Part shown: piece after piece, positions 1 to 64,000 of the stretch
Position numbering within the stretch: position 1 is the first letter of the stretch
Layout: every line of letters starts with the position of its first letter
Assembly: GCA_947650915.1 (NCBI GenBank)
Contig: CANSWY010000001.1
Coordinates: 124,001-188,000 of the forward strand
Source: an uncultured Eggerthellaceae bacterium
Lineage (GTDB): Bacteria; Actinomycetota; Coriobacteriia; Coriobacteriales; Eggerthellaceae
Length of the DNA stretch: 64,000 nucleotides
Direction: 5' to 3'
Notes under the pieces: model-generated
The model's input: only the letters and a program-made list of their open reading frames with translations
What the model was told of the DNA's origin: nothing
The model's database searches: none
Position numbers and translations under genes: made by a program

Positions 1-1155
1 ATCAGCCATGTGCACACGCGCGTGAGCGACGTCATGACGGAAGATCCCATCTCCATCAAGCGGGACGCCAGCATGCTGGAAGCGGGGCGGGCGCTGCGCA
101 AGCACAACATCCGGTCTTTGGTGGTGGAAGACGACGAAGGCCGCTTCCAAGGCCTCATCTCCACCCGCGCCATCGCGGAGCGCTACATCACGGCAACGGA
201 TGAGCTGGAGGACGGCAATCCGGAATCCACCATGGCCGTGGCGTCATCGCTCATAGAATCCCTCTCACAGAAAGTGCACGAGCTGATGTTCACCAACGCC
301 ATGCGCCTTGAGGCGGAAGACGTGCTGCATGATGTGGTGGATGATCTGATCGCCAGCGAGCTGCGCGAAGCGGTGGTGCTGGACGAGGCGGGGCACGCCA
401 TCGGCATCGTCACGCGCTCGGATGTGGCCACGCCCCCCAAGCGCAGCGTCATCCTGGTGGATCACAACGAGGTGCGCCAGGCGGTCACGGGCATCGAATC
501 AGCGGATGTGATGGAGGTCATCGACCACCACCGCATCGCAGACATCACCACCGCCAATCCCATCAAGTTCATCAACCGCCCCATCGGCTCCACGGCCACG
601 CTGGTCACGCTCGAGTTCCGGGAGAGCGGCGTGGACATCCCGAAGGGCATCGCCTCTGTGCTCCTGTCCGCCATCATGACGGACACGGTCATCTTGAAGT
701 CTCCCACGGCCACGCAGGTGGATCGGGAACAAGTGGACCATCTGGCGCCCATCGTGGGCGTGGATCCCACGGAATTCGGCCTCTCGGTGTTCCGCGCGCG
801 CGGCGGGGATGCCGACATGCCCGTGGAAGAGCTGGTGGAAGCCGATTCCAAGGAGTTCCAGCTGGATGACAGCACCATCTTGATAGCGCAGCATGAGACA
901 GTTGACCTGGCGGCAGTGATGGAGCGCGAAGAAGAGATCCGCGAGCACATGCGCAGCCTCATCAAGAACCGCGGCTATGAGACGGTGGTGCTCATGGCCA
1001 CGGACATCCTGGCGGAGGGTTCCCAGCTTCTGGCTGAAGGCAACCGCAAAGTGGTGAACCGGGCGTTCGGCATCGAATGCACGGGCGAGGGCGGCACGTG
1101 GATGCCGGGCGTGCTCTCGCGCAAGAAGCAAGTGGCCGCGAAGTTGCTGGGGTAG
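1..1155 (+). CDS. CBS-domain family II inorganic pyrophosphatase, 5' end outside window
   Basis: Hydrolyses cytosolic pyrophosphate. The frame is open from base 1 and lacks the N-terminal DHH metal-binding segment, so the gene starts upstream; the GTG at 10 is internal. From the visible residues: a CBS half (VSDVMTEDP), a linker of about 60 residues, a second CBS half ending GIVTRSD, then the rest of the DHH domain with EVIDHHRIAD, and a C-terminal DHHA2 domain ending in the SRKKQ signature of Mn-dependent pyrophosphatases. CBS pairs in this family bind adenine nucleotides and tune activity (family knowledge). The stop lies 5 bases before the peptidase start, so the two are probably cotranscribed. 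The family call is firm; regulation by nucleotides is inferred. Confidence 0.9.
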   Translation: MSHVHTRVSDVMTEDPISIKRDASMLEAGRALRKHNIRSLVVEDDEGRFQGLISTRAIAERYITATDELEDGNPESTMAVASSLIESLSQKVHELMFTNAMRLEAEDVLHDVVDDLIASELREAVVLDEAGHAIGIVTRSDVATPPKRSVILVDHNEVRQAVTGIESADVMEVIDHHRIADITTANPIKFINRPIGSTATLVTLEFRESGVDIPKGIASVLLSAIMTDTVILKSPTATQVDREQVDHLAPIVGVDPTEFGLSVFRARGGDADMPVEELVEADSKEFQLDDSTILIAQHETVDLAAVMEREEEIREHMRSLIKNRGYETVVLMATDILAEGSQLLAEGNRKVVNRAFGIECTGEGGTWMPGVLSRKKQVAAKLLG

Positions 1156-1160
1156 GCGCC

Positions 1161-2288
1161 ATGGATGCGAACAGGACGCTCGCGCTCTTCGAGCGCTTGG
1201 TGGAAATAGAGAGCCCTTCATGGCATGAGGCGGAGATGGCGCGCGCCTGCGAGGCGGAGCTGCAGGATCTGGGGTTCACGGTCACCTTCGACGGCTCTGC
1301 GGAGCAGACCGGATCGGATGTGGGCAATCTCATCGCGCATCGCTCGGGGAATGCGGATGGGGCAGTGGCGTTCTCGGCGCACATGGACACCGTCAAGCCT
1401 TGCGCGGGCATTTGCGTCATGCGCGTGGAAGACGAGCGGGGAGAGGTGCTCTGTTCGGGCGGGGACACCATCCTCTCCGCTGACGACAAGGCCGGCGTCA
1501 CGGCCATCTTCGAAGGCATCCGATCCATGCTGGAAGCGGGAGGCCCGCTGCCGGATGTCTGGGTCATCCTCACCACATGCGAGGAGCAGAGCCTCCTGGG
1601 TTCGGGCGCGCTCAAGGCGGCGGATGTGCCCCAGGGGGTGGACTGCTTCGTTCTGGATGCGGATGGAGCGCCGGGATCGGTGGTGTGCAACGCTCCCTGC
1701 CACCACACCATGGATGTGGCCATCTGCGGCAAGAGTGCCCATGCGGGGGTGGAACCGGAGGCGGGCGTATCCGCCATCCAGGTTGCGGCGCGCGCCATCG
1801 CTGACATGCAGCTGGGGCGGCTTGATGGCGCCACTACGGCGAACGTGGGCGTGATCGAAGGCGGCGTTGCCACCAACATCGTGGCGGATGCCTGCTCGTT
1901 CCAGGCCGAATGCCGCTCGCTCTTTCCGGAGCGCGCCGATGAAGCGAAGCGCCAGATGACGGACGCGGTGACGCGTGCATGTGAACGTGCGGGCGCTCAC
2001 GCAGACATCTCATGGACGCTGGATTACCCTGAAGTGGCTTGCGCGGAAGAGGATGCCATCGTGCGCCGCGCGAAGCGTGCCATCGAAGCATGCGGCCTCT
2101 CGTTCCAAGCGGTGCGCACGGGCGGCGGCGCGGATGCGAACTGTCTGCGCGGCCTGGGCGTGAACGCCATCACGCTGGGCACGGGCATGGCGAACTTCCA
2201 CGCCACCACCGAATACATCAAAGTGCAGGACCTCTTGGATGACGCCCGTCTGGTGGAAGCCCTCATAGCCGAATACGCCGGCTCTTGA
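1161..2288 (+). CDS. M20 family metallopeptidase (PepT-like)
   Basis: Cytosolic zinc aminopeptidase of 375 residues, the usual size for PepT-like tripeptidases. Visible metal and catalytic motifs in order: SAHMDTV (His and catalytic Asp), SADDKAG (bridging Asp), CEEQSLLG (catalytic Glu pair), DADG, and a C-terminal His in FHATTEYI. The dimerisation domain sits between DADG and the last motif. The ATG at 1161 is chosen because it follows the pyrophosphatase stop by 5 bases and opens with a normal helix; the longer frame to 1077 overlaps the upstream gene. Substrate cannot be fixed from sequence: PepT-like and carboxypeptidase-like M20 enzymes share these motifs. Confidence 0.88.
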   Translation: MDANRTLALFERLVEIESPSWHEAEMARACEAELQDLGFTVTFDGSAEQTGSDVGNLIAHRSGNADGAVAFSAHMDTVKPCAGICVMRVEDERGEVLCSGGDTILSADDKAGVTAIFEGIRSMLEAGGPLPDVWVILTTCEEQSLLGSGALKAADVPQGVDCFVLDADGAPGSVVCNAPCHHTMDVAICGKSAHAGVEPEAGVSAIQVAARAIADMQLGRLDGATTANVGVIEGGVATNIVADACSFQAECRSLFPERADEAKRQMTDAVTRACERAGAHADISWTLDYPEVACAEEDAIVRRAKRAIEACGLSFQAVRTGGGADANCLRGLGVNAITLGTGMANFHATTEYIKVQDLLDDARLVEALIAEYAGS

Positions 2289-2341
2289 ACTGACCGCGCC
2301 GTTCACCGGGGCAGGCATGGACACTCCCGGCACCGTGGCGT

Positions 2342-2370
2342 TTGACACGCTGGGATTCCATGGATAGTAT
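2342..2370 (+). promoter_or_regulatory. Promoter of the str/S10 operon
   Basis: TTGACA at 2342-2347, a 17-base spacer, TAGTAT at 2365-2370. This is the best sigma70-type match seen in the window and sits 130 bases before rpsL. The start of transcription should be near 2377. Confidence 0.75.
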
Positions 2371-2378
2371 TCACCGTC

Positions 2379-2403
2379 GCGCCTTGAGGCAGGCGCATTT
2401 TTT
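2379..2403 (+). terminator. Hairpin plus T-run at the very 5' end of the str leader
   Basis: GCGCCT (2379-2384) pairs with AGGCGC (2391-2396) and is followed by A and six T. It looks like a small intrinsic terminator but begins only about 2 bases after the predicted start of the rpsL transcript. It may end the upstream peptidase transcript or act as an early attenuator. A second hairpin (GTGCGC with GCGCAC around 2406-2426) follows. Confidence 0.5.
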
Positions 2404-2500
2404 CGCGTGCGCATTCGCGAAGCGCACCTGAAAAGCAGAGGGAAAGAAGGGCTTGAGGCGGCCATCACGCTTGCAGGCCGCCTACGAGGAAGGAAGAGAT

Positions 2501-2872
2501 TTGCCTACCATCAACCAGTTGGTCCGCAAGGGCCGCAAGAAGCAGGAAGACAAGAAGAAGACGCCTGCTCTCAAGGGCAACCCGCAGAAGCGCGGCGTGT
2601 GCACCCGTGTGTACACCACCACGCCGAAGAAGCCGAACTCGGCGCTGCGCAAGGTCTGCCGCGTGCGCCTGGTGAACGGCATGGAGGTCACCGCCTACAT
2701 CCCGGGCATCGGCCACAACCTGCAGGAGCACTCCATGGTGCTCATCCGCGGCGGCCGTGTGAAGGACCTGCCCGGTGTCCGCTACAAGGTCATCCGCGGC
2801 ACGCTGGACTGCGCATCGGTGGACAACCGCATGCAGGCCCGCAGCCGCTACGGTGCGAAGCGCCCGAAATAA
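2501..2872 (+). CDS. rpsL: 30S ribosomal protein S12
   Basis: Decoding-centre protein of the small subunit, 123 residues as expected. Starts [12 protein letters not shown], so the start codon is TTG at 2501, supported by a GAGGAAGGA ribosome binding site at 2486-2494; the upstream ATG at 2453 adds 16 residues foreign to S12. The segments [18 protein letters not shown] and [12 protein letters not shown], where streptomycin-resistance changes map in other bacteria (K43 and K88 regions), carry the sensitive-type lysines. First gene of the str operon, driven by the promoter at 2342. Confidence 0.97.
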
Positions 2873-2973
2873 CCATTCGTTAAGCCGCGCGGGCTTGGTT
2901 CCAAGCCTAATGACCGGAAGCGCCTGGGGCGCAAGGCACCGGCCAGAAGCGCGCAGAGAGAAGGAGCATCCAT

Positions 2974-3444
2974 ATGCCACGTCGTGCAGCAGCACAGCGC
3001 AGGCCCATCCAGCCTGACGCGAAGTACAACAACCGTCTGGTCACCCAGCTGATCAACAAGATCATGATGGATGGCAAGAAGTCCCTGGCGGAGCGCATCG
3101 TCTACGGCGCGTTCGACATCGTGGGGGAGAAGACCGGCGAAGATCCGCTGTCCGTCTTCAAGAAGGCCATGGACAACGTTCGTCCCACCCTTGAGTGCAA
3201 GCCCAAGCGCGTGGGCGGCGCCACCTACCAGGTGCCCATGGAAGTGAACCAGCGCCGTGCCACCACGCTGGCCATCCGCTGGATCGTTGATTATTCCCGC
3301 TCTCGCCGTGAGCACACCATGGCGGAGCGTCTCGCGAACGAGATCATGGATGCGTCCCAGAACACGGGCGCTGCCGTGAAGAAGCGCGAGGACATGTACA
3401 AGATGGCCGAGGCGAACCGCGCGTTCAGCCACTATCGCTTCTAA
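2974..3444 (+). CDS. rpsG: 30S ribosomal protein S7
   Basis: Assembly-initiating protein that binds the 3' major domain of 16S rRNA; 156 residues, the standard length. Begins [15 protein letters not shown] and contains [11 protein letters not shown]-type core ([14 protein letters not shown]) and the C-terminal helix ending SHYRF. AGAAGGAG precedes the ATG. The 101-base spacer after rpsL holds a hairpin (GGCTTGG 2892-2898 with CCAAGCC 2901-2907), a place where S7 feedback sites occur in other bacteria; that role is only a guess here. Confidence 0.97.
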
Positions 3445-3453
3445 GGGGCAGCC

Positions 3454-5571
3454 ATGGCTAAGCTTTCATTGAAGGAGACGCGCAACTTCGGGATCATGGC
3501 CCACATCGACGCGGGCAAGACCACCACGACCGAGCGCATCCTCTACTACACGGGCAAGACCCACAAGATCGGCGAGGTGCACGACGGTGCTGCCACCATG
3601 GACTGGATGGTCCAAGAGCAGGAGCGCGGCGTGACCATCACCTCCGCTGCCACCACGTGCTTCTGGAAGTACCCGCGCGGCGAAGAGGACGGCCAGGAGT
3701 ACCGTTTCCAGATCATCGACACGCCCGGCCATGTGGACTTCACCGCCGAGGTGGAGCGTTCCTTGCGCGTGCTGGACGGCACCGTCGCCGTGTTCGACGC
3801 GGTGGCCGGCGTGCAGCCGCAGTCTGAAACGGTCTGGCGCCAGGCTGAGCGCTACGGCGTTCCGCGCATCGCGTTCATCAACAAGTATGATCGCGTGGGC
3901 GCTGACTTCTTCCATGCCATCCAGACCATGCGCGACCGCTTGGGTGCGCCGGCCTATGCGGCGCAGATCCCCATGGGCGCCGAGGATGGCTTCTGGGGCG
4001 TCGTGGACCTGGTCACCATGACCGCATGGGATTTCAAGGCCGACGACAAGGGCATGACCTATCCGGAGCCCATGGATGAGATCCCGGCTGAGTTCAAGGA
4101 TGATGCTGAGATGCATCGCCAGGAGCTTCTGGAGGCTGCAGCTGACTGCGATGACGATCTCATGGAGAAAGTCCTCATGGAAGAGGAAGTCTCCGTGGAG
4201 GAATTCAAGAACGCCATCCGCAAGGGCGTCATCGCTTGCAAGTTGAACCCGGTGTTCGTGGGCAGCGCCTACAAGAACAAGGGCGTGCAGGAGATGCTGG
4301 ACGCGGTGGTGGATTACCTGCCGTCTCCGGTGGACATCCCGGCCATCAAGGGCATCAACCCCAAGACCGATGCCGAAGAAGAGCGTCCGGCAGATCCGAA
4401 GGCGCCGTTCTCCTCGCTGGCGTTCAAGATCATGACGGACCCGTACGTGGGCAAGCTCACGTATCTGCGCTGCTACTCCGGCAGCCTTGACAAGGGCAGC
4501 TACGTGCTGAACGCCGTGAAGGACAAGAAAGAGCGCATCGGACGCATGCTCCAGATGCACGCCAACCAGCAGATCGACGTTGAGAACTGCTCCGCTGGCG
4601 ACATCGTGGCTGTGGTGGGCCTGAAGGACACCTCCACGGGCGACACGCTCTGCGATGAGGGCCACCCCATCATCTTGGAGTCCATGGAGTTCGCCGATCC
4701 GGTCATCGACATCGCCGTTGAGCCGAAGACCAAGGCCGAGCAGGACAAGATGGGCATTGCGCTGCAGAAGCTGGCGGAGGAGGATCCCACCTTCCGCGTG
4801 TCCACCAACCATGAGACGGGCCAGACCATCATCGCCGGCATGGGCGAGCTGCACCTTGAGATCATCATCGACCGCCTGTTGCGCGAATTCAAGGTGGAAG
4901 CGAACGTGGGCAAGCCGCAGGTGGCCTACCGTGAGCGTCCGGGCCATGAAGTGCTGAACGCCGAAGGCAAGTTCGTGCGCCAGTCCGGCGGCCACGGCCA
5001 GTATGGTCACGCCATCATCAACATGTATCCGCAGGAGCCCGGTGCCGGCTATGAATTCGAGAACAAGATCGTGGGCGGCGTCATCCCGAAGGAGTTCATC
5101 CCGGCGGTGGACAAGGGCATCAAAGAAGCGCTGAACTCCGGTGTTCTGGCAGGGTATCCGGTGGAAGACATCAAGGTGGAGCTCATCGATGGCAGCTTCC
5201 ACGAGGTGGACTCCTCCGAAGCTGCGTTCAAGGTGGCGGGTTCCATGGCCATCAAGGATGCGCTCAAGAAGTCCGATCCGGTCATCTTGGAGCCCGTCAT
5301 GGCCGTCGAGGTGGAGACGCCTGAGGAGTACACCGGCTTTGTCATGGGCGACATTCCGTCGCGCCGTGGCATCATCCAAGGCCAGGAGCAGCGCGGCAAC
5401 GCCGTTGCCATCTCGGCCAAGGTCCCGCTGTCCCAGATGTTCGGCTACGCGACGGATCTGCGCAGCGGCACCCAGGGACGCGCCGTGTACACCATGCAGT
5501 TCGATTCCTATGAGCCGGTTCCCAAGAACGTGGCCACGGAGATCATCAGCAAAGCCGGCGGAAACGCCTAG
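3454..5571 (+). CDS. fusA: Elongation factor G
   Basis: GTPase that drives translocation on the ribosome; 705 residues, full length. G-domain motifs are intact: [15 protein letters not shown] (P-loop, about residues 14-28), [11 protein letters not shown] (switch I), DTPGHVDF (switch II), NKYDRVGAD. Domains II to V follow, with YRERPGHE and SGGHGQYGH in domain IV. Nine bases after rpsG, so clearly cotranscribed. In many bacteria tuf follows; here the next gene is rpsJ. Confidence 0.98.
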
Positions 5572-5604
5572 ATCAAGACAGCCGTCAGAGAAGAGGTAAT
5601 GCAA

Positions 5605-5913
5605 GTGGCAAACCAGAAGATTCGTATCCGCCTCAAGGGTTACGACCATGAGATCGTGGATCAGTCCACCAAGCTCATCGTGGATACCGCCCAGAAGACC
5701 GGCGCGAAGATCTCAGGCCCCATTCCGCTGCCGACGGAGCGCAACATGTACTGCGTCATCCGTTCCCCGCATGTGGACAAGGACTCGCGCGAACAGTTCG
5801 AGATGCGCACGCACAAGCGTCTGATCGACATCATCGAGCCCACGTCCAACACCGTGGATTCGCTCATGCGCCTCGACCTTCCTGCGGGCGTCGACATCGA
5901 GATCAAGCTGTAG
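5605..5913 (+). CDS. rpsJ: 30S ribosomal protein S10
   Basis: Small-subunit protein that also pairs with NusB in antitermination complexes. Core residues [17 protein letters not shown] and LIDIIEPT are standard. Two in-frame starts exist: ATG 5599 and GTG 5605. AAGAGG at 5591-5596 lies 2 bases from the ATG but 8 from the GTG, and [11 protein letters not shown] from the GTG matches the family start, giving the usual 102 residues. First gene of the S10 block, joined directly behind fusA. Confidence 0.95.
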
Positions 5914-5923
5914 GAGGGTAGAC

Positions 5924-6553
5924 ATGATCAACGCCATTTACGGAAAGAAGATCGGCATGACCCAGGTCTGGGACGGTGACGTCATCGTCCCGGTCACGGT
6001 CATCCAAGCAGAGCCGAACGTCGTCTGCCAGGTGAAGACCAAGGAGACGGACGGCTACGATGCGGTGCAGATGGGCTTCGGCTACGTGAAGCCGCGCCGC
6101 GTGAACAAGCCCATGCAGGGTCATTTCGAGAAGGCCGGCATCGAACCGAAGCGCTATCTGCGCGAGGTGCGCGTGACGGATGCCTCTGAGCACAACGTGG
6201 GCGACGAGCAGACAGTCGCTGCCTTCACGGAGGCCAAGAAGGTGGATGTCACCGGCACGTCCAAGGGCAAGGGTTTCGCGGGCGTCATGAAGCGCTATGG
6301 ATTCCGTGGCGGCCCGGGCGGCCACGGCGCGCACTTCCATCGCGCTCCGGGTTCGGTGGGCCAGTGCGCCACCCCGTCCCGCGTGTTCAAGGGCGTGCGC
6401 CTGCCGGGCCACATGGGCTGCGACACGGTCACCGTCCGCAATCTGGAAGTCGTGCGCGTGGATGAGGAGCAGAACCTGATCCTGCTCAAGGGCGCGGTGC
6501 CGGGTGCCAAGAACGGCGTCGTGCGCGTCCGCATGACGAAGACGCTCGATTAG
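5924..6553 (+). CDS. rplC: 50S ribosomal protein L3
   Basis: Early assembly protein near the peptidyl transferase centre; 209 residues. Begins [16 protein letters not shown], with the conserved tip loop [21 protein letters not shown] and the methylatable-type glutamine region altered to [22 protein letters not shown] precedes the ATG; 10 bases after rpsJ. Confidence 0.97.
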
Positions 6554-6570
6554 CAAGGAGTAGAACGAAC

Positions 6571-7197
6571 ATGGCAACACTTGAGATCAAGGATGCTGCC
6601 GGCAAGGCAGCGGGCAAGGCTGAGCTGGCTGATGCCGTCTATGCTATCGAGCCGAACATGCACGTGATGCATCGCACGGTCAAGGCGCAGCGCGCAAGCT
6701 GGCGTCAGGGGACGGCCAACACGAAGACCCGCGGTTTCGTTTCCGGCGGCGGCAAGAAGCCGTGGCGCCAGAAGGGCACGGGCCGTGCGCGCCAGGGTTC
6801 CATCCGCAGCCCTCAGTGGCGCGGCGGTGGCACGGTGTTCGGGCCGCACACCCGCTCCTACGCGCAGAAGGTGAACGCCAAGGAGGTCAAGCTGGCCATG
6901 CGCAGCGCGCTGTCCGCGAAGCTGGCTGATGGCGAGCTGATGGTGGTGAAGCCCTTCGCCTTCGAGAAGCCTTCCACCAAGGAAGCCGTCAAGGCGGTGA
7001 AGGCGCTGGGGCTTGACGGCCTGCGCACCACGCTGGTCATCAAGGATGATGACGTGAACACCTATCTTTCGTTCCGCAACATCCCCACGGTGGACATCAT
7101 TCCCGTGAACGCCATCAACACCTACGACATCATCGACAACAAGAGGCTCGTGATCGTTGACGCGTGCCTGCCCTACATCGAGGAGGTGCTGGCATAA
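6571..7197 (+). CDS. rplD: 50S ribosomal protein L4
   Basis: Large-subunit protein lining the exit tunnel; 208 residues. The extended loop [20 protein letters not shown] and [15 protein letters not shown] is typical. In Escherichia coli L4 represses its own operon through a leader hairpin; no comparable long leader precedes rpsJ here. Its TAA overlaps the ATG of rplW by one base (TAATG), implying translational coupling. Confidence 0.97.
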
Positions 7198-7487
7198 TGC
7201 AGCGAGACCCGCGCGAGGTGATCATCCGGCCGGTGATCACGGAACACTCTTACGACGTGATGGACAACAACGTCTACACGTTCGAGGTGGCCAAGGATTC
7301 CAACAAGATCGAGATCCGTCAGGCCATCGAAGCCATCTTCGGCGTGACCGTCAAGAAGGTCAACACGCTGAACGTGAAGCCGAAGCCCAAGCGCGTGCGC
7401 TATCAGAAGAAGGGCTACACGCGCACATGGAAAAAGGCCATGGTGACCTTGGCTGAGGGGGACACGATAGAGATCTTCTCTGCGTGA
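7197..7487 (+). CDS. rplW: 50S ribosomal protein L23
   Basis: Exit-tunnel rim protein, docking site for trigger factor and SRP; 96 residues. REVIIRPVITEHSYDVM and KPKPKRVRYQKKGYTRTWKKAMVTL are the family core. The ATG at 7197 is favoured over an upstream frame start at 7164 because it overlaps the rplD stop and has GAGGAGGTG 8 bases upstream. This is the last gene before a terminator, whereas rplB follows directly in almost all bacteria. Confidence 0.96.
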   Translation: MQRDPREVIIRPVITEHSYDVMDNNVYTFEVAKDSNKIEIRQAIEAIFGVTVKKVNTLNVKPKPKRVRYQKKGYTRTWKKAMVTLAEGDTIEIFSA

Positions 7488-7502
7488 GCCTGCTGGAGCT
7501 TC

Positions 7503-7532
7503 AAGGACCGGCACTTGTGCCGGTCCTTTTTT
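7503..7532 (+). terminator. Strong intrinsic terminator after rplW
   Basis: AAGGACCGGCAC (7503-7514) pairs perfectly with GTGCCGGTCCTT (7517-7528) over a 2-base loop and runs into T. It closes the first half of the S10 operon. Confidence 0.92.
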
Positions 7533-7559
7533 GTGCACTTCATGGATATCATGTGTGCA

Positions 7560-7588
7560 TCGAACAATGCGTGCGTGCCCACTATAAT
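7560..7588 (+). promoter_or_regulatory. Promoter of the lipoprotein gene
   Basis: A perfect TATAAT at 7583-7588, 36 bases before the ATG at 7624. The -35 match (TCGAAC, 7560-7565, 17-base spacing) is weak. Confidence 0.5.
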
Positions 7589-7623
7589 GACGTTCGCAAG
7601 GGACGAAGGAAGAAAGGTGCTCG

Positions 7624-8445
7624 ATGAAGAAGGTATTCGCTGCAGTTTGTTCGATGGCCCTCGTGTTCGGCTTGGCCGCGTGCGGGTCTCCTGCTGAGCA
7701 GCAGAGCGCGCCCGACAGTGCGCAGACCGTGGAGGGCCTCACTGATGAGGCGAGCGTGGCCAGGGCCCGTGAGCTCATGGAGCAACTGATCGCTGCTCCT
7801 ACCGTGGACAACATGACCGAGGTGGATGCGATCACCACTTCGACTGTCGAGAATGGCGATACATACAGCAACGTTTCGACGATCACGAGGATGCGGGATG
7901 TCTCCGATGGCTCTTCCAAGTTCTTCATCAAGACGGAGAGCGATCCAGCAGCTGACACGGATGCCGCATATTACATCGATGGCGTCGAAGGCGTCCTTGA
8001 GATCGGTGACGAGCGTCATGGCATCACGTTCGAAGAATCGTATGTCGACAGCCTGGTCAATCCTGAGGACAACAGCGAGCAGTACCGCGTCTACTACGAT
8101 TGCGCCAAGCAGATCTCTTACTACGAGCAGGACGGGACCGAGTATGTCATGATCGAGGTCGATCCTGTCAAGCTGATGGAGTCTGGCATCTTCGCCGATG
8201 CGTTCACTGACATCACGAGCTGCATTGCCGAATACACCTTCGATGTCAAGGGGAACTTGACCGCATTCATCAGCACGATCGAGGGCACCATGGCGGATGC
8301 TGAGGGCGCTCTATTTGAAGGCACCATCGAAACCAAGTGCCTCTTCACGGATTACGGCACTACGCAGGTTCCGGCTCTTCCTGAGGTCACCGAGGATGAG
8401 GCTGGCAACACAGAAGAGGCGGATGAGGATCAGTCTGGCGAATAG
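7624..8445 (+). CDS. Secreted lipoprotein of unknown function
   Basis: 273 residues. The first 20 form a lipoprotein signal peptide (MKKVF, hydrophobic core, LAAC lipobox with Cys20), so the protein should be anchored to the outer face of the membrane. The mature part is acidic and soluble-looking, without motifs I recognise; residues about 55-240 resemble the beta-rich DUF-type lipoproteins (LppX/LolA-like shape) only in general character. The last 20 residues are Glu-rich. GAAAGGTG precedes the ATG. It has its own promoter and a terminator placed inside the 3' end of the opposing lipid kinase gene. Confidence 0.7.
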   Translation: MKKVFAAVCSMALVFGLAACGSPAEQQSAPDSAQTVEGLTDEASVARARELMEQLIAAPTVDNMTEVDAITTSTVENGDTYSNVSTITRMRDVSDGSSKFFIKTESDPAADTDAAYYIDGVEGVLEIGDERHGITFEESYVDSLVNPEDNSEQYRVYYDCAKQISYYEQDGTEYVMIEVDPVKLMESGIFADAFTDITSCIAEYTFDVKGNLTAFISTIEGTMADAEGALFEGTIETKCLFTDYGTTQVPALPEVTEDEAGNTEEADEDQSGE

Positions 8446-8447
8446 CG

Positions 8448-9431
8448 TCAGTTCTGATCTTCGCGTCCACCGAGAGGCTCGCGCATGCGGGCCTCTTCTT
8501 TTTGGCGCGGGGAATGCAGGGGGAACAGCACGTGAAGGGCGCTGTGCTCTACGTGCGCTTCGAAATGTGTCCCTCCAATGGCTTCCCCGTCCATCTGCGC
8601 GGGCGGAGCTGCATCAAAATCAAGGATGAGCGATGGTGCCGTGTGGAATGAAAGCTCGCGCATGCTGGTGTGCTTGCCCGCTTTCGCGCGCAGGAAGGCG
8701 AAGGAGGCCTTCGCCCGGCTGATGGGCGGGTGGGAGATGCAGAGGTTGAACAGACCGTCATCCAGCTTCGCATCAGGGCAGATCTCGAATCCGCTGCCGT
8801 AATAAGGTCCGTTCTGCACGGCGAAGGTGATGGATTCTCCGTGCAGGGGTTCGCCATCATCCAGGCGGAGTTCGTACCGATAGGCGGTGAAGCTGTGCTT
8901 CAATTGGTGCGCAGCGCTGGCCCCGTAGAGCAACGTGCCTTTCTGTCCTGTGCGCACGCGTCGCTCCACCGTGTCCAAAGCGATGGCTGCATCAAGTCCG
9001 AATGAGAGCGTCTCCATGAACCAGTGCCCGTTCACTCGACCGATGTCAGTGGGCATGCTGGACGCGGTGCAGATGGCCTTGCAGGCGCGCTTGACGCCTT
9101 TCGGCATTCCCAAGGACTTGGCGAAGTCATTGCCGGAGCCGGTGGGGATGACGCCCAGCTGCGGGCGCTGCTCTTTCGGCAACTGCATCAAGCCGTTCAC
9201 GGTCTCATGCACAAGCCCATCACCCCCTAACGCGATGACGGTGTCGAAGGCGGCGGCATCTGCAGCCAGCTCGGTGGCATGATGGGGGTGCGTGGTCAGG
9301 ATGACTTCGATGGAGGCGTCCGTCATGCGCCTGAAGAGCGTTTCCATGGCCTCTTCAGCCAAGCGCGCCCCATTGCCGTTCTGCGAGGCCGGGTTGGCGA
9401 TCAAGAGGATGTTCTCCAGCTGGGTGCGCAC
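8448..9431 (-). CDS. Diacylglycerol kinase family lipid kinase
   Basis: 327 residues of the DagK/YegS family, which phosphorylates diacylglycerol or related lipids at the membrane. Visible motifs: ILLIANPASQNG at the N-terminus, LGGDGLVHETVNGL (the GGDG nucleotide motif) and GVIPTGSGNDFAKSLG. A longer reading starts at ATG 9446, but its first codons contain AAAGGAG, which makes a good ribosome binding site 5 bases ahead of GTG 9431; I prefer the GTG. Convergent with the lipoprotein gene (2-base gap) and divergent from the ABC genes. Substrate unproven. Confidence 0.85.
   Translation of the reverse strand: MRTQLENILLIANPASQNGNGARLAEEAMETLFRRMTDASIEVILTTHPHHATELAADAAAFDTVIALGGDGLVHETVNGLMQLPKEQRPQLGVIPTGSGNDFAKSLGMPKGVKRACKAICTASSMPTDIGRVNGHWFMETLSFGLDAAIALDTVERRVRTGQKGTLLYGASAAHQLKHSFTAYRYELRLDDGEPLHGESITFAVQNGPYYGSGFEICPDAKLDDGLFNLCISHPPISRAKASFAFLRAKAGKHTSMRELSFHTAPSLILDFDAAPPAQMDGEAIGGTHFEAHVEHSALHVLFPLHSPRQKEEARMREPLGGREDQN
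8473..8503 (+). terminator. Terminator of the lipoprotein gene inside the opposing kinase gene
   Basis: AGAGGC (8473-8478) plus three further pairs close on GCGGGCCTCT (to 8496) with loop GCAT and are followed by TCTTTTT. It lies wholly within the 3' coding end of the minus-strand lipid kinase. Confidence 0.7.
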
Positions 9432-9533
9432 GACGTCTCCTTTCATGCTCAGATGCGATTAGGCTATCATGAGATGAATGGAAGGTGCAGCTTTCCCTGG
9501 AGGACGATGCTGTATCGTTGATGGGAGCGGCGC

Positions 9534-10235
9534 ATGGCATTCGTTGAGTTCAAGGACGTGTCCAAGACATACCGGATGGGCGAAGTGGAGGTGCATGCCG
9601 TCCACGACATGTCTTTCGAGATAGAGCAGGGTGAATTCGTGGCCATCGTGGGTCCATCGGGTGCGGGAAAGACCACGTTGCTCAACATGCTGGGCGGCAT
9701 GGACAGCTGCACCAGCGGCACCATCAAGCTGGACGGGGATGTGGTGAGCGCTTACGATGCGAAACAGCTTACCATGTATCGACGCTATGACATCGGGTTC
9801 GTGTTCCAGTTCTACAATCTGGTGCAGAACCTGACTGCGCGCGAGAACGTGGAGTTGGCAAGCCAGATCTGCAAGGATCCGCTGGATGTGGATCAGGTGT
9901 TGGATGACGTGGGGCTTGCGGAGCGCAAAGGCAATTTCCCCGGGCAGCTATCAGGAGGAGAGCAGCAGCGCGTGGCCATTGCCCGCGCGCTGGCGAAGAA
10001 CCCGAAGCTGCTGCTTTGTGATGAACCCACGGGTGCATTGGATTACCGCACGGGCAAGGCCATCATCAAGCTATTGCAAGACACCTGCCAAAGCTCGGGC
10101 AAGACCGTCATCATGGTCACGCATAATACGGATTTCTGCGCCATCGCGAACCGGGTCATCCATGTGCGTGAAGGAAGCGTGGCAGCAGTGGAGCTCAATG
10201 GAGATCCTGCATCAGCTGAAACGCTCAAGTGGTAG
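9534..10235 (+). CDS. ABC transporter ATP-binding protein (MacB/LolD type)
   Basis: 233-residue ATPase subunit. [12 protein letters not shown] (Walker A), Q-loop in [27 protein letters not shown] (signature), [12 protein letters not shown] (Walker B) and H-loop TH in MVTHNTD. The YNL after the Q-loop and the signature sequence are typical of MacB/LolD/FtsE-like ATPases that work with FtsX-fold permeases, which fits the next gene, 24 bases on. Such pairs act as mechanotransmitters or export lipids, peptides or drugs rather than import. Confidence 0.93.
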
Positions 10236-10259
10236 TGGGATGTGCGTGAGGGCTGTCCC

Positions 10260-13200
10260 ATGAGAAGCGCGTTCAACACCGATATCCGCCGCTCCATCAC
10301 TGGTTCCTGGGGACGTTTCTTGGCCATCGTGGGCATCGTGGCGTTGGGGTGCGGGTTCTATGCAGGGCTCCGCATGACGGCCCCTGACATGCACGGCGCG
10401 GCGGATGCCTATTACGACGAGACATCCCTCATGGACATCCGCGTGGTGTCCACCCTTGGTCTCACCGATGCTGATCTGGAAGCGCTGCGCCAGGTGGACG
10501 GCGTCGAAGAAGTGGAAGGCGCATTCGAAATGGATGCCATGGTCACTCTGAATGACGAGCAATATGCTGTGCGCATCCATTCGATGCCCTACGAGGCGCG
10601 TGGGTCGGATCGGATGGATGAGAGCATGGTCATGGTGCCCGAAATGGACGCAGGCGCGCTGAACGAGCTCTTGCTGGTGGAGGGCCGTTGGCCCACGGCG
10701 TCCGATGAGTGCATCATCTCAGCTGACAACGTGATGAATTCGCCAGTATCGCTGGGAGATGGGATCTCTGTGGACGAAGGCGTCCAGGATCTTGATGGGA
10801 TACTGCGTGAACGCACGTTCAAGGTGGTGGGATTCGCTCATTCTCCCTACTACGTGTCCACCACTGCCATGGGGTCCACTGCGCTCGGTTCGGGCACCAT
10901 CGAACAGTTCATGTATGTTCCAGCGAACGCCTTCTCTTCTGATCTGCCCTTTACCGAGGCCTTCATCAAGGTGGAGGGTGCAAAGGGCGAGCTTGCGGGT
11001 TCGATGGCGTATCAAGCGCGCGTGGATGGGGTGGTGAAAGAGCTGGAGGGCATCTCCTCTGATCGGGAAGACGCTCGTCTAGCTGAGGTGAAGGCTGAGG
11101 CGCAACGGACGCTCGAAGAGAATCGTCAGGAATACCTCGCGGGGCGTGCTGACGCTGAGGCGCAGTTGAACGAAGCGCAGCAGAAACTGGATGACGCTTC
11201 GGCTGAGATCGAATCGAGCCGGGCGAAGATCGCCAGCGGCCAAGGGGAATACGATTCTGGAGTCCAGCAGCTTGTTCGCGAACGTGCGTCTGCAGAGCGG
11301 CAGCTTGCGGATGCGGAGGAGCTGCTGAATGAGAGGCAAGCGCAGCTCGATGCCTCTGGCGCGCAGCTTGAAGGATCGGCAGCGCGCTTGGAAGCTGGTT
11401 GGGCAGCAGCAGGCTTGACTGCGGCAACGGCTCCAGCAGCAGCGGAGGGACTGAAGGCGCAGTTGGCTGCTCTGGATCCAACAGCCCCGGACTACGCTGA
11501 ACGAGCGTCAGCGCTCCAGGCGCAGATCGCTCAGATAGAAACGCTCATGCAGTCTCAGGCAGCATTGGATGCAGGCTGGGCCCAACATGACGCGGCGTCA
11601 GCTCAGATTGCTGCAGGACGCCAGGAGCTGGCAGTCCAGCGTCAAGAGATCCAAGCGCAGCTGGCCGCAGCCCAGTGCAAGTTGGATGCTGTCAAGGCTC
11701 AGCTCCAAAGCGCGCGGGCGCAGCTTGCCGATGGCGAAGCGGAGCGCAGGGACGGTCAAGCGGAATACGATGCTGAGCATGCGCGCGCTCAAGATGAGTT
11801 CGCGGATGCCGAGCGAAAGCTTGCTGAGGCGCAGGCGAAGATCGAGGACATCAAGAAGCCTGAATGGCTCATCATGGATCGCACGAAGAATCCGGGCGTG
11901 GTCAGCTTCGAATCCGATGCGGATCGGGTGGACTCCATCGCATCGTTCTTCCCGTTCATCTTCTTCTTGGTTGCAGCGCTCGTCGCTCTCACCACCATGA
12001 CGCGCATGGTAGAGGAAGAGCGCGTGCTCATCGGCACGTTCAAGGCGCTCGGCTACTCGCGGGCGCGCATCACTTCCAAGTACCTCATCTATGCTACAGT
12101 GGCGTCCGTCGCAGGTGCCGTGATCGGCGTCGTGGCCATGGCGCTCATCTTGCCGCCCATCATCATGGAAGCCTATGCCATCATCTACAGCGTTCCCCAC
12201 GGCATCCTCATGCCCATCGATCCGGGCATCGCGCTCAGCGCCGCTGGGCTCGGCGTAGGGGTGACGCTCATCGCTACCTGGGCTGCTGTGGCCAGCACCC
12301 TTCGCGAATCGCCAGCGCAGCTCATGTTGCCGCGCGCTCCCAAGCAGGGCAAGCGCATCCTGCTGGAGCGCATCGGGCCACTGTGGCGGCATCTTTCCTT
12401 CTCATGGAAGGTCACCTGCCGCAACATCTTCCGCTACAAGAAGCGCTTGGTGATGACGGTCATCGGCATAGCGGGATGCACGGGCCTTCTGCTCACGGGA
12501 CTGGGCTTGTCCGACGCCGTCAACGATATCATCGACAAGCAGTATGGTGAGACGGTGCTCTACAACGTGATCGTCGATGGGGACGATGACCTCTCAGATG
12601 ATTCCAGGGATGAGCTGGTCTCCCTTGCAGGGACGCATGCTTTTGCGCAGGTGGACACCATGATGGCTTCTGGCCCTGAGAGATCCGATGCATCAGTCTC
12701 TGTGGTCACGCCCGAAGATGCCCAGGAGTTCCAGAAGCTCTGGGCCATGCGCACGCGCGTGGGGCATGAGCCGCTTTCTTTGGGGGGCGATGGCGTCATC
12801 ATCACGGAGAAGCTCGCGAACCTCTTGGGGCTGGCTGTGGGAGACAACCTCACATTGGCTGAGCAGGATTCCATGGGCAATGCGACGAGCACCACATACG
12901 GCCTGGAGATCACGGGCATCATGGAGAATTATGTGGCGAACTACGTGTTCCTTGGCGCTGATGTCTATGCGGATACGTTCGGGAATGCGCCTGATGCGAA
13001 GACGATGTATGCAGAGGTGCCTGATGGGGAAGGAGAGCACCAGGCCTTCCGTGATGCAGCAGCCCAGATTCCGGGTGTGAAGACCGTCGCCTTCAACAAC
13101 GAGGTCATAAGCACCTACCGCAGCATGCTCAAGAGCGTGAACATGATCGTGGTGGTGCTGGTGGTGGCTGCGGCAGCGTTGGCATTCATCGTGCTCTACA

Positions 13201-13538
13201 ACCTGACGAACATCAACATCACCGAACGCGCGCGGGAGATCGCCACGCTGAAAGTGCTGGGCTTCACGCCGCATGAAGTGGATATGTACATTTACCGGGA
13301 GACCATCATCTTGACGGTGCTGGGTGCGCTCCTCGGCCTCATCTTCGGCGTGGTGCTGGAGGGCTTCGTCATCGTGACGGCTGAGGTGGATTACGTGATG
13401 TTCGGACGGGACATCCATCTTTTGAGCTTCGTCATGGCGTTCGCTGTCACCATCCTGTTCGCCGTGGTGGTGATGCTCACCATGCGCCGCAAACTGGCCA
13501 ACATCAACATGATCGAAAGCCTCAAATCCATCGAATAG
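10260..13538 (+). CDS. FtsX-like ABC permease with long extracytoplasmic coiled coil
   Basis: 1092 residues from ATG 10260 (GTGAGGG 8 bases upstream; GTG 10242 is an alternative). One membrane segment near residue 20 (FLAIVGIVALGCGFYAGL), a globular outer domain, then about residues 265-540 of heptad-like, Ala/Gln/Glu-rich coiled coil, a first FtsX bundle of three membrane helices (from FFPFIFFLVAALVALTTM), a further membrane start at VMTVIGIAGCTGLLLTG, a second outer domain, and a C-terminal FtsX bundle (MIVVVLVVAAAALAFIVLYN, LGALLGLIFGVVLEGFVI). This is the two-FtsX-domain type; the coiled coil probably reaches across the cell wall. Partner of the ATPase just upstream. Cargo unknown. Confidence 0.88.
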   Translation: MRSAFNTDIRRSITGSWGRFLAIVGIVALGCGFYAGLRMTAPDMHGAADAYYDETSLMDIRVVSTLGLTDADLEALRQVDGVEEVEGAFEMDAMVTLNDEQYAVRIHSMPYEARGSDRMDESMVMVPEMDAGALNELLLVEGRWPTASDECIISADNVMNSPVSLGDGISVDEGVQDLDGILRERTFKVVGFAHSPYYVSTTAMGSTALGSGTIEQFMYVPANAFSSDLPFTEAFIKVEGAKGELAGSMAYQARVDGVVKELEGISSDREDARLAEVKAEAQRTLEENRQEYLAGRADAEAQLNEAQQKLDDASAEIESSRAKIASGQGEYDSGVQQLVRERASAERQLADAEELLNERQAQLDASGAQLEGSAARLEAGWAAAGLTAATAPAAAEGLKAQLAALDPTAPDYAERASALQAQIAQIETLMQSQAALDAGWAQHDAASAQIAAGRQELAVQRQEIQAQLAAAQCKLDAVKAQLQSARAQLADGEAERRDGQAEYDAEHARAQDEFADAERKLAEAQAKIEDIKKPEWLIMDRTKNPGVVSFESDADRVDSIASFFPFIFFLVAALVALTTMTRMVEEERVLIGTFKALGYSRARITSKYLIYATVASVAGAVIGVVAMALILPPIIMEAYAIIYSVPHGILMPIDPGIALSAAGLGVGVTLIATWAAVASTLRESPAQLMLPRAPKQGKRILLERIGPLWRHLSFSWKVTCRNIFRYKKRLVMTVIGIAGCTGLLLTGLGLSDAVNDIIDKQYGETVLYNVIVDGDDDLSDDSRDELVSLAGTHAFAQVDTMMASGPERSDASVSVVTPEDAQEFQKLWAMRTRVGHEPLSLGGDGVIITEKLANLLGLAVGDNLTLAEQDSMGNATSTTYGLEITGIMENYVANYVFLGADVYADTFGNAPDAKTMYAEVPDGEGEHQAFRDAAAQIPGVKTVAFNNEVISTYRSMLKSVNMIVVVLVVAAAALAFIVLYNLTNINITERAREIATLKVLGFTPHEVDMYIYRETIILTVLGALLGLIFGVVLEGFVIVTAEVDYVMFGRDIHLLSFVMAFAVTILFAVVVMLTMRRKLANINMIESLKSIE

Positions 13539-13847
13539 CGTGCGCCATGTCTTCGTGGGTGCGCATACTTCGTATGCGCACCCGTGCCCGAGAAAAGGAA
13601 GCCCATGCGAAGACCACGCACGGGCACATGGTTTCAATAACGGCCTTACGGCCACCTGACGGTGTCCGAACGGCCTACGCGGGCTTCCGCCCGCGTGGTG
13701 GATGAGCAAAGCAAGTTTGCTCATCCACGGATTCAACCTGACATCTCTTCTGTTTGACTTGGCTCTTTACGCGTCAAATGTCGCGAAGCCCTTCGGGCCT
13801 CACTCCATTTGGCGAAGCGCTCCCGCGCCCAAAATTCGCACGTCCTT
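13539..13847. repeat. Hairpin-rich spacer after the ABC permease
   Basis: No gene is supportable here. Three strong inverted repeats lie in line: GGGTGCGCATAC with GTATGCGCACCC (13557-13583, 12-base arms, 3-base loop), CGCGGGC with GCCCGCG (13678-13695, loop TTCC) and GTGGATGAGCAAA with TTTGCTCATCCAC (13698-13728, 13-base arms). None has a clear T-run, so they look like repeated hairpin elements rather than simple terminators. The short open frame over 13702-13947 is repeat-derived. Confidence 0.7.
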
Positions 13848-13904
13848 CGTAGCGCAGGCTTTAGCCTGCGACTGTTGCAGGCAAAGGCTAAAGCCTTTGC
13901 TACG
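13848..13904. repeat. REP pair, head to head, left of the RAYT gene
   Basis: First unit 13848-13871: CGTAGC, then GCAGGCT-TT-AGCCTGC. Second unit 13881-13904 is the same design inverted: GCAAAGGCT-AA-AGCCTTTGC followed by TACG. Read in the same direction the two share the CGTAGC head but differ in the stem (GCAGGCT versus AAAGGCT), like the two REP types of a BIME. Confidence 0.85.
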
Positions 13905-13943
13905 GATCATCCTGCCACAGCAATTGCTTTTTAGATCGCATGG

Positions 13944-14465
13944 TTAATCCGACCAAGCGTTTTTCGTAGCGCAGGCTTCAGCCTGCGAAATGCCCGAGGC
14001 GTTCATGCAATCCAATTCCCAACGGAGGGGATTGTTCTCAATGTATTCATACAGCCGGTCGTGATCCTGCTGGTTGCGTACGATATGGTCATGGAAGCTG
14101 GGCTGCCAGATCGCTCCGCTGATCCCGTGCGCATGGCATTCGATGGATGTTGCCGCTTTGATGGATCGAATGACCTTGCTGAGGGAGGGAGCACGTTCGC
14201 TGCTGATGCGGATGAGCAGATGGACATGGTTCGGCATGATGACGAAGCGTTCTATGCCGCAGGCTGCCTGCGCACGAATGATTCCAACACAGATGACCCC
14301 TGCCTTTGAGAGGATCATCTCGCCTGATTCGATATGCCCCAGCATCTCTTTGCGCTCATGCGTGCAGAACGTGACGAAATACGTTCCGGGGGTTGAATAA
14401 TCCCACCCTTGCAATCGTCTCTTGTGCGTTCGATATCTGATGTTGCGCCTCTTCCTGTCGGACAA
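13944..14465 (-). CDS. REP-associated tyrosine transposase (RAYT, Y1/HUH family)
   Basis: 173-residue single-strand DNA transposase-like protein. Visible: the N-terminal YRTHKRRLQGWDYSTPGTYF and VTFCTHERKEMLG typical of RAYTs, the HUH motif in VIMPNHVHLLI, and the C-terminal YEYIENNPLRWELD containing the catalytic Tyr and NP turn. RAYTs nick and join REP hairpins in vitro in other bacteria. The start is TTG at 14465 and lies inside the arm of a REP hairpin; the last dozen codons (AEACATKNAWSD) are themselves translated REP sequence. No terminal repeats of an IS are seen, as expected for RAYTs. The gene appears intact. The start is uncertain because no clear ribosome binding site precedes it. 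Confidence 0.9.
   Translation of the reverse strand: MSDRKRRNIRYRTHKRRLQGWDYSTPGTYFVTFCTHERKEMLGHIESGEMILSKAGVICVGIIRAQAACGIERFVIMPNHVHLLIRISSERAPSLSKVIRSIKAATSIECHAHGISGAIWQPSFHDHIVRNQQDHDRLYEYIENNPLRWELDCMNASGISQAEACATKNAWSD
13965..13988. repeat. REP unit overlapping the 3' end of the RAYT gene
   Basis: CGTAGC followed by GCAGGCT-TC-AGCCTGC. It encodes part of the transposase C-terminus on the minus strand. One loop base differs from the unit at 13848. Confidence 0.85.
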
Positions 14466-14526
14466 AGGCTGAAGCCTTTGCTACGGATCAACCTGATGCT
14501 CTTCGTAGCGCAGGCTTCAGCCTGCG
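14464..14526. repeat. REP pair at the 5' end of the RAYT gene
   Basis: Unit 14464-14485: AAAGGCT-GA-AGCCTTT then GCTACG (minus-reading type). Unit 14504-14526: CGTAGC then GCAGGCT-TC-AGCCTGC. Together with 13848-13904 and 13965-13988 the transposase gene is bracketed on both sides by both REP types. Confidence 0.85.
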
Positions 14527-14647
14527 AAATCTTTCGGCTCACGGTATCACCCAGAAACCCGAACGCAAGACTGGCATCCAGGCGCCAGATGTGCATCAGA
14601 TGCCTTGCCCGTGCCACGCATTGCAGATGACAGCCTGATCTGCAGCG

Positions 14648-14670
14648 CAGGTCTTCAGACCTGTTAGAAT
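14648..14670 (+). promoter_or_regulatory. Diverged REP-like hairpin fused to a -10 box
   Basis: GCAGCG precedes CAGGTCT-TC-AGACCTG (14648-14663), the REP layout with one extra base per arm, and TAGAAT follows at 14665-14670, 57 bases before the trigger-factor-like gene. No convincing -35 box is seen. Confidence 0.45.
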
Positions 14671-14726
14671 GCAACGCGAAAAGAGAGGGGCACGGGTGCG
14701 TGCCGGGCAAGCAACAGGAGAGGCCG

Positions 14727-16073
14727 ATGAAGGTCAAGCAGATCAAGAAAGACGGAGACAAGGTCACGCTGGAAGCGGTGGCCACCGCACAAGAAACGGC
14801 TCAGGCCATGCAATCCGCCAAGATGGCGTTCGCGCAGTCCATGGGCATGAAGCCGCCGGCGCAGGGGCAGACCCTTGAGCAGGCTGCTGAGGAGCAGATG
14901 GGCATCAAGAACCTGGATTCCATCGTGGAGGCATCCGCCATGGATGCGCTCGCCCCGCTGGCAGTGGACAAGAAAGGCGTGACGCCGTCGTATCCGCCCC
15001 GTGCGAAAGCGAAAGGCTCCTTCAAGCCGAACGAGGAGTTCCGTTTCGAAGTGGAAGTGGAGTTGAAGCCGGAATATGAGCTCACCTCGTATGAGCCCGT
15101 CAAGATCCAGGTGCCTCCGTTCCAGATGAACGAATCCATCGTGGACAAGCAGATCCAAGAGATGGCTGAGCGCTACACGGCGTACGTGGATGATCCTGAC
15201 GTCCCGGCGGACCGCGTGGTGGAGAAGGGTGACCACATCAGGCTCGCCATGGAGGCGCGCGAGGGCGATAAGGAGCTCAAGGGCCTCTCTACGAAGGGAC
15301 GCACGTACACGGCGGGGCAAGGCTACATGCCGGACGGGTTCGAAGAGCAGATCTTGGGCATGAAGGTGGGCGAGATCAAGGAATTCACCTTCGAGGGACC
15401 GGATTTCGATGAGAACATGAACGAGCGCACCCAGACGGTGGACGCCAAGGTCACCATCCTCGCGTTCGAGAAAGAGCACACCCCTGTTATCGATGATGAG
15501 TGGGTCAAGACCAACATGCCCATGTACAAGGGGTTGGATGACCTGCGCGCTGACATCGGCAAGAGCCTTGAGCGCCAGGCGCGCATGGAGTACGACGGCT
15601 ACGTGCGCCAAGCCGCTGCAGCGGAGCTGGCCACGCGCTTCCAAGGCAAGATCGCAGACGAGGTGTACGAGCACATGCGGGAGCAGATGCTCACCAACAT
15701 CCGCATGGATCTGCAGCAGCAGGGCATGACGTGGGATCAGTTCGTGGAGCAGAACGGCGGGGAGCAGCAGTTCGGCATGATGCTCATGCTGCAGGTGCGC
15801 CAGATGCTCACCCAGGGTTTCGCACTGGATGCCTATTTCCGGCACAAGGGCATGTCCATCAACGAAGAGGATCTGGTGGAGGCGTGCCGCGCCATGAACC
15901 CGCAAATGAACCCGAAGCAGATGATCAAGCAGGCAGAAGCCTCAGGCCACATGTTCGCACTGCGCGAATCGGCTGAGCGCCTGAAGGCGAACAATGACCT
16001 GGTGGCGCAAGCTGAGATTGAAGTGGTGGATCCGGCTGCTCCGGCGTCTGCGGGAGATGCGTCAGAGAATTGA
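14727..16073 (+). CDS. Trigger-factor-like protein without the ribosome-docking signature
   Basis: 448 residues. The segment FRFEVEVELKPEYELTSYEP matches the end of the trigger factor N-domain, followed by an FKBP-type domain (GDHIRLAM, GQGYMPDGFEEQILGMKVGE) and a long helical C-terminal domain (SVA1-like chaperone arms) to residue 448. The GFRKGK ribosome-binding signature expected near residue 40 is missing and replaced by an Ala/Met/Gln-rich stretch. It could be a ribosome-independent foldase or a highly diverged trigger factor. AGGAGAGG at 14716-14723 fixes the ATG at 14727. The stop overlaps the next gene (TGATG). Confidence 0.75.
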   Translation: MKVKQIKKDGDKVTLEAVATAQETAQAMQSAKMAFAQSMGMKPPAQGQTLEQAAEEQMGIKNLDSIVEASAMDALAPLAVDKKGVTPSYPPRAKAKGSFKPNEEFRFEVEVELKPEYELTSYEPVKIQVPPFQMNESIVDKQIQEMAERYTAYVDDPDVPADRVVEKGDHIRLAMEAREGDKELKGLSTKGRTYTAGQGYMPDGFEEQILGMKVGEIKEFTFEGPDFDENMNERTQTVDAKVTILAFEKEHTPVIDDEWVKTNMPMYKGLDDLRADIGKSLERQARMEYDGYVRQAAAAELATRFQGKIADEVYEHMREQMLTNIRMDLQQQGMTWDQFVEQNGGEQQFGMMLMLQVRQMLTQGFALDAYFRHKGMSINEEDLVEACRAMNPQMNPKQMIKQAEASGHMFALRESAERLKANNDLVAQAEIEVVDPAAPASAGDASEN

Positions 16074-17869
16074 TGGAGCCGCACGGCTTTCTGCCTGCGA
16101 GCGCGCAAGAGATGCGCGCGGCGGGGTGGGAGCAGCCTGACTTCGTGTACGTGACGGGGGATGCCTACGTGGACCATCCCTCGTTCGGCACGGCCATCAT
16201 CAGCCGCTTGCTGGAACGCGAGGGCTACAAGGTGGCCATCTTGGCCCAGCCCGATTGGAAAGACCCGGGGTCCGTGGAGGAGTTCGGCGAACCCCGGTTG
16301 GGCTTCCTGGTGTCAGCGGGCAACATGGATTCCATGGTCAACCACTTCACGGTGGCGAAGAAGCGCCGTCGCAAGGACGCCTATTCGCCGGGTGGCGTGA
16401 TGGGCGAGCGCCCTGACCGAGCGGTCATCACGTACTGTCAGATGATTCGGAAAGCCTATCCGGATGCGCCCATCATCATCGGGGGCATCGAAGCGTCCTT
16501 GCGCCGCCTTGCGCACTACGATTACTGGTCGGATCGGCTCATGCCGTCCATCTTGCTCGGTTCAGGGGCCGACCTCATCTCCTATGGGATGGGGGAGCGC
16601 TCCATCGTGGAGGTGGCCGATGCGCTGAACGCGGGGCTTTCCGTGCATGATCTCACGTTCATAGATGGCACGGTGTTCCGCACGGATTCGCTGGAGCATG
16701 TCTATGACCATGAACTGCTCCCTTCTTGGGATGAGCTTTCTGGCGAAGACGGCAAGCAGGCGCATGCCAGAAGCTTCGCCGTGCAGTATGCCAACTCCGA
16801 TCCCGTGAGCGGCAAGCGACTCGTAGAGCCCTATGGGAATGGCTACGTGGTGCAGAACCCGCCCGCGGCGGCCCTCACCACCTCTGAGATGGATGCAGTC
16901 TATCGCCTGCCTTACATGCGCATGTGGCACCCGTCCTATGACGAGGCGGGCGGCATCCCGGCGCTCAAAGAAGTGGAGTTCTCTCTGGCCAGCAGCCGCG
17001 GCTGCTTCGGGGAATGCTCCTTCTGTGCGCTCACCTTCCATCAAGGGCGGCATGTGAGCGCGCGCAGTCACGAGTCCGTGATGGAGGAGGCGCAGCTGCT
17101 GGCGGAACGTCCGGGCTTCAAGGGCTACATCCATGACGTGGGCGGCCCTACGGCGAACTTCACCCAGAACGCGTGTCCGAAGGTCGCGGAGTCAGGGGCG
17201 TGCACGTCCAGGCGCTGTTTGGGCACTAACCCCTGCAAGAACCTCCAGGCGGACGAGCGAGGCTACACCGCGCTTTTGCGGAAGCTCCGGGAGTTGCCGG
17301 GTGTCAAGAAGGTCTTCGTTCGCTCGGGCGTGCGCTATGACTATGCGCTCTTGGATGAGGACCCCGCATTCTTGGAGGAGCTCATCACCCATCATGTGTC
17401 AGGCCAGCTGAAAGTGGCGCCAGAACACGTGTCTGATGATGTCTTGAAGCTCATGGGCAAGCCTGAGGTGGGCGTCTTCAAGCGGTTCGCCCAGCGCTTC
17501 CGCGAGATATCGAAGCGTGCGGGCAAGAAGCAGTACCTGGTGCCCTACCTCATGTCATCGCATCCCGGGTCAACGCTCGCAGACGCCATAGAGCTGGCGG
17601 AATTCGTGCGCGACATGGGATACAACCCGGAACAGGTGCAGGATTTCTATCCCACGCCGGGCACGCTCTCCACCGCCATGTATTTCACTGGCATCCGTCC
17701 TCTGACCGGGGAGAAGGTCTTCGTGCCGAAGTCCCCGCATGAAAAGGCCATGCAGCGCGCTCTCATCCAATACCGCAACCCCAAGAACGCGCGTTTGGTG
17801 CGGGAGGCTCTGAAGCGCGCCCACCGGGAGGATCTCATCGGGCGTGGCCCCAAGTGCCTGGTCAAGTGA
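16073..17869 (+). CDS. YgiQ family radical SAM protein
   Basis: 598 residues. N-terminal cobalamin-binding-like region (DFVYVTGDAYVDHPSFG, IIIGGIEASLRRLAHYDYWSD), then the radical SAM core with SSRGCFGECSFCAL (CxxxCxxC cluster ligands, about residues 307-314), a Cys-rich segment TQNACPKVAESGACTSRRC, and the C-terminal YgiQ region with TPGTLSTAMYFTG. The reaction is unknown for the family. Translation probably couples to the preceding gene through TGATG. Its 3' end carries the -35 region of the rplB promoter. Confidence 0.92.
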   Translation: MEPHGFLPASAQEMRAAGWEQPDFVYVTGDAYVDHPSFGTAIISRLLEREGYKVAILAQPDWKDPGSVEEFGEPRLGFLVSAGNMDSMVNHFTVAKKRRRKDAYSPGGVMGERPDRAVITYCQMIRKAYPDAPIIIGGIEASLRRLAHYDYWSDRLMPSILLGSGADLISYGMGERSIVEVADALNAGLSVHDLTFIDGTVFRTDSLEHVYDHELLPSWDELSGEDGKQAHARSFAVQYANSDPVSGKRLVEPYGNGYVVQNPPAAALTTSEMDAVYRLPYMRMWHPSYDEAGGIPALKEVEFSLASSRGCFGECSFCALTFHQGRHVSARSHESVMEEAQLLAERPGFKGYIHDVGGPTANFTQNACPKVAESGACTSRRCLGTNPCKNLQADERGYTALLRKLRELPGVKKVFVRSGVRYDYALLDEDPAFLEELITHHVSGQLKVAPEHVSDDVLKLMGKPEVGVFKRFAQRFREISKRAGKKQYLVPYLMSSHPGSTLADAIELAEFVRDMGYNPEQVQDFYPTPGTLSTAMYFTGIRPLTGEKVFVPKSPHEKAMQRALIQYRNPKNARLVREALKRAHREDLIGRGPKCLVK

Positions 17870-17883
17870 AGCCGTCAGTGTGA

Positions 17884-18064
17884 TAGAATTCTCGCTTGCG
17901 TCTGTGCGTCTATGGACACACCCGGACGCGTGGTAAGGCGGAGTCGCAGGCAGGAGCCTCCATCCTGTGTGCCAGGCCATCGTCTTTCCACGGTATGCAG
18001 GAAGGCCTTTGGAGTGCGGAGAGGCGCGCCATCAAGGGCCGAAGAAGTCAGAGAGGTTGTTTGG
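17884..18064 (+). promoter_or_regulatory. rplB promoter -10 box and long leader
   Basis: TAGAAT at 17884-17889, 15 bases after the ygiQ stop; the -35 (TGGTCA at 17859-17864) is weak. If this is used, rplB has an untranslated leader of about 170 bases ending with GAGAGG at 18051-18056. No gene is seen in the leader. Confidence 0.5.
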
Positions 18065-18895
18065 ATGGGAGTCAAGCAGTACAAGCCGACGAGCCCAGGC
18101 CGACGCTTCCAGACGGTTTCCGATTTCGAGGAGATCACCACCTCGAAGCCTGAGAAATCGCTGTTGGCGAAGAAGCCGAACAAGGCTGGTCGCAACAACA
18201 ACGGGCGCATCACCACGCGCCACAAGGGTGGCGGGGTCAAGCGCCGTTACCGCATCATCGATTTCAAGCGCGACAAGGATGGCGTGCCCGCGAAGGTGGC
18301 CACCATCGAATACGATCCGAACCGCTCAGCGCGCATCGCGCTTCTGCATTACGCGGACGGTGAGAAGCGCTACATCATCCACCCCAAGGGCCTCAAGGTG
18401 GGCGACACCATCATGAGCGGTCCGGGGTCGGACATCAAGCCGGGCAACGCCATGCCGTTGGAGAGCATTCCCGTGGGCACGCTGGTGCACTGCGTGGAGC
18501 TGCAGCCGGGCAAAGGCGCTTCCATGGCCCGTTCTGCCGGCACGTCCATCCAGCTGATGGGCAAGGAGGGCAAGTACGCCATCCTGCGCATGCCCTCTTC
18601 TGAGATGCGCCGCGTGCTGCTCACCTGTCGTGCCACGGTGGGTGAAGTGGGCAACGCGGAACACTCCAACATCAAGATCGGCAAGGCCGGCCGCAACCGT
18701 TGGCGCGGCATCCGTCCCACCGTCCGCGGCACCGTCATGAACCCGGTGGACCATCCGCACGGCGGCGGCGAAGGCAAGAACAAGACGTCCGGCCGTCATC
18801 CGGTCACGCCGTGGGGCGTTCCCACCAAGGGCCATCGCACCCGCAACAAGAAGAAGGCGTCCAGCCGCCTGATCATCCGCCGTCGCAGGAAATAG
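18065..18895 (+). CDS. rplB: 50S ribosomal protein L2
   Basis: Peptidyl-transferase-centre protein; 276 residues. [15 protein letters not shown] start, [16 protein letters not shown], and the universally conserved [13 protein letters not shown] loop with its essential His. The ATG at 18065 has GAGAGG 8 bases upstream; the frame continues 51 codons further upstream without L2 sequence. It restarts the S10 order 10.6 kb after rplW. Confidence 0.97.
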
Positions 18896-18913
18896 CCGAG
18901 TTGAGGAGATAAA

Positions 18914-19186
18914 TTGAGCAGAAGTCTGAAGAAAGGCCCATTCATTGAGCCCCGCCTTCTCGGCCGGATCCAGAAGATGAACGAGGCAGGCGAAAAAGAA
19001 GTCATCAAGACGTGGTCGCGCGCATCCACCATCTTCCCGGAGATGGTCGGGCACACGATCGCCGTGTACGACGGGCGCAAGCATGTGCCGGTCTACATCA
19101 CGGAATCCATGGTCGGTCACAAGCTCGGCGAATTCTCGCCCACGCGCACGTTCCGTGGGCATTCCGCCGACAAGGGCAAGAAATAA
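18914..19186 (+). CDS. rpsS: 30S ribosomal protein S19
   Basis: Head protein of the small subunit; 90 residues. [15 protein letters not shown] and [21 protein letters not shown] are typical. The start codon is TTG at 18914 with GAGGAG at 18903-18908; no ATG fits. Confidence 0.96.
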
Positions 19187-19198
19187 GGAGGGGAGAAG

Positions 19199-19540
19199 AT
19201 GGAAGTCAAGTCGCAAGCGAAGTACGTGCGCGTATCTCCCCGCAAGGCCCGCGTGGTGGTCGATCTGGTCCGCGGCAAGTCCGTGGAGCAGGCGCGTGAG
19301 ATCCTCGCATTCACCAACCGCGCCATCGCGGAGACGGTGGAGAAGGTGCTCAACTCGGCCGTGGCCAATGCTGAGCATAACAACAACCTGAATCCGGCCA
19401 CGCTGGTCGTGAAGAAGGCGTACGTGGACGAAGGCCCCACCCTGAAGCGCATCCGTCCGCGCGCGAAGGGCTCTGCCAGCCGCATCAACAAGCGCACGAG
19501 CCACATAACCATCATCGTTGCACCTCGAGAGGAGGCCTAG
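19199..19540 (+). CDS. rplV: 50S ribosomal protein L22
   Basis: Exit-tunnel protein with the beta-hairpin that contacts macrolides; 113 residues. [21 protein letters not shown] and the C-terminal [20 protein letters not shown] are standard. AGGAGGGGAGA precedes the ATG. Confidence 0.97.
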
Positions 19541-19541
19541 C

Positions 19542-20243
19542 ATGGGTCAGAAGGTAAGCCCCACAGGCTTCCGCCTGGGGATCACGGAAGACTGGCGCAG
19601 CCGCTGGTACGCTGACAAGAACTACGCGGAGACGCTGGAGAACGATCTTGCCATCCGCAAGTTCCTGGACAAGCAGCTCTCCCGCGCCGCCGTCTCCCAG
19701 ATTGAGATCGAGCGCGCCGGCGACAAGATCAAGGTGATCATCACCACGGCGCGTCCTGGCGTGGTGATCGGCAAGAAGGGCTCTGAGATCGACGCCCTGC
19801 GCAAGAAGCTGGAGAAGATCGCGAACGGCACCGTGTCCGTGGAAGTGGTGGAAGTGAAGCGCCCGGAACTGGACGCAACGCTCATCGCCCAGTCCGTGGC
19901 CGAGCAGTTGGAAGGCCGCGTTGCGTTCCGCCGCGCCATGCGCAAGGCCGTCCAGTCTGCCATGAAGTCCGGTGCCAAGGGCATCCGCATCCAGTGCTCA
20001 GGACGCCTGGGCGGCGCTGAGATGAGCCGCCGTGAGTGGTACCGCGAAGGCCGCGTGCCGCTGCAGACGCTGCGCGCCAAGATCGACTACGGCTTCGCCA
20101 CCGCGAACACCCAGATGGGCGCCATCGGCGTGCAGGTGTGGGTGTACCACGGCGAAGTGATGCCGAACCAGAAGATGACCAACCCGGCGCTGGAGGGGCC
20201 GTCTCGTCCGCCGCGCCGTCGCAATGACAGGGGGCGCAACTAA
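19542..20243 (+). CDS. rpsC: 30S ribosomal protein S3
   Basis: mRNA-entry protein with helicase role; 233 residues. [14 protein letters not shown] start, KH domain [16 protein letters not shown], and VWVYHGEV near the end. ATG 19542 follows the rplV stop by one base and has GAGAGGAGG upstream. Stop overlaps rplP (TAATG). Confidence 0.97.
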
Positions 20244-20665
20244 TGCTGATGCCCAAGCGTGTTAAGCACCGCAAGGTGCAGCGCGGTTCAATGAAAGGGA
20301 AGGCCAAGGGGGGCACCAGGCTCAATCATGGCTCCTATGGCATCCAGGCCCTTGAAGCGCACTGGATCACCAACCGCCAGATCGAGGCTGCCCGTATCGC
20401 CATGAACCGCCACATGAAGCGTGGCGGCAAGGTCTGGATCACCATCTTCCCGGACAAGCCGATCACCTCCAAGCCCGCTGAGACCCGCATGGGTTCTGGC
20501 AAGGGCAACCCGGAGGGGTGGGTGGCCGTGGTCAAGCCCGGCCGCATAATGTTCGAGATCGACGGCGTTGACGACGAAACGGCGCGCGAGGCGCTCAGGC
20601 TTGCCATCAACAAGCTGCCCATCAAGTGCAAGATCGTCACGCGTCAGACGGAAGGGCAGGAATAG
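20243..20665 (+). CDS. rplP: 50S ribosomal protein L16
   Basis: A-site-proximal large-subunit protein; 140 residues. [33 protein letters not shown], and [20 protein letters not shown] are family landmarks. ATG 20243 overlaps the rpsC stop and gives the MLMP start common in the family. Confidence 0.97.
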
Positions 20666-20860
20666 ATGAAGGCATCAGAGATCCACGAGCTCTCCGCCGA
20701 AGATCTGGCAGGCAAGCTCAAAGACGCGCGAGCGGAGCTGTTCAATCTGCGCTTCCAGATGGCGACCAGCCAGCTTGACAACACCGCGCGCGTCAAGCAG
20801 GTCAAGAAGGACATCGCACGCATCCTCACTGAGATGCGGGCTCGCGAGCTGAGCGCGTAG
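20666..20860 (+). CDS. rpmC: 50S ribosomal protein L29
   Basis: Exit-site rim protein; 64 residues, two long helices. [30 protein letters not shown] is the expected pattern. The ATG follows the rplP stop with no gap. Confidence 0.95.
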
Positions 20861-20874
20861 GGAGGATGGAAAAG

Positions 20875-21135
20875 ATGGAACAGACCAGGAACCTTCGCAA
20901 GGTGAGGCAGGGCGTCGTGGTGAGCGACGTCAACGACAAGACCATCGTCGTGTCCGTGGAAGAGCGCAAGCCGCATCCCATCTACGGCAAGATGATCACG
21001 TCCACCAAGAAGTACCACGCCCACGACGAAGAGAACGAAGCGGGCATTGGCGATACCGTGCAGATCATGGAGACGCGTCCGCTCTCCAAGATGAAGCGCT
21101 GGCGCCTTTACAAGATAGTGGAGAAGGCGAAATAG
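20875..21135 (+). CDS. rpsQ: 30S ribosomal protein S17
   Basis: OB-fold protein of the small-subunit body; 86 residues. [22 protein letters not shown] and [20 protein letters not shown] are typical. ATG 20866 touches the GGAGG at 20861-20865, while ATG 20875 is 9 bases from it, so 20875 is the likely start. Confidence 0.94.
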
Positions 21136-21175
21136 CGTTCGCGCTGATCGCTTCAGAAGGTAAGGACGAACACCA

Positions 21176-21544
21176 ATGATCCAAATGCAATCCATGCTCG
21201 CCGTTGCGGACAACTCCGGCGCTCGCAAGGTGCAGTGCATCAAGGTCCTGGGCGGCTCGAAGCGCCGCTACGCGGGCCTGGGCGATGTCATCATCTGCAG
21301 CGTGAAGGAAGCCATGCCCAACGGCGCTGTGAAGAAGGGCGAGGTCGTGCGCTGCGTCATCGTCCGCGTGAAGAAGGAAGTGCGCCGCGACGATGGCAGC
21401 TACATCAAGTTCGATCAGAACGCTTGCGTCCTGATCAACAACGATGGCACGCCGCGCGGCACCCGCATCTTCGGGCCCGTTGCCCGTGAGCTGCGCGACA
21501 AGCGCTACATGAAGATCGTGTCTTTGGCACCTGAGACGCTGTAG
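21176..21544 (+). CDS. rplN: 50S ribosomal protein L14
   Basis: Subunit-interface protein; 122 residues. [27 protein letters not shown] and [20 protein letters not shown] leave no doubt. First gene of the spc order. Confidence 0.97.
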
Positions 21545-21559
21545 GAGGTGTTGAAGATT

Positions 21560-21895
21560 ATGGCAACCAAGACGAAGCGCACTCCGCTCAACGTCCGCAA
21601 GGGAGACACCGTCAAGGTCATCAAGGGCAAGGACAGCGGCAAGGAAGGCAAGATCCTGCGCACCATCCCCGAGACGAACCGCGTGGTGGTGGAGAAGGTG
21701 AACATCACCAAGAAGGCCATGCGTCCCACCCAGGCCAACCCGCAAGGCGGCATCTCCTCCATCGAGGCTCCGCTGCACGCATCAAACGTCATGCTCGTGT
21801 GCCCGCATTGCAAGCAGGCCACCCGCGTGGGGCATCGCATCGAGGACGGCAAGAAGCACCGCGTGTGCAAGAAGTGCAACAAGGACATCGACTAG
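21560..21895 (+). CDS. rplX: 50S ribosomal protein L24
   Basis: Assembly initiator of the large subunit; 111 residues. KUW domain NVRKGDTVKVIKGKDSGKEGKI, then a zinc-ribbon-like tail with CPHC and CKKC. AGGAGGTG at 21543-21550 is 9 bases from ATG 21560, so the GTG at 21548 inside that site is rejected. Confidence 0.96.
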   Translation: MATKTKRTPLNVRKGDTVKVIKGKDSGKEGKILRTIPETNRVVVEKVNITKKAMRPTQANPQGGISSIEAPLHASNVMLVCPHCKQATRVGHRIEDGKKHRVCKKCNKDID

Positions 21896-21916
21896 CTCTC
21901 GATGTCTTGGATTTGG

Positions 21917-21957
21917 CCCTCGGACAGCCGAGGGACCTAGGGTCGGAAATCCTGGGT
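21917..21957 (+). promoter_or_regulatory. Tandem hairpins between rplX and rplE
   Basis: CCCTCGG-ACAG-CCGAGGG (21917-21934) is followed at once by ACCTAGG-GTCGGAAAT-CCTGGGT (21935-21957, one G-T pair). No T-run follows. The second loop shares TCGGAAA with a hairpin in the rpmE leader at 62295. Confidence 0.55.
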
Positions 21958-21984
21958 TCAAACCAACAGAAAGGTTGATGAGAG

Positions 21985-22536
21985 ATGGCAGACATGCCTC
22001 GCCTCAAAGAGAAGTACAACAATGAGATCGCTTCCCAGCTCAAGGCAGATCTGGGCATCCAGAACGCGATGGAAGTGCCGAAGCTTTCCAAGATCGTGGT
22101 CAACATGGGCGTGGGAGCAGCAGCAGGGGATGCGAAACTCTTGGACGCGGCCATGACGGATATGCGCGTCATCACCGGTCAGCAGCCGATGGTCACCCGC
22201 GCCAAGAAGTCCATCGCGGGCTTCCATATCCGTGAAGGCCAGGCCATCGGTTGCAAGGTGACCCTGCGCGGCGACCGCATGTGGGAGTTCCTCGATCGTC
22301 TGCTGGCCACGGCCATCCCGCGTGTGCGCGACTTCCGCGGCCTGTCCACGAAGAGCTTCGATGGGCGTGGGAACTACTCCATGGGCGTCACCGAGCAACT
22401 GATCTTCCCTGAGATCGATTACGACAAGATCGACCGCACCCGCGGCATGGACATCACGGTGGTCACCTCAGCCAAGAACGACGAGAACGCGCTGGCGCTG
22501 CTCAAGGCGCTCGGGTTCCCGTTCAAGAGCGAATAG
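21985..22536 (+). CDS. rplE: 50S ribosomal protein L5
   Basis: 5S rRNA-binding protein of the central protuberance; 183 residues. [37 protein letters not shown] and [12 protein letters not shown] match the family. ATG 21985 is used; ATG 21994 is possible. Preceded by the two leader hairpins. Confidence 0.96.
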
Positions 22537-22584
22537 CTCGCATGACCCGAACAGCCCCGAAGCAGACACGAAAGAGGGAATCGA

Positions 22585-22770
22585 ATGGCTAAGAAATCCA
22601 TGGTCGCCAAGGCGAAGCGCGAGCCGAAGTACTCCACGCGCCAGCACAACCGCTGCAGCCGCTGCGGACGCCCGCGCGCGTATTACCGCAAGTTCGGCCT
22701 GTGCCGCATCTGCCTGCGCGAGCTGGCCAACAAAGGCGAGCTGCCCGGCGTGACCAAGTCCTCTTGGTAG
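22585..22770 (+). CDS. rpsN: 30S ribosomal protein S14, zinc type
   Basis: 61 residues, the short zinc-binding form: [20 protein letters not shown] holds four Cys in the order CxxC and CxxC, and the tail reads [19 protein letters not shown] precedes the ATG. Confidence 0.97.
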
Positions 22771-22874
22771 GCGGCATCCAGATCCACGTTCTCGCATGCC
22801 AGGCGGAAGCGCTATGGGTGCTTGATTCGAACCGGCATGTGGAATAAGCAAACGAGTTTAAGGAGAAGCTCAAC

Positions 22875-23273
22875 ATGACAATGACCGACCCGATCGCAGA
22901 TATGCTTACGCGCCTGCGTAACGCACAGACTGCTGGTCATGACACGGTGTCTATGCCCACCAGCAAGAAGCTCGTGGAGATAGCCCGCATCATGGACAAG
23001 GAAGGCTACATCCAAGGCTATGAGGTGATCGACGGCGAGCCGCGCGGCACGCTGGAGCTCACGCTCAAGTACGGTCCCAAGAAAGAGAAGACCATCAAGG
23101 GCATCAAGCGCATCTCCAAGCCGGGTCTGCGCATCTATGCGGGCAAGGAAGACCTTCCCCGCGTGCTCGGTGGTCTGGGCACTGCCATCATATCCACTTC
23201 AAGCGGCGTCATGACCGACCGCGATGCGCGCAAGGCGGGCATCGGCGGCGAAGTCATCGCCTACATCTGGTAA
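22875..23273 (+). CDS. rpsH: 30S ribosomal protein S8
   Basis: Central-domain assembly protein; in Escherichia coli it represses the spc operon by binding near rplE. 132 residues with [26 protein letters not shown] and the terminal [18 protein letters not shown] precedes ATG 22875; ATG 22881 is also in frame. Confidence 0.97.
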
Positions 23274-23292
23274 GGGAAGGAGCGAAGAGAAG

Positions 23293-23832
23293 ATGTCACG
23301 TATCGGAAAGATGCCCGTGGCCGTTCCTTCCGGCGTCGAAGTGAAGATCGACGGCACCACGGTCACCGTGAAGGGCAAGAAGGGCGAACTCACCCGCACC
23401 TTCCAGCCCACCATGATCATCAAGCAGGAAGGGGAGGAGATCCTCATCACCCCTGCTGATGACGAGCGTCAGACGAACGCCTATTGGGGCCTCACCCGCT
23501 CTCTGCTGAACAACATGGTGGAAGGCGTGGCCAACGGCTTCAGCAAGAAGCTGGAACTGGTCGGCGTGGGATACCGTGCCTCCCTCAAGGGCCGCGACCT
23601 GGAGATGCAGCTGGGCTTTTCCCATCCTGTCCTGGTGAAGGCGCCCGAAGGGATCACGTTCGAGGTTCCATCTCAGACCGAGATCGTGGTCAGCGGCGCA
23701 TCGAAGGAACAGGTCGGGCAGATCGCAGCGGACATCCGCAAGTGGCGCAAGCCGGAGCCGTACAAGGGCAAGGGTATCCGCTACGAGGGCGAGCACGTCC
23801 GTCGCAAGGCTGGCAAGGCCGGCAAGGAATAA
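23293..23832 (+). CDS. rplF: 50S ribosomal protein L6
   Basis: Sarcin-ricin-side protein; 179 residues. MSRIGKMPVAVPSGVEV start and C-terminal KGIRYEGEHVRRKAGKAGK are typical. ATG 23293 is supported by GAAGGAGCGAAGAG; the frame runs 23 codons upstream into rpsH in a different reading. Confidence 0.97.
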   Translation: MSRIGKMPVAVPSGVEVKIDGTTVTVKGKKGELTRTFQPTMIIKQEGEEILITPADDERQTNAYWGLTRSLLNNMVEGVANGFSKKLELVGVGYRASLKGRDLEMQLGFSHPVLVKAPEGITFEVPSQTEIVVSGASKEQVGQIAADIRKWRKPEPYKGKGIRYEGEHVRRKAGKAGKE

Positions 23833-23867
23833 GCTGGTAGCATAGGCATCGAAAGGGAGCTCACATC

Positions 23868-24239
23868 ATGCAGAAATCGGTTCTCAAGCGCCAGAAAGGA
23901 CTTGCCCGCCGCCATCGTCGTGTCCGTGGCAAGGTCAATGGCACCCCTGCGCGTCCGCGCCTGTGCGTGACGCGCTCCAACAACAACATCTACGCGCAAG
24001 TGATCGACGATGTCTCTCACAAGACCATCGTCGGCGCATCCACGCTGGGCGCCCAGTTCAAGGAATCCGGGCTGAAGGCCAGCAACGTGGAGGGCGCAGC
24101 GAAGCTCGGCAACATCATCGGAGCCATGGCCATGGAAGCCGGCATCACCGAGGTCGTCTTCGACCGCGGCGGCAATCTCTATCATGGCCGCGTCCAGGCC
24201 GTAGCAGACGGGGCCCGCGAAGCGGGACTGAAGTTCTAG
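23868..24239 (+). CDS. rplR: 50S ribosomal protein L18
   Basis: 5S rRNA-binding protein; 123 residues. [25 protein letters not shown]-type N-terminus and [23 protein letters not shown] at the end. AAAGGGAG precedes the ATG. Confidence 0.97.
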
Positions 24240-24254
24240 AAGGGATCAAGGCAC

Positions 24255-24776
24255 ATGGCTCGTAAACAACAGGAAAAGGCAGTTCCGGAGCTTGAGGAGC
24301 GCGTCGTCTCCATCAACCGCGTCTCCAAGACGGTCAAGGGCGGCCGTCGCATGCAGCTCACCGCGCTCGTCGTCGTGGGTGACGGCAAGGGCAAGGTGGG
24401 CGTCGGCTTGGGCAAGTCCCAGGAAGTCCCGAACGCCATCAAGAAGGGCACGGAAGATGCGAAGAAGAACCTCTTCACCGTGCCCGTGACGGACGAGAAG
24501 TCTGTCCCGCATGAGATCATCGGCGAGTTCGGCGCAGGCCGCGTGCTCATCAAGCCGGCCGTTCCTGGCACCGGCGTCATGGCCGGCGGCCCGGTGCGCG
24601 CCATCATGGAGCTGGCGGGCATCCAGAACGTCATCACCAAATCGCTCGGCACCAGCAATGCGATGAACATCGTGAAAGCTGCGGCTGAGGGCCTGAAGGC
24701 GATGGAGAGCCCGGAGCAGGTGGCTGAGCGCCGCGGCGTCACGGTTGACGAGATGTTCGGCCGGAAGGAGAAGTAG
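24255..24776 (+). CDS. rpsE: 30S ribosomal protein S5
   Basis: Decoding-fidelity protein; 173 residues. Contains [23 protein letters not shown] with the spectinomycin loop in sensitive form, and [25 protein letters not shown] precedes the ATG. Confidence 0.97.
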
Positions 24777-24779
24777 AAG

Positions 24780-24965
24780 ATGGCTGATAAGAAGCTTCGC
24801 GTCACCCAGGTGAAGAGCCAGATCCGTTGTCCGAAGGATCAGGGGCAGACGCTGCGCGCCATGGGTCTCGGGCGCATCGGCAAGTCCAAGGAGCTCACTG
24901 ACAATGAGAGCGTCCGCGGCATGATCTTCAAGGTGAAGCATCTGGTGGAGGTGGAGGAGCTCTAG
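24780..24965 (+). CDS. rpmD: 50S ribosomal protein L30
   Basis: 61 residues. LRVTQVKSQIRCPKDQGQTLRAMGLGRIGK is the family core. Three bases after rpsE. Its stop codon lies in the loop of a terminator-like hairpin. Confidence 0.95.
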   Translation: MADKKLRVTQVKSQIRCPKDQGQTLRAMGLGRIGKSKELTDNESVRGMIFKVKHLVEVEEL

Positions 24966-24977
24966 GCTCCTCCTTTT
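24953..24977 (+). terminator. Terminator-like hairpin over the rpmD stop codon
   Basis: GGAGGAGC (24953-24960), loop TCTAG, GCTCCTCC (24966-24973), then TTTT. The stop codon is in the loop. Two further inverted repeats follow before rplO: CTCCC with GGGAG near 24990 and the palindrome GCCTTCGCGAAGGC at 25027-25040. Confidence 0.65.
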
Positions 24978-25063
24978 CTGCGCATCTCCCAAGCGGGGAG
25001 GCGCGCATATGTCAGCACAAGCGAGTGCCTTCGCGAAGGCGGAGGTGCGAAAGGAAGAAGAAC

Positions 25064-25513
25064 ATGGAAATCAAAGATCTCAAGCCCGCTGAGGGTTCCA
25101 CCAAGGCCCGCAAGCGCGTCGGGCGTGGTCCGGCATCCGGCACCGGCAAGACGGCGGGCCGTGGCATGAACGGCCAGAAGTCCCGTTCCGGTGGCGGCAA
25201 AGGAGCCGGCTTCGAAGGCGGCCAGACGCCTCTGGCGCGCCGTCTGCCGAAGCTGCCCGGCTTCCGCAACCCGAACCGCATCGAATACAAAGCGGTGAAC
25301 GTGAGCCGTTTGGATGCCAAGTTCGAGGCAGGGGATGTCGTTGATGGCGAAAGCCTGAAGGCCAAGGGCATCATCAAGCATACTGATGATCCGGTGAAGA
25401 TCCTGGGCGATGGCGACATCACCAAGGCGCTCACGGTCAAGGCGGACAAGATCTCTGCCAGTGCCATCCGCAAGATCGAGGCAGCCGGAGGAAAGGTCGA
25501 AGAGCCTTGCTAA
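25064..25513 (+). CDS. rplO: 50S ribosomal protein L15
   Basis: Late assembly protein; 149 residues. KRVGRGPASGTGKTAGRGMNGQKSR and GFEGGQTPLARRLPKLPGF are diagnostic. AAAGGAAGAAG precedes ATG 25064. Its 98-base leader begins with the hairpin at the rpmD stop, so rplO-secY-adk may be expressed at another level from the genes before. Confidence 0.96.
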   Translation: MEIKDLKPAEGSTKARKRVGRGPASGTGKTAGRGMNGQKSRSGGGKGAGFEGGQTPLARRLPKLPGFRNPNRIEYKAVNVSRLDAKFEAGDVVDGESLKAKGIIKHTDDPVKILGDGDITKALTVKADKISASAIRKIEAAGGKVEEPC

Positions 25514-26790
25514 GTTCGATCATCGATGCGTTCAAGGTACCGGAGCTGAGGAAGAAGATCCTCTTCACTCTGGCCATCCTGGCGCTGTACCGGTTCGGCG
25601 CATACGTGCCCGTGCCGGCCATCCCGTTCCATGAGTTCGCCACGGCATATCAATCTTCCGGCGTTGCCATGAGCATGCTGGACCTGTTCACTGGTGGCGC
25701 GCTCTCGAACTTTTCTGTGTTCTCGTTGGGCATCATGCCCTACATCACTGCATCCATCATCATGCAGCTGATGCAGGGCGTCATCCCGGCCGTGGGCCGC
25801 TGGGCAAAGGAAGGGGACACCGGTCGCAAGAAGATCACCCAGGTCACGCGTTATCTGACGCTGGGCTTGGGCCTCATCAACGCGGTGGGCTATCTCCTGC
25901 TGTTCCAGTCTCCCACCTATGGCGTGGAATTCCCGGACAGCGAGGTGCCCAACTGGGTCACCAGCGTGGTCATCGTGTTCACCTTGGTGGCCGGCACCGC
26001 GTTCATCATGTGGATGGGCGAGCTGATCACCCAGCGCGGCGTGGGCAACGGCATGTCGTTGATCATCTTCGTCAGCATCGTGAGCGGCGTGCCCTCGGCC
26101 ATCTTCTCTTCCATCAACCTGACGGCGGATCTGGGCATGGGCATCGCGCTCACCATCCTCATCTTGGCGGTGGTGATCGCATGCATCCCCATGATCATCT
26201 TCGTGGAGCGCGCACAGCGCCGCATCCCGGTGAATTACGCCAAGCGCGTGCAGGGACGCAAGATGATGGGCGGTCAGAACACCTATATCCCGCTCAAGGT
26301 GAACGCGGCGGGGGTCATCCCCATCATCTTCGCCAGCTGCATCCTGTATCTGCCGGCGCAGCTGGCCGCCATCTTCAATGTGGATTGGCTGACCACGTTC
26401 GCTGATTGGTGCACCACGGGCTGGTTGAATTGGCTGCTCACGTTGCTGTTGATCGTGTTCTTCGCTTACTTCTACACTTCCATGGTGTTCAATCCGGAAG
26501 AGACTGCGGACAACATCCGCAAACAGGGGGGCTTCATCCCCGGCGTGCGGCCCGGATCTGCCACGGTGGCGTACATCAAGAACACGCTCAGGCGCATCAC
26601 GTTGCCGGGCGGTCTGTTCATCGCGGTGATCGCGGTGGTTCCCACGATCATCTTCTATTTCACGAACAATCAGCTGATCCAGTCGTTCGGCGGCACGTCC
26701 ATCCTCATCATGATCGGCGTTGCGCTGGATACCATGAGCAAGGTTGAGAGCCAGCTGAAGATGCACAATTATGGCGGGTTCTTCAAGTAA
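25507..26790 (+). CDS. secY: Protein translocase channel subunit SecY
   Basis: Ten-helix channel of the general secretion pathway; 427 residues. FRIPVPAIP-like FGAYVPVPAIPFHEF, the plug region, ITQRGVGNGMSLIIF, FVERAQRRIPVNYAKR and the SecA-contacting loop near GVRPG. Start is TTG 25507, overlapping the rplO stop by 7 bases, with GGAGGAAAGG at 25487-25496; no ATG occurs before the first helix. Confidence 0.97.
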   Translation: MLSSIIDAFKVPELRKKILFTLAILALYRFGAYVPVPAIPFHEFATAYQSSGVAMSMLDLFTGGALSNFSVFSLGIMPYITASIIMQLMQGVIPAVGRWAKEGDTGRKKITQVTRYLTLGLGLINAVGYLLLFQSPTYGVEFPDSEVPNWVTSVVIVFTLVAGTAFIMWMGELITQRGVGNGMSLIIFVSIVSGVPSAIFSSINLTADLGMGIALTILILAVVIACIPMIIFVERAQRRIPVNYAKRVQGRKMMGGQNTYIPLKVNAAGVIPIIFASCILYLPAQLAAIFNVDWLTTFADWCTTGWLNWLLTLLLIVFFAYFYTSMVFNPEETADNIRKQGGFIPGVRPGSATVAYIKNTLRRITLPGGLFIAVIAVVPTIIFYFTNNQLIQSFGGTSILIMIGVALDTMSKVESQLKMHNYGGFFK

Positions 26791-26802
26791 GGGGAATGCG
26801 GA

Positions 26803-27429
26803 ATGAATATCGTTTTGTTGGGAGCGCCGGGTGCCGGCAAAGGCACGCAGGCTGCCAAGCTGGTGGAAGATGAGGGACTCTGCCATATCTCCACAGGGGA
26901 CATCCTGCGCCAGGCGGTAAAGGATGAGACGGAGCTGGGGCTCAAAGCGAAGGCGTTCATGGATGCGGGCGATCTGGTCCCGGATGACCTCATCATCGAT
27001 CTGATGCGCGAGCGCATCGAGCAGCCTGACACGGCAAAGGGCGTCATCCTGGATGGATTCCCGCGCACCACTACGCAGGCCGTTGCGTTGGATTCCATGC
27101 TGTCCGATCTGGGCCGTCCGCTGGATGCAGCGCTTTTGATCGATGTCGATCCAGAAGTCATCGTGGGTCGTCTGAGCTCTCGGCGCGTTTGTCGCGATTG
27201 CGGTCATATCGGCACCGCTGCCGATGCGCAGTGTCCGGATTGCGGTGGCGAGATGTATCAGCGCGATGATGACAATGAGGCCACTGTGCGCAATCGTCTG
27301 GATGTGTACGAGAAATCCACCAGTCCGTTGGTGGACTACTACCGTGGCTGTGACCTGCTCGTCAGCATTGATGGCGACCGTGCTCCGGAGACTGTGTATG
27401 CGGATGTGAAAGGCGCACTCGGTCTCTGA
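26803..27429 (+). CDS. adk: Adenylate kinase
   Basis: Converts ATP and AMP to two ADP; 208 residues. P-loop GAPGAGKGTQAAK, STGDILRQAV, DGFPRTTTQA, and a zinc-type LID with CRDC and CPDC. GGGGAATG precedes the ATG. Last gene of the ribosomal run; the usual map-infA-rpmJ-rpsM follow-on is absent. Confidence 0.97.
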   Translation: MNIVLLGAPGAGKGTQAAKLVEDEGLCHISTGDILRQAVKDETELGLKAKAFMDAGDLVPDDLIIDLMRERIEQPDTAKGVILDGFPRTTTQAVALDSMLSDLGRPLDAALLIDVDPEVIVGRLSSRRVCRDCGHIGTAADAQCPDCGGEMYQRDDDNEATVRNRLDVYEKSTSPLVDYYRGCDLLVSIDGDRAPETVYADVKGALGL

Positions 27430-27462
27430 GGCGCAGGCGGAGCGCATCTCTGTTCAGAATAG

Positions 27463-27496
27463 AAGCCCGCAGCCTGTCATGGGTGCGGGCTTTTCT
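27463..27496 (+). terminator. Intrinsic terminator after adk
   Basis: AAGCCCGCA (27463-27471) pairs with TGCGGGCTT (27484-27492), followed by TTCT. Its loop and right arm overlap the promoter of the next gene. Confidence 0.8.
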
Positions 27497-27503
27497 CTAT
27501 AAT
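27474..27503 (+). promoter_or_regulatory. Promoter placed so that the next transcript would be leaderless
   Basis: TATAAT at 27498-27503 with CTGTCA at 27474-27479 (18-base spacer). The ATG of the next gene is at 27512, 8 bases after the -10 box. Confidence 0.6.
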
Positions 27504-27511
27504 CTCAAGCT

Positions 27512-29737
27512 ATGCCCAGCTTGTTCGAAAACATCGTCTATCACGTTCGCTGCTCCATAAGAGCGAATGAGACGTCCATCCGGCATATCGCGAAATGCGC
27601 TGCCCTCATCGTTTGCATCGCGTTGGCGCTGGAGGTGTTCGTCTTCAACTTCAATTTCTATGCCAGCGCCGGCTACGACACCATCAACTTGAAGAACCGC
27701 ATCGATCTTCGGCAGGGGTCTGACGACGCCTTTCGCATGACAGCGGTGGATCATGAGGTGGAATTCCAGAATCTGAACACGGTGGTGCACAACATAAAGG
27801 TGGATTTCGATCACAGCCAGCCAGCGCAAGTGCTCACCTTGAAGATCCAGTTCACCGATGAGGCCCATGCCACCTATTTCGACAGCACTGAATACACCGA
27901 GGGTGTCCCTTTGGTGGAAGTATCCACCATGTCGGACGAGAGCAAGCTCATCAATCTCAACGCCACCGGGGCGATCAACAACCTCAAGATCGAACTGGTG
28001 GGGGACGACATCTCTTATCCTGTGCGCGTGAACACCATCTATCTGAACGCGCACCATCCTTTCCGCTTCAGCAGCTTGCGCTTCGCTCTTGCCCTGGGCG
28101 TGCTCACGCTCATCTGTCTGTTCCGTCCTTCTTCCTTCATCTATCGGATGCGGTTGCGTCACGATCCGGTCCGTTCACGCGTCTCCATCGCAGTCGCAGT
28201 GGCTATCGAGTGCGCGCTCTGCGCTGCCTTTCTTTTCTACGGATCGAACATGGTGGGAGTGGCCACGTCCACGTACAACTACGGGGAGTGGGACGGCGTC
28301 TCTTTGGTCAACAGTTTCGAAGTGGGCGGCGACAACGCCCAGCAATATGCTGAATTGGCCAAGTCGCTTTCTCAGGGAAAGCTCTATCTGGAGGAGGAGC
28401 CGCCTGAGTGGTTGAAGGAGATGGACAATCCTTACGACAAGGGCGCGCGCGATGAGGCGCAGAAAGAGACAGGAGAGGAATACCTTTTCGATGTGGCCTA
28501 TCATGATGGCCATTACTATGTGTACTTCGGCATCGTGCCCGTGCTGGTGTTCTACTTGCCGTTCTATCTGTTGACCGGCTCCCCCTTCCCCACGGCGCTG
28601 GGCGTGCTCATCGCCTGCATCCTGTTCGTGTGCGGCGCTTCCGCGTTGTTGGACCGATTCGCGCGCCACCATTTCGAACGGGTCTCATTGGGCATCTATC
28701 TCATCGTGCAGATCGCGCTCGTGTCCGGTTGCGGAATGCTGTATCTGTTGAAGTTCCCCACGTTCTATTCGCTTCCCATCGCCTGTGGGTTGATGTTCAG
28801 CGTGTGGGGGCTGTACTTCTGGATGTGCGGCCGGGGTTCTTCTGCGCGATGCGCGTTCTTCGTGGCAGGGTCTGCCTGCATGGCTCTGGTGGCCGGGTGC
28901 CGTCCGCAGCTTCTGCTCTTGTCGTTGCTGGCATTCCCGCTCTTCTGGCGTCCTTACATCACGAAGCGCCGCATCCTGACGAGGGAAGGCGCCCGCGAGT
29001 TCATCTGCCTCATCGCGCCATATGTGGTGGTGGCTGTGCTCATCATGGCCTACAACCATGCACGCTTCGGCAGCTTCACGGATTTTGGGGCGAATTACAA
29101 TCTCACGGTGAATGACATGACCCAGCGTGGTTGGATGATGGGACGAATCGCGCCAGCGCTCTTCGCCTATTTCTTCCAGACACCGGAGACCGTGGGCGTC
29201 TTTCCGTTCCTTCAACCGGTGCCGTTCGATACCACCTACATGGGACAGACCATAAAAGAGGCAACGTTCGGTGGCATCTTCTGGTGCTATCCGGTGCTCT
29301 GGGTGCTCTTTTTCGCGCGGCCGCTCTTGGCGCTCAGGAACGCCCAGCGCTCCACCAAGACCATCACCGGCGTGATATTCGTGCTGCTCTTCTCAGGGGT
29401 GGCCATCGCTATCGTGGATGCCGAGATGGCTGGCATCTTGCAACGTTATTACGCCGATTTCAGCGTGATGTTCTTGTCAGCTGTAGTGCTGCTCGTCTTC
29501 ATCGCGAACGAGAACATCGAGGACGCTCCTGCTGTTCGGGGCTCCTTGATGCGGCAGCGGGGGACAGCCAGGCCCATCAAGGCTCGTTCGCTGCTCACCA
29601 AGACGCTCATCGTGCTGGTGGCCATCGGGGTGGTGTACAGCGCTCTGCTGTGCTTCACGCCGGAGACCGGATGGTATTCGGACATCTATCCGTGGGCATA
29701 CCATGATCTTTTGGAGACCTTCCAGTTCTGGACGTGA
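27512..29737 (+). CDS. Large membrane protein resembling GT-C glycosyltransferases
   Basis: 741 residues. A first membrane helix near residues 28-48 (AALIVCIALALEVFVFNF), a soluble outer beta-rich domain to about residue 190, then about ten to twelve further hydrophobic helices. After the third helix comes an outer loop with EWDGVSLVNSFEVGGDNAQQ, YAELAKSLSQGKLYL, and HYYVYFGIVPVLVFYLPFYL. An acidic residue before a Y..LA.SL..G.L pattern is a hallmark of GT-C type transferases that use polyprenyl-linked sugars. Function is therefore inferred as cell-surface glycan synthesis. No ribosome binding site is seen; the -10 box is 8 bases upstream. Confidence 0.6.
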   Translation: MPSLFENIVYHVRCSIRANETSIRHIAKCAALIVCIALALEVFVFNFNFYASAGYDTINLKNRIDLRQGSDDAFRMTAVDHEVEFQNLNTVVHNIKVDFDHSQPAQVLTLKIQFTDEAHATYFDSTEYTEGVPLVEVSTMSDESKLINLNATGAINNLKIELVGDDISYPVRVNTIYLNAHHPFRFSSLRFALALGVLTLICLFRPSSFIYRMRLRHDPVRSRVSIAVAVAIECALCAAFLFYGSNMVGVATSTYNYGEWDGVSLVNSFEVGGDNAQQYAELAKSLSQGKLYLEEEPPEWLKEMDNPYDKGARDEAQKETGEEYLFDVAYHDGHYYVYFGIVPVLVFYLPFYLLTGSPFPTALGVLIACILFVCGASALLDRFARHHFERVSLGIYLIVQIALVSGCGMLYLLKFPTFYSLPIACGLMFSVWGLYFWMCGRGSSARCAFFVAGSACMALVAGCRPQLLLLSLLAFPLFWRPYITKRRILTREGAREFICLIAPYVVVAVLIMAYNHARFGSFTDFGANYNLTVNDMTQRGWMMGRIAPALFAYFFQTPETVGVFPFLQPVPFDTTYMGQTIKEATFGGIFWCYPVLWVLFFARPLLALRNAQRSTKTITGVIFVLLFSGVAIAIVDAEMAGILQRYYADFSVMFLSAVVLLVFIANENIEDAPAVRGSLMRQRGTARPIKARSLLTKTLIVLVAIGVVYSALLCFTPETGWYSDIYPWAYHDLLETFQFWT

Positions 29738-29805
29738 GGGTGTAGATGCGCCTGCGTCCTTTAGAATGGAATGCAGGCAACCAATGGAATGAGAGGATGG
29801 CTTGA

Positions 29806-30540
29806 ATGGAGTTCATCATCGCAGAAGATTACGAGGGAATGAGCAGGGCTGCTGCTGATGTGGTGGCAGGGGTGATGGCTGATGATCCTTCGTGCGTGCT
29901 GGGCTTGGCCACAGGTTCCACGCCCATCGGCATGTACGCCTGCCTGGCGGATGACTGCGCTCAGGGCAAGATCTCCTTCAAGGATGTGACCACATTCAAT
30001 CTGGACGAGTACGTGGGGCTTCCGGGCACTCATGACCAGAGCTATCGGTACTTCATGGACGAGAACCTCTTCAACAAGGTGGATGTCAACAAGACGTCCA
30101 CGCATCTTCCCGATGGATGCGCTGGGAATCTTGACCAGATGTGCGCTGAATATGAAGCGCAGATCCAGCAGGCGGGCGGCGTGGATATCCAAGTGCTCGG
30201 CATCGGGCACAACGGCCACATCGGCTTCAACGAGCCGTGCGAAGATTTTCCGGTGGCAACGCATCCGGTGGATCTCACGGAGAGCACCATCAACGCCAAC
30301 AGCCGTCTGTTCGATGACGTGGCGGATGTCCCCCGCCGTGCGGTCACCATGGGCATAGGAACCATCATGAAGGCGCACAAGGTGCTGGTCGTGGCGAATG
30401 GCAGTGGGAAGGCGGCTATTGTCAAAGAGGCCTTCACGGGGCCTGTGGTGCCCTCTGTGCCCGCATCGGTGCTGCAACTGCATCCGGATGTGACCATCGT
30501 GTTGGATTCAGAGGCAGCGTCAGAGCTGGAGCTGATGTAA
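29806..30540 (+). CDS. nagB: Glucosamine-6-phosphate deaminase
   Basis: Converts glucosamine 6-phosphate to fructose 6-phosphate and ammonia; 244 residues, the short form without the C-terminal regulatory tail of the E. coli enzyme. LGLATGSTPIGMY, FNLDEYVGL (catalytic Asp), GIGHNGHIGFNEP (catalytic His). TAGAAT at 29762-29767 may be its -10 box and GAGAGGATGG its ribosome binding site. It faces the lyase-transporter operon across a shared terminator. Confidence 0.95.
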   Translation: MEFIIAEDYEGMSRAAADVVAGVMADDPSCVLGLATGSTPIGMYACLADDCAQGKISFKDVTTFNLDEYVGLPGTHDQSYRYFMDENLFNKVDVNKTSTHLPDGCAGNLDQMCAEYEAQIQQAGGVDIQVLGIGHNGHIGFNEPCEDFPVATHPVDLTESTINANSRLFDDVADVPRRAVTMGIGTIMKAHKVLVVANGSGKAAIVKEAFTGPVVPSVPASVLQLHPDVTIVLDSEAASELELM

Positions 30541-30578
30541 CTCCTCCAAAAAGCACTTTGATTCTTCAAGTCAAGAAA

Positions 30579-30614
30579 ATGAAAAGGGGCTCCGCTTGCG
30601 GAGCCCCTTTTCAT
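30579..30614. terminator. Bidirectional terminator between nagB and the lyase operon
   Basis: A perfect inverted repeat with 17-base arms (30579-30595 and 30598-30614) and a TT loop; A-rich on one side and T-rich on the other, so it works for both convergent units. Its last base is part of the lyase stop codon. Confidence 0.9.
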
Positions 30615-31585
30615 CAGCAGTCCCAATCGAAATTGATGAGCGAATCTTTCGGCACCATGCCCTGTTTACGGAGCACTTGCACGATGGAGCGCACATCGTC
30701 TCCCGTGAGGGCTTGGACAGGTTCGCGCATCTGGTTCGTGTTGAAGATGCCCATCTGCCAGAGCGCCGTCTTGAAAGCGCCCACGCCAGCTCCGAAGCCG
30801 ACGGTGGCTGTCACTTTGCGCGTCATCATCATGAGACGCGCCAGATGGTCTTGGATCTTGGTTACGCGTCCCCAATCACCGGCCTTGGCTGCATTCCACT
30901 GTTCCACATATGCATGAGGATCGATGTTGGCAAGGCCAGGGACCGATCCGTCGGCACCGCCCAGGAGCGCCCCGTCAACGACCACCTCATGACCTGAGAG
31001 CAGTTGCAGTGGATGCCCTGCATCTTCATTTTCCAGCACGAGCCAGCGGAATGTGACGTCATCGCCAGAGGAATCCTTCACACCCTGGATGACACCGTCC
31101 TTGCCCAAGCGGATGAGCATGTTCGGATCCAGCTTGGTATGGACGCTCACTGGCAGGTCATAGGCGAACAGCGGCAGATCCGTGTGCTCCCGGATTTGGC
31201 GGAAGTGCCGTTCGTTCTCATGCGGGCCGCCCAGCGCGTAGAAGGGAGCTGTGGCAACCAGAGCATCTATAGGGTAGCGGGAGACGCGCTTCGCTTGGTC
31301 TATCACTCGCATGGTCTCCATGTCGATGATGCCCACGAGCACCGGCACGCGCCCGGCCACGATGTCCAGCGCCACTTCGATGACCTCCAAGCGCTGCTCA
31401 TCCGTCAAAAAGACCACTTCGCCGCTTGAGCCGAGGAAGAACAGACCTGTCACGCCTGCATCGATCATGCGGTCTATGCTCACGCGGAAAGCGTCTCGAT
31501 CGAGGCTGCGATCCCCTTTGAGCGGAATGATGACCGGCGGGATGACGCCGCTGAATCGCGACAAGTCAGTATCATGCATCGGCAT
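30614..31585 (-). CDS. DapA/NanA-family lyase, probable N-acetylneuraminate lyase
   Basis: 323 residues, class I aldolase of the dihydrodipicolinate synthase / N-acetylneuraminate lyase family. GSSGE at 52-56, Tyr142 in LFAYDLP, Schiff-base Lys170 in GVKDSSG. It is not dapA-like in context: it ends an operon with a sugar or peptide importer and faces nagB, which favours sialic acid cleavage to N-acetylmannosamine and pyruvate. Start ATG 31585 has AGGAG at 31597-31593 and overlaps the preceding stop by 14 bases. A 2-keto-3-deoxygluconate-type aldolase cannot be excluded. Confidence 0.75.
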   Translation of the reverse strand: MPMHDTDLSRFSGVIPPVIIPLKGDRSLDRDAFRVSIDRMIDAGVTGLFFLGSSGEVVFLTDEQRLEVIEVALDIVAGRVPVLVGIIDMETMRVIDQAKRVSRYPIDALVATAPFYALGGPHENERHFRQIREHTDLPLFAYDLPVSVHTKLDPNMLIRLGKDGVIQGVKDSSGDDVTFRWLVLENEDAGHPLQLLSGHEVVVDGALLGGADGSVPGLANIDPHAYVEQWNAAKAGDWGRVTKIQDHLARLMMMTRKVTATVGFGAGVGAFKTALWQMGIFNTNQMREPVQALTGDDVRSIVQVLRKQGMVPKDSLINFDWDC

Positions 31586-32582
31586 TCTGCATCTCCTGTT
31601 CACTGAGGTCGGGATGGAGGAGGGAGGGGGCTGCACCCAAGAGGAGCTTCGTGTAATCATCCTTCGGGTCATTGAAAACCTGTGCAGCAGTTCCTTCTTC
31701 CACAGCCAGACCGCCATTCATGACGATGATCCTGTCAGAGATGTAGCGGACGGTCTGGATGTCATGGCTGATGAAGACCATCGCCAGCCCCAGCTCCTTC
31801 TTGAGGTCCATCAACAGGTTCAGGATCTGCGCGCGAACGGACACGTCAAGGGCGCTGGTGGGCTCGTCGGCGATGATGGCGTCCGGCTTCAAGGAAAGGG
31901 CGCGAGCGATGGCGACGCGCTGGCGCTGTCCGCCTGACAGCTGGCTGGGCAGCGCGTCCAGCGCGGATTCAGGCAGGCCCACCATGCCGATGAGGTCATG
32001 CACGCGCGCCTCGCGTTCTTCCGGAGTGCCCACCTTGTGCACGATCATGGGATCCATCAGCTGGTCGTGCACCGTCATGCGGGCATTGAGCGCAGTGGCC
32101 GGGTCTTGGAAGACGACGGAGATCACGCGTCCGATGGTGCGGCGGTCGGCCGCGGTGCGGTTCGTGACGTCCTTGCCTTTGAAGTAGACCTTGCCGGATG
32201 TGGGCGCTTGCAGGCCGCACATGACGTTCGCCGTGGTGGATTTTCCGCAGCCGGATTCACCCACGATGCCGATGGTCTCGCCGGGCCAGAGCCTCAAGGT
32301 GAGGCCGCGGACGGCATGGACCAGATTGGGGTGGAGGATGGAACCGGTGCGCGTTTTGAACGTGACCTTGATGTCGTCCAGGAAGATGATGGGAGTCTGT
32401 CCCTCATGCTCCTTCAAGGACGCATCCTCGGCTGCCTTGACGCGCGCCTCTTCTTGTTCGATGGTTGCCTCATCCGGACCCGCACCGTCCAGTTCCTGAT
32501 GCAGCTTCTCCTGCATGTCCAGGCTCATGGAGGTGGTGGATTCCATGGATTCTTCGGCTTGGGATCTCAGGTCGTTCGTCAT
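31572..32582 (-). CDS. Dpp/Opp-type ABC transporter ATPase (DppF-like)
   Basis: 336 residues. GESGCGKSTTANVMCGLQ (Walker A), [18 protein letters not shown] (signature), AIIADEPTSALDV (Walker B), FISHDIQTVRYISD (H-loop). The first 60 residues are an acidic, low-complexity extension. ATG 32582 overlaps the stop of the fused permease-ATPase (ATGA). Second ATPase of the heteromeric importer. Confidence 0.92.
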   Translation of the reverse strand: MTNDLRSQAEESMESTTSMSLDMQEKLHQELDGAGPDEATIEQEEARVKAAEDASLKEHEGQTPIIFLDDIKVTFKTRTGSILHPNLVHAVRGLTLRLWPGETIGIVGESGCGKSTTANVMCGLQAPTSGKVYFKGKDVTNRTAADRRTIGRVISVVFQDPATALNARMTVHDQLMDPMIVHKVGTPEEREARVHDLIGMVGLPESALDALPSQLSGGQRQRVAIARALSLKPDAIIADEPTSALDVSVRAQILNLLMDLKKELGLAMVFISHDIQTVRYISDRIIVMNGGLAVEEGTAAQVFNDPKDDYTKLLLGAAPSLLHPDLSEQEMQNADA

Positions 32583-34729
32583 GATAGCTTGTCCGTCCAC
32601 TCGATGGGTCCGCCTGGTGCATAGGGTTGGATGCCCAGTTTGTCCAGTTCGTCATCAGGCAGCTCTGCGTAGTAGTGGTCCGTGTCTCCGGCGCGCTTCA
32701 GGACGGGGTGTTCTGAAGAGACCTTCTCCGGATGGCTGGAGCGCGGCGTGAAGCGGTCTCCCTCGGGGAAATCCTTCGGAGAGGGAACGGAGCCGGGCAC
32801 CTGGTGCAGGCGGTCTCCGCCCGCTTCGATGGAGAGGACCGAACCCAAAAGGCCGCGCGTGTATTCGTGGATGGGATTCGTCAGAATCTCCGTGACAGGA
32901 CCCTGCTCCACCACCTGTCCTGCGTACATGACCGTGATGGAATTGGCCACTTCAGCAACCAGTGCAAGGTCATGGCTCACGAACACCATGGCGAAGCCGA
33001 GCTCTTCTTGCAGGCGGTTCAAGAGATCCACCACCTGTTTCTGCACCGTCACGTCAAGGGCGGTGGTGGGCTCGTCCGCGATGATGACCTTCGGATCGCG
33101 CGTGAGCGCCATGGCAATGAGCACGCGCTGGCGCTGGCCGCCGGAAAGCTCATGCGGATACGAATCCAGGGTGCGCTGCGGGTCAAGGCCTACCAGTTCC
33201 AGAAGCTCTTCTGCACTGCGCGTCCCTCCGCGCTTGGTGAGCTGCTTCATCTGGGACTTGATGAGCATGGAGGGATTCAAGGAGGAGAGCGCGTCCTGGT
33301 AGATCATGGCGATCTCACGACCGCGCAGCTGGTTCATCTGGCGGTCGGAGAGCTCCAGCAGGTTCTGACCGTTGTAGACGATCTCACCGGATATCTTCGC
33401 CTTCTTGTCGAGCAAGCCCATGATGGCAAGGGAAGTGATGGATTTGCCGCAGCCGGATTCGCCCACGAGGCCCATCGTCTGGCGCGGGCGCACGACGAAG
33501 CTGACGTTGTCCACCACGTTCACATCACCGTGGCGCGGGAACTGGATGCAGAGGTCCTTGACTTCCAGAATGGGGGGCACGCTGGTGTCCGCTGAGAAGC
33601 GGTCGGAGCGTTTCGCCTCCATTGCGCGCAGGGCATCCAGGCGCTTCTCCAGCATCTCGGCCTGGGCGGCGTAAGCCAGCTTCGGGTCGGCCACCATGCG
33701 GTCGGCCTCGCGGTTGCTGGCGAGCTTGTCATCGCCTGCGGCGACCGGTGCCTTCGCAGGTGCCGCCATGGCGTCAGTGATGCCCTCAGAGAAAATGTTC
33801 AGGCAGAGCACGGTGATCATGATGGCGAGGCCTGGATAGAGCGCCTGCCACCAGCGTCCGGCCAGCACGCCGTCGCGCGCATCAGCCAAGATGTTGCCCC
33901 AGGTGGGCGTGGGCTCAGGAATGCCGGCAGAGATGAATGACAGCGACGCTTCGAAGACGATGGCGTCCGCCACCAGCACGATGGTGAACACGAGCACCGG
34001 AGCGATGCAATTCCTGATGACGTGCTTCACCAAGATCCAGTTCGCGCGCGCACCGGAGACGATGACGGCTCGGACGTAGTCCTGATTGTATTCGCTCATG
34101 ACGTTCGCGCGCACGATTCGGGCGATCTGCGGGATGTAGAGGAAGCCGATGGCGAAGATGAGCGAAGGCAGCGAATTGCCGAACACGATGACGAACGTGG
34201 CAGCCAGCGCGATGCCGGGGAAGGACATGATGATGTCCAGGATGCGCATGATCAGGTTGGAGAGCCATGAGCGCACGACCGCTGCCAGAGAACCGATGAT
34301 GGAGCCGATCACCAGCGCGAAGAGCGTGGCGCCCAAGCCGATCACCAGCGAATAGCGCGCGCCGTACATCATGCGGGAGAGCACATCGCGGCCCTTGTCG
34401 TCAGTGCCGAAGGGGAACTGCGCGTCAGGCGCTTGGCGGGCCGTGAAGATCTCATAAGGATTGTGCGGGGCCAGGAAGTTCGCGAACACGGCTACCAGCA
34501 CGATGAGCACGAGCACCACCAAGGATATGCGCGCCCCGATGGTCATGGAGTTCCAGCGACGGAAGCGCACTTTTCCCTCAAGCTTCTTGGTGGTCTTTTC
34601 GCGGAGCTTCGGGCTTTCAGAGGACGGGATCTTCGGTGTGGGGCCAGAACCGCCGGCACCTTGCGCCAGCAGCTCGTCCCGGTTGGAGTCATCTACATGC
34701 GTGGTCAATTTCGGTTCCATTCCAGCCAT
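32579..34729 (-). CDS. Fused ABC permease and ATPase (DppC-DppD fusion)
   Basis: 716 residues. About residues 1-60 are a polar N-terminus; 65-320 are a DppC-type permease with six helices and the EAA loop (VRAVIVSGARANWILVKHV); a linker of about 60 residues rich in Ala and charge; then 390-640 a full ATPase with GESGCGKSITSLAIMG, YPHELSGGQRQRVLIAMAL, VIIADEPTTALDV; and a C-terminal oligopeptide-ATPase tail. ATG 34729 sits 8 bases after AAGGAG at 34743-34738. No frameshift is seen at the junction, so the fusion is genuine. From memory, the SatC component of the Haemophilus ducreyi sialic acid transporter has the same permease-ATPase layout. Confidence 0.92.
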   Translation of the reverse strand: MAGMEPKLTTHVDDSNRDELLAQGAGGSGPTPKIPSSESPKLREKTTKKLEGKVRFRRWNSMTIGARISLVVLVLIVLVAVFANFLAPHNPYEIFTARQAPDAQFPFGTDDKGRDVLSRMMYGARYSLVIGLGATLFALVIGSIIGSLAAVVRSWLSNLIMRILDIIMSFPGIALAATFVIVFGNSLPSLIFAIGFLYIPQIARIVRANVMSEYNQDYVRAVIVSGARANWILVKHVIRNCIAPVLVFTIVLVADAIVFEASLSFISAGIPEPTPTWGNILADARDGVLAGRWWQALYPGLAIMITVLCLNIFSEGITDAMAAPAKAPVAAGDDKLASNREADRMVADPKLAYAAQAEMLEKRLDALRAMEAKRSDRFSADTSVPPILEVKDLCIQFPRHGDVNVVDNVSFVVRPRQTMGLVGESGCGKSITSLAIMGLLDKKAKISGEIVYNGQNLLELSDRQMNQLRGREIAMIYQDALSSLNPSMLIKSQMKQLTKRGGTRSAEELLELVGLDPQRTLDSYPHELSGGQRQRVLIAMALTRDPKVIIADEPTTALDVTVQKQVVDLLNRLQEELGFAMVFVSHDLALVAEVANSITVMYAGQVVEQGPVTEILTNPIHEYTRGLLGSVLSIEAGGDRLHQVPGSVPSPKDFPEGDRFTPRSSHPEKVSSEHPVLKRAGDTDHYYAELPDDELDKLGIQPYAPGGPIEWTDKLS

Positions 34730-34731
34730 GA

Positions 34732-35679
34732 TCACACGCTCCTTATCCGGGGGTCGATGAGGATGTAGAGCATGTCGACGATGATATTGATGATGATGAA
34801 CGCCACTGCAACGGTGAGGACCACCCCTTGCACCAGATACAGGTAATTCGATTGTATGCCAGAGACGATGGCCATGCCCATGCCGGGCAGGTTGAAGATC
34901 ACCTCGATGATGACGGCGCCGCCGATGAGGTAGCCGATGCGCAGGCCCAAGACTGTCACCGGCGTGATGAGGGCGTTGCGCAGCACGTTGCGCGCCACCA
35001 CCACGGCCTTCGGGATGCCGAAGCCGAGGGCGGTGCGCACGTAGTCTTTGTCAAGCTCCTCCACCATGGAGGTGCGGACGACGCGGGTGAGCTGGCCGGC
35101 CACCGGCACGCCCAGCGAGATGGCAGGCAGCAGCATGCGCATGAACCAGCCGCCCGGATCGACCATGAAATCAGGCAGCTTGCCTGACGCTGGCAGCACG
35201 CCCTGGAACGCCAAGATCAGCAGGACCGCCAGCCAGAAGGAGGGCGTGGCGATGCAGGCGATGGAGAACACGCGGATGATCTGATCGGGCCACTTGTCCC
35301 GGTAGAGCGCAGACACCACGCCCAAGATGATGGCCACGATGACGCCGAAGATCAGTCCCATGAAGGTGAGCTGCAGCGTGATCGGGAGCGCTTCCATGAC
35401 GCGTTCGGTGACAGAGGCCTCTGAGGCGCCATAGGTGCCCAAGTCTCCGTGCGTGAGCCCCAGCAAGAAGTTCCCGTACTGGACGATGATGGGGTCATTC
35501 AGTCCGTTCATCTGGCGGTAGACGGCCGCCTGTTCTTCCGTTGCGTTCTCTCCCAGGACCGAATAGGCAGGATCGATGGGGGAGAGCGACATGATGAAGA
35601 ACACGAGGATGGTGACGCCCAGGATCATCACCGGCAGCCAGAGTATGCGGTTGCCTATGAGTCTCAGCAGGTTGTTCAC
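34732..35679 (-). CDS. Dpp/Opp-type ABC permease (DppB-like)
   Basis: 315 residues, six membrane helices. N-terminal helix ILWLPVMILGVTILVFFIMSL, the SPIDPA segment, and EAA loop YVRTALGFGIPKAVVVARNVLRNALIT. Start GTG 35679 is chosen because GAGGAGG lies just upstream; the frame could open earlier but that part is not membrane-permease-like. Partner of the fused protein. Confidence 0.93.
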   Translation of the reverse strand: MNNLLRLIGNRILWLPVMILGVTILVFFIMSLSPIDPAYSVLGENATEEQAAVYRQMNGLNDPIIVQYGNFLLGLTHGDLGTYGASEASVTERVMEALPITLQLTFMGLIFGVIVAIILGVVSALYRDKWPDQIIRVFSIACIATPSFWLAVLLILAFQGVLPASGKLPDFMVDPGGWFMRMLLPAISLGVPVAGQLTRVVRTSMVEELDKDYVRTALGFGIPKAVVVARNVLRNALITPVTVLGLRIGYLIGGAVIIEVIFNLPGMGMAIVSGIQSNYLYLVQGVVLTVAVAFIIINIIVDMLYILIDPRIRSV

Positions 35680-35756
35680 GTGCTCCTCCTCTCTTGACGC
35701 TTTCGCGATTTGCCGATGCATGAGAGTGTACCCCATGCGTGCAGCGTGGATGCGCT

Positions 35757-35793
35757 GCAAAAGAAGAAAGAGCCTGCGGATGCAGGCTCTTTC
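35757..35793 (-). terminator. Intercistronic terminator between binding protein and permease
   Basis: On the minus strand GAAAGAGCCTGC-ATCC-GCAGGCTCTTTC is followed by TTCTTTT. It lies between the binding-protein stop and the DppB-like start, so only part of the transcripts should continue into the permease genes. Confidence 0.82.
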
Positions 35794-35835
35794 AGGCAGG
35801 TCGCGGCTTCCTTTGCAGGAGGCTTTCCAGGAACC

Positions 35836-37500
35836 TTAGGCCTCCTTCGGCGTGGTGCCGAGGAAGACGAGGCCGGTGGTGGAGATGGGTGCGAAGCCTT
35901 CCAGCTCATCAGAGTAGTAGGCGGTGCCCACTTCGCGATGGAACAGCGGATAGATCGGCACGTTCGCAGCGATGAGATCGAAGCACTGGTTCCAGATCTC
36001 CTGCTGCTGGGCGGCGTCAGCGGCCTCGCGCGCCTGTTGCAGCAGCGTCTGGAGCTCAGCCCACTCAGGCGTGGTGCTCCAGCAGGAGCGGCCCTGGGTC
36101 CACACGTTGTCACCGTACCACCACGTCATCAGCAGGTCGGGGTCGTTGCCGAAGCAGGACGGGTCACCCGGGGTGAGCATGACGTCGTAGGGGAGGACCT
36201 CTTCAGACGGCGCGAGGGCTGCCCAGTTGATCTTCGTCTCATTGATGGTGGCGTTGATGCCAGCCGCTGCCAGGTCTTCCTTGATCTGCGGCGCGAGCGC
36301 GGACACCCAGTTGTTGTTGACCATCAGTTCCAGGTTGAGATCGGTCTGGCCCGCTTCTTCCAGGAGCGATTTCGCTTTGTCCACGTCATGGGTGTAGACC
36401 GTGGAGGCGCGATGGTAGTTCGCATATGCCTCCGGCAGGAAGGACGTGGCGGCCACGGCATGGCCGTCCATCTGGTTGGCGATGAGCTTCTCCACGTCGA
36501 TGGCGTAGTAGAAGGCCTGGCGGACGCGGACATCGTTGAACGGAGCCTTCTTCGTGTTGAACATCAAGAACGGCAGGGCGAAGCCGGGCACGTATTCCAC
36601 GTTGGCGCCAGCGCCGGCGATCTGGTCGGCGTTCGCATCCGGCACGCTCTCGATGGCCTGGACGGAGTTGTCCGTGATGGCGGTGGTGCGGGACGTGGAG
36701 TCCAGCAGGATGTTCCAGTCCATGGATTCGCAGGTGGCCGGCATGGTGCCGTTGTAGTTCTCATTGGGGACGAAGGTGATGGTGCCGCCGTCGTTGCCAT
36801 CGATCTTGTCATACTTCCAAGGGCCCGTGCCGATGGGGTTCTTGCTGAGAGCGACATCGACCGTTTCGGGCTTCACTTCATCCGGATTCTCAGCAGCGGC
36901 TTTGGCGGCAGCGAAGGCGTCCTGATAATCCTTGATGGCAGCAGCCTGAGCGATCTTCACGACCGCCAGGCGACCCTTGAGCAAGGAGTCGAAGGGGTAC
37001 TTCAGCGTGAAGGTGACGGTGGTGTCGTCTTTGGCGGCCACTGAATCGATGAAGGAGAGGAAGGCCCCATAGGTGCCATCTGCCATGTTGGCTTCGAAAG
37101 AGGCCACGACATCTTCAGTGGTGACATCCGTGCCATCAGAGAACTTGGCGCCCTCGCGCAAAGCCACTTCGTATTCCGTGTCAGAGACCTTCACCGGTTC
37201 TCCCGCTGCCAGAGCGGTGTAAGTGGTGTAGTTGTGGAGGTCCAGGTCATACAGGCCTTCGAAGACGTGCCACGTGGCCGCCAACATGAGAGCGGAGCTG
37301 TTGCCGATGGGGTTGCAGTTCGTGGACTCATAGGCGGGAGCCGCGAAGATGGTGGTGGCAGCGGCTGAGCTGTCCGCTCCGCTGGATGCGGAGCTGGAAG
37401 AGCTTCCCGAGCCGCACCCGGTGAGCGCGAGCGCCGCGACCGCACCGGTGGCCGCCGTTCCTGCAAGGAATCCTCGGCGTGTCAGTTTCGGTTGATCCAT
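35836..37500 (-). CDS. ABC transporter substrate-binding lipoprotein, family 5 (DppA/SatA-like)
   Basis: 554 residues. Twin-arginine signal LTRRGFLAG, hydrophobic core, lipobox ALTGC; a Ser/Ala-rich linker; then the family 5 two-lobe fold (EYEVALREGAKFSDG, FNDVRVRQAFYYAIDVEKL). It should be exported folded by Tat and lipid-anchored. GGAGGG precedes ATG 37500. Family 5 includes peptide, nickel and some sugar binders, so ligand is not fixed by family; the neighbouring lyase and nagB suggest sialic acid. Confidence 0.9.
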   Translation of the reverse strand: MDQPKLTRRGFLAGTAATGAVAALALTGCGSGSSSSSASSGADSSAAATTIFAAPAYESTNCNPIGNSSALMLAATWHVFEGLYDLDLHNYTTYTALAAGEPVKVSDTEYEVALREGAKFSDGTDVTTEDVVASFEANMADGTYGAFLSFIDSVAAKDDTTVTFTLKYPFDSLLKGRLAVVKIAQAAAIKDYQDAFAAAKAAAENPDEVKPETVDVALSKNPIGTGPWKYDKIDGNDGGTITFVPNENYNGTMPATCESMDWNILLDSTSRTTAITDNSVQAIESVPDANADQIAGAGANVEYVPGFALPFLMFNTKKAPFNDVRVRQAFYYAIDVEKLIANQMDGHAVAATSFLPEAYANYHRASTVYTHDVDKAKSLLEEAGQTDLNLELMVNNNWVSALAPQIKEDLAAAGINATINETKINWAALAPSEEVLPYDVMLTPGDPSCFGNDPDLLMTWWYGDNVWTQGRSCWSTTPEWAELQTLLQQAREAADAAQQQEIWNQCFDLIAANVPIYPLFHREVGTAYYSDELEGFAPISTTGLVFLGTTPKEA

Positions 37501-37541
37501 AGTTCCCTCCAACTAAGGTCTGAGGGGCGCCTGCCCCTGTT

Positions 37542-37572
37542 AAAGTTCGCGCGTGTGCGCGAACTTTCTATA
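37542..37572 (-). promoter_or_regulatory. Promoter and palindromic operator of the binding-protein operon
   Basis: A perfect palindrome AAAGTTCGCGC-GTGT-GCGCGAACTTT at 37542-37567 touches TATAGA (37572-37567, minus strand). The predicted transcription start near 37560 lies inside it. A shorter repeat AGGGGC-GCCT-GCCCCT (37523-37538) lies in the leader. Confidence 0.6.
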
Positions 37573-37882
37573 CGGTGCGCTATTATGCGCGAAATCAAGG
37601 GCAAAAGAAAGTGCTGGATGTGCATTCACAGGAAGACCGCCGGACCTTCCTTTCAGCGCCGCTCACCGGAGGAAGACGTTCCCCATCTGCCCCTTCGCCG
37701 TGCCGGTTGCTCCCGTTCACCACATCGCGCTATCAGAGGGACGCTCGCCTCCGTTGCCATATTGTTATCATCTTCCTGCCCGCATCCTCGCTCCGCAGTG
37801 CGCTCCTTGGGCGTTGGGAAGCGGAAGATGAGGCTGATCCGGGCAGAAAGACCATCAGATGAAAAGCAATGAGAGGAGAGGA
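37573..37882. other. Divergent spacer between the importer operon and porCDAB
   Basis: Some 310 bases without a supportable gene; the plus-strand frames here are C-rich, Ser/Arg-biased and lack ribosome binding sites. A promoter for porC must lie here, but no clear -35/-10 pair was found. GAGGAGAGG precedes porC. Confidence 0.5.
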
Positions 37883-38458
37883 ATGTCCAAGCTGACTGAG
37901 ATCCGCTGGCATGCGCGCGCAGGGCAGGGTGCTGTCACGGCTGCGAAGCTGGTGGCCGATGCTGCGCTTTTACAGGGCGCCTACATCCAGGCCATGCCGG
38001 AATACGGACCCGAACGCACCGGTGCGCCGCTGAAGGCATACACCCGAGTGAGCGATTCCCCGATCGAGGTGCACAACACCATCGTGAATCCGGACATCGT
38101 CGTCGTCTTGGACGACACGCTCCTGGATACCGTCGATGTGGCAGAGGGCATCCGTGAGGATGGCTGCATCATCCTGAACACGGAGATGGACGCGGCGGCG
38201 GCGAAGGCGGCGCTGCATGCGCCCGCAGGCGTCAAGGTGGCCATCGTGGATGCATCGGGCATCGCGCTCTCCACCATCAAGCGTGACATTCCGAACACCC
38301 CTATCGTGGGTGCGCTCTCCAAGATCACGGGCGTGGTCCCGGTGGATGCAGTGAAGGAGCGCCTGAAGGAGACGTTCGGCAAGAAGTTCGCCCAAGAGAT
38401 GATCGACGCCAATCTGGAGTCGGTCGATCGCGCCTATGAGGAGGTGACCGTCGCATGA
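37883..38458 (+). CDS. porC: Pyruvate:ferredoxin oxidoreductase gamma subunit
   Basis: 191 residues. EIRWHARAGQGAVTAAKLVADA and QAMPEYGPERTGAPLKAYTRVSD are the hallmarks of the gamma subunit of 2-oxoacid:ferredoxin oxidoreductases. Start ATG 37883 with GAGGAGAGG. Stop overlaps the delta subunit (ATGA). Confidence 0.93.
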   Translation: MSKLTEIRWHARAGQGAVTAAKLVADAALLQGAYIQAMPEYGPERTGAPLKAYTRVSDSPIEVHNTIVNPDIVVVLDDTLLDTVDVAEGIREDGCIILNTEMDAAAAKAALHAPAGVKVAIVDASGIALSTIKRDIPNTPIVGALSKITGVVPVDAVKERLKETFGKKFAQEMIDANLESVDRAYEEVTVA

Positions 38459-38772
38459 AGATGCCCGATCTGAACACGTTCGAGGACTGGAGGCCTTCTG
38501 ACTTCCCGAAGGGGCTCATCTGCAACGCCGGCACGTCCCGCGAATACATCACCGGCGGCTGGAGGTCCATGCGCCCGGTATGGGATGCGGACAAGTGCAC
38601 CAGCTGCATGATGTGCTGGGTCGTGTGCCCTGATTCGTCCATCCAGGTCTCCGACGGCACGATGACCGGCATAGATTATGACCATTGCAAGGGATGCGGC
38701 GTGTGCGTGCATGAGTGTCGGTTCGACGCGCTGGACTTCATCCGTGAAGATGAAGCGGAAGGGGTGAAGTAG
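38455..38772 (+). CDS. porD: Pyruvate:ferredoxin oxidoreductase delta subunit, 2[4Fe-4S]
   Basis: 105 residues. Two cluster motifs: CTSCMMCWVVCPD and CKGCGVCVHECRFDA; the second has Arg where Pro is usual. Passes electrons from the catalytic subunits to ferredoxin. Confidence 0.93.
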   Translation: MKMPDLNTFEDWRPSDFPKGLICNAGTSREYITGGWRSMRPVWDADKCTSCMMCWVVCPDSSIQVSDGTMTGIDYDHCKGCGVCVHECRFDALDFIREDEAEGVK

Positions 38773-39990
38773 ATGGCAGCATCCAAGCCATTCTCCGCCA
38801 CGGGCAACCAGATGGTGGCCGAGGCCATGCGCCAGGCGAACCCGGACGTGATGGCGGCCTATCCCATCACGCCGCAGACCACCATCGTCGAGAACTACGC
38901 GAAGTATGTGGCGAACGGGCTGGTGACCACTGAATTCGTCACGGTGGAGTCAGAGCATTCCGCCATGTCCGCATGCGTGGGCGCCTCTGCCGCAGGCGCT
39001 CGCGTGGCCACCGCCACGGCCAGCCAGGGCCTGGCCCTCATGTGGGAGGAGCTCTTCATCGCGGCCGGCATGCGCCTTCCCATCGTGATGGCGAACGCCA
39101 ACCGAGCGCTTTCCGCTCCCATCAACATCCATGGGGACCATTCCGACATCATGGGCGCGCGCGACACCGGCTGGATCATCTTCTTCGCGGAAACGGCGCA
39201 GGAAGCCTATGACAACACGGTGATCAGCTTCCCCATCGCAGAGGACAAGGACGTGCAGCTGCCCGTCATGACCACGCTGGACGGCTTCATCACCAGCCAC
39301 GCCATGGAGCGCTGCGTCATGGAAGATGATGAGACGGTGGCGAAGTTCGTGGGCAGCTACGAACCGGTGAACGGGCTTCTTACCAGCGCAGATGCCATCG
39401 GAGCCGGCATGTTCGCGAATGGGTCCGCCTACATGAAGTCCCGCTCCGTCCTGCGTCGCGCTTGCCAGGATGCGGCACCGGTGATCGAGCGCTACGGCAA
39501 GGCCTGGGCGGATGTCTGCGGACGTCCGTTCAACATGGTGGATGCGTGGGAGTGCGAAGACGCTGATCTGGTGGTGGTGGTGCTGGGCTCAGCTGCCGGC
39601 AACATGCGCCATGTGGGGCGTGAGCTGCGCGCTGCCGGCAAGAAGGTGGGCGTCGTCCGCCCGCGCGTGTACCGACCGTTCCCGGCGAAGGAAGTGGTGG
39701 AGGCGTGCAAGGGCGCGAAAGCCATCGCCATCATGGACCGTGCGGATTCCATCGGCGGCCAGTTCGGGCCTCTTGCGGTGGATGTCATGGGCGCGCTCTA
39801 CGCCGAAGGGCTGAACATCCCCATGCATGATTACATCTATGGATTGGGCGGCAACGACCTCACGAACGAAACCGTGAACAGCGTCTATGCCGATCTGGAG
39901 CAGCTGGCTTCCGGATCCAAGCCCTCGGGCTGCTTGACGTATCTGGGCATGCAGGAAGCGGAAGGGGCTGAGAACGAATGGCTAGCATAA
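38773..39990 (+). CDS. porA: Pyruvate:ferredoxin oxidoreductase alpha subunit
   Basis: 405 residues. AAYPITPQTTIVENYAKYV, TVESEHSAMSACVGASAAGAR, SQGLALMWEEL and NIHGDHSDIMGARDTGW (pyruvate-type) are visible. Carries the substrate-binding domain. Directly after porD; ends 13 bases inside porB. Confidence 0.95.
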   Translation: MAASKPFSATGNQMVAEAMRQANPDVMAAYPITPQTTIVENYAKYVANGLVTTEFVTVESEHSAMSACVGASAAGARVATATASQGLALMWEELFIAAGMRLPIVMANANRALSAPINIHGDHSDIMGARDTGWIIFFAETAQEAYDNTVISFPIAEDKDVQLPVMTTLDGFITSHAMERCVMEDDETVAKFVGSYEPVNGLLTSADAIGAGMFANGSAYMKSRSVLRRACQDAAPVIERYGKAWADVCGRPFNMVDAWECEDADLVVVVLGSAAGNMRHVGRELRAAGKKVGVVRPRVYRPFPAKEVVEACKGAKAIAIMDRADSIGGQFGPLAVDVMGALYAEGLNIPMHDYIYGLGGNDLTNETVNSVYADLEQLASGSKPSGCLTYLGMQEAEGAENEWLA

Positions 39991-40940
39991 AGGAACTCTC
40001 CAAGCGCCCAGAGATGCTGGCTCCGGGCCATCGACTTTGCGGCGGGTGCGGCGCCTCCATGGCGGTGCGCCAGGTGCTGATGGGCGTTCCGGAGGACGCG
40101 CAGCCGGTGGTGGGCTGCGCCACGGGCTGCCTTGAGGTGTCCACCACCATCTATCCGTACGATTCTTGGAACGTGCCCTTCATCCATAATGCGTTCGAGA
40201 ATTCCGCAGCCACGGTCTCTGGCGTGGAGGCGGCGTTCAAGGGCATGCAGCGCGCAGGCAAGATCCCCGCTGACAAGAAGATGAAGTTCGTGGCCTTCGG
40301 CGGCGACGGCGGCACCTACGACATCGGCCTGCAGTCGCTTTCCGGTGCCATGGAGCGCGGCCATGACATGGTGTATGTGTGCTATGACAACGGCGCTTAC
40401 ATGAACACCGGCATCCAGCGCTCTTCGGCCACGCCGAAGGGCGCCTGGGCCACCACCTCTGAGGTGGGCAAGGTGGAACAGGGCAAGCCGCAGGTGCGCA
40501 AGGACCTGACGTCCATCATCGCAGCGCACGGCGTGCCGTACGTGGCGCAGTCCACGGTGGGACACTGGAAGGATCTGGTCTCCAAGGCGGAGAAGGCGTT
40601 CGCAGTGGAAGGGCCGGCGTTCTTGAACGTGCTGGCACCCTGCCCGCGTGGTTGGCGCCTGCCCTCTGACAAGACGGCGGAGATCTGCCGTCTGGCGGTG
40701 GACACGCGCTTCTGGCCGTTGTTCGAAGTGGAGAACGGCGTCTGGAAGCTCACTCCGGTCAAGGAGAAGAACCAGAAAGACCTGGAGGAGTTCCTGAAGC
40801 CGCAAGGGCGTTTCAAGCATCTCTTCAAGCCGGGCAATGAACACCTGCTGGAAGAGATGAAGGCGGATGTGGATGCCTACTGGGCCTATCTGGAAGGCCG
40901 GGTGGAAGGCTCGAAGGACGCGAAGAGCCCCATCGAATGA
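39978..40940 (+). CDS. porB: Pyruvate:ferredoxin oxidoreductase beta subunit (TPP)
   Basis: 320 residues. GHRLCGGCGASMAVRQVL, VVGCATGCLEV and LAPCPRGW supply cluster Cys; FGGDGGTYDIGLQSLSGAMERG is the thiamine pyrophosphate motif; CYDNGAYMNTGIQRS follows. Completes the four-subunit enzyme that turns pyruvate and CoA into acetyl-CoA, CO2 and reduced ferredoxin. Confidence 0.95.
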   Translation: MASIKELSKRPEMLAPGHRLCGGCGASMAVRQVLMGVPEDAQPVVGCATGCLEVSTTIYPYDSWNVPFIHNAFENSAATVSGVEAAFKGMQRAGKIPADKKMKFVAFGGDGGTYDIGLQSLSGAMERGHDMVYVCYDNGAYMNTGIQRSSATPKGAWATTSEVGKVEQGKPQVRKDLTSIIAAHGVPYVAQSTVGHWKDLVSKAEKAFAVEGPAFLNVLAPCPRGWRLPSDKTAEICRLAVDTRFWPLFEVENGVWKLTPVKEKNQKDLEEFLKPQGRFKHLFKPGNEHLLEEMKADVDAYWAYLEGRVEGSKDAKSPIE

Positions 40941-40970
40941 CCGCGGCGCGCACGCGCGCGGTGCTGATGC

Positions 40971-41001
40971 AAGAAGAGCCGGCCATGAGCCGGCTCTTCT
41001 T
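40971..41001 (+). terminator. Terminator after porB
   Basis: AAGAAGAGCCGGC (40971-40983), loop CATGA, GCCGGCTCTTCTT (40989-41001), then TCGTTTCTT. Confidence 0.85.
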
Positions 41002-41043
41002 CGTTTCTTGCCTGAAGTCCTCAGGCAGAGCGCTCCTCCTTGG

Positions 41044-41304
41044 TCAGGATGCTGAGGGGACCATGGCAGGCGCCTGTTCTGCTGCACCGATGCTGTGGGC
41101 GCCGGTGAACATGGACGGCAGAGCGATGGGGCAGCAGGCATCGGGCACAGCGTCCTGATCGATCAGATGCGCGATGGCGCTCGAAGCGGCAGCGCTGCTG
41201 ACGCCCATGTTCGCCAGCCGTGCTGCGATCTGCTTGCATGCAGCGGAATCCGCTCTGTGCGATGCCGCCATTTTCGCTGTTGCGATCTCGTCCAGATATC
41301 CCAT
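41044..41304 (-). CDS. Small protein of unknown function
   Basis: 86 residues from ATG 41304, which has GGAGG 6 bases upstream. Ala-rich (about a quarter Ala), starts MGYLDEIATAKMAA, no membrane helix, two adjacent Cys in DACCPI. I recognise no family. Its ribosome binding site is the main support; the overlapping plus-strand frame has none. Confidence 0.45.
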   Translation of the reverse strand: MGYLDEIATAKMAASHRADSAACKQIAARLANMGVSSAAASSAIAHLIDQDAVPDACCPIALPSMFTGAHSIGAAEQAPAMVPSAS

Positions 41305-41416
41305 GATCGTCCTCCTTGCCAAGCGACTCCAATGCGTCCGCCTTTTCCGTTGACGGGGAAGAGCATAGGAAAGCGCATCCTCTCATCTTTCGTGGATGCT
41401 CTGAATCCTCCGGATC

Positions 41417-41441
41417 CCTTTTGTGCAGACGCACAAAAGGG
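41417..41441. terminator. Hairpin after the PucR-type gene
   Basis: CCCTTTTGTGC (41417-41427), loop AGA plus C, GCACAAAAGGG (41431-41441). It starts 5 bases after the regulator's stop on the minus strand. No T-run follows, but the right arm resembles the repeats upstream of rpsB (GCAAAAGGG core). Confidence 0.55.
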
Positions 41442-41445
41442 CGTC

Positions 41446-42606
41446 TCAGATGCGTTCCTGAGCGATCTGCGCCATGATCAGCACGGCCGCCAGTTCTTTG
41501 TCCGTCAAGAACTCAGCCAGCATGGCTTCCTTCACTTTCTTGAGGCGGTAGCGCACCGTGTTCGGATGCTGCATGAGCGCCTCTGCGGTGGCCTTCACAT
41601 CTCCGAAAGCGCAAGCGTAGGCGCGTGCAGTGGCGCGCAGTTCCGTTCCGTGGGCGCGGTCATGCTCCTCCAGAAGATCGAACAGATGCTGGGATGCGCG
41701 GGCGAAGAGGCGGTCGGTGGAGGCGGCGGCATGGAACGCATCCAGCCTGAGCGCCGACCATCTGATGGCATTGGCCTGTTCCAGCTGAGCCGTCTTCAGA
41801 GACGCCAGCGCTTGTCGGATGCACAGATCCCCCTCTTCCAAAGGAAGCTCTTGGGAAAGCCCGCAGTGCATTCCTGGCAATTGGGCCGCCAGTTTGCACA
41901 GATCCGCCTCTTGTATGGTGATCACGGTCTGTGGTTTGCGGGCGAACGAGACGAACCCGAGGACCGCATTGCCATGCAGGAGCACCTTGGTGGTCTCCAC
42001 ATCCGGGAACCTGAGCGCATATTCGCGCAGCAGGCCGCCCAGCTGGCCGCGCAGGGCGCGCAGCGCTGCTTGGTCATCCGCATCCGGCGCAGCAGCGATG
42101 CATTGGATGGCAGCGCCGGTGGCACCGGCGATCTGGAACATCTGGTTGCGGACGATGGCGCCGTCGGATGGTGCCAGGAGAGCATTGATGAGCCGCGTCT
42201 GTTCGGATGCTTGCGCGTCCTGGTCTATCAGGTTCATGACCTCCGTCATGGTGTGCTCAAGATAGCGGCCTTCATAGAAGAAGATGGGCACGCCTGAATC
42301 CTGCGAAGCCTGGGCGATGCGCGGCGTGACCTCTTTGAATGCCACCGGTTTGATGGCCAGCGCTGCCACGCCGCGGCTTATCACCTTGAGCACCGCGTCT
42401 TCGGCAAGGGCGGGGTCGGCCTCTGCGAATCCGAGCGTGGTGAAGATGAATTCGCCGGGGACGAACGCGTTGTAGTCATCGAAGAACGGCTCATAGTCCA
42501 GCGTGCCGCAGTTGATGACCTCGCGCGTTCCGCAACCGTTGCAGGGGCATGCCAGCCAGACCCGGTCGAACACGGGCAAGGAGATGATGTTTTCGAGCGT
42601 CACCAT
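41446..42606 (-). CDS. PucR family transcriptional regulator
   Basis: 386 residues. N-terminal PucR domain (VTLENIISLPVF, VKVISRGVAALAIKP-like region), a middle GGDEF-like CdaR segment, and a C-terminal helix-turn-helix (DVKATAEALMQHPNTVRYRLKKVKE). These regulators often sense purine or aromatic metabolites and act on neighbours. CNGCGTREVINC near residue 22-33 is an unusual four-Cys-like cluster. Divergent from ruvC. Target unknown. Confidence 0.88.
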   Translation of the reverse strand: MVTLENIISLPVFDRVWLACPCNGCGTREVINCGTLDYEPFFDDYNAFVPGEFIFTTLGFAEADPALAEDAVLKVISRGVAALAIKPVAFKEVTPRIAQASQDSGVPIFFYEGRYLEHTMTEVMNLIDQDAQASEQTRLINALLAPSDGAIVRNQMFQIAGATGAAIQCIAAAPDADDQAALRALRGQLGGLLREYALRFPDVETTKVLLHGNAVLGFVSFARKPQTVITIQEADLCKLAAQLPGMHCGLSQELPLEEGDLCIRQALASLKTAQLEQANAIRWSALRLDAFHAAASTDRLFARASQHLFDLLEEHDRAHGTELRATARAYACAFGDVKATAEALMQHPNTVRYRLKKVKEAMLAEFLTDKELAAVLIMAQIAQERI

Positions 42607-42727
42607 GCTGCGCCCTTTCTTCGGTTTCAGGTCAAGGATACCAAACAGATGTACTAATATAGATGCAAGTTCAGAAGATGCGCCGCATCTTGGTTCCAGG
42701 CGCGTCCATCATGGCAAGGAAAGGTTC

Positions 42728-43246
42728 ATGGGCAGGATCATACTCGGCATTGACCCCGGCCTTGCGAACACGGGGTGGGGCGTGGTGGAGCAGGACGGCT
42801 CGCGCATGAGATGCGTTGCGTATGGCTGCGTGTCCACCAAGCGCACCGAAGGCCTGTCAGAGCGCCTCATGAAGGTGCATGATCAGATTTTCGCGGTGTC
42901 GGAACGCTTCAGGCCCACGTGCGTGGGAGTGGAAACGGTCTGGTTCGGCCAGAACATCACGGCTGCGTTCGCCACTGGCCAGGCGCGGGGAGCGGCGCTC
43001 GTGGCATGCGCCAAGCATGGGATGGATGTGGGGGAGTTCGCTCCCAGTCAGATCAAGATGGCCGTCGTGGGCAATGGTGCGGCTGGGAAAGAGCAGGTCC
43101 AGTACATGGTGAAGCATCTGCTGGGCCTCTCTTCGGTGCCCAAGCCCGATCATGCCGCCGATGCGCTGGCTGCTGCCATCTGCTATGCCGCATTCGATGG
43201 TGCGGCGCAAAGCCGGATGGGGGCTGTGGCGTGCGCGCAGGCGTGA
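42728..43246 (+). CDS. ruvC: Holliday junction resolvase RuvC
   Basis: 172 residues. Catalytic acids visible in GIDPGLANTGWG (Asp), VETVWFGQN (Glu) and KPDHAADALAAAICYA (Asp pair). AAGGAAAGG precedes the ATG. Confidence 0.96.
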   Translation: MGRIILGIDPGLANTGWGVVEQDGSRMRCVAYGCVSTKRTEGLSERLMKVHDQIFAVSERFRPTCVGVETVWFGQNITAAFATGQARGAALVACAKHGMDVGEFAPSQIKMAVVGNGAAGKEQVQYMVKHLLGLSSVPKPDHAADALAAAICYAAFDGAAQSRMGAVACAQA

Positions 43247-43286
43247 TGGCGCATTCGGATGAAGATGCGATGAGGAGGATGATCGG

Positions 43287-43865
43287 GTGATCGCATTTCT
43301 GGAAGGCATCGTGGCCAAAAAAGGCCGTACGAGCGTTGTGGTGCAGACCGGCGGCATCGGATATGAGCTGCTCATGTCTGAAACGTCCTTGGACGCGCTC
43401 CCGCTTGTCGGGTCCGAGGCGCACGTCGTCACCTATCTTTCGGTGACGGATGCGGGCATCTCCTTGTACGGTTTCATGTCCGTTGAAGAAGAGCAGCTCT
43501 TCCGCAGCTTGATCGCCGTGAGCGGCATCGGTCCGAAGATGGCGCTGGCTGCGCTCTCCACGTTCACGCCGCAAGAGCTGATATCCGCCGTCACGGCAGA
43601 GGACGTGAAGGCCATCTCGCGCATTCCTGGGGTGGGCAAGAAAACGGCCTCTCGCATGGTGTTGGAGCTCAAGGGCGCGCTGCCTTCTGAGGATGCGTCC
43701 TCTGAGGAGGGGGTTCAGGAGGAGAACCAGGTGCTCAAGAACGCTCAGGACGCGCTGCTGTCCATGAGCTTCACGAAAGCCGAGATAGAGGCGGCCATGT
43801 CAGGCGCTCCGGCGGATGCGGACGAGCAGGCGTTGTTACAATATGCGCTCAAGAGACTGGGCTAG
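43287..43865 (+). CDS. ruvA: Holliday junction branch-migration protein RuvA
   Basis: 192 residues. N-terminal OB fold ([21 protein letters not shown]), helix-hairpin-helix pairs ([30 protein letters not shown]) and a C-terminal RuvB-binding domain. Start GTG 43287. Confidence 0.95.
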
Positions 43866-43899
43866 CGCGCGGCAGATGGGCGTGAGGATGCAGGAGGCC

Positions 43900-44952
43900 A
43901 TGGAAGAGATCCAGATAGAGGGCATGGTGTACGAGGCGCCCGCTGAGGATGCGCCGGCGCTACGGGGAATGGACCCCTCCTTCACTGAGGAAGACCTCAC
44001 CATAGACCGCTCCCTCCGTCCGCGGCTTTTGAAGGATTATCTGGGACAGCAGAAGGTCAAGGAGTCCTTGTCCATCCTCATCCAGGCTGCACAAGATCGC
44101 GCTGATTCGCCCGACCACATCCTGTTCTCTGGCCCTCCGGGCTTGGGCAAGACCACGCTCGCCACGGTGGTGGCCAATGAACTGGGAACCAACATCAAGA
44201 CCACCAGCGGACCGGCCATCGCGCGCACGGGGGACCTGGCGGCCATCCTCACCAATCTGGAGCGCGGGGATGTGCTGTTCATCGACGAGATACACCGCAT
44301 GAACCGCTCCGTTGAGGAAGTGCTGTATCCCGCACTGGAGGATTTCTCCCTCGACATCATGGTGGGGAAGGGGCCGGCGGCGCGTTCCGTCCGGTTGGAC
44401 ATCCCTCGCTTCACGCTCATCGGCGCCACCACGCGCACAGGCCTTCTCACTGGTCCTTTGCGGGATCGTTTCGGCATCGCGTTCCGCTTACAGTACTACA
44501 CGCCAGCTGAGCTGGCGGACATCGTGCGCAGGTCGGCATCCATCCTGGAGGTGGCCGTTGACGAAGGCGGCGCTCTGGAGATAGCGCGGCGCTCCCGCGG
44601 CACGCCGCGTCTCGCCAACCGCATGCTCAAGCGTGTGCGTGATTGGGCCCAGGTGCGCGCGGATGGCGCCATCACCAAGGACGTGGCCGCTCGTGCGCTG
44701 GAGTTCTATGAAGTGGACGCCATGGGGTTGGATTCCATGGACAAGAAAGTGCTAGAAGTGCTCTGCGTGCAGTTTTCCGGACGGCCGGTGGGGCTCACCA
44801 CGCTGGCCTCGGCGCTCTCGGAAGAAGCGGACACGTTGGAGGACGTGTATGAGCCGTATCTCATGCAGCAGGGCTTCCTCATTCGCACGCCGCGGGGCCG
44901 TCAAGCAACGCCGCGGGCGTTCGAACATCTTGGCATAGCAGAACCCGCATAG
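43900..44952 (+). CDS. ruvB: Holliday junction branch-migration ATPase RuvB
   Basis: About 350 residues. [17 protein letters not shown] (Walker A), [11 protein letters not shown] (Walker B), [18 protein letters not shown] (sensor 1 and arginine finger). The start is uncertain: GAGG at 43894-43897 is only 2 bases from ATG 43900; ATG 43876, GTG 43882 and ATG 43888 are also in frame. Confidence 0.94.
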
Positions 44953-44979
44953 GGTCTTCAGAAAGGAAGGGATGGTCTC

Positions 44980-46119
44980 ATGGCAGCGAACACGCAGGTG
45001 GCATCCATCACGGGCGGCAAGGCTTTCTGTGGTGACGGATTCAAGCAGATGGACATCCATGTCTCAGACAGCAGATTCGCGGATGCTCCTGGGACGGGCG
45101 CGGAGGTGGATGCCCGCGGCTGCATCGTCATTCCTGGGCTGGTGGACATCCATTTCCATGGTTCAGCGGGCGCGGACATGAGCGATGGGGATCTGGAGGG
45201 CCTGCATCGGATGGGCGCATACGAGGCTTCCCGCGGCGTGACCGCCATGTGCCCTGCCACCATGACGCTCTCGTTCGAGCAGCTCTCAGGTGCCATGGCA
45301 GCAGCGGCCGGCTACGAACCTGCGGATGACGAGGCGGATCTGGTGGGCATCAACTTGGAAGGACCGTTCATCTCTCCCTCAAAAGTGGGGGCGCAGAACC
45401 CGGAGCATGTCCGTGCGGCTGATGCGGATGAGTTCAAGAAGCTGCAAGAGCTGTCGGGCGGCCTCATCAAGCTGGTGGACATCGCGCCAGAGGAGCCGGG
45501 CGCAGGGGCGTTCATCGAAGAGCTGAGCGATGAAGTGCGCATCTCGGTGGCGCACACCTGTGCTGGCTATGATGCGGCCAAGGATGCGTTCCAGAAGGGC
45601 GCGCGGCACCTGACGCATCTGTTCAATGCCATGGATCCCATGCATCATCGCAATCCTGGGCCCATCCCGGCGGCCGCGGAGCGCGATGATGTGACCGCTG
45701 AGATCATCGCGGATGGCGTGCACATCCATCCCTCCATGGTGCGCTTGGCCTTCAACCTCTTCGGCGATGACAGGATGATCCTGGTGAGCGACACGCTGCG
45801 CGCGGCTGGCTTGGAGGATGGGACGTATGACTTGGGCGGCCAGGACGTGACGGTGCGCGGGCCCGAGGCGCGCATTGAGAATGGCGCGCTGGCGGGCTCG
45901 GTGAGCGATCTGATGCGCTGTTTCACCGTGGCGGTGAAGGACATGGACATCCCGCTGGCGAGCGCGGTGAAGGCAGCTTCAGTGAATCCGGCGCGGGCCA
46001 TCGGGTTGGAGGACGAATACGGTTCTCTTGAGGCGGGGCATGTGGCAGATGCGGTCTTGCTGAACGAGGACACGCTGGAGGTGCGGCAGGTCATCTTGCG
46101 GGGGCGTTCCCTCTTGTAG
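44980..46119 (+). CDS. nagA: N-acetylglucosamine-6-phosphate deacetylase
   Basis: 379 residues, amidohydrolase fold. Metal ligands in LVDIHFHGSAGADM, INLEGPFISPSK (Glu), VAHTCAGYDAAKDA, HLFNAMDPMHHRNPG and catalytic Asp in LVSDTLRAAG. AAAGGAAGG 9 bases before ATG 44980. Feeds glucosamine 6-phosphate to NagB. Although next to ruvB, its partners in function are the kinase and epimerase on the far side of the terminator. Confidence 0.95.
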   Translation: MAANTQVASITGGKAFCGDGFKQMDIHVSDSRFADAPGTGAEVDARGCIVIPGLVDIHFHGSAGADMSDGDLEGLHRMGAYEASRGVTAMCPATMTLSFEQLSGAMAAAAGYEPADDEADLVGINLEGPFISPSKVGAQNPEHVRAADADEFKKLQELSGGLIKLVDIAPEEPGAGAFIEELSDEVRISVAHTCAGYDAAKDAFQKGARHLTHLFNAMDPMHHRNPGPIPAAAERDDVTAEIIADGVHIHPSMVRLAFNLFGDDRMILVSDTLRAAGLEDGTYDLGGQDVTVRGPEARIENGALAGSVSDLMRCFTVAVKDMDIPLASAVKAASVNPARAIGLEDEYGSLEAGHVADAVLLNEDTLEVRQVILRGRSLL

Positions 46120-46143
46120 CCTGACGCTTTCGCACTGCAACGA

Positions 46144-46175
46144 AAAAGAAGGCTCCCTTGAGGGAGCCTTCTTTT
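46144..46175. terminator. Bidirectional terminator between nagA and the sugar kinase
   Basis: AAAAGAAGGCTCCCT (46144-46158) pairs perfectly with 46161-46175 over a TG loop; A-tract on one side and T-tract on the other. Confidence 0.9.
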
Positions 46176-46205
46176 CTGCTCTGACCAGGATGAGAAGAGG
46201 CGTGC

Positions 46206-47582
46206 TCACTTCGTTTCCGGCAAGCTGGCAGCTGCCACGGACTGCCCCACGCGGCGCATCTTCTCATCGGGCAGCGTGACGGTGATCTGGGCGGCCAGTT
46301 CGGGATGCTCTTCTTCCAGGATGCGGTTGCATTCGCTGATGAGGAGGTCTCCGCCAGCGCCTGAGGCCACGCGACCCAGCACTAGCAGCGTCTCTATCTC
46401 ATAGAAGGAGCTGTAGAGCACCAACGTGTGAGCAAGATAGCAGCCGATGGAGCGATAGATGTCCAAGGCATCTTCATTGCCCTCGTTCGCCAGCGCCTGC
46501 ACCACCTTCAGCTTCTCAGCGGGCGTGTCTTCAGGATCCAGGATGATGTTCGCGCGAGGGGCCAGCTTGATGACGGCATCCTGACTGAAGTACTTGCAGC
46601 CCACGCCGAAGTCAGTGGACCACTCGTCTTGCATGGCATCCGGGGACAGGTCCACGGGCGCGAATGCCAGTTCGTTGATCCAGCCCAGCACATTGCCGTC
46701 GGCGTTCACGTATCCCACGGCTTCGGAGGTGCCCATGGCCACGCCCAAGATGTTGCCGTGGCCGGTGGACATGAAGCCTGCAAGAGCGGTGACGTCTCCG
46801 TCGTTGGCCACCACCAAGGGCACGTCCCCGATAGCCTGGCCCGCGCGGTCGTAGATGCTCTTGACTTCTTCGCGCCGGTCGCGCGGCACTTTGATGAACA
46901 GCGACGCCACCATGGGGGAGTTGCCCACGAAGGTGCCGGCAGAGGACACGCCGATGGCGTCCACCCGCGGCATCTTGGAGGCGGCCGTTTTGAGAGCGGT
47001 GACGATCTCATCGTAGTGATAGGTGGGGTCTTCGGTCACCTTAGGATGCCACACCACTTCCTCTGAATACACGGCCTCACCGTCGATGACGGCTGAGACC
47101 TTGCGGTCGGAGCCGCCCGCATCGAAGCCGATGCGGCAGCCTTCCATGTGGCCGCCGATCTTCTTCGCGGCTTCGTTCGCTGCGGGGAAATCAGCCTCAG
47201 AAACGGCGATCACTTCCAGGGGCTTCTCGTACACATCGCCCACGAATTCATGGTCGAATGCGCGCGAGCCGGCGGGGGAATACATCTCGGCCAGCTTCTG
47301 GGCGATGTCATCGGCACCGCAGATGTAGACGCGGAAGCCGCCGATGCTCCAGAGCTCGAACTTGACCAAGCGCTCCATATAGCGCAGATCCGCTTCGGCG
47401 AAGCTGCCGCCACGGATGAAGCTCTCGCGCACGGAGATGAGCCCGTCTTCGCGCTCCACCGCCACCTTGATGGGGTGATCTGCGCCCTTGAGGTATTCTT
47501 TCATCCAGACGCCGAAGGGGATGAAGCCCGGGTCGAGCACGGGCGTGTTCTTGAGCTGGTATTCGATGCCGAGGTATTCCAT
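46206..47582 (-). CDS. ROK/BadF-type sugar kinase, probable N-acetylmannosamine kinase
   Basis: 458 residues. A 145-residue N-terminal extension, then an ASKHA kinase: GFDAGGSDRKVSAV (phosphate 1), VVANDGDVTALAG (phosphate-binding Asp) and ILGVAMGTSEAVGYV (phosphate 2). The CxCG-type zinc motif of classic ROK kinases is not seen. Start ATG 47582: AGGAGG is 6 bases away, while ATG 47588 touches it. Five bases after the epimerase stop. Substrate by context is N-acetylmannosamine or N-acetylglucosamine. Confidence 0.8.
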   Translation of the reverse strand: MEYLGIEYQLKNTPVLDPGFIPFGVWMKEYLKGADHPIKVAVEREDGLISVRESFIRGGSFAEADLRYMERLVKFELWSIGGFRVYICGADDIAQKLAEMYSPAGSRAFDHEFVGDVYEKPLEVIAVSEADFPAANEAAKKIGGHMEGCRIGFDAGGSDRKVSAVIDGEAVYSEEVVWHPKVTEDPTYHYDEIVTALKTAASKMPRVDAIGVSSAGTFVGNSPMVASLFIKVPRDRREEVKSIYDRAGQAIGDVPLVVANDGDVTALAGFMSTGHGNILGVAMGTSEAVGYVNADGNVLGWINELAFAPVDLSPDAMQDEWSTDFGVGCKYFSQDAVIKLAPRANIILDPEDTPAEKLKVVQALANEGNEDALDIYRSIGCYLAHTLVLYSSFYEIETLLVLGRVASGAGGDLLISECNRILEEEHPELAAQITVTLPDEKMRRVGQSVAAASLPETK

Positions 47583-47584
47583 CT

Positions 47585-48799
47585 TCATCCTCCTATGATC
47601 TGGGTCAGCGTCTGCTCAGCCATGCACATCGCCCGCGGGACATGGAACGGTCCTTTGAACGTGGAGCCCTTGGTGGGGGGAGCGGTGGGGATGCCGTCGC
47701 GGCGGAGGTATCCGTACCATTCGCCGTATTCCGCATCAGCGAAATGCTCCTTGCAGTAGTCCAGCACCTTGTTGAACCACTCCAGGTAATAGGCGTCTTC
47801 CGTTCTCTGGTATGCCTTCGCGGCCGCGATGAGCGCTTCGTCATGGGGCCACCAGAGCTTCATGTCGTGCTCGTAGGCTTCAGTGGGCAGCCCTTTCGCG
47901 TCTATGAAGTACAGGATGCCACCGAACTCTTCATCCCAGCCGGCCTCGATGGCCAGTCGGAACATGCTGCATGCGGTCTTGAACAGCTCTTCGTCTCCCC
48001 GATAGGCCGCCTCATCCATAAGGAACCAGCTGCATTCGATGTCGTGCCCGGGGTTCACCACGCGCCCGGCGGTGTACCAGAGCTCCGGTTCGCCTTGATC
48101 GTTCACGCTCTCCAGCGTGCAACCCAGCTCCGGCCGGTAATGCTCGTCCACGATGCGCCGCACGCACTCTTCGGCGTGCGCATCGTATTCGGCGGTGTTG
48201 CCAGGGTCCACCCGGCGCATGATAGAGATGATGTTCAGGAAGATCATGGGGTCTCCCAAGGCTTTTCCGGAACGCGTTTCAGGAATGGTCTTGGGACCGA
48301 GCCCCGCGGGGTCTTCGATGAGGCCGTTGTTCAGGCCGTGGACCAGGTGATAGGCGCGACGTGCGCGCGCAAGATGCTCGTCTGCTCTCGTGACGCCGTA
48401 GTATTCGGCATTGGCGATGCAGTAGAACCCCTCTGAGAAACAGTAGCGGCGCTGGCGCAGAGGACGACCGTCATCGGTCACCGTGAAGTAAAGGCGGTCG
48501 CCTGCATCATGGTTGATGCAGCGATCCTCCAAGAAATCAAGGCAGCTCTTCGCGGCATCCAGCCATTCCTTGCGGGTGCCGTAGACATGGCAGAGGTAGG
48601 AATACATCCATGCGCATCTGCCTTGCATCCAGACCGATTTGTCTGTGGAATAGATGCGCCCTTGCCGGTCAAGACAGGTATAGATGCCGCCGTGCTCAGC
48701 ATCCATGCCGTGTTCCAGCCAAAAGCGCGCGCTGATGTCCAGCTGACCGCGCAGCCAATCACGCGCGCGCGTCAGGTCCTGGACGGTGCTTTGGTCCAC
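47585..48799 (-). CDS. N-acylglucosamine 2-epimerase
   Basis: 404 residues, (alpha/alpha)6 barrel. Interconverts N-acetylmannosamine and N-acetylglucosamine. Landmarks: FWLEHGMDAEHGGIYTCLD, KSVWMQGRCAWMYSYL, GRVVNPGHDIECSWFLMDEA (catalytic His), LWWPHDEALIAA and the second His. Start GTG 48799 with AAGGAGGAG upstream. In the AGE route this replaces NanE. Confidence 0.93.
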   Translation of the reverse strand: MDQSTVQDLTRARDWLRGQLDISARFWLEHGMDAEHGGIYTCLDRQGRIYSTDKSVWMQGRCAWMYSYLCHVYGTRKEWLDAAKSCLDFLEDRCINHDAGDRLYFTVTDDGRPLRQRRYCFSEGFYCIANAEYYGVTRADEHLARARRAYHLVHGLNNGLIEDPAGLGPKTIPETRSGKALGDPMIFLNIISIMRRVDPGNTAEYDAHAEECVRRIVDEHYRPELGCTLESVNDQGEPELWYTAGRVVNPGHDIECSWFLMDEAAYRGDEELFKTACSMFRLAIEAGWDEEFGGILYFIDAKGLPTEAYEHDMKLWWPHDEALIAAAKAYQRTEDAYYLEWFNKVLDYCKEHFADAEYGEWYGYLRRDGIPTAPPTKGSTFKGPFHVPRAMCMAEQTLTQIIGG

Positions 48800-49096
48800 G
48801 TCTCCTCCTTCTTCATGCCCCTGGTGCCCCTCATCTTGGGAGCCGATGGGTTGAATTATCTTGTCCAGAGGGCGGTGCCGTCAATACATGGCCGGCAACG
48901 TTTTGATGCCGGATGCCATGCTCAGATGCGCCGATGGACGCTGTTCATGTTTGCTGCTCGGATGCAGTTGTGCTACTTTGTGCGTGCACTGGATCCCTTC
49001 CAGTGCAGATCACCCTTGAAACCCCCGAAACTGATCGCATGCGCATCGTGCGCCCTCATGTCACGGAACCGCGCTTGCATGGAACGAGGAGGCCCG
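48800..49096. promoter_or_regulatory. Divergent spacer between epimerase and transaldolase-like genes
   Basis: No gene seen. A hairpin TGCACTGGA-TCCCT-TCCAGTGCA lies at 48985-49007. TACTTT at 48974-48979 could be a -10 box, which would put the hairpin at the 5' end of the talC transcript. GAGGAGG precedes talC. Confidence 0.5.
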
Positions 49097-49777
49097 ATGA
49101 AGTTCTTCTTGGACACGGCGGATCTTGAAGAGATCGAAGAAGCTGTCAGCTGGGGGGCGCTCGCAGGCGTCACCACCAATCCCACGCTCTATTCCCGCGT
49201 GGGCGGCAAGTTGGACGGCTTCGAGGAGCACATCGGGCGCATATGCCAGATCGTCGGCCCGGATCGCCCGGTGTCCGCTGAGAGCGTGGCCACCGACCGT
49301 GCGGGGCTCATCGAAGACGGAAGGCGTTTGGCCGCCATCGCGCCGAACGTCGTGGTGAAGATCCCCACCATGGTGGAAGGCCTGGCCGCCACGCGCACTT
49401 TGGCCGACGAGGGCATCCGCGTCAACATGACGCTCTGCTTCACCGTTCCCCAGGCCATGCTGGCCGCCCGCGCCGGCGCCCGCTACATCTCACCGTTCAT
49501 CGGACGGTTCGATGACATCTCTGAAGACGGCATCGCGCAGGTGGCCGACATCGTGGAGGCGGTGGGCAACTACGATTTCACAGCGGATACCGTGGGCGGT
49601 GAGAAGCTGGAGGTCATCGCCGCATCCATCCGCAGTGCGAACCATGTCACGCAATGCGCGCTCATGGGCGCCGATGTGGCCACGGTGCCCTTCGGCGTTC
49701 TGAAGAAGATGGTCCAGCATCCCCTGACCGAAGCGGGGATCGCGTCATTCATGAAGGATTGGGAGAAAGTGAAGTAG
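49097..49777 (+). CDS. Transaldolase / fructose-6-phosphate aldolase (TalC family)
   Basis: 226 residues, short transaldolase. MKFFLDTADLEEI, GVTTNPTL, the Schiff-base Lys in VVVKIPTMVEGL, and INMTLCFTVPQAMLAARAGA-type barrel strands. Start ATG 49097 with GAGGAGG. Could use fructose 6-phosphate coming from NagB. Runs directly into rho. Confidence 0.9.
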   Translation: MKFFLDTADLEEIEEAVSWGALAGVTTNPTLYSRVGGKLDGFEEHIGRICQIVGPDRPVSAESVATDRAGLIEDGRRLAAIAPNVVVKIPTMVEGLAATRTLADEGIRVNMTLCFTVPQAMLAARAGARYISPFIGRFDDISEDGIAQVADIVEAVGNYDFTADTVGGEKLEVIAASIRSANHVTQCALMGADVATVPFGVLKKMVQHPLTEAGIASFMKDWEKVK

Positions 49778-51637
49778 ATGCCAACGACTGAGGACATGAC
49801 CGAACAGGCGCCGTCGCATACCGCGGTGGAAGAGCCTGTCAAGAAGACGCGCGCTGCCCGTGCCAAGAAGGCTGAGGCGGAGAGCGCGGAAGCGGAAGCG
49901 CCGAAGAAGCGCACGCGCGCGAAAGCCTCTGACGAGGCCAGCGCGGAAGAGAAGCCCAAGCGCCGTCCTGGGCGTCCGAAGAAATCCGAAGCCGAGGCTT
50001 CCGCCTCTGAAGCGGATGCGCCCGAAGCGGCCTCTGGCTCAGAGTCGATCGAAGAGAAGCCTGCGCGCAAGCCCGGACGTCCGCGCAAAGCGAAGGCTGA
50101 AGAACAGGAGGCTGCCGAAGCGCCTGAAGCGGCAGCCGCTGAAGCCTCTGACGCCAGCGTCTCCAAGGAGCCTGCTGAAGAAGCGGATCAGCCTGAGCGC
50201 CGCCGTCCGCGGCAGCGCCAGACGGACCATCGCGCCAACAACCAGGACCGCAACGGCCGCAACAGCAACAGCAACCGCCATGGCAACGGCCGGAACAACC
50301 AGCATCGCACGCGCCGTGAGCGCAACAACCGACAGCGCGAATACGCGCCCAGCGTGAGCAAGGAAGAGCTGGAGGCATGCAAGCTGCCGGAGCTTCGTGA
50401 GAAGGCGGCTGAGCTGAAGATTGATGCTTCCGGCTTGCGCAAAGCGGAGATGATCGACGCCATCTATGAGGCGGTGTGCATCGCAGAGGGCTTCGTGGAG
50501 GTGGAGGGCATCCTGGACATCCTGCAGGACGGTTACGGCTTCCTGCGCACCAAAGGCTACCTTCCCAGCGAACAGGACGTCTATGTGGGCCTTTCCACCA
50601 TCCGCCGCAACGGCCTCCGCAAAGGGGACATGGTGGCCGGCCAGACGCGCCCGGCGCGCGAGGGCGAGAAGTTCGCGGCCATCCAGAAGGTGACCAGCGT
50701 GAACGGCATGCCCGTGGACGAGCTTCCCAGCCGCCCCAAGTTCTCCGAGCTCACTCCGGTCTTCCCGGATGAGCGCTTGTCCATGGAGCACGGCAAGGAC
50801 ACGCTCACCGCGCGCGTGATCGACCTGGTGTCTCCCATCGGCAAGGGCCAGCGCGGTCTGATCGTGTCGCCGCCGAAGGCGGGCAAGACCACGGTCTTGA
50901 AGGACATCGCGGCGGCCATCCATGCCAACAACCCGGAAGTGCACCTCATGTGCCTGCTGGTGGATGAGCGCCCTGAAGAGGTCACGGACATGGAGCGTTC
51001 CATCCATGGCGAGGTCATCTCCTCCACCTTCGACATGCCCTCTGACAATCACATCGCGGTGGCGGAACTGGTGATAGAGCGGGCGAAGAGGCTGGTGGAA
51101 CAGGGGGAGGACGTGGTCATCCTGTTGGACTCCATCACGCGCCTGGCGCGCGCCTACAATCTGGCGCAGCCGGCATCCGGCCGCATCCTTTCCGGCGGCG
51201 TGGATTCCACGGCGCTCTACCCGCCCAAGCGCTTCTTGGGCGCTGCGCGCAACATCGAAGGGGGAGGGTCGCTCACCATCCTGGCATCTGCGCTGGTGGA
51301 CACCGGGTCGAAGATGGATGAGGTCATCTTCGAGGAGTTCAAGGGCACCGGCAACATGGAGCTGCGGCTTGACCGCAACCTGGCTGACCGCCGCATCTTC
51401 CCGGCCATCGACCCCATCACCTCCGGCACGCGCAAAGAAGACCTCCTGATGGATCCGCAAGAGGCGCCGCTGATCTGGGCGGTGAGGCGGATCTTGGCCA
51501 ATATGAACAACACGGAGAAATCCATGGACATGCTGATCAAGTCCTTGAAGCGCACGGAGACGAACCAGGAGTTCATCCTGCGCACCGCCAAGCGCGCTCA
51601 GAACCAGAGCCGCTTCGATGAGAACGGTGAGCTGTGA
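49778..51637 (+). CDS. rho: Transcription termination factor Rho with AT-hook-like N-terminus
   Basis: 619 residues against about 420 in E. coli. Residues 1-190 are an added low-complexity region: acidic/basic Ala-rich with two AT-hook-like motifs (RRPGRPKK at 62-69, RKPGRPRK at 97-104), then an Asn/Arg-rich stretch 141-188. Then a Rho_N helical domain (about 197-232), RNA-binding cold-shock fold (GYGFLRTKGYLP), and the hexameric ATPase: SPPKAGKTTVLKD (Walker A), VDERPEEVTDM, VVILLDSITRLARAYN, and Q/R-loop AFKGTGNM-like EEFKGTGNMELRLDR. ATG 49778 abuts the preceding stop; ATG 49796 is possible. Confidence 0.96.
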   Translation: MPTTEDMTEQAPSHTAVEEPVKKTRAARAKKAEAESAEAEAPKKRTRAKASDEASAEEKPKRRPGRPKKSEAEASASEADAPEAASGSESIEEKPARKPGRPRKAKAEEQEAAEAPEAAAAEASDASVSKEPAEEADQPERRRPRQRQTDHRANNQDRNGRNSNSNRHGNGRNNQHRTRRERNNRQREYAPSVSKEELEACKLPELREKAAELKIDASGLRKAEMIDAIYEAVCIAEGFVEVEGILDILQDGYGFLRTKGYLPSEQDVYVGLSTIRRNGLRKGDMVAGQTRPAREGEKFAAIQKVTSVNGMPVDELPSRPKFSELTPVFPDERLSMEHGKDTLTARVIDLVSPIGKGQRGLIVSPPKAGKTTVLKDIAAAIHANNPEVHLMCLLVDERPEEVTDMERSIHGEVISSTFDMPSDNHIAVAELVIERAKRLVEQGEDVVILLDSITRLARAYNLAQPASGRILSGGVDSTALYPPKRFLGAARNIEGGGSLTILASALVDTGSKMDEVIFEEFKGTGNMELRLDRNLADRRIFPAIDPITSGTRKEDLLMDPQEAPLIWAVRRILANMNNTEKSMDMLIKSLKRTETNQEFILRTAKRAQNQSRFDENGEL

Positions 51638-51639
51638 GC

Positions 51640-52689
51640 ATGAACGAAGAAGACATAAGAGCGGAGATGCCGGCCTCTGATGAATACGAGCGCGCCTATG
51701 CTGCGCGGGATCTGAGGACGGGCGCGCCCGCTACATCCGCTGCTGCACGAGCGGAGGGCGGCGTAGCCTATGTGGAGGTGCCGGCGCGCAAGAACCATAC
51801 CGTGGCCATTGCGGTGGTGGTGTGCGTCTTGGCCGTGTTCGCCATCGGAGCGGTGTCGTGTTCTGCCACCGTGTCGCATCTGACCGATTCAGCTCTGTCC
51901 GCGGATGCTCCGGGCATCGCGCGGGCATCCGTTCCTTCGGTGGCGGTGATCGACATCGATTCGGTCATCGGATATGACGGGTCCGCTTCAAGCCCGGATG
52001 GACTGCGCTATCGCCTGGATGCTGCTGAGGCGGATGACATGGTGAAAGGCGTCATCCTGCGCGTGAACTCAGGCGGAGGGACGGCCACGGCAGGCGAGGA
52101 GATGGCCAAGATGGTGGCCGATTTCCCGAAACCGGTGGTGGTGGTGAGCGCGGCCACCAATGCCAGCGCTGCGTATGAGATCTCCAGTCAAGCGGACTAC
52201 ATCTTCTGCGCGAAGACCACTTCCATCGGGGCCATCGGCGTGCTCTTGCAGGTGACGGACCTGTCAGGTCTGTATGAGAAGCTGGGGATCGACGTGGATT
52301 CCATCGTGTCCGCCGAATCCAAGGATGCGGGTGCGGGCAACCGTCCCCTCACGGATGAGGAGCGTGCGTGGTACCAGAAGATGGTGGATGAGATCGATGC
52401 TGATTTCATCCAGACCGTGGCGGACGGGCGCAGCATGACCCTCGGCGAGGTGAAAGCGCTCGCGAACGGGCTGCCGTGCACAGGCGTTCAGGCAGTGGAG
52501 AACGGCTTGGCCGATGAGATCGGCTACTTCGATGAGGCGTTGGCGCACATCTCCGAGATGGCCGGTGCTGACAGGCCGCTTCCCACCATCACCTATGAGA
52601 CGTCATCAAGCTCTCTTGATGCGCTGCTGGACCTGCTCAGCAAGACGGAGACATCGGGCGTGCAGCCGGGTGCGATGCTGGCCCAGTAG
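51640..52689 (+). CDS. S49 signal peptide peptidase SppA-type
   Basis: 349 residues. Cytosolic N-terminus of about 50 residues, one membrane helix (VAIAVVVCVLAVFAIGAVSC), then a single S49 protease domain. Nucleophile Ser in NASAAYEISSQADYIF and general-base Lys in SAESKDAGAGNRPLTDEE form the Ser-Lys dyad. Degrades leftover signal peptides or membrane proteins. Start ATG 51640 is 9 bases after GGTGAG; GTG 51634 overlaps the rho stop. Confidence 0.9.
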   Translation: MNEEDIRAEMPASDEYERAYAARDLRTGAPATSAAARAEGGVAYVEVPARKNHTVAIAVVVCVLAVFAIGAVSCSATVSHLTDSALSADAPGIARASVPSVAVIDIDSVIGYDGSASSPDGLRYRLDAAEADDMVKGVILRVNSGGGTATAGEEMAKMVADFPKPVVVVSAATNASAAYEISSQADYIFCAKTTSIGAIGVLLQVTDLSGLYEKLGIDVDSIVSAESKDAGAGNRPLTDEERAWYQKMVDEIDADFIQTVADGRSMTLGEVKALANGLPCTGVQAVENGLADEIGYFDEALAHISEMAGADRPLPTITYETSSSSLDALLDLLSKTETSGVQPGAMLAQ

Positions 52690-52707
52690 AAGGAAGGTCG
52701 TGGACCG

Positions 52708-54747
52708 ATGAGCCGAACCCCTGACATGGACGTCGTCTGGCCTGCGCGCGCGGTGGTCACCGCGGGTATGCCTTACGGCAACAAGCCGCTGCATTTCGGG
52801 CACATCGGAGGCGTTTTCGTGCCCGCGGACGCGTTCGCGCGCTTTTTGCGCGACCGCATCGGCGCTGAGAACGTCCGCTTCGTGAGCGGAACGGATTGCT
52901 ACGGCTCGCCCATAGACGAGGGGTACCGGAAAGCGGTGGAGTCCGGCCGGTTCGAAGGCAGCATCGGCGAATATGTGATGGGCAACCACATCCGTCAGAA
53001 GGAGACGCTGGACGCCTTCGACATCAGCCTGGACATCTTCGAGGGAAGTGGCATCGGGCGCAGCCATGAGGTGCACCAGGCGTTATCCGAAAAGCTGATC
53101 GAGGGGCTGTATGAACAGGGCTATCTCCACTTGGAAGAGACGCTCCAGTTCTTCGACGCGGAGGCGAACACGTTCTTGAACGGACGGCAGGTGGTAGGAC
53201 GCTGCCCTGTGCAGGGCTGCAAGTCGGAACACGGCTATGCGGATGAGTGCGACATGGGGCACCAGTACGACCCAGCTGACCTCATCAACCCCGTCTCTTC
53301 GGTGACAGGCACGGTCCCTGAGATGCGCCCGGTCAAGAATTGGTACTTCAACCTGCCCGCATTCGCGGATTTCCTGCGCAATGAGGTGCATCAGATGGAA
53401 GAGGACGCCGAGGTGCGCCCGGTGGTGCCCCAGACGGTGGCGGAGTTCTTGGCGCCTCCGGTCATCTTCGTGAAAGAGGAGTGCCGGGAGGCGTACCTGG
53501 TGCTCGCGGATTCGTTGCCGCCGCACACCTTTCGGGAGCCGGAAAAGGGCAAGCAGAGCTTCGAGATCCAGTTCGATTCCATCGCGGACAGGGACACGGC
53601 GAAAGCGGCGCTGGCCGCGCAGGGCATCCGCTTCCGCACCTCCAAGACGCTCGTGCCGTTCCGCATCACCGGATCCATCGAATGGGGCGTGCGCGCGCCG
53701 GTGCTGGACGGAGTGGAGGGCCTCACGGTCTGGTGCTGGCCTGAGTCGCTCTGGGCGCCCATCTCCTTCACCATCGCGCTCAATGACGAGCTGGCCTTGC
53801 CGCGGAACACCTGGCGCGATTTCTGGTGCTCCGATGATGCGCGGGTGTACCAGTTCATCGGGCAGGACAACATCTACTTCTATGGGGTGGCGCAGCCGGC
53901 CATCTGGGAGGCGTTGGGCAAGCGCGGCGTGTTCGGTGGCCCGGATGCGAAGCCGTTGCGCCAGACCACGCTGGTGGCGAACCACCATCTGCTGTTCGGC
54001 AAGACGAAGGCGTCCTCGTCGGGCGCGGTGAAGCCGCCCACAGGCGAGGAGCTGTTGGAGCGCTATACCCCAGAACAGCTGCGCGCGCATTTCTTGGCGC
54101 TGGGGCTGGGGCAGAAGGCGGTGGGCTTCAAGCCGAAGCCGTTCGATCCGGCGCTGACCGAAGAGCAGAAGGCCGACAAGCGCGTGGCTGATCCTGTCCT
54201 GAAAGAAGGGACGCTGCTCACCAATGTCTTCAACCGCTTGGCGCGCAGTTGCTTCTATGAGGCCGCGAAGAGCTTCGACGGCACGATGCCTTTGGGGGAG
54301 CCCACCCCTGAAGCGGTCGAGCGCACGAAGGAGGCGCTCAAGCGCTACGAGCACTTGATGCATGCGGTGGAGCTGCATTCGGTCATGCAATTGGCCGACG
54401 AGTTCATCCGCTATGCCAACAAGCAGTGGGCCGATGGCATCAAGGCGGCGGCAGAGGCGGAGGAAGCGGGCGCGCCCGATGCGGATGAGCTGCGCCGCCA
54501 GGTGCTCCTGGATTCGTTCTACCTCTTGCGCGCGTGCACGCTCATGATGCACCCCATCGTGCCGCGCGGGTGCGAGACCATCTGCGACTACATGGATTTC
54601 GATGCGGCTGAGTTCTTCAGCTGGAACTACGATTTCAACAGCATGGACGAGCTCTGTCACGCCGGTGAGATAGACGCCGGCTTCCACAAGGTGTGCGATC
54701 TGCCCCCGCGCTTCGATTTCTTCCGCAAGCACGAGAGTCAGTTCTGA
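52708..54747 (+). CDS. metG: Divergent methionyl-tRNA synthetase (class I)
   Basis: 679 residues. HFGH at 29-32 (HIGH motif), a zinc knuckle with CPVQGCKSE and DECDMGH, WCWPESLWAPISF (VWFDAL counterpart), QFIGQDNIYFY, and an anticodon-binding helical domain (VFNRLARSC, FIRYANKQWADG). The KMSKS loop reads KASSS at 434-438, without the second Lys. About 60 extra residues sit in the connective-peptide region (about 270-330). No C-terminal tRNA-binding domain. It may be the cell's MetRS or a paralogue. Confidence 0.8.
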   Translation: MSRTPDMDVVWPARAVVTAGMPYGNKPLHFGHIGGVFVPADAFARFLRDRIGAENVRFVSGTDCYGSPIDEGYRKAVESGRFEGSIGEYVMGNHIRQKETLDAFDISLDIFEGSGIGRSHEVHQALSEKLIEGLYEQGYLHLEETLQFFDAEANTFLNGRQVVGRCPVQGCKSEHGYADECDMGHQYDPADLINPVSSVTGTVPEMRPVKNWYFNLPAFADFLRNEVHQMEEDAEVRPVVPQTVAEFLAPPVIFVKEECREAYLVLADSLPPHTFREPEKGKQSFEIQFDSIADRDTAKAALAAQGIRFRTSKTLVPFRITGSIEWGVRAPVLDGVEGLTVWCWPESLWAPISFTIALNDELALPRNTWRDFWCSDDARVYQFIGQDNIYFYGVAQPAIWEALGKRGVFGGPDAKPLRQTTLVANHHLLFGKTKASSSGAVKPPTGEELLERYTPEQLRAHFLALGLGQKAVGFKPKPFDPALTEEQKADKRVADPVLKEGTLLTNVFNRLARSCFYEAAKSFDGTMPLGEPTPEAVERTKEALKRYEHLMHAVELHSVMQLADEFIRYANKQWADGIKAAAEAEEAGAPDADELRRQVLLDSFYLLRACTLMMHPIVPRGCETICDYMDFDAAEFFSWNYDFNSMDELCHAGEIDAGFHKVCDLPPRFDFFRKHESQF

Positions 54748-55098
54748 ATGGGCCTTGTGCGGCGCGTCGTGCGCAGTGCCAGCAAGCTGGCGCCTATGGA
54801 GGCCGCAGGTCAATAGCGCGCTCACGAGGGATCTGATGTGCGGATGGGGCATCCCGAATCGCACAGAGGGACCGCCTTTCTTGCGGATGTGCAAAAGGGA
54901 CGTCCCAAATCGCACATAGGAATGTCGTTTCTTTTGCCGAAGGTTTTTTCTATGTGCAATTTGGAACGTCCCTTTTGCACATCAGGATGCCTCTTTGCGC
55001 ATCCGCTCCGAAGGTGACGCATTCCGCACCGTTCTGGTCCGCATCCATCGAGAGCGGGATGCTGCGGATGCAATGCGATGCGTCTTCTGATCTTCGTC
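54748..55098. repeat. Repeat-rich spacer upstream of rpsB
   Basis: No gene seen. Three related units: 54835-54873, 54886-54921 and, inverted, 54949-54983. The last two form a long inverted repeat (about 34 bases per arm, two mismatches and a one-base gap) around a 27-base T-rich centre. Each unit is an imperfect palindrome with core GGGAC-GTCCC flanked by GTGC and GCAC. Downstream, 55000-55098 is GC-rich with repeated GATGC words. Confidence 0.7.
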
Positions 55099-55127
55099 TT
55101 GCGGTGCGCCTGCAGGAATGGTACCCT
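55099..55127 (+). promoter_or_regulatory. Candidate rpsB promoter
   Basis: TTGCGG at 55099-55104, 17-base spacer, TACCCT at 55122-55127. It would give a leader of about 110 bases. Confidence 0.4.
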
Positions 55128-55244
55128 TTCACGGTTTCTTTCAATACGCATGCTCAAGCGACCGATGCGCGCGAGTGGCCGGACAACCGGTTGCGGGCAG
55201 AGGGATGACCTTGGGCAGAGGATCAACGAATGGAGTGGTAGGAC

Positions 55245-56102
55245 ATGGCAGCACCGGTGAAGGTCAGCATCAATTCCCTCTTGGAGGCGGGCGCCCACTT
55301 CGGGCATCAGACGCGCCGCTGGAACCCGAAGATGAAACCGTACATCTTCGGCAGCCGCGGGGACATCTACATCCTGGATCTCAAGCAGACCCTGGTGGAC
55401 ATGGACAAGGCGTACACCTTCGTGTCCAACCTGGCCAGCAAGGGCGGCACCATCCTGTTCGTGGGCACCAAGAAGCAGGCCCAGGAAGCGGTGGCGGATG
55501 CTGCGAACCGCTGCGGGATGCCGTATGTGAACAACCGTTGGCTGGGCGGCATGCTCACCAACTTCGTCACCATCCGCCAGCGCGTCCTGTACATGGAGGA
55601 CCTGGAGGCCCAAGAGGCCGACGGCCGCATGGCCATGCTCCCGAAGAAGGAGCAGATCCTGAAGCACAAGGAACTGGCGAAGCTGCAGGCGAATCTGAAC
55701 GGCATCCGCAACATGCGCAAGGTGCCGGACGCAATCTTCATCATCGACACTTGCCGTGAGGAGATCGCGGTGCATGAAGCGCGCCGCCTGAACGTCCCCA
55801 TCGTGGGCACGTTGGACACCAACTGCGATCCGGATGACGTGGATTACGGCATCCCGGCCAACGATGACGCTATCCGCAGCGTGCGCCTGCTGTGCGATTT
55901 CATCGCGGATGCGGTCATCGCAGGCACCGGCACCGCCGTCACGGCCGCTGAGATGGTCGAGGCTGCGGCTCCCGCTGATGCGGCTGCTGCCGAGGTGCAG
56001 GTCTCTGACGTGGCCACGGCTGCAGCGGAGGCTGAGCTGGCTGGCACTGAGGCCGCAGAAGCGGCTGAGATTGCGGCAGAGGCAGAAGCTGCTCAGGCAT
56101 AA
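55245..56102 (+). CDS. rpsB: 30S ribosomal protein S2 with Ala/Glu-rich tail
   Basis: 285 residues. SINSLLEAGAHFGHQTRRWNPKM, DLKQTLVDMDKAY, NNRWLGGMLTNF and VPIVGTLDTNCDPDDVDYGIPANDDA-type core. After residue about 230 comes a tail of some 55 residues composed nearly only of Ala, Glu, Val and Asp. In E. coli S2 represses its own operon. Confidence 0.97.
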   Translation: MAAPVKVSINSLLEAGAHFGHQTRRWNPKMKPYIFGSRGDIYILDLKQTLVDMDKAYTFVSNLASKGGTILFVGTKKQAQEAVADAANRCGMPYVNNRWLGGMLTNFVTIRQRVLYMEDLEAQEADGRMAMLPKKEQILKHKELAKLQANLNGIRNMRKVPDAIFIIDTCREEIAVHEARRLNVPIVGTLDTNCDPDDVDYGIPANDDAIRSVRLLCDFIADAVIAGTGTAVTAAEMVEAAAPADAAAAEVQVSDVATAAAEAELAGTEAAEAAEIAAEAEAAQA

Positions 56103-56181
56103 GCTCATCAACACCGGACCGGGCGATCCTTTTCCGCTCGGTCTTCGGAACCCTGAACATCCCTGATTCAAGGAGGCAGAC

Positions 56182-57042
<861 letters not shown>

Positions 57043-57063
57043 CCGTTTCCCATCGCATTCATG

Positions 57064-57095
57064 ACGAGGCCATGCATTTGAGCGTGGCCTCGTTT
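57064..57095 (+). terminator. Terminator after tsf
   Basis: ACGAGGCCA (57064-57072) pairs with TGGCCTCGT (57085-57093), then TT. Confidence 0.75.
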
Positions 57096-57139
57096 CCGTA
57101 TCTGCACCGTTCGCGCGCGAAGATCTGAAAGGGTCCAGC

Positions 57140-58420
57140 ATGGGCAAAGAGTCCATCCTCGTCCGAGGGAACAAGACGCTCTCCGGTGAAGTGAAGATAT
57201 CCGGTGCCAAGAATTCTGCGTTGAAGCTGATGGCCGCATCCCTCTTGGGCCAAGGACAGAGCACCATCCAGAACGTCCCTGACATCTCTGACATCGCCAT
57301 CATGTCAGACGTGCTGCGCCGCCTGGGCGCTTCGGTCCAGCGCATTGACCATTCTCTGCTCATAGACACCTCAGCTGTTGATTCGTTCAGCACTCCTTAT
57401 GAGCTGGTCTCTCGGATGCGCGCCAGCATCTCCGTGCTGGGGCCGCTCATCGGGCGTTTCGGCCAGGCTCAGGTGGCCATGCCGGGCGGGTGCCAGATCG
57501 GTGCGCGCAAGATCGACATGCATCTGGTGGGGTTGGAATCCTTGGGCGTGCTGTTCGAGGTGGATCACGGCACGCTCATCGCCACCACTCCTGACGGGCT
57601 GCGCGGTGCTCATGTGGTCTTGGAGTTCCCCAGCGTGGGGGCCACGGAGAACATGCTCATGGCAGCGGTAGTGGCGGAGGGTTCCACGGTCATCGAGAAT
57701 GCGGCGCGCGAACCGGAGATCGTCGATCTGTGCAACATGCTCTGCGACATGGGCGCGCGCATTTCGGGCGCCGGCACTGCGAACATAGAAGTGGAAGGGG
57801 TGCCGCTCTCCAGCCTGCATCCGTGCGTCCATGAGACCATCGGCGACCGCATCGAGGCAGGCACGTTCTTGGCGGGAGGCGCGCTCACGGGCGGCCCTGT
57901 GACGGTCCAGGGAATCGATCCGGACTATCTGCGCATGGCCATCATGAAGCTCAAGGCCATGGGGTGCGTCGTGTCTTGCGGGGAGGATTACATCACGGTC
58001 AGCCGGAATGGGGATTTGACGTCCACGGACATCCAGACCCTCCCGCACCCGGGCTTCCCCACTGATCTGCAGGCGCAGTTCATGTTGCTGGCTTCATTGG
58101 CTGATGGCATCTCCGTCATCACTGAGAACGTCTTCGAGAACCGCTTCATGTTCGCCTCCGAGCTCATGAGAATGGGCGCCGACATCACCCTGGAAGACCA
58201 TCATGCCATCGTGCGCGGAGCGGGTGCACTGCAAGGGGCGCCCGTCTCTTCCACTGATCTGCGGGCGGGCGCTGCTTTGGTGCTGGCGGGCATCGTGGCG
58301 GAAGGATACACCACCGTCTATGACATCCAGCACATCGATCGCGGCTATGAGGATTACGTGGGCAAGCTCCGTTCTTTGGGGGCGGATGTGACGCGCACGG
58401 ACGCGCCTGCGCAGGTTTGA
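57140..58420 (+). CDS. murA: UDP-N-acetylglucosamine 1-carboxyvinyltransferase
   Basis: First committed step of peptidoglycan synthesis; 426 residues. SGAKNSALKLMAASLL, the catalytic Cys in MPGGCQIGARKIDMHL, DRIEAGTFLAGGALTGG, and DLRAGAALVLAGIVAEG. The Cys, target of fosfomycin, is present. AAAGGG precedes the ATG. Followed 7 bases on by the LCP gene. Confidence 0.95.
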   Translation: MGKESILVRGNKTLSGEVKISGAKNSALKLMAASLLGQGQSTIQNVPDISDIAIMSDVLRRLGASVQRIDHSLLIDTSAVDSFSTPYELVSRMRASISVLGPLIGRFGQAQVAMPGGCQIGARKIDMHLVGLESLGVLFEVDHGTLIATTPDGLRGAHVVLEFPSVGATENMLMAAVVAEGSTVIENAAREPEIVDLCNMLCDMGARISGAGTANIEVEGVPLSSLHPCVHETIGDRIEAGTFLAGGALTGGPVTVQGIDPDYLRMAIMKLKAMGCVVSCGEDYITVSRNGDLTSTDIQTLPHPGFPTDLQAQFMLLASLADGISVITENVFENRFMFASELMRMGADITLEDHHAIVRGAGALQGAPVSSTDLRAGAALVLAGIVAEGYTTVYDIQHIDRGYEDYVGKLRSLGADVTRTDAPAQV

Positions 58421-58427
58421 TGGCTCC

Positions 58428-59867
58428 ATGCCCGTGAAACGCAACAACCCTCGCGGATCCCAGACGCGACGCCCCGTTCCTGAAGCCCATGCGCTCGGAC
58501 GAGCACGGCACCGGTCGCGAAAGCCGGTCACGGTATCGAACGTGGAGGAGATGCCGCGTTCGCGCAGCCACGCACGGTCGCGTTCGGCGGGCCGGCCGTG
58601 CGCGCACTCTGCGCTCGTGGATGCCCGTCGCAAACGCACCCGGCGACGCAGCTTCGCGCTCATAGTCGGCATCGCCGCTGTCGTTGTCATAGCGGCTTGC
58701 GCGGTGGGCGCATTCACGTTCTTCCGGTCCACCGACTCCAATCTGGATCTGGATCCATCCAATGCCAAAGAGGCGCTGGTCGCTCAGAAGGACGGGGAAG
58801 CCTATTACGTGCTCATGCAAGCGGACCTTTCGCAGGCCGATCATGCTGAGCAACTGCCGAATGCCTGGGGATATGAGCTTTTGCGCATAGACGAGGGGTC
58901 CAAGACCGTCAGCATGGTCACCATTCCGGCGCGCTTGAACGTGCGCACTTCAGACGGCGCCACGCGTCCTTTGGATGAGGCGCATGAAGTGGATGGAGAT
59001 GCGGAGACCATCCGTTGCGTGGCCGACCTGGCGGAAGTGGACATCTCCCATTTCGTCACCACGGACGCTTCTGGCATCAAAGGGATCGTGGACGCCATGG
59101 GCGGCGTGGCCATGGACCTGGAATCGGATGTGGACGACCCGCGCGCGGGGTGGGAGGTGGTGCCTGCGTCAGCAGAACGCTTGAACGGGGACCAGGCGCT
59201 CATCCTGTTGCGCGCCACGAACGTGGCGGGCGGTCTGGATGCGGCGTTCAAGAACCGCATGGGCTTCACGTTGTGCTTGGCGGAGGACGCTGCTGATTCA
59301 GAAGGCCTTGATTTCGCGAACGCGGTGGGCGAGGCCAGCCGCTACATCTACACGGATTGGTCTGCCAGCGATCTTTTGGCGTTGGGCGGGGCCTTGAAGC
59401 CGTTCTCCGATCTGACCATATACCAATGCATCGTGCCTTATGCGGCATCGAACGCCCAAGGGGTGGATGTGGTGCTCTATGAGCGCCAATCGAAGAGCTG
59501 GGCAGCCATGCTGGAGCGTCTGAAGGCGGGCGAGGACCCCAATGCCATCGACAGCGCGGCGGAGAGCGTCGTTCCCGCTGACGTGACGGTGGAAGTGCGC
59601 AACGGGACGAACACGGCAGGCGCTGCTGCGCGCTTGGGAGAGATGCTGGAGGGGTTGGGGTACCAGGTCCTGGGCGTGGGCAACACCGATGACGGCACCA
59701 TCTATCCCGAAACGCTCATCGTCTACACCAATTCCGCCTCAGAAGGGGCGGCCAAGGCGGTGGTGGCCGACATGGGTTCGGGGCGCGTGGTGAACGGCGG
59801 AGATTTCTATTCTTCTGAAGCCGACATCATCGCCATCATCGGCCAAGACTGGATGCCGGTCGATTGA
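58428..59867 (+). CDS. LytR-CpsA-Psr family protein with LytR C-terminal domain
   Basis: 479 residues. Cytosolic Arg-rich N-terminus to about 80, one membrane helix (SFALIVGIAAVVVIAACAVGAF), LCP domain about 110-300 (SMVTIPARLNVRT, catalytic-type Arg region, NGDQALILLRATNV), and a LytR_C domain from about 390 (VTVEVRNGTNTAGAAARL). LCP enzymes attach glycopolymers to peptidoglycan. The conserved R(H/S)R of the LCP site reads LLRATN, which is atypical. Confidence 0.85.
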   Translation: MPVKRNNPRGSQTRRPVPEAHALGRARHRSRKPVTVSNVEEMPRSRSHARSRSAGRPCAHSALVDARRKRTRRRSFALIVGIAAVVVIAACAVGAFTFFRSTDSNLDLDPSNAKEALVAQKDGEAYYVLMQADLSQADHAEQLPNAWGYELLRIDEGSKTVSMVTIPARLNVRTSDGATRPLDEAHEVDGDAETIRCVADLAEVDISHFVTTDASGIKGIVDAMGGVAMDLESDVDDPRAGWEVVPASAERLNGDQALILLRATNVAGGLDAAFKNRMGFTLCLAEDAADSEGLDFANAVGEASRYIYTDWSASDLLALGGALKPFSDLTIYQCIVPYAASNAQGVDVVLYERQSKSWAAMLERLKAGEDPNAIDSAAESVVPADVTVEVRNGTNTAGAAARLGEMLEGLGYQVLGVGNTDDGTIYPETLIVYTNSASEGAAKAVVADMGSGRVVNGGDFYSSEADIIAIIGQDWMPVD

Positions 59868-59978
59868 TGTGCTTTTCCATGGCGTGCAGATGGCGTGGAA
59901 GGGCTGTGCTGGCTGCATCGCCTTCTTGGGCGCTGTGCTATGATGCGGCGGAAAACACAACGGAAGCAAGGAGAGATG

Positions 59979-60227
59979 ATGGTAGACAAGGAAAAGGTGC
60001 AAGAGGTCTTGAACGCGGTCCGTCCTTCTTTGCAGGCAGATGGCGGTGATGTGGAGCTCATCGATGTCAGCGACGATGGCATCGTGACCGTTGAGCTGCA
60101 GGGTGCCTGCAAGGGCTGCCCCATGTCCCAGATGACGTTGGCGAACGGCATCGAGCGCATCCTGAAGGAGCGTGTGGAGGGCGTCGTGGGCGTCCGCCCG
60201 GCAGACGAGGCGATGGGCGCATTCTGA
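59979..60227 (+). CDS. NifU-like iron-sulfur scaffold protein
   Basis: 82 residues, stand-alone NifU C-terminal domain. [17 protein letters not shown] and [18 protein letters not shown] with the CxxC cluster site. AAGGAGAG precedes; ATG 59979 is 5 bases from AGGAG, ATG 59976 only 2. TATGAT at 59939-59944 may be the -10 box. Confidence 0.93.
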
Positions 60228-60305
60228 TCCTGCCCATCTGGAAGAGCATTTGGAGCGGAGCGCCTGTTCGCAGGCGCTCCGTTGTTGAGAGGGGAGACGA
60301 GCGGC

Positions 60306-60596
60306 ATGAGCGCATGCTGGGAGGAGAGAGGCTGCGATGAAGAGATGCGCGGCCGCTGCCCGCACAACATTCCAGGAGAGCCTTGCCCGGCGGATTGCCA
60401 TTACGCGGCCTGCCTGCGCAAGACGCACGTGGTCTGCAGCGATTTCGGCGTGCTGCTCAACCCGGAACGTGACTATGACATGGCCGCGAAGGAGATCTGC
60501 CGCTTCTGCGAGTTCTTCTTGGTGAACGGGCCTGATGTGGCAGATCGTCCGGAAGGCTTCAAGCGGCAAGGGAATCCGAACAGGTTCCTTCTTTGA
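60306..60596 (+). CDS. Small Cys-rich protein of unknown function
   Basis: 96 residues with nine Cys: a group in the first 45 residues (CPHNIPGEPCPADCHYAAC) and a CRFC pair near residue 70. It suggests metal or Fe-S binding. The N-terminus is short and polar, no signal. AGGGGAG is 9 bases before ATG 60306. It follows the NifU-like gene with a 78-base spacer. I do not recognise the family. Confidence 0.6.
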   Translation: MSACWEERGCDEEMRGRCPHNIPGEPCPADCHYAACLRKTHVVCSDFGVLLNPERDYDMAAKEICRFCEFFLVNGPDVADRPEGFKRQGNPNRFLL

Positions 60597-60706
60597 CGCT
60601 CTTCAAACGCGAATGGAACAGGTGGCGGGCCGCGTCGGCTGCTGCGGTAGAATCATCTGATGACAGGCAGGCTGATGAGCGCTGAAGAGAGCGGAGGTGC
60701 AGGCAG

Positions 60707-60943
60707 ATGGCGGACTACGGCAAGATGATGGTGTGCCCGGCGTGCGGCATGCGCGATCTTGACCTGCAAAGCTATGCTTCTTTGCTCGTCCTGCGCTCTC
60801 ATGTGGGCCTCTTCACTTTGGAGTGTCCCAGCTGCCAAGCGAAAGTGACGTCCATCCAGGCCATCCCGACAGAGCTTGATGCCACAGTGTCAGAAGCTGC
60901 AAAAAAGCTCAATGCCGGCATGGGCTGCCCTCGTTCCCATTAG
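60707..60943 (+). CDS. Small zinc-ribbon protein
   Basis: 78 residues. MVCPACGMRD and LECPSCQAK give two CxxC knuckles, about 30 residues apart, typical of a zinc ribbon. Function unknown. GGAGGTGCAGGCAG precedes; TAGAAT at 60648-60653 may be its -10 box. Ends 3 bases before lgt. Confidence 0.65.
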   Translation: MADYGKMMVCPACGMRDLDLQSYASLLVLRSHVGLFTLECPSCQAKVTSIQAIPTELDATVSEAAKKLNAGMGCPRSH

Positions 60944-60946
60944 CCG

Positions 60947-61771
60947 ATGTTCAACGAACTGTATCAGTCCTTGGATCCCGTGGCCTTTGCAGCAGGCCCC
61001 TTCGTGGTGCGCTGGTACGGCATCGCCTACCTTGCGGGGTTCTGCCTTGCAGCATTCATCCTGTATCGCGTGGCGCGGCATTGGAAGATCAAGGTGGATC
61101 TGGATGCGGTGCTCACCGTCATGGTCTGCGTCATCTTGGGGATCTTGGTGGGCGCTCGCTTGGGCTACTGCCTGTTCTATGGCGATGGCTATTACCTTGT
61201 CCATCCTTGGAAGATCATCGCCTTCAATGAGGGCGGCATGAGCTTCCATGGGGGTCTTCTGGGGGCCCTGGCCGCAGGGGTCGCCGCCGCGAAGCTCACA
61301 CGCATCCCGTATCTCACTTTGGCTGACCTGGGCGCCATCGCGGCTCCCTTGGGGCTGTTCTTCGGACGGCTCGCGAACTTCGTGAACGGAGAGCTTTGGG
61401 GGGCGGAGACGGACTTGCCCTGGGGCGTTGTTTTCGGGGGTGCGGCGGGGGAGGCAGCGCGCCATCCCACGCAGCTCTATGAGGCGCTTCTTGAGGGCAT
61501 CGTCATCTTCTGCGTGCTCATCTTCTTGGCGCGCAGGGTTCCTCCGCGCCCGCGCGGCACGTTCATCGGGACGTTCCTGGTCATGTATGGAACGTTCCGC
61601 ATCCTGATCGAATTCGTCCGGCAGCCTGATGCGCAGTTGGGGTATCTCTTCGGGGGGTGGCTCACCATGGGGATGCTCCTGTCCGTGCCGCTCATCGCAG
61701 TGGGCGTGATCGCGCTTTTATGGGCACACCGGAAGAAGCTGCCGCAAAAGGGACTGCCGTCTGCATCATGA
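60947..61771 (+). CDS. lgt: Prolipoprotein diacylglyceryl transferase
   Basis: 274 residues, seven membrane helices. VRWYGIAYLAGF, GGMSFHGGLLGAL and the signature GLFFGRLANFVNGELWG are intact. It lipidates lipobox Cys such as those of the two lipoproteins in this window. Confidence 0.95.
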   Translation: MFNELYQSLDPVAFAAGPFVVRWYGIAYLAGFCLAAFILYRVARHWKIKVDLDAVLTVMVCVILGILVGARLGYCLFYGDGYYLVHPWKIIAFNEGGMSFHGGLLGALAAGVAAAKLTRIPYLTLADLGAIAAPLGLFFGRLANFVNGELWGAETDLPWGVVFGGAAGEAARHPTQLYEALLEGIVIFCVLIFLARRVPPRPRGTFIGTFLVMYGTFRILIEFVRQPDAQLGYLFGGWLTMGMLLSVPLIAVGVIALLWAHRKKLPQKGLPSAS

Positions 61772-61883
61772 ACGTCCACCCTGGAAAACGGGACCTTGAC
61801 GCTTCCGTGTCCCCAAGCGCGGCCAAGGCGCATCTGCGGTAGCATTCCACGGACATGTGATCATCGGATGAAAGAAGGCTGAC

Positions 61884-62264
61884 ATGCAAGTCAAATTCTA
61901 TCGGTGCGAACATTGCGGCAACATCGCGGTCAAGGTGGTGGATTCGGGCGTGCCGCTCGTCTGCTGCGGAGAGCCCATGGTGGAGCTCGTCGCTGACTCG
62001 GTGGATGCCGCTACGGAGAAGCATGTGCCCAAGGTCACCACAGAGGGTGGTCATGTGCACGTGAACGTGGGGTCGGTGGACCACCCCATGCAGCCAGAGC
62101 ACTACATCCAGTTCATCTGTCTGGTGAAGGATGCGGGCTATGAGATCCATCCTCTGCAGGCAGGAGAGGCGCCCGCCACTGATTTCTATCTGGGTGAAGG
62201 CGAAGTGGCCCGCGAAGTGTACGAGTTCTGCAACATCCACGGTCTCTGGAAGCTGTCCCTGTAA
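61884..62264 (+). CDS. Desulfoferrodoxin (superoxide reductase)
   Basis: 126 residues, 2Fe-SOR type. Rubredoxin-like centre: Cys8, Cys11, Cys27, Cys28. Catalytic centre: His47 (EKHVP), His67, His73, Cys116, His119 (CNIHGLW). Reduces superoxide without making oxygen, as in strict anaerobes. GAAAGAAGG precedes the ATG. Confidence 0.96.
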
Positions 62265-62270
62265 GTGTGC

Positions 62271-62313
62271 TATCATTGCTCGGCTTGTCCAGGACCTTGG
62301 TCGGAAACCAAGG
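62271..62313 (+). promoter_or_regulatory. rpmE promoter -10 and leader hairpin
   Basis: TATCAT at 62271-62276, then CCTTGGT-CGGAA-ACCAAGG at 62295-62313. Written as CCTTGG with loop TCGGAAA and CCAAGG it matches the loop of the second hairpin before rplE. Confidence 0.5.
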
Positions 62314-62337
62314 CATGAGCTGAGGAGTGTAGAGGAC

Positions 62338-62808
62338 ATGAAGAAGGACATCCATCCGGAATATCTTGACTGCACGGTCCGGTGCAGCTGCGGGAACGAA
62401 TTCACCACGCGTTCCACGAAGCCTGAGCTGCGCATCGACATCTGCAACGTGTGCCATCCGTTCTACACCGGCACCCAGAAGCTGATCGATACCGGCGGGC
62501 GCGTCCAGCGCTTCGCTGACCGGTTCGGTTCCGCCTCTGAGGCGGTGGCTGAGCGCGAAGCTGCCAAGAAGGCGGAGCGCGCCGCCAAGATCGCTGAGCG
62601 CGAAGCTGCCAAGAAGGCGGAGCGCGAAGCGAAGGCCAAGGAGAAGGAAGAGCGTGCGGCGAAGTATGCTGAGAAGGCTGCTGCTGCCGAGGCTGAAGCT
62701 GAGGCTCAGGCAGAGGATGCGGCTGCAGATGCGGTCGCTGCTGATGCAGAGGCCATCGTCGAAGAGGCTCAGGCCGAAGCCGAGGCACCCGCGGAGAACG
62801 CAGAGTAG
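62338..62808 (+). CDS. rpmE: 50S ribosomal protein L31 with long Ala/Glu/Lys tail
   Basis: 156 residues, where L31 is normally about 70. Residues 1-70 are a normal zinc-type L31: [40 protein letters not shown]. The remaining 85 residues repeat [11 protein letters not shown] and then become Ala/Glu-rich without basic residues. The frame is intact and codon use is like the core, so it looks expressed. GAGG 2 bases short of the ATG region (62332-62335). Confidence 0.93.
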
Positions 62809-62838
62809 TCGCGGCATCGAGCATCGCTTCTGCGAAGG

Positions 62839-62869
62839 AAGGGGACGGTCGCATGCGGCCGTCCCCTTT
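62839..62869 (+). terminator. Terminator after rpmE
   Basis: AAGGGGACGG (62839-62848) pairs with CCGTCCCCTT (62859-62868), with inner GCATGC, then TG. Confidence 0.75.
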
Positions 62870-62916
62870 GCATTCCGTTCCCCACGCCGTGCGTATCCCC
62901 TATGATGGAGGTCATC

Positions 62917-64000
62917 ATGTCCAACCCTAGAAACCCTACCGTGGATTTCGTGCTGAAGACCATCGAGAGCCGCGACGTCCACTTCTTGCGCTGCTGGTTC
63001 ACCGATGTGCTGGGTGCCATGAAATCATTCGCCGTGGTGCCCGGAGAGCTGGAGCACGCCATCGATGAGGGCATGGCGTTCGATGCCAGCTGCATCAAGG
63101 GCTTCACGGAGGCGGATGAACCGGATGCTCTGGCATTCCCTGACCCCTCCACGTTCCAGGTGCTCCCTTGGCGCCCTCAAACGGATGCAGTGGCCCGCAT
63201 GTTCTGTGACGTGCGGATGCCGGATGGGTGCCCCTATGAGGGCGACCCGCGCTTCATCTTGAAACGCGTGCTGGCGCAGTGCGCAGATGCGGGCTTCACG
63301 CCGAACGTAGGCTGTGAGCTGGAGTTCTACTATTTCAAAGACGCCCAAAGCACCGAGGTGCTGGATGTGGGGAGCTGCTTCGATCTCACGTCCCTTGATT
63401 ACGCATCGGATCTGCGGAGGGACACCGTGCTCACGCTCGAGCACATGGGCATTCCGGTGGAGTATTCCCATCATGAGCTGGGGCACTCCCAGCATGAGAT
63501 AGACCTGCGCGCAACGGATGCGCTCGCCATGGCTGATTCCATCATGACCTACAAGCTGGTGGTGAAAGAGATCGCCATCAAGCATGGCGTGTTCGCATCA
63601 TTCATGCCCAAGCCCATGAACGGGCAGCCGGGAAGCGGGATGCACATCCACTTGAGCTTGTATGATGATGCGGGACAGAATGCTTTCTATGGTGCGTCCG
63701 ATCCGCAAGGTGTCAGCCTGTCTTCAACGGCCAAGAGCTTCATCGCGGGCGTTCTCGGACGTGCGCGCGAGATGAGCCTCGTCACGAACCAGTACGTGAA
63801 TTCGTACAAGCGGCTCTGTGCTGATGGCCTGGCTCCTACCAAGGTGGCCTGGACGCGGTCGAACCGCGAGGCCATCGTGCGCGTGCCCGGATATCGGCCG
63901 GATGATCCGGATGCGTGCCGCGCTGTGCTTCGCAGCCCCGATGTGGCTGCGAATCCGTATCTGGTCCTTGCAAGCTTCCTTGCCGCGGGTCTTGAGGGCG
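62917..64000 (+). CDS. Glutamine synthetase, 3' end outside window
   Basis: 361 codons seen. Type I fold: VHFLRCWFTDVLGAMKSFAVV, GCELEFYYF (metal Glu), HSQHEIDLRATDAL (second metal Glu), FMPKPMNGQPGSGMHIHLSL (catalytic loop), NSYKRLCADGLAPTKVAWTRSNR and NPYLVLA. GGAGG is 5 bases before ATG 62917. It resembles the shorter gamma-glutamyl-ligase-like glutamine synthetases; the adenylylation tyrosine region lies outside the window. Confidence 0.9.
   Translation, partial: MSNPRNPTVDFVLKTIESRDVHFLRCWFTDVLGAMKSFAVVPGELEHAIDEGMAFDASCIKGFTEADEPDALAFPDPSTFQVLPWRPQTDAVARMFCDVRMPDGCPYEGDPRFILKRVLAQCADAGFTPNVGCELEFYYFKDAQSTEVLDVGSCFDLTSLDYASDLRRDTVLTLEHMGIPVEYSHHELGHSQHEIDLRATDALAMADSIMTYKLVVKEIAIKHGVFASFMPKPMNGQPGSGMHIHLSLYDDAGQNAFYGASDPQGVSLSSTAKSFIAGVLGRAREMSLVTNQYVNSYKRLCADGLAPTKVAWTRSNREAIVRVPGYRPDDPDACRAVLRSPDVAANPYLVLASFLAAGLEG

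Follow-up and report, generated by a model that had tools for sequence, protein, structure and literature searches.

In subclass 2.4 of the TnpA-REP proteins, genes with the motifs NH[IFV]H, WQ and YIxNNP are flanked by inverted GTAG-headed REPs and occur in scattered phyla. REPs located inside the gene, between HUH and Y and merged with it in frame, were reported as a unique feature of this subclass (Quentin et al., 2018; PMC6006769). Such merging is frequent though not obligatory there, and subclass REPs are either long, with three G-C pairs at the base of the stem, or of the double-foot form. For the TnpA-REP of the E. coli REPtron, the residues in contact with GTAG are W94, Q95, R104, E100/D, and H101 (PMC6006769), and its BIMEs combine Y and Z REPs as two subtypes paired head-out. 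The REPINs of Pseudomonas consist of two head-out REPs with a short spacer, lie between genes, and are accompanied by a single-copy RAYT (PMC3116915).

In this work, a RAYT gene and its REP hairpins were analysed in a stretch of 64,000 nucleotides (the window) from an uncultured Eggerthellaceae bacterium. The locus resembles subclass 2.4 in the NHVH, WQ, and YIxNNP motifs, in its inverted flanking GTAG REPs, in the in-frame merging of REP and gene and in the scattered phyla of its relatives, but its REPs are found at both coding ends and not between HUH and Y, and REPs A and B have no 3' foot (they are not of the 'double foot' form). With the E. coli system (TnpA-REP, 4er8) it has in common the GTAG head, the W/Q/R readers, the fold, and two REP subtypes paired head-out, whereas E. 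coli has DHLH and longer, bulged stems in place of the perfect 8-bp stems with 2-nt loops seen here. The Pseudomonas arrangement is also repeated, although the halves of a pair in the present genome usually differ in stem (A with B) and one pair in the window has the RAYT gene as its spacer. We consider it very probable that the locus is a REPtron, i.e., a subclass 2.4 RAYT gene with its cognate GTAG-headed REP hairpins. The support at the sequence level comes from the catalytic residues, the architecture and abundance of the REPs, the covariation of their stems, and their restriction to this genome among those searched. The features of the locus are as follows:

13944..14465, - strand: RAYT gene, 173 aa, TTG start (Y1_Tnp, NF047646, alignment, 4er8 fold match)
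13848-13870, + strand: REP A, left half of a REPIN
13882-13904, - strand: REP B, right half of the REPIN
13848..13904, no strand: REPIN (REP A + REP B), heads outward, 11-nt spacer
13965..13987, + strand: REP A at the RAYT 3' end, encoding residues 161-167 on the - strand
14463..14485, - strand: REP B at the RAYT 5' end, with AAAGG, the TTG start, and the upstream in-frame stop in its GTAG head
14504..14526, + strand: single REP A, its head toward the head of the REP B at 14463-14485
13965..14485, no strand: head-out A...B unit of 521 bp, with the RAYT gene as spacer

The 173-codon frame at 13944-14465 (-) is matched by Pfam Y1_Tnp (E 5.2e-10) and reaches 84.8 bits with NF047646, the curated NCBIfam model of REP-associated tyrosine transposases (cut-off 80). 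By sequence, it was matched best in the PDB (E 1.2e-6) by 4er8, in which TnpA-REP of E. coli is bound to a REP hairpin. The same structure was the best Foldseek match of the AlphaFold model (mean pLDDT 85.8) and ranked first in VIA-align (Z 12.9, 127 residues, 2.9 A, ~26% identity), with the IS608 and ISDra2 transposases after it (Z 11-12). The HUH motif N79-H80-V-H82 (NHVH), W120-Q121, and the catalytic tyrosine Y141 in YIENNP were identified in the protein, and N79/H80/H82, W120, Y141, and N145-P146 are invariant in 32 sequences (the RAYT and 31 relatives). Moreover, WQPSFHDHIVR aligns with WQPRFWEHAIR of 4er8, in which W120, Q121, and R130 correspond to the GTAG-reading residues of E. coli. 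The original prediction would have fallen with a defect of the catalytic Tyr; in the alignment and in the comparison with 4er8, the HUH motif, the tyrosine, and the GTAG-reading residues are all intact. By its motifs (NHVH, WQ, and YIENNP), the window protein would belong to subclass 2.4, which reportedly corresponds to RAYT group 4 of Bertels et al. 2017.

Homologues of the RAYT were found in many phyla, the best with ~40% identity and with gut Clostridia genomes leading. The statement that REPtrons are best known from Proteobacteria therefore understates their spread, since this subclass is known from many phyla. For a gut Clostridia origin of the gene there is no more than a hint, because the window protein had no supported neighbour in a tree of 34 RAYT proteins. 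The codon score of the gene was low (12.6 for the called 471-base frame vs 229 over 1374 bases for the neighbouring trigger-factor gene) under a codon-usage model for which 38 genes of the window served as training set (38/38 recovered). A foreign gene or a weakly expressed one could have such a low score. There is a single full copy of this RAYT in its genome.

Five perfect matches to the pattern CGTAGC-NN-AGGCT-NN-AGCCT-NN-G surround or overlap the RAYT gene at 13848-14526, and the chance level from window shuffles was 0.12 matches per window at <=3 mismatches. Each REP has 23 nt, in which CGTAG precedes a stem of 8 bp that is closed by a 2-nt loop. Two stem types are present, A (CGCAGGCT/AGCCTGCG) and B (CAAAGGCT/AGCCTTTG); the base of the stem has three G-C pairs in REP A (CGC/GCG), and REP B lacks them (CAA/TTG). 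Both types were found to the left and to the right of the gene, in agreement with the prediction of a RAYT gene bracketed by its own REP hairpins with both stem types on each side. As single-stranded DNA, the REPIN at 13848-13904 forms one long hairpin (z -5.1, 0/200 shuffles). The REP A at 13965-13987 forms a DNA hairpin of -8.6 kcal/mol and the REP B at 14463-14485 one of -6.1 kcal/mol as DNA and -8.3 kcal/mol as RNA. The 521-bp unit that encloses the gene has the same A/B head-out order as the short REPINs of this genome. Two further matches were rejected as REPs: the one at 13970 is the palindrome of a REP read backwards, and the one at 49987 is a chance match within a gene.

Throughout the 1.98-Mb genome, the REP pattern was matched 86 times at <=2 mismatches vs 4 times for the reversed control. 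Each of 59 relatives had <=3 matches, no more than the reversed pattern gave in the same genome, and the family is specific to its own genome among those searched. Genome stretches fetched around the matches gave 81 distinct REPs, only 9 of which lie in called genes although the same stretches are 82% coding; clustered REPs are not independent, so a binomial significance for 9/81 is overstated. The genome-wide copy check proposed with the original prediction hence yielded ~80 further REPs, and these avoid genes and in many cases form A/B pairs (REPINs). The setting of the REPs between genes is mostly same-strand or convergent. The consensus pattern is fitted exactly by 63 REPs, and in 59 of these 63 both of the variable positions in the stem can pair (shuffles: mean 22, max 37). 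Clusters hold 55 of the REPs, with neighbours arranged head-out in 16 pairs, head-to-head in 10, and in tandem in 6; half of the head-out pairs (8/16) have a spacer of 4-5 nt. The dinucleotide CT starts three bases before CGTAG in 25/81 REPs, compared with a mean of 5.4 further upstream. CT is the cut site of group 2 and 3 TnpA-REPs (PMC8266576), and its position at -3 is at most suggestive of a cleavage site. Another peak of CT, on the downstream side, coincides with the partner REP and was for this reason not considered.

The ends of the RAYT coding region consist partly of REP sequence. At the 5' end, the TTG start (14465-14463) is the final three bases of a type-B REP, as had been predicted for the start codon. 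The TAG of the GTAG head of this REP is an in-frame stop six codons upstream of TTG, no ATG or GTG was found between that stop and TTG, and the next TTG is codon 18, where a start would lose the invariant R17. The predicted start therefore lies inside REP B, barring a rare start codon such as ATC. The 5' arm of the same REP carries a Shine-Dalgarno-like AAAGG nine bases ahead of TTG, and in the hairpin AAAGG and TTG sit on opposite arms of one stem. At the 3' end, the REP A at 13965-13987 encodes residues 161-167 (QAEACAT). The claim that a REP encodes the last dozen residues was slightly generous, as the final six (KNAWSD) are located beyond the REP. The 161-167 tail was modelled with pLDDT of about 47-54, and the conserved core of the relatives stops before it. 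The fusion of REPs to both coding ends is thus real, but the emphasis placed on it is weakened, because it was reported for the subclass (PMC6006769) and recurs in the relatives.

In 84% of 87 relatives' RAYT loci, GT[AG]G-headed hairpins were found <=400 bp from the frame vs 9-13% for three control heads. By comparing 77 of the relatives' loci, a REP was located inside the gene in 45, over the stop codon in 10, and no further than 60 bases from the end of the coding region, within it, in 4; where the stop is covered, the TAG of GTAG is often the stop itself. From these counts it follows that REP-RAYT merging is common in this RAYT group, which agrees with PMC6006769. The window RAYT has no REP at the usual in-gene site between HUH and Y, and the REPs occupy both coding ends instead.

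Of the three RAYTs in the genome, two are intact and the other is broken, and the REP stem is a different one for each. The second intact frame (G000:C1 ~219240-219760; L169 = G000:C1:217000-222000, local ~2240-2760) has 38% identity to the window RAYT over the matched part, and its REP, GTAGGGCAGGGGCTTGCCCCTGCC (also denoted GTAGGGCAGGGGC), occurs in about a dozen copies, one of them inside its own gene. The reading of G000:C1:219277-219807 as a broken RAYT with an in-frame TGA was rejected, since it is an intact ORF that ends before the REP-coded tail of the query. The third RAYT (G000:C18:3207-3685) is interrupted by stops and has GTGG-headed hairpins on its flanks, of which there are about a dozen copies genome-wide. 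A related GTGG-headed double-foot hairpin (GTGGATGAGCAAAGCAAGTTTGCTCATCCAC), of a REP family distinct from A/B, is present in the window at 13698-13728.

In the congener G001 (genome 91% complete), the search with the window RAYT found no match, and yet ~30 hairpins are present there that have the GTAG head but other stems, in the same frame, GTAG[CT]GCAGxxCTTCAGxxCTGC. REPs can therefore, as judged from this pair of genomes, apparently persist after the loss of a RAYT or exist where none is detected. This speaks against the REPtron reading, as does the mostly solitary occurrence of the type-C hairpins described below. At the position of the RAYT interval, G001 has an MFS transporter gene and thus offers no clean empty site. 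Shortly before the trigger-factor gene of the window there is a hairpin at 14642-14664 (GCAGCGCAGGTCTTCAGACCTGT), to which a hairpin at the equivalent position in G001 (GGAGCGCAGATCTTCAGATCTGC) corresponds. The two differ by a compensatory base-pair change, and in G001 the stem is that of a dispersed GTAG-headed family.

By analogy with the E. coli and Stenotrophomonas enzymes, we hypothesize that the RAYT would bind single-stranded REP through the GTAG head and the stem-loop, nick at a nearby CT via Tyr141 with a 5'-phosphotyrosine link, and rejoin the strands, so that REPINs could be copied or moved in trans in their single-stranded state. The RAYT gene has remained single-copy, whereas its REPs have multiplied. 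The gene itself fills the spacer of a REP A/B unit, and its ends are for this reason REP sequence.

The same HUH-Y1 fold and inverted hairpins enclosing the gene could also be expected from an autonomous insertion sequence of the IS200/IS605 type with hairpin ends, whose MITEs would then be the dispersed repeats. However, the RAYT scored 30.1 bits under the IS200 model, below the cut-off of 55, and only one full copy is present in the genome. The GTAG heads and the RAYT-type residues also argue against such an element, as do the dispersed units, which are bare hairpins and not deleted copies with remnants of the gene. This explanation is very improbable. We regard as hardly likely at all that the hairpins serve the host in transcription termination or mRNA stability, have nothing to do with the RAYT and lie beside it by chance. 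REPs in other systems do act on RNA, and the location between genes in mostly same-strand or convergent setting would suit such a function; on the other hand, five REPs within 680 bp at the RAYT, the absence of these hairpins from the relatives and the recurrence of the GTAG head at RAYT loci across phyla speak against it. A secondary RNA role of the REP hairpins may nevertheless exist.

There is some, if low, likelihood that the RAYT is a relic, formerly active and now non-working, with the REPs as its remnants. Its atypical codon usage, the clearly broken state of another RAYT in the same genome and the scattered mismatches among the REP copies would fit a relic, but the frame is open, the protein has all the residues that are invariant in the 32-sequence alignment, and 63 REPs fit the consensus pattern exactly. 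The REPtron with a subclass 2.4 RAYT thus remains our preferred explanation.

A plausible side effect of the REPtron arrangement would be low translation, with the 5' REP pairing AAAGG and TTG in one mRNA stem. Lowering of transposase translation by mRNA structure is known for IS200 (work cited in PMC8450116). For the RAYT it stays a conjecture because, on RNA folding of the start region in an 81-nt context, the hairpin was in the centroid, but the total energy was no better than that of shuffles. In an extended form of this idea, which we consider quite unlikely, the RAYT would be the cargo of its own REPIN and also its own regulator, with the 5' REP serving both as DNA cleavage substrate and as an mRNA hairpin that masks the start. 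If true, it would mean that the expression of the enzyme and its mobility hang on one sequence and that REP evolution would not uncouple them.

A REPtron with a subclass 2.4 RAYT is already a known kind, and the merging of REP and gene has already been reported; less expected are the RAYT as spacer of a head-out A/B pair and the 5' REP that pairs AAAGG with the start codon. There was no mention of Actinobacteria in the text searched of surveys of REPs and RAYTs, a literature search that joined RAYT or REP with Actinobacteria or Coriobacteria found nothing relevant, and the text of PMC6006769 makes no mention of the host lineage. A well-marked REPtron is thereby added from a lineage absent from the REP/RAYT surveys searched. 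Moreover, the genome offers a compact natural test case for how RAYTs and REPs co-evolve and how REPs merge with the gene that spreads them, because there are three RAYTs with their own stems here, and in G001 the stems are changed and this kind of RAYT was not detected.

The RAYT gene lies in an interruption of the ribosomal S10 operon between rplW (ends 7487) and rplB (starts 18065), and the gap 7487-18065 in the window holds transporter, lipid-kinase, trigger-factor, and YgiQ genes. The same rplW/rplB break was found in G001 as well as in further genera of the family in which this RAYT had no match; it is filled by ABC transporter, FtsX-type permease, trigger-factor, and YgiQ genes in varying combinations. 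The break is thus unrelated to the RAYT, and the REPtron was rejected as the cause of the split. The original prediction was correct in placing the gene inside a split ribosomal operon, but the weight given to this position is reduced. The trigger-factor gene of the window (14730-16073) has several diverged paralogues in the same genome and in relatives, with ~five matches per genome in several. Another group of hairpins in the genome, type C (GAAGGCT/AGCCTTC; L162, L154, L158, L152), is mostly solitary and lies within a longer conserved repeat, the downstream consensus of which is near ACCCGGAACGCGCTT.
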